From a virus, in IMG/VR virus record IMGVR_UViG_3300008999_000015, positions 1-38,433 of that record: 38,433 bases of DNA. One strand, written 5' to 3'. Each line of letters opens with the position of its first letter. Within the stretch, counting starts at the first letter, position 1. Positions 1-38,433 of this stretch are shown piece after piece. Below the pieces are notes generated by a model that saw only the letters and a program-made list of their open reading frames with translations, was not told where the DNA came from and searched no databases. Both the position numbers and the translations under genes were made by a program.

Positions 1-150
1 AGGTTGACCAACAAGAGTTACAGGCTCTTGGGGAGCTTGTATGTTATCTTGTATTTGTGGTTCTTTAAAGTTACTATCTAATGATTGGTCGTACTTAGAA
101 ACGTCTTGACTTGGCGTTCCTGGGTTTGGATTCCACAGATTTTCTTCCAT
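1..150 (-). CDS. 5' part of an unknown late protein (cut by window edge)
   Basis: An open minus-strand frame begins with ATG at 150 and stays open for 50 codons to the window edge. It starts four bases beyond the stop of the upstream late gene. The visible residues (beginning MEENLWNPNPG) are rich in Asn, Gln, Pro and Asp and look like a disordered N-terminus. Position after three large internal-virion-type proteins suggests another virion or tail protein, but no family can be recognised from 50 residues. Confidence 0.7.
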   Translation of the reverse strand, partial: MEENLWNPNPGTPSQDVSKYDQSLDSNFKEPQIQDNIQAPQEPVTLVGQP

Positions 151-153
151 AAC

Positions 154-1917
154 TTAGTTGTGTGCTTTTTGTATTTTGCTCCTTAGTTCGTCTACTTTTA
201 TTAAATGGTCTATTGCTACTTTCTGGTCCACACCTTGTGCTACTAGACCTTCCAAATATAAGTCAAAAAATTGTTTTGAGTTTCCGCTCACTAAAGCAGC
301 ATTTAACTCAGGTGAATCATCAGCATTAAATAATCTTACTAATTGACTTATACCAGAATTAACATCATCACTTCCTGATGCTAAAGCTAAAAGTAAACTT
401 CTAGATACTATGTTTCTTGCAGGGTCTACACCTAACTGTTGCATAGTAGTTGTAATAGGAGCGTCATAAATCTCTACGTTTGCCGTTACGTCTTCTTGAT
501 TAGACGTAAGAGATAACGGTGCTAAACTTTTTTGCGCCTGCACGTTTGATTGTTGACCTATACCAGACTCTGAATTAAACCTATTCAATGCTCCGTCTAT
601 ACCTTTTTGTTTAGACAACATAGCCATCTTAGTAGGGTTAGATGTGTCTATTTCTACGTAATAACGTTCTTTGCTTGTAATATAATCGTCGTCTTGATAC
701 TCTTGCATAATAACATGTTCTGCGTCTTGTGGCGCTCCATCTACATCGTCTGCAGTAACAAGTTTAAATCCATCGGCTGTTTTTATTTTATACCCTAAAT
801 AAACACCCATTGGTTGTATAGAGCCAATTTGAGTTCCCACTGGAAGTAATGTACCATTTTCATCGTACATAGTACCATCTGCTTTAACATCAGATATGTA
901 TGTATCTCCCTCTAAGTCCGTTATAGTGTTTTCTCCAAATTTAATTTGAGCAAATGTTAGTTCGCTACCTTGGAAACCTCTACTACCTACTACATCAGTA
1001 TTTTCTGGTGACTGTGTGTAAACAAATGTACCTGAATCAAAGTCTTTTACAGAAAACTCATATTCTTGTGAACCGCTTTTAAGTAAGTCTGTACTAATTG
1101 TTTTTCTATTTATCTTAGAAAGTTGTTTGCTAACACGAGCTCCATAAGATTTGTTTACCTCACCAATAGAACCTATAGTAGGTTGTAAAGCTTTAGCTCT
1201 TCCACCTCCAACATATCCTGCAGCATAATTTTCTAACTGACTATCTGATATTGATTCATACATAGAAGAAGGTAAGTCATACTCAATTAAATAGTTAGAC
1301 TTAAATATTCTATAATTATCATCTGTGTTTAAAAAGGCTTGAGCTTTATTGCCTGCACCTGCATAATCTCCTTCTTTTGGTTGAGACCACTGTGCAAGCT
1401 GCTTATGATTAAAAGAGTCTATATCGCCTTCCATAAAAGCATTAAAATCTCTTCTAGATTGATTAGATATAAGATGTGCGTTTTTTCCTTCACCCCCCTC
1501 TAAAGCCTCGTAGTAGCTTTGTACTTGTTGGGTATTACTTTTTATTCTTTGGATTTCTTCTGAATTGTTTAAGTTGTTGTAAAAGTTTTGCATAACTCTA
1601 CGACCTCCAGAATTCATAAACTTTACTGGGTCATTACCAGCTTTCTCTAATTCAGCTAAAAACACCTCACGTTCTTGGTCGTATAAACCTTGAACAGTTT
1701 CTCTGTCTTCGTTACGTATAGCAACCTGACTAGCTTTAGATTGAATAACTTGCATCCAATCATCTAGTTGTTGCTCTTTTTGTTCTGCCATTTGCTGTTG
1801 CTGCATGTTCATTTGCTGCAACTGCATTGCTTGACCTAACTCAGCACGCTCTCTATCTCTTCGTGCGCTTGAGCCTTGCCAACCAGACAAAGCGTTATTA
1901 ACTTTAGAGTAATCCAT
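154..1917 (-). CDS. putative internal virion (ejection-type) protein, 587 aa
   Basis: No enzymatic motif is seen. Residues about 20-50 are a Gln/Met-rich, coiled-coil-like helix, followed by a charged helical segment to about 150; the rest is mixed and Ser/Thr/Asp-rich. The start ATG shares a base with the stop of the preceding gene (TAATG), so translation is probably coupled. Proteins of this size and Gln-rich helical character after the muzzle gene in podovirus-like phages are usually carried inside the head or tail and ejected with DNA. That role is inferred from position and composition only. Confidence 0.6.
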   Translation of the reverse strand: MDYSKVNNALSGWQGSSARRDRERAELGQAMQLQQMNMQQQQMAEQKEQQLDDWMQVIQSKASQVAIRNEDRETVQGLYDQEREVFLAELEKAGNDPVKFMNSGGRRVMQNFYNNLNNSEEIQRIKSNTQQVQSYYEALEGGEGKNAHLISNQSRRDFNAFMEGDIDSFNHKQLAQWSQPKEGDYAGAGNKAQAFLNTDDNYRIFKSNYLIEYDLPSSMYESISDSQLENYAAGYVGGGRAKALQPTIGSIGEVNKSYGARVSKQLSKINRKTISTDLLKSGSQEYEFSVKDFDSGTFVYTQSPENTDVVGSRGFQGSELTFAQIKFGENTITDLEGDTYISDVKADGTMYDENGTLLPVGTQIGSIQPMGVYLGYKIKTADGFKLVTADDVDGAPQDAEHVIMQEYQDDDYITSKERYYVEIDTSNPTKMAMLSKQKGIDGALNRFNSESGIGQQSNVQAQKSLAPLSLTSNQEDVTANVEIYDAPITTTMQQLGVDPARNIVSRSLLLALASGSDDVNSGISQLVRLFNADDSPELNAALVSGNSKQFFDLYLEGLVAQGVDQKVAIDHLIKVDELRSKIQKAHN

Positions 1918-4034
1918 TATTTAAAAGTTTTGTTTTTTTGTTTCTGTAACTGCTTTTCTTGTTCAGTCGATTTAATATTCGGGTTTGTAGAAGCCAACCC
2001 TACAGAAGCACTTTTTGAAGCGTCGTAAGGAACTCTATCAGACCCTGCCAAACCTTCAAGGTTAGTTCTCTGCGCTTGCTCTATCAAATCTCTGTTAGGG
2101 TTTAAATACCAAGAAACATCACTTATAGCATCAGAAACAAGATTTGTTCCTATACCTCCAAGAACATCTCTGTTTTTTTGCATTGTAGCTTGCTTCATTT
2201 GTTCTACAGACATATCTCTTTGTAGTTGCATTTGACCAACTGAAGATGCAAGTGCATTGTATTGCTGTACATTTTGTTGTCTAACTGCAGCGTCTTGAGC
2301 TGCAAGTTGATTAAGCCCTTGTATTCGATTTGCATCGACCACACCTTGTCCAGCTAAGAACATTCCTCTTTGTCCACCAGAGGCTCTTAAAACATTCTTC
2401 ATTGCTCCTGCATACGCATTATCTAGGTTTGACATAGCCGCTGATTTTTCAGCTGCTGTAAGACCTGATTTAGATAGTTGCCTTTGTTTCTCTACAGCCT
2501 CTGTAATAAGGGGAGATAATTCAGGGGTTTCTATTTCAGGGTCTCTTAAAGCTTTAGATAAAGATAGTATTCCTGCAGCAGCTTTCAAACCAGAAAGCAC
2601 TTTTTCTGCTTTACGCATTTTTTCTTGATTGTCAGGCCCAACTGGAGGTTTTTGAGAACCGTCTTCATTTAAACCTAAAGACTTCATAGATTCTTCTTCT
2701 TCTATTTCTTCATCTTCAAGCTCTAAAGCCTCACCTGCTGCTATACCTTCTGCTAACGAATCTTTAATTTTAGCATCTTCCGTAGCAGGTGGGGTTTCTA
2801 CACCAGTAAATACATCCTGTATTAGCTGTTGAGACTTATCTTTTTCTTCACCAAAATACTTACCACTTATATCAACACCTACTCTTTTAGACAATTCCTC
2901 TTCGTCTATATCTAAGATATTTTGCCCTTTATTAATTTTAAAGTCTAATCCATACTTTTCTTTATCAGCTAGTACATTAGAAACGTATTCATCAGATTGA
3001 AGTTCTTCTTGCACGCTAGAAGGGATAGTATCATCCAACTGAGCACCTTCTCCAAACATAGAGTACCAATTCCCACTACCACTTCGGTCTTCCATGAGAA
3101 TTTCGAAATTGGTATCAATAAGCCTATTATCTTTATTTCCAATTTTTATTCCAAACTCTTCGCCTTGAGGTATAGATGATGCATATTTAAATATAGCTTT
3201 CATCTTAGCCCAGTCTTCAGGTTTAGACTCATCTAGACCAAGCTCTTTATATTTATTTCTTACGTACTCATTAAGTTTTTCATCAAACTCTTTGTTTTTT
3301 GCAGGTATTTCATCTCTACTACCTACCCAACCTTTTTTCATTGTTGAGGCAAACTCAGTAGAAAAGTCAATTATTTCTTTCTCAATTTGAGATTGAAAAG
3401 CAGGAGACAGTTCAGCACGTAACGTTTTAAATTGTTGAGCTTTTTTTATTTTATTTACAGCATCTACAGCTTTTTGTTGTTTGTTCTTTTCAGGTGCAAT
3501 AGTCTGAGAAGAAGATTTAGTACGAGGTGAAGCAGTTTGTACTCCGCTAAACACATCTGCTGCTTCTGTATTGCGACCTGTAATACCTTCATAAGCTTTG
3601 TCACCTGGTTGCAATACAACACTGTTTTCTTTCTGTAAGTCTTTTGAATCTCTGATAATATTTGTAGCTTCTTCAAAGTCACCTTTGTTAATAGCATTAT
3701 AAACCCCAGATTTTCCCAACCCTGCTACACCATTTCTGTATGCTAAGTCTACTATAGCTGCTCTTTGATTATCAGCTAAACCATCATAGTCATCTAGTTT
3801 GTTTCTAAGTTGACGTTCAAAGTAAGGTACAATCTTATTGACTAAAAGGTCGTTAGCCTCTTCTTCAGTCATTTCTTTGTTTTTGTAATCGCTAAATTTA
3901 GGTCTGCCATCTTTACCATCTAGAACCATAGCAGTAAAGCCGTATCCTATAGTAGGGACTCCTCCAGTATCATTGTAGATAGTACCGCTAAATCCTTCGT
4001 TCTTTTTTAGTAAGTCTATTACTGAAGTTGCCAT
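1917..4034 (-). CDS. virion protein with N-terminal T4-lysozyme-like muramidase domain, 705 aa
   Basis: Residues about 1-150 match the GH24 phage lysozyme fold: E13 in KKNEGF, D22 in YNDTGG and T28 in PTIGYG give the Glu-Asp-Thr catalytic triad, and the later DNQRAAIVDLAYRNG helix is typical of the family. The remaining 550 residues are not lysozyme: a Lys/Glu-rich middle, an acidic stretch near 430-460, and a C-terminal Gln/Ala-rich helical region like that of phage internal virion proteins. The likely job is local peptidoglycan cutting during DNA entry rather than host lysis. It sits between two other putative internal virion genes, with overlaps or gaps of one or two bases. Confidence 0.8.
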   Translation of the reverse strand: MATSVIDLLKKNEGFSGTIYNDTGGVPTIGYGFTAMVLDGKDGRPKFSDYKNKEMTEEEANDLLVNKIVPYFERQLRNKLDDYDGLADNQRAAIVDLAYRNGVAGLGKSGVYNAINKGDFEEATNIIRDSKDLQKENSVVLQPGDKAYEGITGRNTEAADVFSGVQTASPRTKSSSQTIAPEKNKQQKAVDAVNKIKKAQQFKTLRAELSPAFQSQIEKEIIDFSTEFASTMKKGWVGSRDEIPAKNKEFDEKLNEYVRNKYKELGLDESKPEDWAKMKAIFKYASSIPQGEEFGIKIGNKDNRLIDTNFEILMEDRSGSGNWYSMFGEGAQLDDTIPSSVQEELQSDEYVSNVLADKEKYGLDFKINKGQNILDIDEEELSKRVGVDISGKYFGEEKDKSQQLIQDVFTGVETPPATEDAKIKDSLAEGIAAGEALELEDEEIEEEESMKSLGLNEDGSQKPPVGPDNQEKMRKAEKVLSGLKAAAGILSLSKALRDPEIETPELSPLITEAVEKQRQLSKSGLTAAEKSAAMSNLDNAYAGAMKNVLRASGGQRGMFLAGQGVVDANRIQGLNQLAAQDAAVRQQNVQQYNALASSVGQMQLQRDMSVEQMKQATMQKNRDVLGGIGTNLVSDAISDVSWYLNPNRDLIEQAQRTNLEGLAGSDRVPYDASKSASVGLASTNPNIKSTEQEKQLQKQKNKTFK

Positions 4035-4035
4035 A

Positions 4036-5097
4036 CTATTTATGTTTCCAAGTTTTCATTTCATTGTTCACGAACACGCCAGCTTCTTTAAATTGTCCTC
4101 CAGCTACCATTCGTTTAATCTTTTCCATAGCAGGCTTATCAAATACACCCTCGCCACCTGTAAGCTCCATTCCTGTGTGCTGACCATTTTTATCTACTAC
4201 AGCTAATGGATTTGTCTTATGGCTGTATGCACCTTTAGTCATACCACCTGTATTATAATTACCTAAAGACATATCATCTACTCTACCAGCTTCCACACCA
4301 GACTTCTGCATGCGTACATCATAAGCATCGTACTGTCCACTCGCTATATTGATTTGAGGTCTAGGTGTTCGAGTGGAGCTGCTATACATAGATATGTCAG
4401 GCATCTTAGCTGGGTCTATATATCTTTGTGCTAACCTTATTGCAGTTTCTGGCTTTACTTCTAGTCTAGCCATAGACTCTTCAAAGTAACCTTTAGGGGC
4501 TCTTTGTGTTCCTGACTTAAAATATATATCTTCTGTTTCACTAGGACCTGTAAATCCAGCACCATAACCAATAGAAGGTCTGTAATCTATATGTCCTAAA
4601 TTACTCATTTGTATTTCCCCACCTTCTTGGTAACCTATAGAGCGTTCGCTTTGTAATTTTAAATCTTCTGATAATTGGTCTTTCTCTCTTTTAGCAGACT
4701 CTTCTCTACGTTTCTCTCTTTTCTTTTTACCTTTAGTAAGAAGTCCAACACCTAAACCAACTGCTCCACCTACAGCAGCTCCAATTGGTCCTGCAGCTGC
4801 CCCCATAGAAGCAAATTGTAAAGCAGAACCAGCAACATCAGCATTTCCATACTCAGGGTCAGTGTCAAGTGCTGAAATGGCAGCACTAGCTAATCCTAAA
4901 CCAGCTCCTAAGTTAACACTATTGGTTTCTTTTTGTTTGTCAGTTAGTGGCTCTTTGTTTTTTCTATCTTCTTTACTGCCAAATAATGAACTCTCATTAA
5001 GTCCTGACATACCTATAGCTTTTCCTACAGCACCTCCACCGTAGTACAATGCATTAGCTAATTTCTTTTCTTCTTCTTTTCCTAAGTAATTTATCAT
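4036..5097 (-). CDS. putative internal virion protein with glycine-zipper hydrophobic segment, 353 aa
   Basis: Residues about 97-121 form a Gly/Ala-rich hydrophobic stretch (GAAVGGAVGLGVGLL) of glycine-zipper type that could insert in a membrane. It is followed by a very basic segment (KGKKKREKRREE) and then a Gly/Tyr-rich region containing Y156-Q-E-G-G-E-I-Q. The C-terminus has a G-G-E-G-V-F-D-K motif and ends in Lys/His. The composition suits a channel-forming ejection protein. It overlaps the upstream muzzle-like gene by four bases. The function is inferred; no family was recognised with certainty. Confidence 0.6.
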   Translation of the reverse strand: MINYLGKEEEKKLANALYYGGGAVGKAIGMSGLNESSLFGSKEDRKNKEPLTDKQKETNSVNLGAGLGLASAAISALDTDPEYGNADVAGSALQFASMGAAAGPIGAAVGGAVGLGVGLLTKGKKKREKRREESAKREKDQLSEDLKLQSERSIGYQEGGEIQMSNLGHIDYRPSIGYGAGFTGPSETEDIYFKSGTQRAPKGYFEESMARLEVKPETAIRLAQRYIDPAKMPDISMYSSSTRTPRPQINIASGQYDAYDVRMQKSGVEAGRVDDMSLGNYNTGGMTKGAYSHKTNPLAVVDKNGQHTGMELTGGEGVFDKPAMEKIKRMVAGGQFKEAGVFVNNEMKTWKHK

Positions 5098-8000
5098 TTT
5101 ACTATTCTATTGTGGACAAGTGCGCCAAATAACTCAACTGGGTAGCTAGCAATAGGGGCAGTTGCATTAATAATTAGATACTGGCCTTGAGCTTTATTAG
5201 TACCATCTGTAATAGGTATTATGTGTTTACCGTTAGCCATTCTGTCAGAAAACTCATTATTTGTTATTGAACTACCACTCATTGAATCAGTAAATGTAAA
5301 AGTAGTAAATTTCTTTGTATTGATATTTCCAGAGCAATACATAACAAGCTTATCGAATTTTTTAGTTGAATAAACGCTTTCGTTACATACAAAAGTTACA
5401 TCTAAACATTTCGGTAAAGTAACATTGTAATATGAGTTAGCATTATTTAAACTATTTTCTAACCATAAAGAACCGCTAGATATATCATCTGAACCAGCTA
5501 GTTTAGTGTATCCAACTGTATAAAGCTCACCTTTATGATTAATAGATTTTGCTACAGATTGATACTTCTTACTTACCATCACGTCTGATAACTCACTATA
5601 GGTAATACTAAGGTTGTTAGCAAAAGTAGGATGGGTAACACTTAAAGTAACTTCTGAGTGACGATAATCATGCGCTAAAGCTACACCACCTTTAGACAAA
5701 TCTAGAGGCTCGTCTTTTATTTGCAAATCTTTCAAAGCGTCAAATAAATTTGCGTTCTGTGTAACTACACCTAAATCTTGTACAGCTATACCTTGACCAT
5801 AAACTAGTTTGCAAAACGAAGACTGATAAGAGTCAAACCAATATGCTGAAACACCTGTAGTAATTACATTATTATAATGCTGACTACCATACTGTGTGTC
5901 TACGTAATCACTTCGTTCTATAACTCTTCCTGTACCCGTTGCAATAGTTACGGCTGCTGCGTCTGCATTATCAACAACAACTCTTGGATTAACAGATAGT
6001 TTTGCAACAGCACCGCTTTGCAGTGTAAACAAATCACCTCTTAAGTTAAATATATTGTAAATAGGTCCAAACTTTGTGTTAAGTTCATGTACTTCTGCTG
6101 CAGGAAAATCAGTGTAAGCATCTAATGTATCACCACTTATTTTTAAACTAGAAGCAGCAATCATATTTGACATTGTGTTTATTTGGTCAAAATCTTCTGG
6201 CTTTTGTAAAAATGTTTTAGATGTATTTCTTGAACTATAAGTAGAATTGTATGATAAATCATCTTGTACATTATGAGCTAATGTATCTGTTACACCAAAG
6301 AAGTTGCCATCTCTCATATCTAAGTTAACAGTACTTTCTACTGGAAAAACAAACCCTACGTTAGGTGCATGTCCATCTGTTCTATCACTAACGTATACTA
6401 GTTTACGTAACGAATACATGTTAATGTAAGTATCACCTCCAAATACATCTACTCTATCGGAACTTGTAGGGCTAAAGTTTTCGTGCCCCGTAAGCATATA
6501 CCTGTTGTTTAAAAAGTTAGAAAGCTCGTTACCTCCATAAGCGGATGTACTAACATCTCTTGTTACAGTACAATACATTTTTGATGAGTAAATCCTTGCG
6601 CCATCTTTATTGTCTTGGTCAGCGTTATAATTAATTCTTTGTAAAATGTTTTTACTAGAATCACCACAACCAAACTGATTACTCTCTATAAGCTTGTTAT
6701 CATCTAACGATATAAAAGTAGTAGCACATCCTTCAAGTACAGCTCTACCATCAAACTTACTATCGCCCCAACCACTACTACTCGCATCATAAAAATCTGC
6801 AGTAAATGATACAGGAGAAGAAACAACATAGATACCTGAACCAGTACCGCCAGAATCTTGTCTTGCCTGTGAAAGAGAATAATTATGAAAGTCTTTGTCT
6901 TTTGCACCAGTAAAAGCTATATCATAACCATTTTTTGCACTACTAACAGTTCCACCAGGTTCTACAGCTTGAGCATGTTTTATTGGTTTATATATATCAT
7001 CACCTACATGTCTTCCTTTAGGCCCTTCACTTCCTAGGTTGTAATAAAAGAAAGAATCATCATTAAGTGTAAACACTGTATATATAGAATTACCTGCACT
7101 ATTATTCGTTGCACTTTCTCCACCCAAAAAGAATCTTCCTGCCGCTAAGTTACCTGACTCTTTTGCTCTTACACCAGTCCAAGAGTTTAGCTCTGAGTCT
7201 AAAGTAGTATCACTAGGTACGTTATCTTCTGTAAAAGTGTTTTGTACAGAGTCTAGTCTAGCAGATACTCCTATTTTATCTCCTACTTTATGAATATATG
7301 GTTTATTAGCTAAGTTTGACTCAGGGCTATCAAATGTAAAAGTAGTTTGACCTATTTTTAAACCATCATGCTGAAAGTCTGGAGAACCATAAGGAGTTGC
7401 GTACACTCCTAATTTATTTCTTAACCTTTTACTAGAGTCATTATTTTGCATGTTAATTACAGGCGTTATAACTCCATTTTGAATTATTCTTTTATCACTA
7501 TCTGTTCTATCAACACGAACAATAGAGTATCCACCAATTTTAGCTAAAATATCTGCACTAAGCTTAACATCAAACTGTGGAAACAACACATACCCATCAA
7601 TATTTTTTTCTGTAGGGTTTACAAAGTTTAATGTAACATTTGTTTGTGTAGCGGTAGCGTTATTACTCATAGTAAACTGAGTAGTACTATTTATCGTAGT
7701 TATTCTAGTACCTTCTGGTATTCCATCTCCATATACATGCAAGCCTACAACTATAGCTGTGTTAGCAACGTGTGCAACTGTAGCTGCTCCGTCGCTTGTG
7801 TCTGTAGTGCTATCAGTAAAAGAAGTAGTACCACAATACTTAAATGTAGTTTGACCATCTGCACCAATAGATATAGCTGAACCTGCAGCGTTTAATGTAG
7901 AAAAATTAGTAGAATTATCAGGCATTCTAATATCCCCAATAGGATTTACAAAACCTGGGTTTAGATTTCTGTCATAAAACAATATACCAAACCTGTACAC

Positions 8001-10271
8001 TTCACCTCTTTGGTATCCTTTAAAGTCTTTTACAAAAAGAGGGTTTTTATAATTATCATAAAATCCATCTGCGCCTTCTCTTCTTAAGTTTTGAGAAAAC
8101 AAAGGAGCTTTATTATAGCTTGTAAAGTTTTTCTTTAGTTGGTCGCCACTGTCGAAAATTCCAGAATTTTCTCTTTGGAAGTATGTACAATCAGATAAAG
8201 GAAACTTTTTAGTATTAAAAGTTACTCTTACTCCTGTACCTGTAGCAAAACCATCAGACTCTGCACCAGGTATAAAAGCATCAGAGTAATCGCTTCCTTT
8301 CAAATACCCATAATAACCAATGTTTTCAAATGAAGATATACCATCATCATAAATAACATCTTTTCCTAAATCAGTATTTATTAATCCATCTTGTTTTTCC
8401 CAAGCATTTGTATTTCTATTTCTCCTGTAAGACTTTACTCTAAAACTTTCTGTAATATCACTTAAGTCACTAGATAGGTTTACTGCAAATAGTCTATTAT
8501 CTTTTATTGCTAAGTCTTTACACGTGCTCCAAACGGTTTCTGTTTTAAATATTTCAGCTATACTTATTTCAGTGGTTGTTTCATTACCGTTATGTACATA
8601 AGTAAACTTACCGTCTTCTACTAAACCTGAACCTATAATTCTAGGTTGTATAGACCCTATCTCATCTATGTATAAAATATCAATAATTTCAACTTGAGAA
8701 AAAGCACTTGATATTCCGTCTACTTCTATCTTTACACTAGAATTAGAAATATTATTAGCTCCTTCTGGAGGGCCACCTTTTATTTCGTGGTAATCTGCTA
8801 TTCTACTAGTTTTAGCTACATGAATAGGTTCAGATATATTAGATATTTTTGAAAGCTTACCATCTTCTGACTTAAGCCTATAACAGTAAGAATGTGAACC
8901 ACAACTTACCGAACCGCCTGTAAGTATAGAAGTAATGTTAGGGGCTTTCTGATATTTACTGTTAAAAACATTAAGCTCATTAGCAGATGTTAAATTCTGA
9001 TAATAAGATACGGACTCTTTTAAGTTTACAGTTCTTAAAGGGTTTGTTCCATCAGTCCAGTATAACCTGTGAAACTTTTCATTCTCTTCAGATTTTTCTG
9101 TTCTTACCAATGTTTTAGCAGTAAAACCTAAATCTAGCTCTCCAAATATAGTTTCTGCAGTAGTAATAGTTCCATTATCAGCTACAGATAATTTTATAAT
9201 ATTATCTTTTCCTGTAGCAGCATTATGACACAAAGCAATCATGTAATCGCTAAACGTTTCTAAACCAACTATTTGGTAACTAGTACTACTAGAGTTAGTA
9301 GCAAATGTCATGGTTTTGTTTGCTACAGTATATCCGTTACCATTATTTGTGGCTGCAGTTACACTACCAAAAGCTGCACTAGTAATTACGTCAGCAGTAG
9401 AGGTCCTTGTCATCGAAGGAACAAAACTTACTGTTTGGTCAGTTTTAGAAATAAAATATATAGCATTTTCTCCTGAGTTTGTAGCTACAGTAAGTAAATT
9501 GTTTTTAGTTGCATTAGAATAAGGAAGTGCTATATATGTAGTAAGTAAAGCAGAAGCGTAGCCTAATATAGTAATATCGCTATCTGTTCCTGACCAGTTG
9601 TCACTAATTGAAGTTACAGAATCACTTCGAGTTTCTATACCAAACGTAGTAGTAAAGTCTAAAGACGTATCTACAAGGCTACCTCTTTCTGCTAGAGTGT
9701 ATCCAACATAAGATTGAAATGTAGCTGATTTTTCTTGAGCTGTAGCTGCTATAGAGTAATCTCCTATCGAGGAAGAGTAATAAGGTATTAATTGAAGAGT
9801 TTTGTCTGCTATTGATATGTTGACATCAAACGCAGCTTTAATTGCAGCAGAGCCTGTAGTTTCCACTTCAGGGTATATTAGCTGATTAAATGCGTTTATG
9901 ATTAAAACTTCCTCATCTGTACTTTCACCATCTACATGATAATAAGTGGTAGAGTGTGTTGCACCTCCAAATGTAATAGATGCTATAATGTTGTCAATGT
10001 ATCGACTTACAACGTAGTTTGTACTACCAATCGTTCTAGTATCAGTACTAAGTGTACCAAAAGTTAAACTGCTAAAAGTTTTTTGTGCGTCAGATAAGTT
10101 TCTAGCTAAAGAATTACCTTCAGCTGAGTTTAAAACAAACAAATTATCTTGCTTAGTCATTAAGCGAGCATTAATTGCAGTTTTATAACTTTCGGATGGC
10201 AGTAAATTAGGGTCTATATCTGATTGCATCCCTTTAGTAAAGGAATTTGGTTTTTTATTAGACTCTGCCAT
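5094..10271 (-). CDS. muzzle-like / tail stabilization structural protein, 1725 aa
   Basis: The N-terminus (SFTKGMQSDIDPNLLPSESY, then AINARL) matches the conserved opening of the tail-muzzle or stabilization proteins of Crassvirales-like phages, in which a G-G/G-M, D-x-D/S, L-P-x-x-x-Y-x-x-A-x-N pattern precedes a large beta-rich body. The rest is Ser/Thr/Asn/Gly-rich with short alternating hydrophobic strands, consistent with beta-sheet or propeller folds, and has no enzymatic motif. It is the largest protein in the window and lies just after the ring or connector genes, where a distal tail component is expected. The family link rests on remembered motif similarity and was not tested by search. 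Confidence 0.65.
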   Translation of the reverse strand: MAESNKKPNSFTKGMQSDIDPNLLPSESYKTAINARLMTKQDNLFVLNSAEGNSLARNLSDAQKTFSSLTFGTLSTDTRTIGSTNYVVSRYIDNIIASITFGGATHSTTYYHVDGESTDEEVLIINAFNQLIYPEVETTGSAAIKAAFDVNISIADKTLQLIPYYSSSIGDYSIAATAQEKSATFQSYVGYTLAERGSLVDTSLDFTTTFGIETRSDSVTSISDNWSGTDSDITILGYASALLTTYIALPYSNATKNNLLTVATNSGENAIYFISKTDQTVSFVPSMTRTSTADVITSAAFGSVTAATNNGNGYTVANKTMTFATNSSSTSYQIVGLETFSDYMIALCHNAATGKDNIIKLSVADNGTITTAETIFGELDLGFTAKTLVRTEKSEENEKFHRLYWTDGTNPLRTVNLKESVSYYQNLTSANELNVFNSKYQKAPNITSILTGGSVSCGSHSYCYRLKSEDGKLSKISNISEPIHVAKTSRIADYHEIKGGPPEGANNISNSSVKIEVDGISSAFSQVEIIDILYIDEIGSIQPRIIGSGLVEDGKFTYVHNGNETTTEISIAEIFKTETVWSTCKDLAIKDNRLFAVNLSSDLSDITESFRVKSYRRNRNTNAWEKQDGLINTDLGKDVIYDDGISSFENIGYYGYLKGSDYSDAFIPGAESDGFATGTGVRVTFNTKKFPLSDCTYFQRENSGIFDSGDQLKKNFTSYNKAPLFSQNLRREGADGFYDNYKNPLFVKDFKGYQRGEVYRFGILFYDRNLNPGFVNPIGDIRMPDNSTNFSTLNAAGSAISIGADGQTTFKYCGTTSFTDSTTDTSDGAATVAHVANTAIVVGLHVYGDGIPEGTRITTINSTTQFTMSNNATATQTNVTLNFVNPTEKNIDGYVLFPQFDVKLSADILAKIGGYSIVRVDRTDSDKRIIQNGVITPVINMQNNDSSKRLRNKLGVYATPYGSPDFQHDGLKIGQTTFTFDSPESNLANKPYIHKVGDKIGVSARLDSVQNTFTEDNVPSDTTLDSELNSWTGVRAKESGNLAAGRFFLGGESATNNSAGNSIYTVFTLNDDSFFYYNLGSEGPKGRHVGDDIYKPIKHAQAVEPGGTVSSAKNGYDIAFTGAKDKDFHNYSLSQARQDSGGTGSGIYVVSSPVSFTADFYDASSSGWGDSKFDGRAVLEGCATTFISLDDNKLIESNQFGCGDSSKNILQRINYNADQDNKDGARIYSSKMYCTVTRDVSTSAYGGNELSNFLNNRYMLTGHENFSPTSSDRVDVFGGDTYINMYSLRKLVYVSDRTDGHAPNVGFVFPVESTVNLDMRDGNFFGVTDTLAHNVQDDLSYNSTYSSRNTSKTFLQKPEDFDQINTMSNMIAASSLKISGDTLDAYTDFPAAEVHELNTKFGPIYNIFNLRGDLFTLQSGAVAKLSVNPRVVVDNADAAAVTIATGTGRVIERSDYVDTQYGSQHYNNVITTGVSAYWFDSYQSSFCKLVYGQGIAVQDLGVVTQNANLFDALKDLQIKDEPLDLSKGGVALAHDYRHSEVTLSVTHPTFANNLSITYSELSDVMVSKKYQSVAKSINHKGELYTVGYTKLAGSDDISSGSLWLENSLNNANSYYNVTLPKCLDVTFVCNESVYSTKKFDKLVMYCSGNINTKKFTTFTFTDSMSGSSITNNEFSDRMANGKHIIPITDGTNKAQGQYLIINATAPIASYPVELFGALVHNRIVK

Positions 10272-10273
10272 AA

Positions 10274-10873
10274 TTAAAATAATTTACGAGTTGTATCTCT
10301 TGTAGGTTGTAATGAGTTCCAGTATTTACCTATATTTCTCCATTGCTGTTTAGAAGGCATATTGTCTTTACCTCTAGCTTGAGCACATAAGTTGGACCAT
10401 TCATTTTTTAAGTCTTGGTATACATACCTAGGAAGTTTTTGGTTATAATACTCTCTTCCTTTGTACTTGTACATAATGTAAGCAGCTATAGCGTCTTCAT
10501 GTGCAGCCGATATAGTTGGGTAACCATCATCATCTGTGCTTATAGCTTCGTAATGTAATTTTATAATAGTATTATCAGAAACGTCAATATTTAAATAACC
10601 TCCTGAAGAATAACAGTTTGCAGCATCGTAGTCACCGTTTTCTGAAAGTATTTCTATTGTATTTATAAAGTCTTCTGGTAATAGAACCTTTTTACTTGTA
10701 ACTGTTAGTGTTGCTATTTTTTTGTCAAACGTAAGATAAGAACCAATTTTCTTTTCCGCTTCAAAAGACCATTCTACAAAGTTGTGAAACTCTTTTGCTG
10801 CGTCTTGTATACCTAAATTACGTATTACTGCTGCTACCACTTGCTTTACACTAATTTTAGGACTTCCTTTCAT
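10274..10873 (-). CDS. ring/connector (tail tubular-like) virion protein, 199 aa
   Basis: Mixed alpha/beta protein: an N-terminal helical part (about 1-55), a beta segment with an LPEDFINTIEIL motif near 76-87, and a C-terminal helical section (AAYIMYKYKGREYYNQKLP). Size and layout resemble head-tail connector or tail-tubular proteins of podoviruses, where a conserved LPxDf near the middle is common. It sits two bases upstream of the muzzle-like gene and follows two other connector-sized genes, so a ring of the tail barrel is the best guess. Confidence 0.55.
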   Translation of the reverse strand: MKGSPKISVKQVVAAVIRNLGIQDAAKEFHNFVEWSFEAEKKIGSYLTFDKKIATLTVTSKKVLLPEDFINTIEILSENGDYDAANCYSSGGYLNIDVSDNTIIKLHYEAISTDDDGYPTISAAHEDAIAAYIMYKYKGREYYNQKLPRYVYQDLKNEWSNLCAQARGKDNMPSKQQWRNIGKYWNSLQPTRDTTRKLF

Positions 10874-10874
10874 C

Positions 10875-11309
10875 TTAATTATTTATTAATGCTTTAAATC
10901 TTGTTAAAGGTAACACTTTATATTTACTGTGTTTGTAGGGTCTATCCCACATTACCTTTGTATACTCGTCATCAAGTATAGGTACTTTGTACAATACTAT
11001 CTTATTTTCTTCTTTAGATTTTGCGTGGTCTATACGTACATGAAAAGGTCTTTTATGAGGAAACCTCTTTAAATACATGCTACCAAGATTTAGAGGCATT
11101 TTAAGAACCTCTTGTTCTTTTGCTATAACATTAGTCCACTCATCTAAAAAGCTTTCTAGAATCGCATAAAACTCGCTATACGATAACATTCTATCCTTAG
11201 TAGTACCACTTACTCTAATATCTTTTCTTATAGAGTCGTATATGTCTTTTAAAGTGGTGTACTTACTTCTGTATTGTTTACTATACTCCTGGCTCTTTTG
11301 ATTGTGCAT
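10875..11309 (-). CDS. small virion assembly protein, 144 aa
   Basis: The protein is basic and has no recognised motif. Its start overlaps the end of the upstream ring-protein gene by 29 bases, and it ends one base before the next gene, so it is firmly embedded in the connector operon. Residues 1-75 are predicted helical, followed by a basic beta-like C-terminus (KRFPHKRPFHVRIDH). Position suggests a tail or connector component or an assembly chaperone. The sequence does not allow a more specific call. Confidence 0.55.
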   Translation of the reverse strand: MHNQKSQEYSKQYRSKYTTLKDIYDSIRKDIRVSGTTKDRMLSYSEFYAILESFLDEWTNVIAKEQEVLKMPLNLGSMYLKRFPHKRPFHVRIDHAKSKEENKIVLYKVPILDDEYTKVMWDRPYKHSKYKVLPLTRFKALINN

Positions 11310-11928
11310 TTTCGTCTACTTGGTTGTTTGGTGTCTTAGCGTTATTAGATAGCATTACGTTAAACTCTAACTGTAATACGTTTTGCACTAATAATGGAAT
11401 TAATTCTTCAGGTATTGGGTATTCAGTTACCTCATCACTTGTATAAGATGATACAGTTGTAGGGTTTGAAAATACACCATTAATCTCTAAAGCACCATCA
11501 CTAACTATTGATTCACCTTCCCAAACGTAAAGCTTACGGTCTGACAAAGTTGCAATCTTGCTGTTTGCCTTTAGTATAAACCTAGAATTGTTAATAAACA
11601 TTCTATCGTGGTTTTGTACTATAGGAAGAGGCACATAAGAAGAGTCTACGGAAGTATCATCTTTATAAGCAATACTACGTATAGCTCTATTGTCGTTAAA
11701 ACCTACCAATCCAAGAGTAATACCACTTGCGCTTGGTGATACTGCTTCTACTTGAAATATAGAATTAGATGCTTTCTTTCCGTTATCTGTGTATTGGATA
11801 AGTAAATTAGCTCTATGGTAATGTACCATAAACTTAATTTGTCTTAAAGATACATCTGAATCGTCAGATGCTACACCCCCAGAGATGAGGTTTTTAATGT
11901 TGTACGCAATTTCGTTTAATGTAGCCAT
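11281..11928 (-). CDS. ring protein 1-like virion protein, 215 aa
   Basis: The opening residues (LNEIAYNIKNLISGG, then S-D-D, then ISLRQIKF-like VSLRQIKFMVHYHRA) match what I recall of the first ring or adaptor protein of Crassvirales-like phages: a Leu-rich helix, a Gly-Gly plus acidic turn, and a helix ending in RA-L-L. The middle and end are beta-rich. The start ATG at 11928 follows a 79-base gap that holds a hairpin and a promoter-like box. The adaptor role between portal and tail barrel follows from similarity and gene order. Confidence 0.6.
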   Translation of the reverse strand: MATLNEIAYNIKNLISGGVASDDSDVSLRQIKFMVHYHRANLLIQYTDNGKKASNSIFQVEAVSPSASGITLGLVGFNDNRAIRSIAYKDDTSVDSSYVPLPIVQNHDRMFINNSRFILKANSKIATLSDRKLYVWEGESIVSDGALEINGVFSNPTTVSSYTSDEVTEYPIPEELIPLLVQNVLQLEFNVMLSNNAKTPNNQVDENAQSKEPGV

Positions 11929-11943
11929 AGTCTTTAATTAATA

Positions 11944-11982
11944 AGAAAGGGCAAAGTAAGTTAACCCTACCTCACCCTTTCT
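11944..11982 (-). promoter_or_regulatory. hairpin with promoter-like box ahead of the ring-protein gene
   Basis: In the gap 11929-12007 the arms AGAAAGGG (11944-11951) and CCCTTTCT (11975-11982) form a perfect 8-bp stem with a 23-base loop. On the minus strand the loop contains TTACTTTG, seven of eight bases of the Bacteroidota TAnnTTTG element, about 22 bases upstream of the ATG at 11928. The stem could act as a weak terminator or processing site, and the box as a promoter. Neither role is certain. Confidence 0.4.
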
Positions 11983-12007
11983 AGAAAGCAGGGAGCAAAA
12001 AGCATCG

Positions 12008-12595
12008 TTATACTCGTCGTTCAGTTATTTCTGCCTGAATCAGTTGGTATCTTGGGTCTCCCAATGTCGCCAAGATTTTACGAGCTGCAATCTGACATAC
12101 CTCTTCATGGGTAGTCGCATCTAAGTTAGTAAACAATGTTGTATGCTGTAAGTAAGTAAAAACACAAACAGTTGCTGAAGCAAACCCAATAGAGTTTACA
12201 TTACCACCCTGAAAGTAAATAACAGGGTTAGAAGAATCAGCTTTATTAAAAGGGTCATTTAAGTATGCACTTATATCACCTATCTGAACTACTTTTACAT
12301 TTACATTAGGAGAGGTTTTTACATAAGCTGATAAAAATCTACCGTATGTGTCATCTCCGTCTAATGTACCTATAGCACTAGCTGTACCATCTACTAAACT
12401 TACGTCTTTAGATATAACTAGTTTTTGTAGTTTATCTCTACTATCTTGTGTAGTTTCAAAAGCACCATAATATTGCTGAATGAACTCTTCTGTCGCCATT
12501 GCTAGAAAAGCATCTAAGTCTCCGTCGATAAAGAAAGCCGTAGCTTCACTATCTATAATGTTTCTAATCCTAGTTCTAGCAGCAGCTGCATCCAT
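12008..12595 (-). CDS. putative head-tail connector or structural protein, 195 aa
   Basis: The N-terminal 40 residues form an acidic helix pair (ARTRIRNIIDSEATAFF, then DLDAFLAMATEEF) resembling helical connector (gp6/gp15-type) proteins that dock on the portal. The C-terminal half is mixed and ends in a helix (HEEVCQIAARKILATLGDPRY). It begins five bases after the stop of the 222-aa gene and lies upstream of the ring-protein gene, which suits a connector. The assignment is structural guesswork from sequence pattern and location. Confidence 0.5.
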   Translation of the reverse strand: MDAAAARTRIRNIIDSEATAFFIDGDLDAFLAMATEEFIQQYYGAFETTQDSRDKLQKLVISKDVSLVDGTASAIGTLDGDDTYGRFLSAYVKTSPNVNVKVVQIGDISAYLNDPFNKADSSNPVIYFQGGNVNSIGFASATVCVFTYLQHTTLFTNLDATTHEEVCQIAARKILATLGDPRYQLIQAEITERRV

Positions 12596-12600
12596 TTTAC

Positions 12601-13269
12601 TTACGCTTTAGCATTCTTTTTATTAGGTAATTTCTCACCTCGAATTTCGTTCTTCAATATAGCTAAAATATCTTTATGCTCTTTTAGCCAAACAAGCACT
12701 TGTTCTTCGTTAGTTCCAATAGCTTCTCTACCGTAATAGAAGGTATCATTTTTGTAACCTATTTTATTAGCACTTAGTGCTTGAATAAAGAACACTCTTA
12801 AATCTTTCTCTGGGTCGAAATGAGTTTCCATAAAACCTTCTGCATCTACTTGTGCTAGTTCTATAAGTCTTGCTCTCAAAACATCCATATCAGAGTTTAG
12901 GTTAAACCGCTTAAGAGTGGCAAACTGTATTACTTCTTTATCAGTCATTTTAGCAGCTTCAATAATTGCCCTTGCTGAATCTAAAGTATTTTTAGTTTTT
13001 ACCTTTTCTATTGCAGTTAAATCTTTTCTTACCCATCTGCCACCTAAAACATCTGGACAGTTCTTTAAAAAATTATCAATAAGAACATGGGTTTCATTGC
13101 TCATGTCAAGTAACACTGATGCGCTTTTAAAAGTTATTTGCTCATAAGTACCTTCAATGTCTTTGTACTCAACAATACTTCCATCTCTACCTTTGTAATT
13201 TCCAAAAGTGAACGACGCACACCCCTTTGGGTTTCTGTAGTCGTATTGTACTAATTTCTTTGCTTTCAT
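12601..13269 (-). CDS. unknown protein of the capsid-connector operon, 222 aa
   Basis: No family recognised. The N-terminal third is beta-like (YDYRNPKGCASFTFGNYKG), and residues about 75-160 are helical and charged. The C-terminus is strongly basic (GEKLPNKKNAKA). It is the first gene after a terminator-like hairpin at 13304-13325, so it may be transcribed partly separately from the capsid genes. Position between capsid/decoration and connector genes suggests a virion or assembly role. Confidence 0.5.
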   Translation of the reverse strand: MKAKKLVQYDYRNPKGCASFTFGNYKGRDGSIVEYKDIEGTYEQITFKSASVLLDMSNETHVLIDNFLKNCPDVLGGRWVRKDLTAIEKVKTKNTLDSARAIIEAAKMTDKEVIQFATLKRFNLNSDMDVLRARLIELAQVDAEGFMETHFDPEKDLRVFFIQALSANKIGYKNDTFYYGREAIGTNEEQVLVWLKEHKDILAILKNEIRGEKLPNKKNAKA

Positions 13270-13303
13270 CTTTTTGCTTTTTGTGATTAAATATAAAAAA
13301 TAA

Positions 13304-13325
13304 ACACACCCCCGAAGAGGTGTGT
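13304..13325 (-). terminator. rho-independent terminator after the capsid block
   Basis: ACACACC (13304-13310) and GGTGTGT (13319-13325) form a perfect 7-bp stem with an 8-base loop. Read on the minus strand it is followed by a T-rich run (revcomp of 13288-13303). It lies just after the stop of the 165-aa gene at 13336 and before the 222-aa gene. It would reduce read-through, allowing capsid and decoration proteins to be made in excess over the connectors. Confidence 0.75.
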
Positions 13326-13335
13326 CTAAATAAAT

Positions 13336-13833
13336 TTACGCTACTGTAATACCAGCTGCTGTAATAAGGGCTGCATCTACAATCCATCCAGTACCGTCAG
13401 ATACAAGATTAATGTAGTCACCTTTCTTAAGTTTAGAAGCTACAATAGTTAAACCTGCTGTACCTACTAAAGAAATTGGTGTTACACCAGCCGCAGATAG
13501 AATACCGTAAAAGATAGTGTTTCCAACTGTTCTAGTTCCGTCAGCGTTTACTGTGTAAGATTTTACAACAGAAGCGTGATTAGAATTATCAGCAGAAGCT
13601 ACAATCTTGTAGTTCAGTCCAACTTTAGGCATTGGCAATACAATAGTAGAAGCCGCACCACTAGCACCCAAAAGAATTGTAGAACCTGATTCAAAATCAG
13701 ATAATACTACTTGGTTACTAACGTAAGCTTTTACTAGTACATTACTTGCTACACGACCCTTATCATGAGTCATGTAGTTTTTGTCTTCTTCCGACTTGAA
13801 GAAGCTCTTATTTCCGTCTAATTCTCTTGACAT
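13336..13833 (-). CDS. putative capsid decoration / head auxiliary protein, 165 aa
   Basis: The protein is Ala/Gly/Val/Ser-rich and beta-like throughout (GSTILLGASGAASTIVLP, YKIVASADNSN, LKKGDYINLVSDGTGW), after a charged 25-residue N-terminus. The pattern is typical of small beta-sandwich capsid decoration or head-fiber base proteins. It lies directly downstream of the major capsid gene and upstream of a terminator, so both could be expressed at similarly high levels. No specific family was recognised. Confidence 0.5.
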   Translation of the reverse strand: MSRELDGNKSFFKSEEDKNYMTHDKGRVASNVLVKAYVSNQVVLSDFESGSTILLGASGAASTIVLPMPKVGLNYKIVASADNSNHASVVKSYTVNADGTRTVGNTIFYGILSAAGVTPISLVGTAGLTIVASKLKKGDYINLVSDGTGWIVDAALITAAGITVA

Positions 13834-13862
13834 GATTTTTTATTTTAAAAATTAATTACTTA

Positions 13863-15302
13863 TTATAGTACTAAACCTGTTGGCTTAAGAATACCACAAG
13901 AAAGAGGGTTACGAACAATGATACCTGATTGAGTTAACCAGTGACATTCAAACTTGTCATCTCCAGAAGCAGACAACATAGAAGCTGAATCGTAAGGGTT
14001 AATCATTCCTGGTACATATTTCTTTACCCAGTTACGGTTAGTTCCTTCAGCACCTTTAGCAATCAATTCAATGTTAGCAACACCTTGCTGAACTGACATA
14101 TCTAAAAATACAAACATACCACTCAAAGTAACAGTTTTAAAACCACCTCCAGTAAGTTCAGAACCATTATTAACAGCAGCAGTAGCAGCTAAGTTCGGGT
14201 CATCAAATACTGGACAGTGAACTAAAGTAATTTTGTTACCTAAAGCTTGGTAAGTACTAAAGTTAGCACCAACTTGTACATCTTGACCATACTTATCAAC
14301 CATTACAGTAGAAGCGTTAGTTCCAGAAGAGAATAACAAATCTTTCATTGCTCTGTGGAATTGAACACGACCTTGAGTACCTGTAAATACAACATACTCA
14401 TTTCCTGTTGGAGCAGCAGCATTTAAAGATAACTGACCAATGTATTCAGTAATAATTTTTTCACTTAAATCTGCAGTAGAATCGTAAGTCAAAGTATTTG
14501 AATCTTCAATTTGTGCAAGTAGACCATCACCAATAATTGGCATGTTACCAGCAGCTGAAGAGTCTCCACCAGCAGTAGTAGCAGTGTAGTCAGCTACAGA
14601 AGAACGACCAAACCATCGCATAACCTCTAGGTCATACATAAACTGAGCTTCAGTTTGTTGTTCTTTAGTAAAGAACCATAGTCTGTGTCCGTTGTGCTCA
14701 ACCCATGTAATGTCAGTTAAGTCACGAGCGTCGATAACTAATTTCTTACGAGAAGTAGTCAACCAGTTTTTACGAGTTTCTGGGTAAGCGTAACCTTCAC
14801 CTACTTCAGCTCCTAAAGAACCTTCACCAAAAGCATTACCAATTACACCAATAACACTATTTGCAGAAGCAGTAGCTGCAACTACGTTAAGAGCTTTACC
14901 AGTAACAGTTTTTACGTTTGTACCATCAACGATAGTTTCAACGTGAACCTGAAGACCTGAAGCTAAACGTACGATGTCGTTTGCGTTAATCAAACAAGGA
15001 AGAGTAGTAGTATCAGTTACTGAAAAAGAAATTGAATTTCCAAAAACAGAATCAGTAGTTAAATCAGCCGCTAATTGTTGCTGACCTCTGTAACGATTCA
15101 TTGACTTCCACTCAAAAGAGTTGTCACCTAATACTTTTTCACCAGCACCAAAGCTTAGTTTTTCAAGTAGGTAGGTAGTAGTGTAACGAGGGTAAAGCTC
15201 GATTACTTTTTTTGCAATCTCTGGGTACTTTAATAAGTTAGCCGTAAGAGAATTGTCTGCTGTGTTGTAAGCTGCATCATATTTTGCGCTATAAACTTTC
15301 AT
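13863..15302 (-). CDS. major capsid protein, 479 aa
   Basis: Identified by length (about 480 aa), by position after portal and scaffold, and by composition: N-terminal helices (YPRYTTTYLLEKLSFGAGE), a long stretch of Ala/Val/Thr-rich strands, and a helix with QTEAQFMYDLEVMRWFGR resembling the spine helix of HK97-fold capsids of Crassvirales-like phages. Codon use is more uniform than in neighbours (repeated gaa, gta, gct/gca), consistent with high expression. The leader 15303-15355 is almost entirely A/T, as is usual before strongly translated Bacteroidota genes. There is no sign of an N-terminal protease-cleaved delta domain. Confidence 0.8.
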   Translation of the reverse strand: MKVYSAKYDAAYNTADNSLTANLLKYPEIAKKVIELYPRYTTTYLLEKLSFGAGEKVLGDNSFEWKSMNRYRGQQQLAADLTTDSVFGNSISFSVTDTTTLPCLINANDIVRLASGLQVHVETIVDGTNVKTVTGKALNVVAATASANSVIGVIGNAFGEGSLGAEVGEGYAYPETRKNWLTTSRKKLVIDARDLTDITWVEHNGHRLWFFTKEQQTEAQFMYDLEVMRWFGRSSVADYTATTAGGDSSAAGNMPIIGDGLLAQIEDSNTLTYDSTADLSEKIITEYIGQLSLNAAAPTGNEYVVFTGTQGRVQFHRAMKDLLFSSGTNASTVMVDKYGQDVQVGANFSTYQALGNKITLVHCPVFDDPNLAATAAVNNGSELTGGGFKTVTLSGMFVFLDMSVQQGVANIELIAKGAEGTNRNWVKKYVPGMINPYDSASMLSASGDDKFECHWLTQSGIIVRNPLSCGILKPTGLVL

Positions 15303-15355
15303 AAATTCTAAATTTTAATAATTAAATAATTGTTTTTATAAACCTTATATAATTA

Positions 15356-16357
15356 CTAACCTATAAACTTGCTTGGGTCGAAACCCTTTTTAACAGGCTC
15401 AAAGCTTTTGGTAGAACGTCCACCTCTACTAGGTGATGTAATACCGTCAAGAACTTTAGATTTTCCTAGCTCAACGCCTTGCGTACGAACCATCTTGAAA
15501 ATCTTATCCTTGTTTTGCCATAGAAAAGCGGCCTCCGCAACATTGGCATGAGACTCAAAAATATCTTGGGCAAAATTACCTTTGGTTATATAACTATATA
15601 GTCGTTTCTTTTCTTTCTGAGAAACCTTTCCTCCAAAAAACTCTTCTTTTTGTTTAATAAAACTCTGAAGGTCTTTTCTAGATTTAACCGAAGCTTCCTC
15701 TTTTTGCTTTTCTCCTTGCTGTTTCTCTGTTCTAAGTCTATCCTTTTCATTGTGGATATGCTTATTAAGTTGTTGACGGATTAAAGTAGCTTCTCTCTTA
15801 AGTAGCCCTGCGTCTGTCAACCTATCTACGGTGTCTTCTATTGCCTCATCTTCGTATTTAGATGCTCTCATATCAGCGATAACTAAATCTTTGTCTGATA
15901 GCTCTAAATAAGAATTAAGGTTTTCTATAACCTCGTTCTCTTTTACTTGTGGTTTTAAAGCTTCCTTAACTTTATTTAAGAACTCTTCTTTACTACCAGC
16001 TTCAATTCCTGCTTCTTTACTTAACTCGCTCCAATCAAGTTCAGGTGCAGCAACTGCTTCTACCTCTTCAGATTCATCCCAGTCAGATTCTTCTTCTGCT
16101 TCTGTTTTTTCAGAAACTACTTCTTCTTCCACTTCAGATACGGGCTCTTGTGTTTCCACACTTTCCCAAGAAAAATCATCAGATTCTTCAACTTCTTCAG
16201 TTTCAGCTACTTCTGTAGCTTCATCATTTTCTGTTACTTCTTCAGTTGCTTCTACAAGTGTAGGTTGCTCTCCTAAAAAAGAACTTGGGTCGAAACCTTG
16301 TGTAGTTTCTCCTGTAGACGATACTGCGTCTTCAATTAATTTGCTTTCTTCTGCCAT
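15356..16357 (-). CDS. capsid scaffolding protein with duplicated end motif, 333 aa
   Basis: Residues 30-110 are extremely acidic and repetitive (Glu/Ser/Val/Thr), and residues 110-290 are charged helices with coiled-coil character, as in phage scaffolds. It lies between portal and major capsid genes, the canonical scaffold position. The motif G-F-D-P-S-x-F-(L/I)-G occurs twice, at residues 21-29 and at the extreme C-terminus 325-333. The C-terminal copy could be the capsid- or portal-docking tail. The start is supported by an A-rich leader and a TATATTTG box 24 bases upstream. Confidence 0.75.
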   Translation of the reverse strand: MAEESKLIEDAVSSTGETTQGFDPSSFLGEQPTLVEATEEVTENDEATEVAETEEVEESDDFSWESVETQEPVSEVEEEVVSEKTEAEEESDWDESEEVEAVAAPELDWSELSKEAGIEAGSKEEFLNKVKEALKPQVKENEVIENLNSYLELSDKDLVIADMRASKYEDEAIEDTVDRLTDAGLLKREATLIRQQLNKHIHNEKDRLRTEKQQGEKQKEEASVKSRKDLQSFIKQKEEFFGGKVSQKEKKRLYSYITKGNFAQDIFESHANVAEAAFLWQNKDKIFKMVRTQGVELGKSKVLDGITSPSRGGRSTKSFEPVKKGFDPSKFIG

Positions 16358-16380
16358 TTTGTTTTGCTTTTAACTGTTTA

Positions 16381-16388
16381 CAAATATA
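16381..16388 (-). promoter_or_regulatory. candidate promoter of scaffold-capsid genes (TATATTTG)
   Basis: On the minus strand the octamer is a perfect TAnnTTTG match to the Bacteroidota -7 element. It is followed by a leader of about 20 bases ending in an A-rich tract just before the scaffold ATG at 16357. No clear TTG element is found 17-23 bases upstream. The site lies exactly at the portal stop codon and would let scaffold and capsid be transcribed above the portal level. Confidence 0.5.
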
Positions 16389-18644
16389 TTACTTTTTTTC
16401 TATTGTTTTTCTGGACTCTGTACGCCTAGCGTTTTTAGCATCATTTTCTTTTTGTTGAAAATTAAAATCAGCTTTGACTTTTTCTAGAGATAGTTTATTT
16501 TTTTCTCTTGAGTCATCAATATCTCTGTTTGCGTCAGAAGCTACTTCTTGAGCTACAACTCTTGCTTCAGCATTTATCTGCGCTACTTTAATACGTCCAT
16601 CAATCTCCATTTGTTTCATCTGCATTTCTGCCTGAGACTGAGCTTGTTGCGCCTCTGCTGCAGCTTGCTGTTGTTGCATAGCTTGTTCTTGCTGTTGCAT
16701 TTGCTGTTCTTTCATAGCGTCAATACCTTGCTCAAGAACATGTTGCGCTTCAGTCATTGTATCAGCTTTAAGAACTTTAAGAGCATCTAACAGTGTAATA
16801 GAACCAGACTGCAATGCCGCTTGTGACATTTGTTGTACAGATTGCTTAAGAGCGTCATCTTTACCAGCATCTCCTAAGAAAATACCATAATCATTAAGAG
16901 CTACATCAGGAAGTACGTTAAGCATCTTGTATCCTGCATCTCCTAAAACGTATGCAGCTTTCTTTCCACCAGCCCAAGACATCTTCATTAAGTTGGCAAG
17001 CTTATCAAATACTTTCTTCTTTACTTCGTTATGCGAGTAGAACCAACCTCCTGTAGATATAGAAGACTGAGTTACAGCTCTTTGCACGTTACCTACATAT
17101 TCGTACTGCTCAACAGCACCTTCTCTTTGTGGTGATACACCAGAAATCTGTCCTGCAGTTTGTTCTAGCATAAGCTTTAAGTTGATTAACTGCTGTACGG
17201 AATTAGATAAGGTAAAGTCTACTTGTTGGAACTGATTAAATGAAGCAGTCTCTCCACCCTCTTCTCTTGAGTTTATAGGGATTATACCATCATTCTTTAG
17301 GTGATACATCACCTCTTGCATATCCATACCAATTTCAGTTGGCATTTGAGATACGTCATAAACTACAGCTTTACCACCAGAACGAGCAAGAGCTAATTCA
17401 ATATGGTACATAACAATGTTATATAGCATTTGTATATGACTTAGTATATCTACTAAACTTGTAGGTTTACCAGTTGTATGATTAAATATTACCCCAACGT
17501 ATGAAAGGTCGGTAGTACCTGCATCATCAACAGACCTTACCTGGTTAGGTCGTCTTTGACAGTTAACTAAAATTTTACCACCTATTTGCGTTCCTTCCCA
17601 AATATCATCTACATATTTAGTCTCTATAGTTTCTCCTTTACGTTTTTTGTAATTGTCACCTACAGCTTTTCTAAATGGTCGTTCAGGATTATATTTATTT
17701 TCTGATACTTTAAACCTAAGAGCTTTAATAGATTTCCATTCTGCAGATACTACACGTACCTTTACAGTTTTAGATTCGTCTATCTCTACCCAGTTAAAGA
17801 TACCATTCCACCTATCTAGGTAGTCGTTAGTTGCCTGACGCATTTCTTCTAGCTCTTTTATATCGTCTGCATCTAACTGGTCTCTAAACTCATCTATTAC
17901 TTCGTTAATGTTTAGCCAACGCTCTTCACCACACCATTGTGCTCTATCTAAAAAGTCTGACTCTATAGATTTATCATAAACAAAAGTCCTAGGGTCTACT
18001 CGCCTTACATAAGGGTCACCATCTTTAATGTATACCTTGTAGAATTGTTTAGCTGTTACAAGCATATCTCTAAGACCTTCTTTAAACAAATGTTTAAGTT
18101 GGTACTTTTGAGTGAGATAATCTAAACCATCATGTATAGACTCTTCAATAACTTCTTTATATTGATACCTCATAAACAAGTCTATGTCGTCAGGAATAGG
18201 ATATTCTTTATTATCCATTTCTAACTCCATACCAAACTCATTTTCTACCTCTGAGTTTATTTCTGCTAGCAAACTATTAGCGATAAGAGAAACTTTAAAT
18301 TGTTCTTTTCTTAAAGCTGCATCCATGTTGATTGCAAACACGCTTTTATCTAAAGGTCTACTAAGGTCTTCATTGCATAGTAAATCAATCTTGTTGCGTG
18401 TGATAGGGTAATTAGCCATAGTCGCAGGAGAAGGCATGTTATACTGCTCTGTTACGTAGCTGTAGTCATCATACTCTAGGTCACCATTGTAAAGTCTATA
18501 GTTTCTAACATCCTTATCGTAATCACTAGTAGAACCTTCAGCATCTTGGTGTGAAAGCTGTTTTACAATAGCGTCAATGTTTTCTTTACACCATTCATCA
18601 GTTTTTTCATTGTCTGGTATAAATTGTTTTGGGAAGTTACTCAT
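16389..18644 (-). CDS. portal protein, 751 aa
   Basis: The large protein directly downstream of TerL has the expected portal layout: an N-terminal wing with mixed alpha/beta (residues 1-300, including VYIKDGDPYVRRVDPRTFVYD, a hallmark of portal folds), a central helical stem and crown region, and a C-terminal Gln/Met/Ala-rich coiled coil (about 635-700). The length is close to portals of Crassvirales-like phages and longer than most siphophage portals. It forms the dodecameric DNA entry vertex and binds TerL and connectors. It starts four bases after the TerL stop. Confidence 0.85.
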   Translation of the reverse strand: MSNFPKQFIPDNEKTDEWCKENIDAIVKQLSHQDAEGSTSDYDKDVRNYRLYNGDLEYDDYSYVTEQYNMPSPATMANYPITRNKIDLLCNEDLSRPLDKSVFAINMDAALRKEQFKVSLIANSLLAEINSEVENEFGMELEMDNKEYPIPDDIDLFMRYQYKEVIEESIHDGLDYLTQKYQLKHLFKEGLRDMLVTAKQFYKVYIKDGDPYVRRVDPRTFVYDKSIESDFLDRAQWCGEERWLNINEVIDEFRDQLDADDIKELEEMRQATNDYLDRWNGIFNWVEIDESKTVKVRVVSAEWKSIKALRFKVSENKYNPERPFRKAVGDNYKKRKGETIETKYVDDIWEGTQIGGKILVNCQRRPNQVRSVDDAGTTDLSYVGVIFNHTTGKPTSLVDILSHIQMLYNIVMYHIELALARSGGKAVVYDVSQMPTEIGMDMQEVMYHLKNDGIIPINSREEGGETASFNQFQQVDFTLSNSVQQLINLKLMLEQTAGQISGVSPQREGAVEQYEYVGNVQRAVTQSSISTGGWFYSHNEVKKKVFDKLANLMKMSWAGGKKAAYVLGDAGYKMLNVLPDVALNDYGIFLGDAGKDDALKQSVQQMSQAALQSGSITLLDALKVLKADTMTEAQHVLEQGIDAMKEQQMQQQEQAMQQQQAAAEAQQAQSQAEMQMKQMEIDGRIKVAQINAEARVVAQEVASDANRDIDDSREKNKLSLEKVKADFNFQQKENDAKNARRTESRKTIEKK

Positions 18645-18648
18645 TTTA

Positions 18649-20448
18649 TTATTCTTTATAAGGTATCAATTTTCCGTTTTCTCTTTTGTAATATACAAAA
18701 CCAAGACTCTTTTCTTTGTATTGTTCTTTTTTTACTTGTTTGTCGTATAAATCTATGTCATGTACTAAGCACAAACCAAAAGCTATCGCCCTATCTGTGT
18801 TCTTTAGTCCGTATACACTAAGCTCATCAAGTAGGTCTATAAACCAAATGTCTTGACAATTCTCTTCTACATACTTATCTATAAACTGGTCCATAACAGC
18901 TTTAGTATGCTTGTTCATTTGCAGACCGTACTTATTTCTGTTTACGGTCTTAGGAGAGTGTGCCGTTGTAGGACGCTCTTTTAAGTATTGTTTTCCGCCA
19001 GCTCGCTGAAAATATCCTATAACGCCTATACGTGTATATTCTATTAACATTTTCGCGTTGTAATATACGGCTAATTTTAAACATCCATCCCAGAACTCTT
19101 CTGCAGTCTCTGGACGCTCTGTATATTCGGCTATTGGGTAGTTTCCTGCTATCTCCATATTGTAGAATCTACGGAATATAATAGCACTACCAAGCGAGGT
19201 AGTTGACGATTGGTCTTGGTCATAGGAGTCAATACCTCCAATATCAAGCCCCTTAAGTTCAGGTTTAGGGTGTGCTAGTATCTTATAAGGACCAGTTTTA
19301 TCTAACACAAACTCTACTTCCATGCTATCACCTACCCACTCAAGTCTACCGCTTTGTATTTGTCCTTGTAAAGTCTCACTACTAAGTATCTCACTTCTTT
19401 GTGCGTTTATCTTAGCCACATTAAACCTAGAGTTTTTAGTTTGTAAGAATGCTTCTTCTACAGACAAAGGGTAGTTTTGTAGCTCTAAGTTGTAACCCTT
19501 CTGATTACCAGCTTGTTGCAGTTTTTCTCTTCTTTCTTTAAGTGCTTTAGTTGCATTGTCGCTATCAGAGATACCTGTTTTCATATTAAAATATCCATGG
19601 TAACACATGGACGCAGGAATAAACATAGGTATAAGGTTGAAGGCATCTGCATTATAGTACATTTCCATAAAGTCTTTAGATGCTGCTTCTATATCACCCC
19701 CTGTTCCACCAATAACAGGTACGCCATATTGTACATCACCATCCATAAAACAAGCTTTAGATGACATATAGGCGTTTAAGAGTTCCTTGAACTCCCCTGC
19801 TTCTTCAAATATCATGACAGAAAGACGCTCCCCTTTATATACTTCGGGGTTACTCATTGTTCTACAGTGTATAGTAGACTGAAAACCTCCTACACCCCAC
19901 TTACCTTCTTTGTCTTTTATCTTATATCCAGACCTCATTATCTCATCCCCGTCTTTTAATAGAGAATGTCGGAAGTTTGAGTGCTGATTATTAAGTCCTG
20001 CTTTAACTTTATCAAAGAAAGAGGTAGCAGTAACCTGTAATCCTGCAGCTACACCAACGTGGTTGTATGGATAGAAGGTATATTCATGAGCAAGTATGCC
20101 TGAGTTCATATAAGAGAACCCTTTATCCCTTGCCTTAATGACAATCATACCTTTTTCTTCTTGCTTACAGGTATCGAATAGGTCAAAGTAAGCCTTGTCC
20201 ATGTCTCTATACCATGGAGATATAAGAGTTTTACGGCTATTGCCTTTAACTCCGTCGCTACCTAAGATTTTATAGAAGTTTAAATAGTAATAATGCTTAC
20301 CAGTAATGGCATCCATACCTTTAGGTTTGAATCCATTCTTACATCTTTCTATTTGTGTATCCCAAAACTCTCTAAAAGCTATACTTTCAGGGTTTAGATG
20401 GGGTATCCCCTCATGAATTAAGGGTGCGTATTTTTTTATATCATACAT
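18649..20448 (-). CDS. terL: terminase large subunit, 599 aa
   Basis: Two-domain packaging motor. The ATPase domain shows a Walker B motif VMIFEE (211-216) and, upstream, the segment KARDKGFS (105-112) where the P-loop is expected; this is a degenerate, non-canonical Walker A. The nuclease domain has acidic residues D402, D407 and D410 in LDIGGIDSYD, E470 in MLIEYTR, and a late FIDLLDEL segment, fitting the RNase H-like headful nuclease. It would cut concatemers and pump DNA through the portal encoded next. Its start overlaps the upstream 175-aa gene by eight bases. Confidence 0.88.
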   Translation of the reverse strand: MYDIKKYAPLIHEGIPHLNPESIAFREFWDTQIERCKNGFKPKGMDAITGKHYYYLNFYKILGSDGVKGNSRKTLISPWYRDMDKAYFDLFDTCKQEEKGMIVIKARDKGFSYMNSGILAHEYTFYPYNHVGVAAGLQVTATSFFDKVKAGLNNQHSNFRHSLLKDGDEIMRSGYKIKDKEGKWGVGGFQSTIHCRTMSNPEVYKGERLSVMIFEEAGEFKELLNAYMSSKACFMDGDVQYGVPVIGGTGGDIEAASKDFMEMYYNADAFNLIPMFIPASMCYHGYFNMKTGISDSDNATKALKERREKLQQAGNQKGYNLELQNYPLSVEEAFLQTKNSRFNVAKINAQRSEILSSETLQGQIQSGRLEWVGDSMEVEFVLDKTGPYKILAHPKPELKGLDIGGIDSYDQDQSSTTSLGSAIIFRRFYNMEIAGNYPIAEYTERPETAEEFWDGCLKLAVYYNAKMLIEYTRIGVIGYFQRAGGKQYLKERPTTAHSPKTVNRNKYGLQMNKHTKAVMDQFIDKYVEENCQDIWFIDLLDELSVYGLKNTDRAIAFGLCLVHDIDLYDKQVKKEQYKEKSLGFVYYKRENGKLIPYKE

Positions 20449-20968
20449 TCTTCTGGCTCTGCAATGTTTCTAGATAACTTAGTTCTCTATTACCAGCAAT
20501 CTTTGAACGCTCTCCCCTTCTTTCTATAGAATCTAAAAGCTTTTGCCTTGTAATAAGTATTTTCTCCACACCAATCATAACCTTTTGTATGTCTGCTGCG
20601 TTTTCTATATTAATCTTAACACTATCTAGTAATGTAGTATACTCGTCTATCTTCTCATTAAAGGCAGACAACTGAGCATCCAGCGGGTCGTACTCTAACT
20701 CCTTATACTTAGCTATTGCGTCAGCAATTTTTTTATTTTTCGTACCCTTCCAATCATAATTTCCAAACAAATCTTTAGCTACTACACGCATCCTTTCGGA
20801 TTCGTTGTAGTGCCTATATGGAGAATCATAGTCGGCAATATAAGATACATACATTAGGCCTTTATTCCCAAGACCTGAAGTTTCCATTACTGACTTAAAT
20901 TCAGGAATTCCATATATACCATCGTCCTCAATTATATTTCCTTGCTTACTAATCTTGAGTAGGTACAT
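20441..20968 (-). CDS. unknown protein upstream of TerL, possible small terminase, 175 aa
   Basis: The second half (about 90-165) is a long charged helical or coiled-coil region (AQLSAFNEKIDEYTTLLDSVKINIENAAD), and the first half is mixed. It overlaps TerL by eight bases and the upstream gene by 20. Size, coiled coil and location suit a small terminase subunit that recognises phage DNA, but no helix-turn-helix can be identified with confidence, so the call rests on position. Confidence 0.5.
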   Translation of the reverse strand: MYLLKISKQGNIIEDDGIYGIPEFKSVMETSGLGNKGLMYVSYIADYDSPYRHYNESERMRVVAKDLFGNYDWKGTKNKKIADAIAKYKELEYDPLDAQLSAFNEKIDEYTTLLDSVKINIENAADIQKVMIGVEKILITRQKLLDSIERRGERSKIAGNRELSYLETLQSQKNV

Positions 20969-21260
20969 GTATTTTAAGTTTTGTTTTCATTATAAGTATG
21001 CCGTGGTTGACGTACTCTACTTCTCCTTCCTGCTGTATTCCGTCCTCGTCTACAAAATTAAACCCCAATGAGTCTATATTACCCCCTGACATTATATACT
21101 TGTTCTCTAAAGGCTCGTAACCTAAATCAATATAGTTCTCTAGAATCTCCCATTCCTGCTCATCCGACATTTCAAATACATTTACGTACCCAAATATTCT
21201 TCCGTTAGGCATCTTTTCTACTATACCGTACTTTGTTCTTTGCTTATCCATTGTTTCCAT
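20949..21260 (-). CDS. unknown first gene of the late operon, 103 aa
   Basis: An acidic protein with no recognised family. I choose the ATG at 21260 (METMDKQRTK) because a promoter-like element lies immediately upstream at 21265-21293; a TTG at 21293 would place the promoter inside the gene. A second ATG at 21251 is an alternative that leaves a longer leader. The residues look globular, with acidic loops (EMSDEQEWEILENYIDLGYE). It heads the packaging-portal-capsid operon and overlaps the next gene by 20 bases. Confidence 0.6.
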   Translation of the reverse strand: METMDKQRTKYGIVEKMPNGRIFGYVNVFEMSDEQEWEILENYIDLGYEPLENKYIMSGGNIDSLGFNFVDEDGIQQEGEVEYVNHGILIMKTKLKIHVPTQD

Positions 21261-21264
21261 ATTG

Positions 21265-21293
21265 TAAAGATAGTAAATATATCGTACTAACAA
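21265..21293 (-). promoter_or_regulatory. late operon promoter, TTG-N18-TATCTTTA
   Basis: On the minus strand TTG (21291-21293) and TATCTTTA (21265-21272) are separated by 18 bases, close to the Bacteroidota sigma consensus TTG-N17-23-TAnnTTTG with one mismatch. The box, extended to TATCTTTAC, is identical to one upstream of the HU-like gene at 31215. The distance to the ATG at 21260 is only four bases, so the transcript may be leaderless. Confidence 0.55.
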
Positions 21294-21301
21294 TTATACA
21301 C

Positions 21302-21334
21302 AAAAAAAAAGAGGCCCATTACAGACCCCTTTTC
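21302..21334 (-). terminator. terminator after the twin small peptides
   Basis: On the minus strand, AAAAGGGGT pairs with GCCTCTTTT (with two G-U pairs) around a short loop, and the RNA then runs into an uninterrupted T tract (revcomp of 21302-21310). It lies between the stop of the 48-aa peptide (21372) and the late-operon promoter (21265-21293), isolating the small-peptide transcript from the late operon. Confidence 0.6.
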
Positions 21335-21371
21335 CAACCAAAAACCTCATTATATATTATTGCATTATTAA

Positions 21372-21518
21372 TTAGTCGTGCTGTATGTAACCTCCGTCAG
21401 AGTATTTTCTACCTGAACCGTAGTTTCCTTTCATAGGATTGTTAGGAGTGTCAGAAACTTTCTTTTTCTTCTTCTTAAACATTCCCTTTACCTTCTTTAA
21501 TATCATGCGTCTTTTCAT
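21372..21518 (-). CDS. tiny lysine-rich peptide ending DGGYIQHD, 48 aa
   Basis: ATG at 21518, stop TAA at 21372-21374. The N-terminal half is very basic (KKVKGMFKKKKKKV), followed by Asn/Pro, Gly/Ser and Tyr residues, ending Y-S-D-G-G-Y-I-Q-H-D. The next minus-strand reading frame upstream encodes a 40-aa peptide with nearly the same ending, ten bases away, so both are almost certainly real and related. Possible roles are a minor virion or DNA-binding peptide or a substrate for modification. Function unknown. Confidence 0.75.
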   Translation of the reverse strand: MKRRMILKKVKGMFKKKKKKVSDTPNNPMKGNYGSGRKYSDGGYIQHD

Positions 21519-21528
21519 CTACCTAAAC

Positions 21529-21651
21529 TTAGTCGTGTTGTATAATACCGCCATCCTTATAGCTACCCATCTTCATCTTACCACCCTTCTTGTACGAAGA
21601 GCTTACTACTTTCTTAGACTTCTTCTTGTCTTTTTTCATTGAATACATCAT
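21529..21651 (-). CDS. tiny lysine-rich peptide ending DGGIIQHD, 40 aa
   Basis: ATG at 21651 (a second ATG at 21648 and a third at 21639 are possible), stop TAA at 21529-21531. It begins with a Lys/Ser-rich segment, then SSSYKKGGKMKMGSYKDGG and the ending I-I-Q-H-D. The Y-x-D-G-G-x-I-Q-H-D tail is shared with the neighbouring 48-aa peptide. A perfect TAnnTTTG box lies about 23 bases upstream, with an A-rich leader. As first gene of a two-gene unit with its own terminator it is probably strongly expressed. Confidence 0.78.
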   Translation of the reverse strand: MMYSMKKDKKKSKKVVSSSYKKGGKMKMGSYKDGGIIQHD

Positions 21652-21673
21652 GACGCTATTTTTTTTGTTTACA

Positions 21674-21681
21674 CAAACATA
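21674..21681 (-). promoter_or_regulatory. promoter box of the twin-peptide unit (TATGTTTG)
   Basis: The minus-strand octamer TATGTTTG matches the Bacteroidota -7 element exactly and is followed by a leader of about 20 bases with a run of eight A residues before the ATG at 21651. No TTG is found at the usual distance upstream. Confidence 0.5.
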
Positions 21682-21895
21682 CACAAAAATTTTTTATTTA
21701 TTTCTGAGTGCGGATGTACTATACTAGAGTGCCCCGCTCGCTCCAAAACTTTGGCTACCCTACCCTATTGTCGTAAACGTCGTATTTACTCTTTGTCGTC
21801 GAGTACATAACGTAGATAATTGTGCGTGTGTATGTGTGTGTGGAACACCTCTACAACCCCATAAACCTCGATAATCACTAACGTTTGTAGTAGTT

Positions 21896-21908
21896 GTTAG
21901 TTGCTAAC
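21896..21908. repeat. short hairpin GTTAG-TTG-CTAAC
   Basis: A perfect 5-bp stem with a three-base loop in the divergent region. It is one of at least six small palindromes in about 250 bases. Confidence 0.5.
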
Positions 21909-21939
21909 TGCTTGAGTAACAGTTTGTTTACTGTGCGTT

Positions 21940-21959
21940 AAGCTTATATCGGTAAGCTT
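21940..21959. repeat. perfect hairpin AAGCTTA / TAAGCTT
   Basis: A 7-bp perfect inverted repeat with a 6-base loop (tatcgg). There is no long T tract on either side, so it is more likely a protein-binding or RNA-structure element than a terminator. Confidence 0.6.
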
Positions 21960-21967
21960 TCTCGTCT

Positions 21968-22123
21968 ATAAGTAGTGTGTTACTTGTTTATTTAAGTAAC
22001 TAACGTGGTATTACGTTATCTTACCACTTACCCACCAAAGGTACAACAAATATTTGACATTGTCAAGTAGCTTGCGTACAATATTTGGTGCACTACTTAT
22101 TCATTTAAGTATGTAACACACTA
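21968..22123. repeat. competing long-range inverted repeats
   Basis: The segment ATAAGTAGTGTGTTAC (21968-21983) has three alternative complementary partners: CACTACTTAT at 22091-22100 (10 bp), GTAACACACTA at 22113-22123 (11 bp), and locally GTTACTT/AAGTAAC (21979-21985 with 21994-22000). Inside the loop lie GTGGTA/TACCAC (22005-22010, 22022-22027), AACGT/ACGTT (22002-22006, 22013-22017) and TTGAC-ATT-GTCAA (22054-22066). The pairings are mutually exclusive, as in a conformational switch or origin. Confidence 0.6.
22041..22087 (+). promoter_or_regulatory. direct repeats GTACAA..AATATTTG, candidate early promoter
   Basis: GTACAACAAATATTTG (22041-22056) and GTACAATATTTG (22076-22087) are imperfect direct repeats 35 bases apart. 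Each ends in AATATTTG, one mismatch from TAnnTTTG. A TTG at 22060-22062 lies 17 bases upstream of the second box. They may be iterons or an early promoter reading toward 22327, with a long leader that includes the hairpin GAGAGC-TTC-GCTCTC at 22136-22150. Confidence 0.35.
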
Positions 22124-22326
22124 TAAGAAAGTTTCGAGAGCTTCGCTCTCTTAGTATACGTTGGGTGCGTGCTGTGTGTGTTTACTCCCGTTGCCTGCTA
22201 GCTTTCTCTTTTGTTATTAGACCAATCTGTTTTGGTTTTCTTTATTAATTGCTTACGATAAATGTAATCACGTAAGCCTTTGCTCTAAATACACCATCCT
22301 TAAGCATCGTACACAGGAAACTTACC

Positions 22327-22953
22327 ATGTTAGATATTCTATTAACTGCAGGTAACGTCGTGGCCGACGTAAAAAGTCCAATGCGTCTTAACTCAGCTCA
22401 CGCTGATGTAACCGCACACGTCAACTCTTTTGTTGACAGCAAAGCTAAACGTACTCGCAACGATGTTGCAGAAGAGTACGACCAAGCTTTACTTCGTTTA
22501 TCGTTCCCAGAATTTGCGACCGATAACAACGAATTTACGTTCACTCTTCGTTTTCCAAACAAGACTGTGAATGAGATAGCGCAAGACATTGCGTTATATA
22601 ACTATACTACCAACTTGCCAAAGGCAAACTCTAACGTAGCTAAAGCTATCTTGGGTATGTGCGATGACGATGGTGTAGTAAAGTTCGAGAGCTTGTCTGA
22701 CTTCGCGTCTAACTTCAAGCTATCAGGTAGTACGTCTAAGCTTTACTCTATCCTTAGAGAAAACAAGGCATCGTTTGACTTGTCCAAGTTCGCTGACTCT
22801 TTACTGAGCCTAAGACTTCAAGTTCAGACGTACTACAACGACAAGCTAGACGGCTATACTATAGCTACTACAGACTATGTCGTTAAAACAAACGAAGCAT
22901 TCGCTCCGTTACGTACACCACGCGCCAAAGCATCAGGTGCATTGTGGTCTTAA
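22327..22953 (+). CDS. orphan protein of unknown function, 208 aa
   Basis: No family recognised. It is a soluble, mostly helical-looking protein without membrane segments or catalytic motifs; the C-terminus is basic then Gly/Ser-rich (RTPRAKASGALWS). A weak Shine-Dalgarno-like AGGAA lies about ten bases before the ATG. Its coding sequence has more G+C and CG dinucleotides than neighbouring genes, and it is flanked by the palindrome-rich region and a strong terminator, so it forms an independent single-gene unit. It could be an early host-takeover protein or a recently acquired gene; there is no direct evidence for either. Confidence 0.75.
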   Translation: MLDILLTAGNVVADVKSPMRLNSAHADVTAHVNSFVDSKAKRTRNDVAEEYDQALLRLSFPEFATDNNEFTFTLRFPNKTVNEIAQDIALYNYTTNLPKANSNVAKAILGMCDDDGVVKFESLSDFASNFKLSGSTSKLYSILRENKASFDLSKFADSLLSLRLQVQTYYNDKLDGYTIATTDYVVKTNEAFAPLRTPRAKASGALWS

Positions 22954-22956
22954 AAG

Positions 22957-22978
22957 AAAGCTCTTCGGAGCTTTTTTT
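22957..22978 (+). terminator. rho-independent terminator with TTCG loop
   Basis: AAAGCTC and GAGCTTT form a perfect 7-bp stem closed by a TTCG tetraloop, followed by a T run. It begins three bases after the stop of the 208-aa gene. This is a textbook intrinsic terminator for plus-strand transcription. Confidence 0.9.
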
Positions 22979-23018
22979 AATTCATAACCCAAGCGTACAG
23001 CAAGACTACAGCATCACG

Positions 23019-23026
23019 TAGTTTTG
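23019..23026 (+). promoter_or_regulatory. candidate promoter box TAGTTTTG
   Basis: An exact TAnnTTTG match 40 bases after the terminator of the 208-aa gene and 25 bases before a 36-aa ORF. There is no TTG at the expected distance. It would restart transcription for the small-gene cluster after 23052. Confidence 0.4.
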
Positions 23027-23051
23027 CCGCTTCGCGGGGGCTTTCACTATC

Positions 23052-23162
23052 ATGCGCGGTAGTATGCGCAGTAATTCTATCAGTATGTATGCACTAATAA
23101 CTATTACAGCATTAGCTCTCGCTATAATATGCGTAGCAGCTTTTACAACAGAAGATTATTAA
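23052..23162 (+). CDS. small single-pass membrane peptide, 36 aa
   Basis: ATG at 23052 (an internal ATG at 23064 is also possible), stop at 23160-23162. After a polar N-terminus (MRGSMRSNSIS), residues 12-31 are strongly hydrophobic (YALITITALALAIICVAAF), enough for one membrane helix, followed by TTEDY. It sits behind a promoter-like box and 18 bases before a secreted-protein gene. Possible roles include holin-like or superinfection functions; nothing decides between them. Confidence 0.5.
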   Translation: MRGSMRSNSISMYALITITALALAIICVAAFTTEDY

Positions 23163-23180
23163 CAACTAAATTAAAAACAA

Positions 23181-23597
23181 ATGAACAAACTAATTTTATC
23201 ACTCGTTATGATGACGAGTAGTGTAGCTTTCTCACAGGAATACTACATGGCTAAACATTCAAAAGACTGGGACTATGACTACCGACTAGGAAAGTATCAG
23301 GAAGTAAGCTCTAAGCAAGAATATACCACTATTATTATAAGTAGAGAGTGGTTTGCTATGGAGGATACTAAAGATAATTACTTACGTTGGGAATGGGTTC
23401 ATTACGATGAGCTTGAAGGTTTAGGTACATGCTACATAATAGAGGACGACTCTGGCATGGCTTGTATAAACTCTACCAGTAACAAGTTCTTTCTATTTGT
23501 AAACTTCAATGGAGAAACTGAAAAATGGGATGACGCATTAGTATTATCAGACATTCATAAGATTCCTTCGTTCAATATAACCTGGGATAAAAAATGA
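23181..23597 (+). CDS. predicted secreted/periplasmic protein, 138 aa
   Basis: A clear Sec signal peptide: MNK, a hydrophobic core LILSLVMMTSSVAF, and a likely cleavage after S-Q near residue 19. The mature part is acidic and aromatic, rich in Trp and Tyr (DWDYDYR, LRWEWVHYDE), and has two Cys residues that could form a disulfide. No family recognised. A phage early gene for an exported protein suggests modification of the host surface, such as receptor masking or superinfection exclusion (inference). An A-rich leader (aaaaacaa) precedes the ATG. Confidence 0.75.
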   Translation: MNKLILSLVMMTSSVAFSQEYYMAKHSKDWDYDYRLGKYQEVSSKQEYTTIIISREWFAMEDTKDNYLRWEWVHYDELEGLGTCYIIEDDSGMACINSTSNKFFLFVNFNGETEKWDDALVLSDIHKIPSFNITWDKK

Positions 23598-23636
23598 AAA
23601 CGGAGATTTAATTTAAACCTAAAAACAAGTAAGCTT

Positions 23637-23924
23637 ATGAAAGATTTCATAAAAGATGTGCTAGTACAAATGCACAAAGAAACCACTACAGACAAATACG
23701 GACAAGTGCATAAAAGTAATTTCACACTATCTCTTTTTGGTGAAAGAGAGAATGAAGTTAAGAAGTATTGTAGAGAGAATAGTGGGGTATTACAATTTGC
23801 CACTTATGGTGGAGTATACGGAACTTACACAGCCTTTACCATTGAGGATGAAGAAATTAAAGAGGCTTGTTCAGAAGCATTAAGTAAAAATGAAAACTAC
23901 ATCAATAATATGTGTAGTTGGTAG
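23637..23924 (+). CDS. unknown small protein, 95 aa
   Basis: No recognised domain. A mixed-charge protein with a Gly/Tyr/Thr-rich centre (FATYGGVYGTYTAFT) between two charged segments and three Cys residues. It follows the secreted-protein gene by 39 bases in the same direction, within a run of small genes. Confidence 0.6.
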   Translation: MKDFIKDVLVQMHKETTTDKYGQVHKSNFTLSLFGERENEVKKYCRENSGVLQFATYGGVYGTYTAFTIEDEEIKEACSEALSKNENYINNMCSW

Positions 23925-23942
23925 TATAACCTAAGATAAAAA

Positions 23943-24167
23943 ATGAAAGACGTAGCAATCAAAATGGCTATAGCCCAGCTTAGAGAGTATGACAAGACTA
24001 TACAACGTTTTAAAAAGAACGAAACATCTATCAATGTAATGTTGTTAGACTTAGTAGAAATTTGTGAGTACCAGAAAGTAAATGTGCCAGAGCACATAGT
24101 AAATCATGTTAATAAATTTAAAAACCAACTAAAAGATGGCAAAAATAACAAAAGCACAGGTATTTAA
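23943..24167 (+). CDS. unknown small helical protein, 74 aa
   Basis: Predicted almost all-helical, Lys/Asn/Glu-rich, and basic toward the C-terminus. It overlaps the next gene by 32 bases, consistent with dense phage gene packing. Nothing indicates a function. Confidence 0.55.
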   Translation: MKDVAIKMAIAQLREYDKTIQRFKKNETSINVMLLDLVEICEYQKVNVPEHIVNHVNKFKNQLKDGKNNKSTGI

Positions 24168-24477
24168 CCAGATGTTAAAGACTTGTAAACACAAATCAAT
24201 TTATATGTTAAGCCCAAGAAAAGGTAAGACTATGATACCTAAAACAATTGAAGACATACCGCCTTTGATTAAGTTAACACGCTCAAAGTTATACAAAAGT
24301 AGCTACGGCACTTTATATAATGCACAAATAAACTTGCAAAAGACAAAAGCAAGGCCAGCAAGAGTAGTAAAGACAGACAAGCCAGTGGTAAAGGCAAAAA
24401 CATTAGTGGTAAACCTAAGTAATACTATTACCGCTACTATTACAGACAAAGGATTAATAACCGTAGACTTTAAATAA
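24136..24477 (+). CDS. unknown basic protein, 113 aa
   Basis: A very basic protein: about a quarter of residues are Lys or Arg, with a linker like K-T-K-A-R-P-A-R-V-V-K (70-80) and a beta-like tail (TLVVNLSNTITATITDKGLITVDF). It could bind nucleic acid, but no known fold was recognised. It ends one base before the next ATG. Confidence 0.6.
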   Translation: MAKITKAQVFNQMLKTCKHKSIYMLSPRKGKTMIPKTIEDIPPLIKLTRSKLYKSSYGTLYNAQINLQKTKARPARVVKTDKPVVKAKTLVVNLSNTITATITDKGLITVDFK

Positions 24478-24478
24478 G

Positions 24479-24667
24479 ATGGACAAGAATTTTATCAAGA
24501 TGTATTTGTTAGCGCTTGCGTTGACGACATCAATTGCAGGAGTATGTTACATATTCTATTATGTTGGGATGTTTAACTCAGTACTATTTGCAGTAGTAGC
24601 TGGATTTTTAAGAATTGGGTATGTCTTATATAAAGACTTGCTACTCTTTAAAGAACGCAGATACTAA
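24479..24667 (+). CDS. small two-helix membrane protein, 62 aa
   Basis: Two hydrophobic stretches (about 8-28 and 32-50) separated by a short G-M-F-N turn, with a basic C-terminus (KERRY), predict a helical hairpin in the inner membrane. The stop shares bases with the next start. Holin, anti-holin or superinfection-exclusion roles are possible from topology alone; its place in the early-side operon argues mildly against a holin. Confidence 0.6.
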   Translation: MDKNFIKMYLLALALTTSIAGVCYIFYYVGMFNSVLFAVVAGFLRIGYVLYKDLLLFKERRY

Positions 24668-25128
24668 TGGAACTAAACATAGGACTAGGTATTATAGAAA
24701 TCACAACACCTAACGGCTTGAGTATCAGAGCATACAAACCTGATACACAAGCTACGGGTAGTGATGCTATATTATTTTGCAATCATGCAACAAATGCAGA
24801 GTACAGCTTTCCAGAAAGTGTACTTAGAAATGCAGAACAATCATGCTCTCTATACAGAGTAGATGTAGTTAAGGATTCTATTAGCTACAACGAAAGTGCT
24901 ATAGAGTACTGTTACGACGCTAACTCAGACGTTGTTGATATTACCCTTTTTGATGGTAGTATTCACGTGCCAGCAACAGAATTAATGCTTATGCTATACA
25001 TCATTAACCGTGACGATAAGAACGTCATTCAAATGAAGCATGAGATACGACGGAATCAGTGTAAAGAATTGTATAACCTAACAGATGAACAGTATGACGC
25101 ACTGGAACAACACTTTACAAATATGTAA
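24667..25128 (+). CDS. unknown protein, 153 aa
   Basis: An acidic globular protein with a beta-rich first two thirds and a helical C-terminus (TDEQYDALEQHF). No catalytic motif or family recognised. It is coupled to the upstream membrane-protein gene, whose stop overlaps its ATG. Confidence 0.6.
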   Translation: MELNIGLGIIEITTPNGLSIRAYKPDTQATGSDAILFCNHATNAEYSFPESVLRNAEQSCSLYRVDVVKDSISYNESAIEYCYDANSDVVDITLFDGSIHVPATELMLMLYIINRDDKNVIQMKHEIRRNQCKELYNLTDEQYDALEQHFTNM

Positions 25129-25315
25129 AGATTACATATCAACTTTATCACATAAGCCTTACAACTATACTATTGTAGTTCAAAGTGAATCAGCTGTTAC
25201 AATTTACGCAGCTCAACTTGATGTGTTAAATGTTTTTATAGTAGAAGATAGATTAACCGTAGAATCTCAAGATAAAATCAAGAGACTATTTTACAACAAC
25301 CGAAAATTAAATTAA
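25085..25315 (+). CDS. unknown small protein, 76 aa
   Basis: Overlaps the 153-aa gene by 44 bases if it begins at the first ATG; the second ATG at 25094 gives a shorter overlap. The residues after about 14 look like a compact alpha/beta domain (YTIVVQSESAVTIYAAQLDVLNVFIV) with a basic end. It ends 18 bases before the amidotransferase gene. Confidence 0.5.
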   Translation: MNSMTHWNNTLQICKDYISTLSHKPYNYTIVVQSESAVTIYAAQLDVLNVFIVEDRLTVESQDKIKRLFYNNRKLN

Positions 25316-25333
25316 CCTTAAACATTAATTATT

Positions 25334-26335
25334 ATGTGTGGAATCGCAGCATACTCTGGGAAGAGTGTAAATATCTTAAAAGCTATGCACTTACTTGAAG
25401 ATAACGACAGTAGAGGTGGGCATAGTACAGGTATCTATGTAGAAAATGGTACATTCAGAAAGCTATACAAGACTGTAGGTACAAGCGAAGGCTTACTCAG
25501 GAGTATAGACCATAACAAAACATCTCTATTCGTAGGCCATACACGGTATGGAACTCATGGTGTAAAGACCGCTGAGAACACTCACCCTTATGCTATCGGT
25601 ATGTATATCGGATGCCATAACGGTGTGTTATCTAATTACGAAGAGATGTGCAAGAAGTACCAGGTAGAAATACCAGATGTAGACAGCAAGGCTATATATA
25701 ATGTGCTTGAAAAGACTGAAGACTATCAGACTCTTGGTGAACATGGTGGTACAATCAATGCAGTGTGGACAGAAAGAGATGGCAAGCTTTATGTATACCG
25801 TCGTAACAACCCTATGTTTATGATGAACACAGGTGAAGGTATATTCTTTTCATCATTAGAGGAGGGCTTAAAAGAAATCTGTCAACCTGATTGGTCTATT
25901 AGTGAAGTACCAGCAGAGAAATTACTTGTTGTAGATGAAGGTATTATCATATCACAAATAGATATACCTACTACATACGTGGCTAAACCAGATAAGAAAG
26001 AACTTAACTGGACTGACTATAGAGATACAGATAGTAAACCTAGCGAAACAGATGAACCGTTTGTTGATGCAGGGTATGATTATTACGACGACTATCTAAC
26101 ACCATCTCAAGCTCTTGAAGTATTTCCTGAGAAACACAAAGAAAGCAAACAGGTGCAATCGCTTATGAATCAAATCGAATTACTTGAAGGCGTAGCCTCT
26201 GAGAATGAAGGATATATGAGTGGTAAAGACATGGATACTTTGTATGAAATATCTTGTAAACTTTATGCAGAGTTGACAAAGTTAGACGAACGGGAAAAGA
26301 ATCTTAAAGCTAATCAGTTACCTCTTTATGTATAA
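25334..26335 (+). CDS. class II glutamine amidotransferase-like protein, 333 aa
   Basis: N-terminal nucleophile hydrolase of the GlmS/PurF type. Cys2 follows the start Met in MCGIAAYSGK and would be exposed as the catalytic N-terminus. RGGHSTG (27-33), GHTRYGTHG (68-76) and HNGVLSNY (95-102) correspond to the glutamine-binding and oxyanion motifs of the family. The sugar-isomerase part of GlmS is absent; after about residue 210 come an acidic linker and coiled-coil helices. It should hydrolyse glutamine to ammonia or act as an amidohydrolase. It lies 141 bases before an amidoligase gene with a tiny gene overlapping both, suggesting joint action. Confidence 0.85.
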   Translation: MCGIAAYSGKSVNILKAMHLLEDNDSRGGHSTGIYVENGTFRKLYKTVGTSEGLLRSIDHNKTSLFVGHTRYGTHGVKTAENTHPYAIGMYIGCHNGVLSNYEEMCKKYQVEIPDVDSKAIYNVLEKTEDYQTLGEHGGTINAVWTERDGKLYVYRRNNPMFMMNTGEGIFFSSLEEGLKEICQPDWSISEVPAEKLLVVDEGIIISQIDIPTTYVAKPDKKELNWTDYRDTDSKPSETDEPFVDAGYDYYDDYLTPSQALEVFPEKHKESKQVQSLMNQIELLEGVASENEGYMSGKDMDTLYEISCKLYAELTKLDEREKNLKANQLPLYV

Positions 26336-26501
26336 TCTTGAAAAGAATCTCATCTTCATTTCTGACGTACAGTTTGTTGATGAGTTGCTTGTTAGTTGCA
26401 AAGCTTTGAAAGAGCGTTCTTCTGAAGTATCGGATGTAAATAAAGTTATACGTAAACTTAAAAACATTAGAGAATTATGCCAGGAGAAAACGAAATCATA
26501 G
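26328..26501 (+). CDS. small helical protein between amidotransferase and amidoligase, 57 aa
   Basis: ATG at 26328, stop TAG at 26499-26501. It overlaps the amidotransferase end by eight bases and the amidoligase start by 25, a pattern typical of real coupled phage genes. Residues are helical with a basic C-terminus (VNKVIRKLKNIRELCQEKTKS). It may be an accessory or bridging subunit of the two enzymes, or unrelated. Confidence 0.6.
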   Translation: MYNLEKNLIFISDVQFVDELLVSCKALKERSSEVSDVNKVIRKLKNIRELCQEKTKS

Positions 26502-27925
26502 CAAGCGTAACTGCTGCACAAGAGAACTCTGCATTTGATGTGACACAATTTGCAGAAAGAACTGAAGAGACAAGTGATATAGTACCTGTTGCAGTTGTAA
26601 CTCGATGCGGTACTGAAGTAAGTATTCTTGTACATAAAGACACGTTAAATGATGAGGGACAATTAAACCCAAAACTTATTAGCGTTAAAGACATGCAAAG
26701 TATTATAGATGAGCATAAGATTTGTTACGTAGAGTCATGTATGTACGCAAAATGGATAAGGGGTTCAGTATTTTTCTATTCTGAATATGATGCTACTTGG
26801 TTAGAGTCAGATATCTGTATGTTTGGTATTTTACCTAATGGAGATGAAGGCTATTTTTCTAGAGAACAAGACTATGTAGAATGTTACGACACTAATGTAA
26901 TTTATTATTGCAGTGAGACAGCTTCAGATGATGGATGCTATTGGTGTGACCGTTGTGAAGAGTATCGTAGCGATTCACATTCTTTTGATAGTTGCGGTGA
27001 TGAAGATAACGAGTATTTTGATAATATGGCCCGTAGTACTGCAATTATAAATGGTGTAGTAGACAGAACGCAAGGTAAAACATACGGTAATTGGAGTCCT
27101 ACTTACACAATGTCTAATGGTATGCGACATACATTTGGTGTAGAGATAGAAACATCTCGAGGTAATTTGTATGATTACGAATGCTTAAACCTCAAAGCTG
27201 TGTATGACGGCTCTACATCAGGTCCTGAGTATGTAACGGGTGTATTGCATGGTGACTATGGTTACGCTCATCTTAAGAAGATATGCAATAGTATATCTGA
27301 TGACCATGAGATTAATCAAAGATGCGGAGTGCATGTACATATCGGGGGCCAGTTCAATAGAGTGTTTACAATCATGTTGTTAAGGCTTGGATATAAAATT
27401 CAAGACGAGATATTCAGAATGATGCCACCTTCACGTTTAGACAATACGTACTGTAAGTTTATACCTACATGGGCTGGTAAGGATATTAACTTTCAAAATT
27501 GGCGCAAGCAAATTGGAAAGTATATATATGCTGGTGAGTCTGAGTTAGATAAGCATCGAAACAAGAAATGTAGACACGACCATTACGCAAGTACTAGATA
27601 CAGATGGATTAACATCAACAACTTTAGTACAGCAAGTGGTAAGCCAACCGTCGAGTTTAGATGTCATGGTGCAAGTATGAACTACGAAAAGATTCGTAAT
27701 TGGGTATTGATATGCAAGTGTATTGTAAGCTATGCAGAGAATAACCAAAAGAAAATATGGTACAACATACACGATGTTACACTTAAAGATGTTATCTTGG
27801 AAGGCCTCGGTGAAAACCTGGGTAAACAAGTATATACATACTATACAAAAAGAGTAACAGAGTTTGCTGCACCTATTAAGGATTCTGGCAAGCAATTACC
27901 AAGCCAAATGGAGTATATAAGTTAA
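26477..27925 (+). CDS. amidoligase (GS/GCS-fold COOH-NH2 ligase) with Cys-rich insert, 482 aa
   Basis: The C-terminal domain carries the signature of the Amidoligase_2 family: FGVEIE (from residue 220, metal-binding Glu), a following YDGSTSGPEYV, CGVHVHIGG (283-291), and the late RYRWININN (about 373-381) plus TVEFRCHGAS. These enzymes are predicted to form amide bonds between a carboxylate and an amine using ATP. Residues 1-150 are a distinct beta-rich module, and Cys154, Cys157, Cys160 and nearby Cys173 could bind zinc. Neighbouring amidotransferase and a distal GGCT-like gene match the contexts described for phage amidoligases. The substrate is unknown. Confidence 0.82.
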   Translation: MPGENEIIASVTAAQENSAFDVTQFAERTEETSDIVPVAVVTRCGTEVSILVHKDTLNDEGQLNPKLISVKDMQSIIDEHKICYVESCMYAKWIRGSVFFYSEYDATWLESDICMFGILPNGDEGYFSREQDYVECYDTNVIYYCSETASDDGCYWCDRCEEYRSDSHSFDSCGDEDNEYFDNMARSTAIINGVVDRTQGKTYGNWSPTYTMSNGMRHTFGVEIETSRGNLYDYECLNLKAVYDGSTSGPEYVTGVLHGDYGYAHLKKICNSISDDHEINQRCGVHVHIGGQFNRVFTIMLLRLGYKIQDEIFRMMPPSRLDNTYCKFIPTWAGKDINFQNWRKQIGKYIYAGESELDKHRNKKCRHDHYASTRYRWININNFSTASGKPTVEFRCHGASMNYEKIRNWVLICKCIVSYAENNQKKIWYNIHDVTLKDVILEGLGENLGKQVYTYYTKRVTEFAAPIKDSGKQLPSQMEYIS

Positions 27926-27929
27926 TATA

Positions 27930-28014
27930 TAAAGGCAACAGGTGAGTGGTTTCAGCCTGTTATAACACGTGTCTTTCCCCAGATAAGACTGTCGAACGAG
28001 CACACGGGCCTTTA
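27930..28014 (+). ncRNA. structured intergenic RNA closed by a 7-bp stem
   Basis: TAAAGGC (27930-27936) pairs perfectly with GCCTTTA (28008-28014). Inside are AACAGG/CCTGTT (27937-27942, 27956-27961) extended by TGA/TCA with one bulge, CGTGT/ACACG (27968-27972, 28002-28006), and an alternative GTCTT/AAGAC (27971-27975, 27985-27989). The 145-base gap 27926-28070 holds no gene, in an operon where most genes overlap. It might be a leader, a processing element or a small RNA. It does not fold as a tRNA. Confidence 0.45.
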
Positions 28015-28070
28015 CTATTACTTCTATTATGATTCCAAAAATCGTTTAACAAACTAAAAACCAACTACTT

Positions 28071-28253
28071 ATGGGTTATTACAAAGACTTTCTTATCAAA
28101 CAGCAAGAGGCTAAATTATCTAGCCTATATCAAGACTACCATGTAGAACAAATTATTGTGCAAGCAGAAAAACAAAACGCAATAGACAGACAAATGCATG
28201 AAGAGTTATTATTAGGAGAACAATTAAAATTAGACAAGGAGGAAAACCAATGA
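28071..28253 (+). CDS. small coiled-coil protein, 60 aa
   Basis: Almost entirely helical, Gln/Glu/Lys-rich with regular Leu spacing (YKDFLIKQQEAKLSSLYQDY), so probably a coiled coil. It contains near its end the Shine-Dalgarno site of the next gene, whose ATG overlaps its stop (ATGA). Function unknown. Confidence 0.6.
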   Translation: MGYYKDFLIKQQEAKLSSLYQDYHVEQIIVQAEKQNAIDRQMHEELLLGEQLKLDKEENQ

Positions 28254-28429
28254 AAAAACAAACCAAAAAGAAAGAACAAAAGTTCGTAACAGATAGTATA
28301 GATGTACTAATGTTTGGCGAAGCAGGATTACGTGGTAATTTTTACCAAAGTAATCATTATAGTAACGTGAAAACCCGAAGGACGGGTAGTACACATAACG
28401 GTATAGCAATTTCAAGATGGCAACAGTAA
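28250..28429 (+). CDS. small basic protein, 59 aa
   Basis: ATG at 28250 overlaps the previous stop, and the end overlaps the DUF932-like gene by 13 bases. A full AAGGAGG sits seven bases upstream (28236-28242), which is unusual here because most starts lack such sites. The protein begins with a Lys-rich stretch (MKKQTKKKEQKF) and continues with Gly/Asn/His/Arg residues. No family recognised. Confidence 0.6.
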   Translation: MKKQTKKKEQKFVTDSIDVLMFGEAGLRGNFYQSNHYSNVKTRRTGSTHNGIAISRWQQ

Positions 28430-29316
28430 TTACAGCAGAAGATAGAATAGAAAGGGATACTTTTTTATTTTACAATAAGTTAGACTTCAATGTGAGTAAG
28501 CGTAAGCTACACTTATATAATACTAAGTATGGTGATGACTACAACAGTACAGAGTTTTATTGCACAGTAAATGATACAACTAAAGAAGCTTTAGGTCCAG
28601 TGCGTAGTAGATATACAGTTAAGCAAAACACAGACTTACTTGACCTTGTCTTGGATAAGATAGGTAAAGATAACTATGACTTGTCTCAGTCCAGAGGTGG
28701 TACATTTGATAAAGGTAGAAAGGTTTATTTCTTTATTAAGTATAACATGCAGACAGATTGGGGTCAAGAGCAAGCTGATTCTTTTGTATATGCTTTATCA
28801 TCTCATGATGGTAGCCTTCGTCTTACGTTTGGTATATCCAACATGATACATAGTTGTTCTAATATGTTCGGCTTACTAATGCAAGACAAAGAGAACAACC
28901 ACGTAATCAAGCACACTAAAAAGATTGAAGACTTACAAAACAATAAGAGTCTAGATAATCTTATTAAGACTAACCTGCTTGGTGTATCATCTCTAATGAA
29001 GAAGATGCAGAACGTGCAGGTTGGATATGAATCTACTATAACACAGAAAGTTATGGATTTAATATCTGACAGCAACTTAAAACGTAAGACTTCGGTTCAC
29101 TTTAAACGTAGAGAGCTAATTGAAACAGCAGTTATAAAAGAAATGACTAAGAAAGGCTCTACAGCTTACGGTTTATTCAATGGGTTAACGAACTACCTTA
29201 CACATTCAGGTGAAGTATCTGAAGTAGATTACCTATATGGTAATAGTAGTAAGATTACAACTAAAGCTCTTGAGCTTATTGTAAACCACATGAAAGAAAC
29301 TGGATGCCTAAACTAA
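28417..29316 (+). CDS. DUF932-like phage protein, 299 aa
   Basis: The pattern resembles the DUF932 (phage/plasmid-like) family: SQSRGGTFDKGRKVYFFI, then a SSHDGSLRLTFG segment, then a conserved NMIHSCSNMFG motif and KHTKKIED. Members occur near phage replication and recombination genes but lack an established biochemical function. Here it precedes the helicase-loader-like gene and overlaps it by 13 bases. Confidence 0.65.
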   Translation: MATVITAEDRIERDTFLFYNKLDFNVSKRKLHLYNTKYGDDYNSTEFYCTVNDTTKEALGPVRSRYTVKQNTDLLDLVLDKIGKDNYDLSQSRGGTFDKGRKVYFFIKYNMQTDWGQEQADSFVYALSSHDGSLRLTFGISNMIHSCSNMFGLLMQDKENNHVIKHTKKIEDLQNNKSLDNLIKTNLLGVSSLMKKMQNVQVGYESTITQKVMDLISDSNLKRKTSVHFKRRELIETAVIKEMTKKGSTAYGLFNGLTNYLTHSGEVSEVDYLYGNSSKITTKALELIVNHMKETGCLN

Positions 29317-29900
29317 CAAATTGCGTAGATGCATTAATATGTGCATACGAAGATTTAGATTTAGAGTTTTCATTATTGTCTTTGGTAGTGTTAGATTTCT
29401 TGGTGTCTACAAACGAGACATCCAGGGAGTCTAACGCTTTACAAAGCGTATATGGATTCTCTGATGAACAGTTAGAGATTTGTTATACAGAGTTGAGTTA
29501 CTATGGATACATAAGTTTAAATATGTATGAAGCTTCAGCTACTACAAAAGCTAAGAAGCTATTCAATAAGAAAACAATTCGTATGACAACAGATGACCGC
29601 AACAGACTTGAGAAAACATTCGAGGTATTCTGGAAAGCTTATCCAATTAGGATAGGTAAGAAGAGAGCTAAGTTTGAATGGATGAAGCTGCGGCCACCAA
29701 AAGAACTCGTAGACAAAATTATGTCAGCGCTAGTTATACAGATTAAGTATAAGGCTAGCGAAGAAAGGCGAGGTAGATTCGTACCTGAGTTCCAGCACGC
29801 AGAACGTTGGATTAAACATGCACGGTACGATGATGAGTATGTAGGAGGTACTAATTACTTACCACCAAGAACAAACACACAGCAAAGAGATGAACGATAA
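29304..29900 (+). CDS. replication protein, probable helicase loader / DnaT-like, 198 aa
   Basis: The second half carries the pattern F-x-x-F-W-K-A-Y-P-x-R-x-G-K-K-x-A (about 107-123), then W-x-K-L-x-P, then a helix with V-P-E-F-Q-H-A-E-R-W-I, as found at the C-terminal end of phage replisome organizer and DnaT-like proteins. The first half looks like a small winged-helix domain. It overlaps the DnaB-type helicase gene by 11 bases, fitting a role in loading that helicase at the origin. Confidence 0.65.
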   Translation: MPKLTNCVDALICAYEDLDLEFSLLSLVVLDFLVSTNETSRESNALQSVYGFSDEQLEICYTELSYYGYISLNMYEASATTKAKKLFNKKTIRMTTDDRNRLEKTFEVFWKAYPIRIGKKRAKFEWMKLRPPKELVDKIMSALVIQIKYKASEERRGRFVPEFQHAERWIKHARYDDEYVGGTNYLPPRTNTQQRDER

Positions 29901-31209
29901 CGTAGAGAAGATTCTCATCAGTAAGCTTATATATAATAAGCAAGACTATTACAATCACCATGAGCTGCTATCACCAGTACTATTCGCTGACCCAGACTAC
30001 AAACAAGTATATATGTGGTTGGATGAAGCGTATCAGGCAGGTAATAAGTTTGATTTACTAAAAGCTTCTAACGATTTGCGAGGGTTTATTAAAGGAGTTG
30101 ACTTTGTATTGGCTAGTTGTATGAACGATAATGATTCATTCATGCACGAGACTATTACATGCATTAACTACCTTAAAAACATCTCAAAGAAAGTTGCAGT
30201 AAAACAGTTATGTCAAAGTGTACTAGCTACAATTGATGATAAAGAAGTAGAAGATAACATACAGAGTATCGAAAAAACTATGATTGACCTTGCTAAGACT
30301 GAGCAGGGTTCTATTGTAGAATTGCGTGAGCATTTGCGTGATACTATCAAGGTTATTGAAAAGAATTCACTATCATCTGGCATCTCTGGAATTACTTCAG
30401 GCTTTGCATCTATCGACAAGTTTACTGGTGGGTGGCAACCACAAGACCTTATTATCGTCGGTGGTGCATCTTCTATGGGTAAAACGTCGTTTGCCCTTGC
30501 TCTTGCTAAAAATGCTGCTGAAGAAGGTCATAATAGCGTTGTATTCTCTTATGAGATGTCTGTGCCTCAACTTGTTTCAAGAATCCTTAGTGGTGAAACT
30601 CACATTGACAATAGATACTTGATTAAAGGTACGCTTACGTCAGATGAGTGGGGGGTAATCCATAAAGCAACGGGGCATCTAGAGAATATACCTCTATTTA
30701 TTGACGAATGCAGCAACACTAGCCTTAGATATTTGATTAACAAGATTAGACAGTATGTAATTACTAAAGACGTTAAGCTTGTTATGATAGATTATCTTCA
30801 GCTGGTAAGTAACATGGTCAAAGGTAGGAGTCGTGAGCAAGAGGTATCCGTCATTGCACGTTCCCTTAAGAATATTGCCAAAGAGCTTAACATTACTATT
30901 ATAGCTCTGTCGCAATTATCAAGAGGTGTCGAACGTAATGAAGGGTGCAGGCCTATGCTGTCAAACCTTAGAGAATCTGGCGAGATAGAACAGGCTGCTG
31001 ACGCTGTAGTGTTTGTATATAGACCTGAATACTATGGTTTTGATGGAGACGCTAACGGGCAAACAACAGAAGGTAAAGCAGAGATTATATTTGCTAAGGG
31101 TAGAAACATTGGTATAGGTAGCAAATGGCTAAAGTGGATAAATTATCTAACCAAGTTTGAAGAGATAAACGACGACAATTCTTACAATAGTTTTGTTGAT
31201 AACAATTAA
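29890..31209 (+). CDS. dnaB: replicative DnaB-type helicase, 439 aa
   Basis: RecA-fold hexameric helicase. A short N-terminal helical domain (1-100) and linker precede the ATPase: GGASSMGKTSF (Walker A, about 191-201), FSYEMS (about 219-224), KLVMIDYLQL (Walker B, near 297-306), then the Q-L-S-R-G-V-E-R motif and SNLRESGEIEQAADAV, the DnaB arginine-finger region. It unwinds the phage replication fork 5' to 3'. The window shows no primase or polymerase; the host may supply these or the genes may lie outside. A promoter-like element lies at its end. Confidence 0.92.
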   Translation: MNDNVEKILISKLIYNKQDYYNHHELLSPVLFADPDYKQVYMWLDEAYQAGNKFDLLKASNDLRGFIKGVDFVLASCMNDNDSFMHETITCINYLKNISKKVAVKQLCQSVLATIDDKEVEDNIQSIEKTMIDLAKTEQGSIVELREHLRDTIKVIEKNSLSSGISGITSGFASIDKFTGGWQPQDLIIVGGASSMGKTSFALALAKNAAEEGHNSVVFSYEMSVPQLVSRILSGETHIDNRYLIKGTLTSDEWGVIHKATGHLENIPLFIDECSNTSLRYLINKIRQYVITKDVKLVMIDYLQLVSNMVKGRSREQEVSVIARSLKNIAKELNITIIALSQLSRGVERNEGCRPMLSNLRESGEIEQAADAVVFVYRPEYYGFDGDANGQTTEGKAEIIFAKGRNIGIGSKWLKWINYLTKFEEINDDNSYNSFVDNN

Positions 31210-31222
31210 TTTATTATCTTTA
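31193..31222 (+). promoter_or_regulatory. internal promoter, TTG-N19-TATCTTTA
   Basis: TTG (31193-31195) and TATCTTTA (31215-31222) have Bacteroidota spacing. The extended box TATCTTTAC is identical to that of the late operon at 21265. It lies seven bases before the ATG at 31230 and overlaps the helicase stop codon. It would separately drive the HU-like and recombination genes. Confidence 0.55.
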
Positions 31223-31229
31223 CTAAACC

Positions 31230-31457
31230 ATGAAAAAACCCGAAGACATAGTAAACAAGGTAGCTGCAGAGCTTCCGTTCTCTAAAAAGCTTATCAAAGA
31301 GGTTGTTAATAAGACTTTCAGGAATATAGATGAGAGAATGAAGAATAAAGAAAACATCATGCTACGAGGTTTTATGAAGTTTGTTTGTGCATCAGACAAA
31401 AAGACTAAGACCTATAGTATGGATGAGTATAAACGTTTAAAAACCAAAGACAAATGA
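31230..31457 (+). CDS. short HU/IHF-like DNA-binding protein, 75 aa
   Basis: The segment from PEDIVNKVAAELPFSKKLIKEVVN to the M-L-R-G-F-M-K-F motif fits the helical half and first strand of HU/IHF proteins (x-L-x-G-F-G-x-F), and the rest is basic. At 75 residues it is shorter than the usual 90-100, lacking most of the DNA-binding arm. It may bend origin DNA or serve as a small transcription factor. Its stop overlaps the next start. Confidence 0.5.
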   Translation: MKKPEDIVNKVAAELPFSKKLIKEVVNKTFRNIDERMKNKENIMLRGFMKFVCASDKKTKTYSMDEYKRLKTKDK

Positions 31458-32089
31458 AACCAAATATTATTGTAGTAGGCAAGAGTGGGTCAGGTAAATC
31501 AACATCGTTGAGGAATCTAAATCCACACACAACAGCTGTACTAAACACAGAAAGAAAACAACTTCCGTTCAAAGGAGCGAAAGAATTCAAGAACGTACCA
31601 GTTCCTGACTTGAATACATTCAATACAGCTTTTGATAAAGCAGTTAAGTCAAAGGATATAGATACTATTGTAGTAGAATCATTTACCAGCTTGGTAGAAA
31701 TGATATACAGAGAAGCAGACATCAGGTTTAAAGGCTTTGATGTTTGGTCATTCTACAACAAAGAGATAGATAGAATCCTTAACATGAGTAAGAATACTGA
31801 TAAGTATGTAGTGTTCTTAGCTATTGACGGAGCTTATGACGGTGAAGACGGAGTGCAAGAAAGATTTGTAGCTGTTGATGGTAACCGTTGGAAGAAGCGT
31901 GTAGAGAAAGAGTTTGTATGCTGTCTGTTTACAGATAATCACTACGGTGAAGAACAAGCAAAGTATAGGTTTAGAACACAATCTTCAGGGAAAGACTCAG
32001 CTAAGAGTCCGATGGGAATGTTTGAAGAACTGTATGTAGATAACGACCTTGCACAGGTCATAGAAAAGTGCGAAGAGTATTATAACTAA
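31454..32089 (+). CDS. Sak4-like RecA-family ATPase, 211 aa
   Basis: Walker A GKSGSGKST is at residues 9-17, followed by an N-T-E-R motif and a hydrophobic strand ending in V-V-E-S (Walker B-like). The length and single ATPase domain match phage Sak4-type proteins (AAA_24 family), which help single-strand annealing together with SSB. Immediately downstream is an SSB-like gene, the pairing expected for this family. Involvement in phage recombination is inferred from family and context. Confidence 0.75.
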   Translation: MKPNIIVVGKSGSGKSTSLRNLNPHTTAVLNTERKQLPFKGAKEFKNVPVPDLNTFNTAFDKAVKSKDIDTIVVESFTSLVEMIYREADIRFKGFDVWSFYNKEIDRILNMSKNTDKYVVFLAIDGAYDGEDGVQERFVAVDGNRWKKRVEKEFVCCLFTDNHYGEEQAKYRFRTQSSGKDSAKSPMGMFEELYVDNDLAQVIEKCEEYYN

Positions 32090-32106
32090 TCTTTAAATCA
32101 AAACAA

Positions 32107-32658
32107 ATGTTTAAGAATTTAGAACAAGTAGAAGTAACAGCTCAACAGAGTTACTTGAAAGAGGGTGTCCATAAAGTAAAAGTTATGGAAGTAAAATCTT
32201 CAGAGCAAAGAGAAGGGTATACGGGTATTCCTTATACAGAGTTTAAGGTAGCAAACAAATCTGGTATTGCATACCTAAAGATGAGTGGTGCAGATGACAG
32301 CACTTCAGAAGCTGCAAAAGATATTCGTATGAAAATATTCAAACGTTTCTTGATGTCAGCAGGCGCTACAACATTTAGTAATCCACCTATCGCATGTAAA
32401 GAAGCTGTAGGTAGTGTTATTGAAGTTATACTTGGTAAACGTGAGTATTGGACTAACGACAAAGATACAGGAGAGCCTGTAATTAAATCTGTAATGGATT
32501 ACAAAATGTCAGGACCAGAAGGTAGTGACCTTACGTTTGACCAAAACAGACATAACAAACCGTTAAGTCCATCAGACTCTGCAGCATATAGAGCTGCTCA
32601 TGAAGCGTTCTTAAACGCTAGTACAGGTGGTGTTGCTGACGATAGCATGCCATTCTAA
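32107..32658 (+). CDS. ssb: phage single-stranded DNA-binding protein, 183 aa
   Basis: The N-terminal 130 residues are beta-rich, compatible with an OB fold of DUF669 or similar type. The C-terminus ends in A-D-D-S-M-P-F, the acidic, aromatic tip that SSB proteins use to recruit partners. It lies between Sak4-like and NinB-like genes. It would coat single-stranded DNA during replication and annealing. Confidence 0.75.
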   Translation: MFKNLEQVEVTAQQSYLKEGVHKVKVMEVKSSEQREGYTGIPYTEFKVANKSGIAYLKMSGADDSTSEAAKDIRMKIFKRFLMSAGATTFSNPPIACKEAVGSVIEVILGKREYWTNDKDTGEPVIKSVMDYKMSGPEGSDLTFDQNRHNKPLSPSDSAAYRAAHEAFLNASTGGVADDSMPF

Positions 32659-32666
32659 ATGTAATT

Positions 32667-32688
32667 GCAGGGGTGTAAAAACCCTTGC
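32667..32688 (+). promoter_or_regulatory. intergenic hairpin after ssb
   Basis: GCAGGGG (32667-32673) pairs with CCCTTGC (32682-32688), including one G-U pair, around an A-rich loop. Only a short T stretch follows, so it may be a weak terminator or mRNA-stabilising stem. It ends seven bases before the next ATG and could mask its start. Confidence 0.5.
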
Positions 32689-32694
32689 TTTACT

Positions 32695-33093
32695 ATGAAG
32701 CTTATACACATAGCTAAAGTTGTTAAGGGAAAGATGCACTTTGGAAACAGAGAGCGTCTTGACCAAGACATTGCTAGATACGAAGATAAGACTGTACAAG
32801 TTACTGTATCAGAGTACAAACCTAAAAGAAGCAATCAATTGAATCAATATTATTGGGGAGTAGTAGTAAAGATTATATCCGACTACACAGGATATACTAA
32901 AGAAGAAACTCACGAGCTATTGAAACAAACATTTCTTAAGAAGAAGATAGAGGTTGACAATGAATGGTACGACACAACAGAAAGCACTACCAAGCTATCT
33001 AACAAAGACATGTTAGATTTTATCGAGAAAGTAAAGCAATGGGCAGCTCAAACATTTCACTTATACATACCAGACCCGCATGAGAAAGGATGA
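32695..33093 (+). CDS. NinB-like recombination protein, 132 aa
   Basis: The ATG at 32695 (MKLIHIAKV) is preferred over a TTG at 32665, because the sequence between them forms a hairpin and the family normally starts with this strand. The motif K-R-S-x-x-Q-N/L-x-Y-Y-W-G, then helices with E-x-x-H-E-L-L-K, S-T-T-K-L-S, and a terminal I-P-D-P-H-E match NinB / Orf-type mediators, which load recombinases on SSB-coated DNA. It overlaps the RusA gene by 14 bases. Confidence 0.75.
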   Translation: MKLIHIAKVVKGKMHFGNRERLDQDIARYEDKTVQVTVSEYKPKRSNQLNQYYWGVVVKIISDYTGYTKEETHELLKQTFLKKKIEVDNEWYDTTESTTKLSNKDMLDFIEKVKQWAAQTFHLYIPDPHEKG

Positions 33094-33472
33094 AATATAC
33101 ATACCCTTTAACGTACCGTCAAGCAAAAACAGTAAACAGTGGACAGGTAAATACCTGATAAACAGCAAGACGACAAGAGAGTATATAAAAAACACAAAGA
33201 AGTTTTACCTGGAAAAGAAAGATAAGTTCCTAAAACTTACAGAAGGTTTAGAAAAACCATACACAGTATCATTCTACTTTATACGAGACAGTAAGAGAAA
33301 GTTTGATTACATCAACCCAGCCCAAACAGTTCAAGACCTTATGGTTAAGAACGAATGGATAGAGGATGATGACATACACAACCTCATACCACACTTTACA
33401 GGGTATGTTGTAGATAAAGAAAGAGCAGGAGTAATCATTAAAGTTTTAAAAAATGAAAAAAGAAACACATAA
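33080..33472 (+). CDS. rusA: RusA-family Holliday junction resolvase, 130 aa
   Basis: The N-terminus (F-N-V-P-S-S-K-N-S-K) and the segment K-F-D-Y-I-N-P-A-Q-T-V-Q-D-L-M followed by W-I-E-D-D-D-I match RusA, where conserved Asp residues bind magnesium and Lys supports cleavage. It resolves branched recombination or replication intermediates before packaging. It sits within the recombination block and overlaps the following HTH gene by 20 bases. Confidence 0.85.
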   Translation: MRKDEIYIPFNVPSSKNSKQWTGKYLINSKTTREYIKNTKKFYLEKKDKFLKLTEGLEKPYTVSFYFIRDSKRKFDYINPAQTVQDLMVKNEWIEDDDIHNLIPHFTGYVVDKERAGVIIKVLKNEKRNT

Positions 33473-33686
33473 GTCAAGACTATTGAAGTACTTACAAGAG
33501 TACAAGAGTATAACCTCATTAGAAGCTATTAGAGACCTTGGTAATACAAGGCTATCAGCATCTATCTTTTTACTAAAAGCAGACGGAGTAAAGATAAATA
33601 CAGAAAATGCACGAGTGGCTACCAGGTGGACTAACAAAGATGGTAGCAAAAAGATGACTAACGTAGCAAAGTATGTGTTATGTTAG
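33453..33686 (+). CDS. small helix-turn-helix protein, 77 aa
   Basis: The pattern L-L-K-Y-L-Q-E-Y-K-S-I-T-S-L-E-A-I-R-D-L-G-N-T-R-L-S-A fits phage HTH_39-type domains (a winged helix with SITSLEA and RLSARIFxLK signatures). The end is basic. Such genes are common next to phage nucleases. It could be a transcription or replication regulator. It overlaps its neighbours on both sides. Confidence 0.7.
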   Translation: MKKETHKSRLLKYLQEYKSITSLEAIRDLGNTRLSASIFLLKADGVKINTENARVATRWTNKDGSKKMTNVAKYVLC

Positions 33687-34453
33687 AGAACAACGGAATA
33701 ATTACAGACGATAATTACTTTGATGATAAAGAGTATATATCAGCTAGTATGGTAAAGCAGGCTCTACAAGGGAGCAAGAAGCAGTTTGATTTTGCTATGT
33801 CACAAAACATAGAGAGTGAAGCGTTCTTAGTAGGGTCTGCGTTCCATGCTATGATGCTTGAACCTGAAGAGTACAAGAAGTTATATGCATTTGAGCCAGC
33901 TATGGATAAAAGAACCAAAGCAGGTAAAGAGTATATAGCAGAATGGAAAGAACAGAATCAAGACGTACCTAACCACCTACCAGGTAAGAGTGAGAACATG
34001 TTGCTAGGTATGCAGGAAAGCTTAAGCAGACATCCTATATACAGTAAGTTAGTACATGAGGGTGGTGAAAGAGAAGTTATAAAGTTATTTGAGCTTGAAG
34101 GTGTAAAATGTAAAGCTAAAGTAGATTACTATGACCCTAAAGAAAATTACATAGTTGATATAAAGACATGTAAAAGTATAGACATAGAAGCTATAGCAGA
34201 AAGCATAAAGAACTTTAAGTATGGGATACAAGCAGCATTCTATCTTGACGGACTTAAAGCTCATAAGTTTTACTTTGCTTTTATAGAAAAGAAAGCTCCA
34301 TACGACGTAGTGGTTGTAGACTTTGTTACAGGAATGGACGACAGTAGAATAGCATATCAGAATGGTATAGCTAATATACAATCGTTTAGAAAGATGGACC
34401 AAGATGGTGTGCAAGACATGTACACTGCATTTAACAACATAATCAAATTTTAA
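33680..34453 (+). CDS. RecE-like PD-(D/E)XK exonuclease, 257 aa
   Basis: Family features in order: I-S-A-S-M-V-K-Q-A-L near residue 15, F-L-V-G-S-A-F-H-A-M-M-L-E-P near 47-62, E-R-E-V-I in the middle, then C-K-A-K-V-D-Y-Y, N-Y-I-V-D-I-K-T-C-K (the D-x(n)-D-x-K catalytic core), and Q-A-A-F-Y as the trailing helix. This matches the RecE/DUF3799 nuclease group, which resects double-stranded ends to produce 3' overhangs for annealing. Together with Sak4-like and SSB proteins it completes a recombination set. Confidence 0.85.
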   Translation: MLENNGIITDDNYFDDKEYISASMVKQALQGSKKQFDFAMSQNIESEAFLVGSAFHAMMLEPEEYKKLYAFEPAMDKRTKAGKEYIAEWKEQNQDVPNHLPGKSENMLLGMQESLSRHPIYSKLVHEGGEREVIKLFELEGVKCKAKVDYYDPKENYIVDIKTCKSIDIEAIAESIKNFKYGIQAAFYLDGLKAHKFYFAFIEKKAPYDVVVVDFVTGMDDSRIAYQNGIANIQSFRKMDQDGVQDMYTAFNNIIKF

Positions 34454-34873
34454 TTGGAAACAGTATTTGTATACGGAACTCTGAAAAGAGCACATGGAAA
34501 CCATAGACTACTAGCAGGTAGTAAATACATAGGTACAGGACTTACTAAAGATAGGTATATAATGTACGAAGATGGTATTCCATACGTGTCTGAATCGTTT
34601 TCTTTAACTAATATATCAGGAGAGCTCTACGACGTTAGTAGGGCTACTCTTGATGATTTAGACATGCTAGAAGGTCATCCTATCTGGTATAAAAGAAAGA
34701 AAACTATTATCAAGACAATAGATAAAAACAACAACATAAAACTAATCAATGCATGGTTGTATTTTAATGAAATGATACCAGCTCGTGCTAAAATAAATAA
34801 CGTAGGAATATATGGCTACCAAGAAAAATCAAAGTTTATCTCCTTACTACACGAACAAGAAGACCAGGAGTAA
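34454..34873 (+). CDS. gamma-glutamylcyclotransferase-like (GGCT/AIG2) protein, 139 aa
   Basis: V-F-V-Y-G-T-L-K (4-11) is the family signature, and E73 in L-D-M-L-E-G is at the position of the catalytic glutamate. I choose the TTG at 34454, directly after the previous stop, because the VYGTLK strand must lie at the extreme N-terminus and the next ATG would delete it. Family members cleave gamma-glutamyl or related amide bonds by cyclisation. In predicted amidoligase systems a GGCT partner removes or trims the added group. Here it is about 6.5 kb downstream of the amidoligase in the same operon direction. Confidence 0.82.
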   Translation: METVFVYGTLKRAHGNHRLLAGSKYIGTGLTKDRYIMYEDGIPYVSESFSLTNISGELYDVSRATLDDLDMLEGHPIWYKRKKTIIKTIDKNNNIKLINAWLYFNEMIPARAKINNVGIYGYQEKSKFISLLHEQEDQE

Positions 34874-35039
34874 AATAGACAAGTTATTACACAAGAACGC
34901 TATACTGCAAAGTAACTTAGGTATAGATAGTACAAAAAAAGATAAAGAAAAAGCGCATGGAGAAACAAAAGAAATCTACAATAAAATTAAAACCTTGGAC
35001 ACCGAATTTGCAGAAAATTCATTCCCTGAATATAAGTGA
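34812..35039 (+). CDS. small basic helical protein, 75 aa
   Basis: Overlaps the GGCT gene by 62 bases and the following gene by 83 bases, yet it alone covers 34874-34956. Lys-rich with a helical centre (KTRSKIDKLLHKNAILQSNLG). The family is unrecognised, but size and place resemble small conserved phage proteins. Confidence 0.5.
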   Translation: MATKKNQSLSPYYTNKKTRSKIDKLLHKNAILQSNLGIDSTKKDKEKAHGETKEIYNKIKTLDTEFAENSFPEYK

Positions 35040-35466
35040 GCTTAACAAAACTATTTTAAGTAATGTGTTTTCAAGAGCATACTTACACATGAGTATAGAC
35101 TCTAGTATAGTAGACAGCAGAAAAAGAGCTATGGTCAACACAAACATAGTTATTGCTTCAGTTATACATGATTACTTTAAATTTACTTTAAGTCAAATAG
35201 GTAAGATGTTTGGTAAACACCACGCAACAATAATTCACTACGTTAAAGTGTATGAAGAAACTTTATGCATGGAAAAAGATAGTGTTGAATTATATAACAA
35301 GCTAGCTGAGTATTGTAGGTTTGAGTTGTACGGAGAGAAAGGAGAAGACTACAGTATTAGTGGGCAGAATTATGCAGAGCTTACTGAAACATGCAGAGTA
35401 TTAATCTCTCGTAATAAACAGCTTAACCAAAAGATAGAAAACATTAAGGAGGTATTGAATGTATAA
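34957..35466 (+). CDS. DnaA domain IV-like DNA-binding protein, 169 aa
   Basis: Residues 76-100 read F-T-L-S-Q-I-G-K-M-F-G-K-H-H-A-T-I-I-H-Y, the DnaA signature helix-turn-helix (usually I-G-x-x-F-G-x-R-D-H-S-T-V). The AAA+ ATPase part of DnaA is absent; about 70 residues precede and a helical 65-residue tail follows. It may bind DnaA-box-like sites for origin recognition or regulation. The start overlaps the preceding gene; no alternative ATG exists before residue 45. Confidence 0.75.
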   Translation: MEKQKKSTIKLKPWTPNLQKIHSLNISELNKTILSNVFSRAYLHMSIDSSIVDSRKRAMVNTNIVIASVIHDYFKFTLSQIGKMFGKHHATIIHYVKVYEETLCMEKDSVELYNKLAEYCRFELYGEKGEDYSISGQNYAELTETCRVLISRNKQLNQKIENIKEVLNV

Positions 35467-35746
35467 AATGCCTATATGTTTTAACAAGGTTACTTACGAA
35501 GTAAGGTATTACGGTAAACGCAAAGGGGAGAAAGTTCTAATAAATAAACCATACAAAAAAACCACAAGAGAAGTTTGTATAGGAAACACATTAGAGCTGC
35601 TAAACGATTCTAGGTATAATGCAAACTTGATGACAAGACTAAAGTCTGATAATCAAAAATCACAAGGATGTGAAATAAAAATTATATCTTTGGAACAGAT
35701 AGCCCAATGCGGTTACACTCAACCTAGATTTAAACATGAAGAGTAA
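35459..35746 (+). CDS. unknown basic protein, 95 aa
   Basis: A strong Shine-Dalgarno AAGGAGGT (35446-35453) sits five bases before the ATG, unusual in this window. The protein is basic and beta-like at its start (VTYEVRYYGKRKGEKVLI), with three Cys. It overlaps the preceding gene by eight and the following by 11 bases. No family recognised. Confidence 0.65.
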   Translation: MYKMPICFNKVTYEVRYYGKRKGEKVLINKPYKKTTREVCIGNTLELLNDSRYNANLMTRLKSDNQKSQGCEIKIISLEQIAQCGYTQPRFKHEE

Positions 35747-35933
35747 ACTAACAGAACAAGAGCAGCAAATAGTAAACGCTGTATCAGACATGCACGCTAA
35801 TAGCGGTACAGGACTGAATAAGACTCAAAGAATACTTAGAAAGAAGTTTAACATCATTGTATCTCAACGTGATATACAAAGAAGGTTAGATGGCTTAAAC
35901 TCAAAGAGAGAGCAAGCTAGTAATGTAGGGTGA
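35736..35933 (+). CDS. small helical, HTH-like protein, 65 aa
   Basis: The pattern LTEQEQQIVNAVSDMHANSG then NKTQRILRKKFNIIVSQRDIQRRLDGL could be a helix-turn-helix. Its last ten bases, including the stop TGA (35931-35933), lie within the start of a tRNA-like element, so processing of that element would cut this mRNA before the stop. Function unknown. Confidence 0.6.
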   Translation: MKSKLTEQEQQIVNAVSDMHANSGTGLNKTQRILRKKFNIIVSQRDIQRRLDGLNSKREQASNVG

Positions 35934-36070
35934 TGAAACTGGCAGACATGCCCTCCTGTCTCGAGGGTGTAGATAAAGGAATAAACTTTAGGATAGCGGG
36001 TTGACCACCATTGTGCACAACTTGTCCTTTAGCTAACCTCTACGTGGAAGTTCGACTCTTCCCCCTACAG
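35924..36070 (+). tRNA. tRNA-like cloverleaf (anticodon GTC if read) with 78-nt variable-arm insertion
   Basis: Acceptor TGTAGGG (35924-35930) pairs perfectly with CCCTACA (36063-36069), and G36070 would be the discriminator. T8, a class II-like D arm with G-G at 35941-35942, an anticodon arm CCCTC-CTGTCTC-GAGGG (35951-35967) with T33 and anticodon GTC, and a perfect T arm GGAAG-TTCGACT-CTTCC (36046-36062) follow. Between them, where 4-20 bases are normal, lie 78 bases: GTAGA/TCTAC, then TAAAGGA/TCCTTTA crossed by GGATAGC/GCTAACC (one mismatch), an H-type pseudoknot. CCA is not encoded. Position 37 is T, atypical. It may be a functional tRNA-Asp variant, a split or intron-bearing tRNA, or a tRNA mimic. 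Confidence 0.65.
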
Positions 36071-36083
36071 CAAATCATTTTAC

Positions 36084-36218
36084 ATGAAAGGTATTATACA
36101 AGAAGCTATACAAAAAGCTAAACGTAAAAAGCATGGGCTACGGATAGTCCAAAGATATTTATCAATCAAGTACAAGCTTGACATAAGCTTACGTGCTTTA
36201 AAAAAAAGAACAAAGTAA
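36084..36218 (+). CDS. tiny highly basic protein, 44 aa
   Basis: ATG at 36084, 14 bases after the tRNA-like element; the stop TAA overlaps the next ATG (TAATG). About 16 of 44 residues are Lys, Arg or His (KAKRKKHGLRIVQRY, LKKRTK), so nucleic-acid binding is plausible. It is coupled to an acidic partner gene. Confidence 0.55.
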   Translation: MKGIIQEAIQKAKRKKHGLRIVQRYLSIKYKLDISLRALKKRTK

Positions 36219-36364
36219 TGTTAACAGAAAAAACAGCAGAACAACTAAAGAACGAAGAAGTCGCTAGAGAAACATGGGACTCATGGATAGTAGACTTAGA
36301 AGACAAAGACCAACCAGACGCTTGCAGCATAGATGATGAAGACTGCGAAGCCTGCGGAAGTTAA
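36218..36364 (+). CDS. tiny acidic Cys-containing protein, 48 aa
   Basis: Begins at the ATG overlapping the previous stop. Strongly acidic, with a C-terminal D-A-C-S-I-D-D-E-D-C-E-A-C-G-S in which three Cys residues are close enough to bind metal or form disulfides. It ends just before a structured, gene-free RNA segment. Function unknown. Confidence 0.55.
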   Translation: MLTEKTAEQLKNEEVARETWDSWIVDLEDKDQPDACSIDDEDCEACGS

Positions 36365-36370
36365 AAGTAA

Positions 36371-36499
36371 AGTGAGCACCATACTTGAGTTGGGCAAAAC
36401 AAGTCCTGCCCTAGGAAGCAGGCAAAATTTCTAACGGGATTTAGAAATCAACACGTGAGAATCAGGGGGAAGCTGTGGGAGTTTCCCTCTGTTATCACT
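36371..36499 (+). ncRNA. four-stem structured RNA upstream of the 71-aa gene
   Basis: Closing pair AGTGA/TCACT (36371-36375, 36495-36499). Inside: ACTTG/CAAGT (36383-36387, 36400-36404), CCTGC/GCAGG (36405-36409, 36418-36422), a perfect 8-bp stem ATTTCTAA/TTAGAAAT (36427-36434, 36441-36448), and a 10-bp stem CAGGGGGAAG/TTTCCCTCTG with two G-U pairs (36463-36472, 36482-36491). GGGC (36392-36395) can also pair with GCCC (36408-36411), an alternative to the second stem. No ORF is present. It could be a cis-acting leader for the next gene or a free small RNA. Confidence 0.6.
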
Positions 36500-36515
36500 A
36501 CTAAACAAAAAGCAA

Positions 36516-36731
36516 ATGGAAAAACATATTTCACAAAAACTACTTGAGCAGTATGCACAGTGGTATCATGAACAAAAGATGGCTAAACTAGCTGGAGAAA
36601 GAGAAACAGAACCAGTAGTAGGAGATTATATAGTAGAGTATTCAATCACTGAAGATGTGAATGATTTTATAAGAGCTACAGAAGCTCTAAACCACATAGG
36701 ACAATTTATTCAGTTAGATGGTGAATCATAA
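36516..36731 (+). CDS. unknown acidic small protein, 71 aa
   Basis: Helical at both ends (SQKLLEQYAQWYHEQKMAKL; VNDFIRATEALNHIGQFI) with a short V-G-D-Y-I-V-E-Y strand. The ATG follows an A-rich leader after the structured RNA and overlaps the HNH gene by 14 bases. No family recognised. Confidence 0.6.
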   Translation: MEKHISQKLLEQYAQWYHEQKMAKLAGERETEPVVGDYIVEYSITEDVNDFIRATEALNHIGQFIQLDGES

Positions 36732-36984
36732 GAAAGTATATATAACCTTCTTTAATTTAGACAGGACTGACCACATTCTATGTACCAATTGTGGGCAGCT
36801 TGCTGTAGACATTCATCATATACATCCCAGGGGAATGGGTGGTTCGAGTAAAGACTACATAGAAAACCTTGTAGCGCTGTGTAGGAGCTGTCACGATAAG
36901 GCTGAGTCAAGTCCATATTTTAATAAACAAGTTAAGGTTAAACACTTACAGAAAGTTCTGTATAAGTTAGAATCAGAGATTTAA
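36718..36984 (+). CDS. small HNH endonuclease-like protein, 88 aa
   Basis: Cys22-x-x-Cys25, the D-I-H-H-I-H-P-R-G-M-G-G motif with His33/His34, Asn50, and Cys55-x-x-Cys58-His59 match the zinc-stabilised HNH nuclease core. Free-standing HNH proteins in phages act in packaging or as homing nucleases. Because it is far from the terminase genes here and follows a structured RNA, a mobile or DNA-processing role cannot be excluded. It ends overlapping the opposite-strand gene by 12 bases. Confidence 0.8.
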   Translation: MVNHKKVYITFFNLDRTDHILCTNCGQLAVDIHHIHPRGMGGSSKDYIENLVALCRSCHDKAESSPYFNKQVKVKHLQKVLYKLESEI

Positions 36985-37164
36985 ATCTTCTTCATCACTT
37001 ACGTTCTGCACTACTGCAATATATATAAAAGGTACATATATGTGTAGCTCGTAAGCCTGATGAACTTCATTAGCCTCAAAAGTACGAAAGCCTAGTAGCA
37101 CACCCCAGTAAACACCAAGTTCCAAGGTAGTTCTTCCGTATATTATTTGTATTAATTCTTGCAT
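36973..37164 (-). CDS. unknown small protein downstream of phoH, 63 aa
   Basis: Its ATG shares one base with the PhoH stop, so it is likely coupled to it. A mostly hydrophobic middle and alternating strands (ELHIYVPFIYIAVVQNV) with an acidic end. It overlaps the convergent HNH gene by 12 bases. The function is unknown. Confidence 0.55.
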   Translation of the reverse strand: MQELIQIIYGRTTLELGVYWGVLLGFRTFEANEVHQAYELHIYVPFIYIAVVQNVSDEEDLNL

Positions 37165-37820
37165 TAGTATGTAGTTAGTAAGTTTAGTACATCATCAATA
37201 GCCTTATGTCTATGGTTATCTTCAAGGATAATCTTATAAACGTAAGAGCTATCTTTTATTTTAGATACATCATGTATTGCAGAGTAGTTAACGTCTTTCA
37301 GGTCAACTTGCTGATTGTCTCCGCAGAATATCATTATAGAGTTCTTTCCTAATCTACCCAAAGCCATTCTAAACTGTGACTTAGTAAGGTTTTGAAACTC
37401 ATCTATAATAACTACAGAGTTTTCAAAAGTTCTACCCCTAAAGTGAGACAAAGAAACAAGCTCTACCTCACCAAGTTCCACCATTTTATCTATCTTACTT
37501 TCTTTGTTGTATACCTTTCTCATGTTAGACATGATGGGTACTAACCAAGGTTCTAGCTTTTCCTTTTCTGTTCCTGGCAAAAAACCGTTGTCTTCTGTTG
37601 CAATAGTCGGCCTAGTAATAACTATCTTGTTATACTGACGTTTAAAGAATTGGTCAAGTGCAATCTGTACTGCTAACAGTGTCTTACCACTACCTGCCTT
37701 ACCTACTACAAAACTATATGCGTGATTTAATATCTCGCTCTTAGCCGACTTCTGCTCATCAGATAATGTAATGTTAAATTTAACACTACTCTTCGGAGGC
37801 TTCTTTTGTTTGTTTTCCAT
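37164..37820 (-). CDS. phoH: PhoH-like ATPase, 218 aa
   Basis: Walker A G-K-A-G-S-G-K-T (40-47), V-I-T-R-P (67-71), and Walker B V-V-I-I-D-E-F-Q-N (136-144), with the later G-D-N-Q-Q-V-D and E-D-N-H-R motifs, identify the PhoH family. These are RNA-helicase-like ATPases widespread in marine phages; their role in infection is unsettled. It overlaps the upstream phosphoesterase by 35 bases and is coupled to the 63-aa gene. Confidence 0.85.
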   Translation of the reverse strand: MENKQKKPPKSSVKFNITLSDEQKSAKSEILNHAYSFVVGKAGSGKTLLAVQIALDQFFKRQYNKIVITRPTIATEDNGFLPGTEKEKLEPWLVPIMSNMRKVYNKESKIDKMVELGEVELVSLSHFRGRTFENSVVIIDEFQNLTKSQFRMALGRLGKNSIMIFCGDNQQVDLKDVNYSAIHDVSKIKDSSYVYKIILEDNHRHKAIDDVLNLLTTY

Positions 37821-38433
37821 TTCTTACAGGAACGTTATAGTAATATTCACACTGCATACCGTTGGTCTTATGCCATACAAATGCGTGCGCTCGTTTAATC
37901 GTGGACATATATCCACTATCATCATGCCATTGGTCAGTTGGCGACATGCTTCCGAGATGCCTAACAGCAATTCCGTTAAGTTCTTCTACTTGACCCATAA
38001 TACTTGTTTTAAGGCTATGTAGATGCCCTCTGTGGACTTCAATGTGCCTTACGCTACTCCAAACCTCTCTAAACCTTTGAGAGATAACAGACGCAAGATT
38101 CTTGTAGTTCTTCACTCTATTACCATGGTCAAAGATAAGTAAACATTCTCCGTACTTATAACCTTTCATTAAAGGTCTACTATTGTCTACAGTAATATGC
38201 TCAGTAGTTTCATACAATGCTTCTAATGCGTCTCCCATGTGCATCATAGACTCTTCGTCATGATTACCTGGAATAACAACAACACGCACAGGAGCAGCAG
38301 CAGCCAAAGCGTTTATACATTCTACTAGAAGTTTACGACCAAAACGGTAAGCTTCGTATGTAGAAACTGTATTAGATTGTGGTGTACCAGCTGTAGTAGA
38401 TGTAAAAGGGTTAGTTCTGTCTGCATTTAAGAA
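37786..38433 (-). CDS. calcineurin-like metallophosphoesterase, C-terminal part (cut by window edge)
   Basis: The frame is open to position 38433, so the gene starts outside the window; a TTG at 38307 within it is not the start. The visible 215 residues include V-V-V-I-P-G-N-H-D-E-E, the GNHD/E motif of metal-dependent phosphoesterases, F-D-H-G-N, and a later H-R-G-H-L-H motif that completes the metal site. It resembles the phosphoesterases near replication genes of marine phages, related to SbcD-type nucleases. Upstream residues L-N-A-D-R-T-N-P-F-T-S-T belong to the same protein. Confidence 0.8.
   Translation of the reverse strand, partial: FLNADRTNPFTSTTAGTPQSNTVSTYEAYRFGRKLLVECINALAAAAPVRVVVIPGNHDEESMMHMGDALEALYETTEHITVDNSRPLMKGYKYGECLLIFDHGNRVKNYKNLASVISQRFREVWSSVRHIEVHRGHLHSLKTSIMGQVEELNGIAVRHLGSMSPTDQWHDDSGYMSTIKRAHAFVWHKTNGMQCEYYYNVPVRNGKQTKEASEE

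Follow-up and report, generated by a model that had tools for sequence, protein, structure and literature searches.

A shared C-terminal Gly-Gly-x-Ile-Gln-His-Asp tail on exchangeable small basic proteins of crAss-like phages as a candidate docking tag

Why should two neighboring phage genes encode small proteins with different bodies and yet end in practically the same peptide? The question is raised by a gene pair on the minus strand of the window, by which we mean the whole 38,433-nt stretch of viral DNA analyzed here, a single IMG/VR viral record (IMGVR_UViG_3300008999_000015). Protein A (48 aa, MKRRMILKKVKGMFKKKKKKVSDTPNNPMKGNYGSGRKYSDGGYIQHD; 21372–21518) and protein B (40 aa from the ATG at 21651, MMYSMKKDKKKSKKVVSSSYKKGGKMKMGSYKDGGIIQHD; 21529–21651) are small and basic, with Lys plus Arg contents of 31% and 30%, respectively, and are encoded upstream of the terminase gene at the start of the late module; both ORFs are present as given in the preliminary description. 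Their bodies are Lys-rich but different, and the sole shared part is the tail Y-x-D-G-G-[Y/I]-I-Q-H-D, which closes with GGYIQHD and the stop codon in A (GGAGGTTACATACAGCACGACTAA; 21372–21395, minus strand) and with GGIIQHD and the stop codon in B (GGCGGTATTATACAACACGACTAA; 21529–21552, minus strand), the tag DNA of B showing several silent differences from that of A. A helix is predicted at residues 3–21 of protein A, the remainder being unstructured, and the body of protein B holds an internal SYKKGGKMKMG, a copy of a [YF]xxGG motif. Direct profile searches gave no Pfam or PHROGs match for either protein.

The window is a crAss-like phage, since its terminase and portal match phrog_6681 (E 5e-85) and phrog_6547 (E 3e-108) in profile searches and its major capsid protein belongs to the Pfam family Crass_capsid (PF23898, crassvirus family; E 1.7e-31), which amounts to a Crassvirales-like terminase, portal, and major capsid protein. 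The closest named phages share only about 30% identity in the terminase, and from the kinds of relatives and domains found we infer a marine origin. As a comparison set, 80 loci with related terminases were taken from IMG/VR without using the tail in selection; together with the window, this terminase-selected set comprises 81 sequences (732 kb, near-copies included).

It had been proposed that the pair has its own promoter box and terminator. The latter is backed by folding: a terminator-like intrinsic hairpin followed by a U run lies 3’ of gene A (21335–21305, minus strand; −14.2 kcal/mol, z −3.9) and sets the pair apart from a 114-aa gene and the terminase gene. The promoter fared less well, as neither a sigma-70 nor a full Bacteroidetes promoter was found above chance upstream of the pair; what stands is that TATGTTTG (21681–21674), which resembles the Bacteroidetes −7 box, lies inside an upstream element (AATTTTTGTGTATGTTTG; 21674–21691, minus strand) that is kept with one base changed before a different gene body in the sister strain L003. 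In the window, the divergent early and late modules are separated by a long intergenic stretch (21973–22123) with an imperfect 30-nt inverted repeat whose arms lie 91 nt apart; this stretch is possibly a control region or origin.

Comparison with two close relatives shows what is kept at the locus and what is exchanged. The pair is no assembly artefact, as record L004 matches the window at 99.8% identity across the A/B stretch. In L003, which has a near-identical terminase, a single gene with a different body replaces both A and B: upstream element, tag, and 3’ terminator flank are kept between L003:1879–2069 and window positions 21372–21663, and the bodies are swapped. As the tag-coding DNA of L003 consists of the B tail joined to the last bases of the A tail, the recombination junction falls inside the tag. 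Such a junction is what one would expect if the tail were a by-product of recombination, a functionless peptide encoded by homologous 3’ DNA that allows bodies to be shuffled. We nevertheless consider this highly improbable, as the tag peptide is encoded by 90 different 24-mers in which the codons for Gly, Ile, Gln, His, and Asp vary, as does the stop codon, making use of all degenerate codons; moreover, the tag is never internal, and the Q-x-D/N ends carried by DUF6321 proteins (see below) follow quite different linkers. DNA homology therefore cannot maintain the tag, and the free codon variation instead indicates selection as a peptide. By the same token, a DNA- or RNA-level element was ruled out, given this codon variation and the lack of RNA structure over the tag of A.

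Selection appears to act on the extreme C-terminus. Among the 81 terminase-selected sequences, all 67 occurrences of GG-x-[IVM]-Q-[HY]-D immediately precede a stop codon, none being internal, and QHD followed by a stop codon was counted 59 times, versus twice for the five other orders of these residues together; these sequences were not chosen for the tail, and its recurrence is not due to chance. The preliminary description had named the absence of a homologous tail in related phages as a refutation, and the tail was looked for and is present there. Near the terminase, it was found in all 16 representatives of clade A, to which the window belongs, in 5 of 12 from clade B, and in none of the 5 from clade D, which is not a single branch in the tree (terminases clustered at 97%, with at least 1 kb of upstream sequence needed). 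Clade C and a basal lineage are tagged too, many of those loci having been found via the tag pattern itself, and clade B genomes have additional tags elsewhere, with the variants QKD, QYD, EQYD, and NQHD. Read from the tree, the suggested order of events is an early presence of the tag in the group followed by its loss in clade D. At clade B loci such as L043:5820–6005, L047:5820–6005, and L045:2238–2414, a protein of 58–73 aa encoded directly upstream of the terminase (KIKIGDKKYVxDGDxYxE..GG..) ends in Q-K/R/N-D, a tag variant on a conserved body. Two larger clade C proteins encoded near the cluster (L140:2220–3599 and L151:65–1417) end in NGGRF, possibly another shared C-terminal ending.

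Searching a viral collection with the tag pattern yielded 98 stretches, nearly all in small basic ORFs; in 257 Gb of bacterial and archaeal genomes, the same pattern matched 52 stretches, which are not Lys/Arg-rich and by estimate do not exceed chance, and a bacterial origin of the tag was thus rejected. No cultured phage with the tag was found; in the parts of their records that were covered, Cellulophaga phi14:2, Flavobacterium Fpv20, and the marine virus AG-345-E15 show none.

Which proteins carry the tag? Q[HY][DN] ends were collected from 156 unique ORFs, a few of which are probably chance matches; all but one (155/156) are net basic, with a median Lys plus Arg content of 27%, and they fall into about 42 body families (blastp at 1e-4). 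The association with basic proteins is also seen within genomes: in eight tagged genomes with mechanically called ORFs, 27 of 151 small basic ORFs were tagged versus 2 of 1046 others (Fisher p 2e-23). The clearest case of portability is provided by DUF6321 (PF19846), a domain found in 502 phage records, mostly of cyanophages and pelagiphages. The DUF6321 proteins of HTVC034P, Syn9, S-SM1, and genome G019 stop right after a final WNC (WKC in G019), whereas those of tagged phages continue for 12–21 residues beyond it and end in QLD, QHD, QND, or QHN (QHS and QHA in two clade C members). The tag on DUF6321 is thus a graft. DUF5872 (PF19197) and small proteins with the KDACYxKV motif are tagged as well, and in a few tagged proteins a Gly/Ala-rich composition suggests action on membranes rather than binding of nucleic acids, for example in L126 and in the clade B record G006 (L241). 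Some of these cargo domains have tail-less relatives in the cyanophages S-SM1 and Syn9, where they carry a hypothetical rather than a structural annotation. T4-like cyanophages have the KDACY and DUF6321 domains together in a single hypothetical protein, whose gene lies close to those of the terminase, gp16 and gp17 (Syn9 gp114, L267:2903–4234; S-SM1 SSM1_115, L268:13537–15024). HTVC034P gp26, encoded beside the DUF6321 gene of that phage, was considered as a KDACY protein and turned out not to be one.

AlphaFold2, working from shallow alignments, left the tag tail unstructured, with a pLDDT below 50 over residues 97–109 of a tagged DUF6321 protein and of about 53 over the C-terminal half of peptide A. 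The strictly terminal position, the free carboxylate, the preceding Gly-Gly, and the predicted lack of structure would fit a C-terminal docking peptide. The preliminary description had argued that a conserved tail on diverged small proteins implies a partner, and this idea has gained strong comparative support from the terminal position, the selection at the protein level, the roughly 40 different bodies, and the DUF6321 graft. What such a partner would do is suggested by the company the tag keeps: its cargo is small and basic and is encoded beside terminase and head proteins, which points to a role in packaging or in assembly of the head. We therefore consider the following model. The Q-H-D end behind a flexible Gly-Gly would be a portable docking tag, read at the free C-terminus, which these crAss-like phages would fix on an exchangeable set of small and strongly basic proteins whose genes open the late (terminase/capsid) module. 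Its binding partner would be a single conserved protein of the phage, most likely a component of head assembly or DNA packaging, such as the inner face of the capsid protein, the scaffold, the portal, or the terminase. In this way, the tag would bring basic proteins into the procapsid, where they might neutralize or condense the DNA or be injected along with it. That the tail is a portable docking or packaging tag by which one conserved phage partner, likely part of the head or of the packaging machinery, loads basic cargo into the virion is in our estimate about evenly balanced between right and wrong; within this model, we infer the single receptor, its identity as a head or packaging protein, and the final location of the cargo in the virion. 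Cargo loading does exist in this order of phages, as PhicrAss001 stores cargo proteins in its capsid and tail (PMC10172136).

The nature of the cargo, the late location, and the PhicrAss001 precedent lead us to favor a tag for virion cargo, followed by recruitment to the packaging motor. In the latter case, the small basic proteins, which probably bind DNA, would be drawn by the tag to the terminase or to the 175-aa protein encoded upstream of it, and the tag would act while DNA is being packaged, without entry into the virion. Tagged genes adjoin the terminase in clades A and C, in the basal lineage, and in part of clade B, at many loci lying directly beside the 175-aa gene and the terminase gene, and in T4-like cyanophages, too, the genes of the untagged DUF6321/KDACY proteins are close to those of the terminase. 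This is an argument from position, however, and some clade B tagged genes are far from the terminase, while clade D has both the 175-aa gene and the terminase and no tags; we thus regard recruitment to the motor as unlikely.

A further possibility is that the tail is a protease or stability signal, either a site at which a protease of phage or host cuts xGG|x, or a degron at the C-terminus or a mask for one. C-terminal ends commonly serve as protease signals, and [YF]xxGG motifs are found repeatedly, both within the bodies and immediately ahead of the tag. Yet what is selected is the terminal QHD, which the internal GG motifs lack; the head-module proteins scanned included no recognizable prohead protease, and a general stability signal would not keep to small basic proteins. 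This makes a proteolytic role quite unlikely.

The genes that all tagged genomes have in common are those for virion proteins, packaging, and replication. A comparison of presence and absence disclosed no gene that is present in all tagged and missing from all untagged genomes. Clade D, though tail-less, retains the same core head genes, so the receptor either has a second job or lies outside them. In the core head proteins of clade D, which is a longer branch, conserved columns are lost throughout, singling out no particular receptor. Five candidate partners were rejected as each fails in at least one tagged genome: an amidoligase, a glutamine amidotransferase, a GGACT cyclotransferase, and the products of a 353-aa gene (4036–5097) and a 165-aa gene (13336–13833). 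The 353-aa protein, encoded on the minus strand, has a Gly/Ala-rich hydrophobic stretch and YxxGG motifs and looks like an ejection or pore protein; it is shared by clades A and C, by the basal lineage, and by a single genome of clade B.

Three of these candidates, all encoded on the plus strand of the window, form a putative peptide-modifying set: the amidoligase (PF12224; 26477–27925), the class II glutamine amidotransferase (PF13522; 25334–26335), and the GGACT cyclotransferase (PF06094; 34454–34873). Here the tag would be the recognition or attachment site of a phage amidoligase system that modifies or conjugates the C-terminus, loosely like Pup/PafA. All or most sampled genomes of clades A and B have the three genes, as do the window and the basal lineage, but clade D does not; this tracking of the tag suggests a ligase tag, for which a C-terminal Gly-Gly followed by Gln and Asp would be a plausible substrate. 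Against this, amidoligase and glutamine amidotransferase genes have been reported in unrelated phages too, and four tagged clade C records (G017, 64.7 kb; G018, 51 kb; G020, 47 kb; G024, 49 kb) gave no amidoligase, GGACT, or glutamine amidotransferase match. As these records may be incomplete, the latter point only weakens the ligase explanation; the amidotransferase search, having also missed the weak match in the window itself, lacks full sensitivity. The capsid, a protease, or a modifying enzyme had initially been named as possible partners, and an enzyme of the amidoligase type is now disfavored because one tagged clade is without it; a ligase tag appears to us improbable.

Taken further, the docking-tag model would amount to a phage-wide sorting code, in which one crAss-like head receptor reads -Q-[H/Y]-D-COOH, any small basic or membrane-active protein that acquires the tag can become virion cargo, and bodies are shuffled by recombination at the tag. 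We advance this tentatively, as an idea somewhat more apt to be wrong than right; if true, no portable C-terminal tag for virion packaging would have been found in tailed phages before. Small orphan proteins make up the dark matter of phage genomes; with one tag spanning some 40 unrelated families, it becomes possible to predict, and to test, which of these proteins act together, and the tag leads toward a receptor that could be found. A packaging tag, if real, would explain part of the choice of virion cargo by crAss-like phages and offer a handle for loading proteins into a phage head.

Shared targeting peptides are of a known kind, as in encapsulins and phage T4; a portable C-terminal tag across dozens of small phage families appears undescribed, a non-exhaustive literature search, weak evidence when negative, having given no description of it. 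Encapsulin cargo-loading peptides are likewise short, conserved C-terminal peptides common to unrelated cargo, preceded by a flexible linker (here Gly-rich and of low pLDDT) and encoded near an HK97-fold shell (here in the same late module as the PF23898 capsid protein). Encapsulin cargo peptides are LGIGSL-type motifs, however, unlike GG-x-[IVM]-Q-[HY]-D-COOH, and a single phage genome encodes several different tagged cargoes, whose binding to a shell is hypothetical. The capsid targeting sequence of T4 (IPI-III, Alt) is also one short peptide on several unrelated internal head proteins; it is N-terminal and cleaved by the prohead protease, whereas the phage tag is exclusively C-terminal and no such protease was recognized among the head-module proteins scanned. 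With Pup/PafA, the tag shares a Gly-Gly near the C-terminus, and many tagged genomes also encode a GS-like amidoligase, but the tag sits on many proteins rather than one modifier, it ends in QHD instead of GGQ/E, and the ligase (amidoligase plus GGACT) is absent from the four, maybe incomplete, clade C records. Some tagged bodies are members of the DUF6321, DUF5872, and KDACYxKV families, while the DUF6321 relatives in cyanophages and pelagiphages end without a tag. The C-terminal tip of SSB, finally, also docks to its partners through a free carboxylate and a few conserved residues; there, one protein serves many partners, whereas here many basic proteins share one tip.
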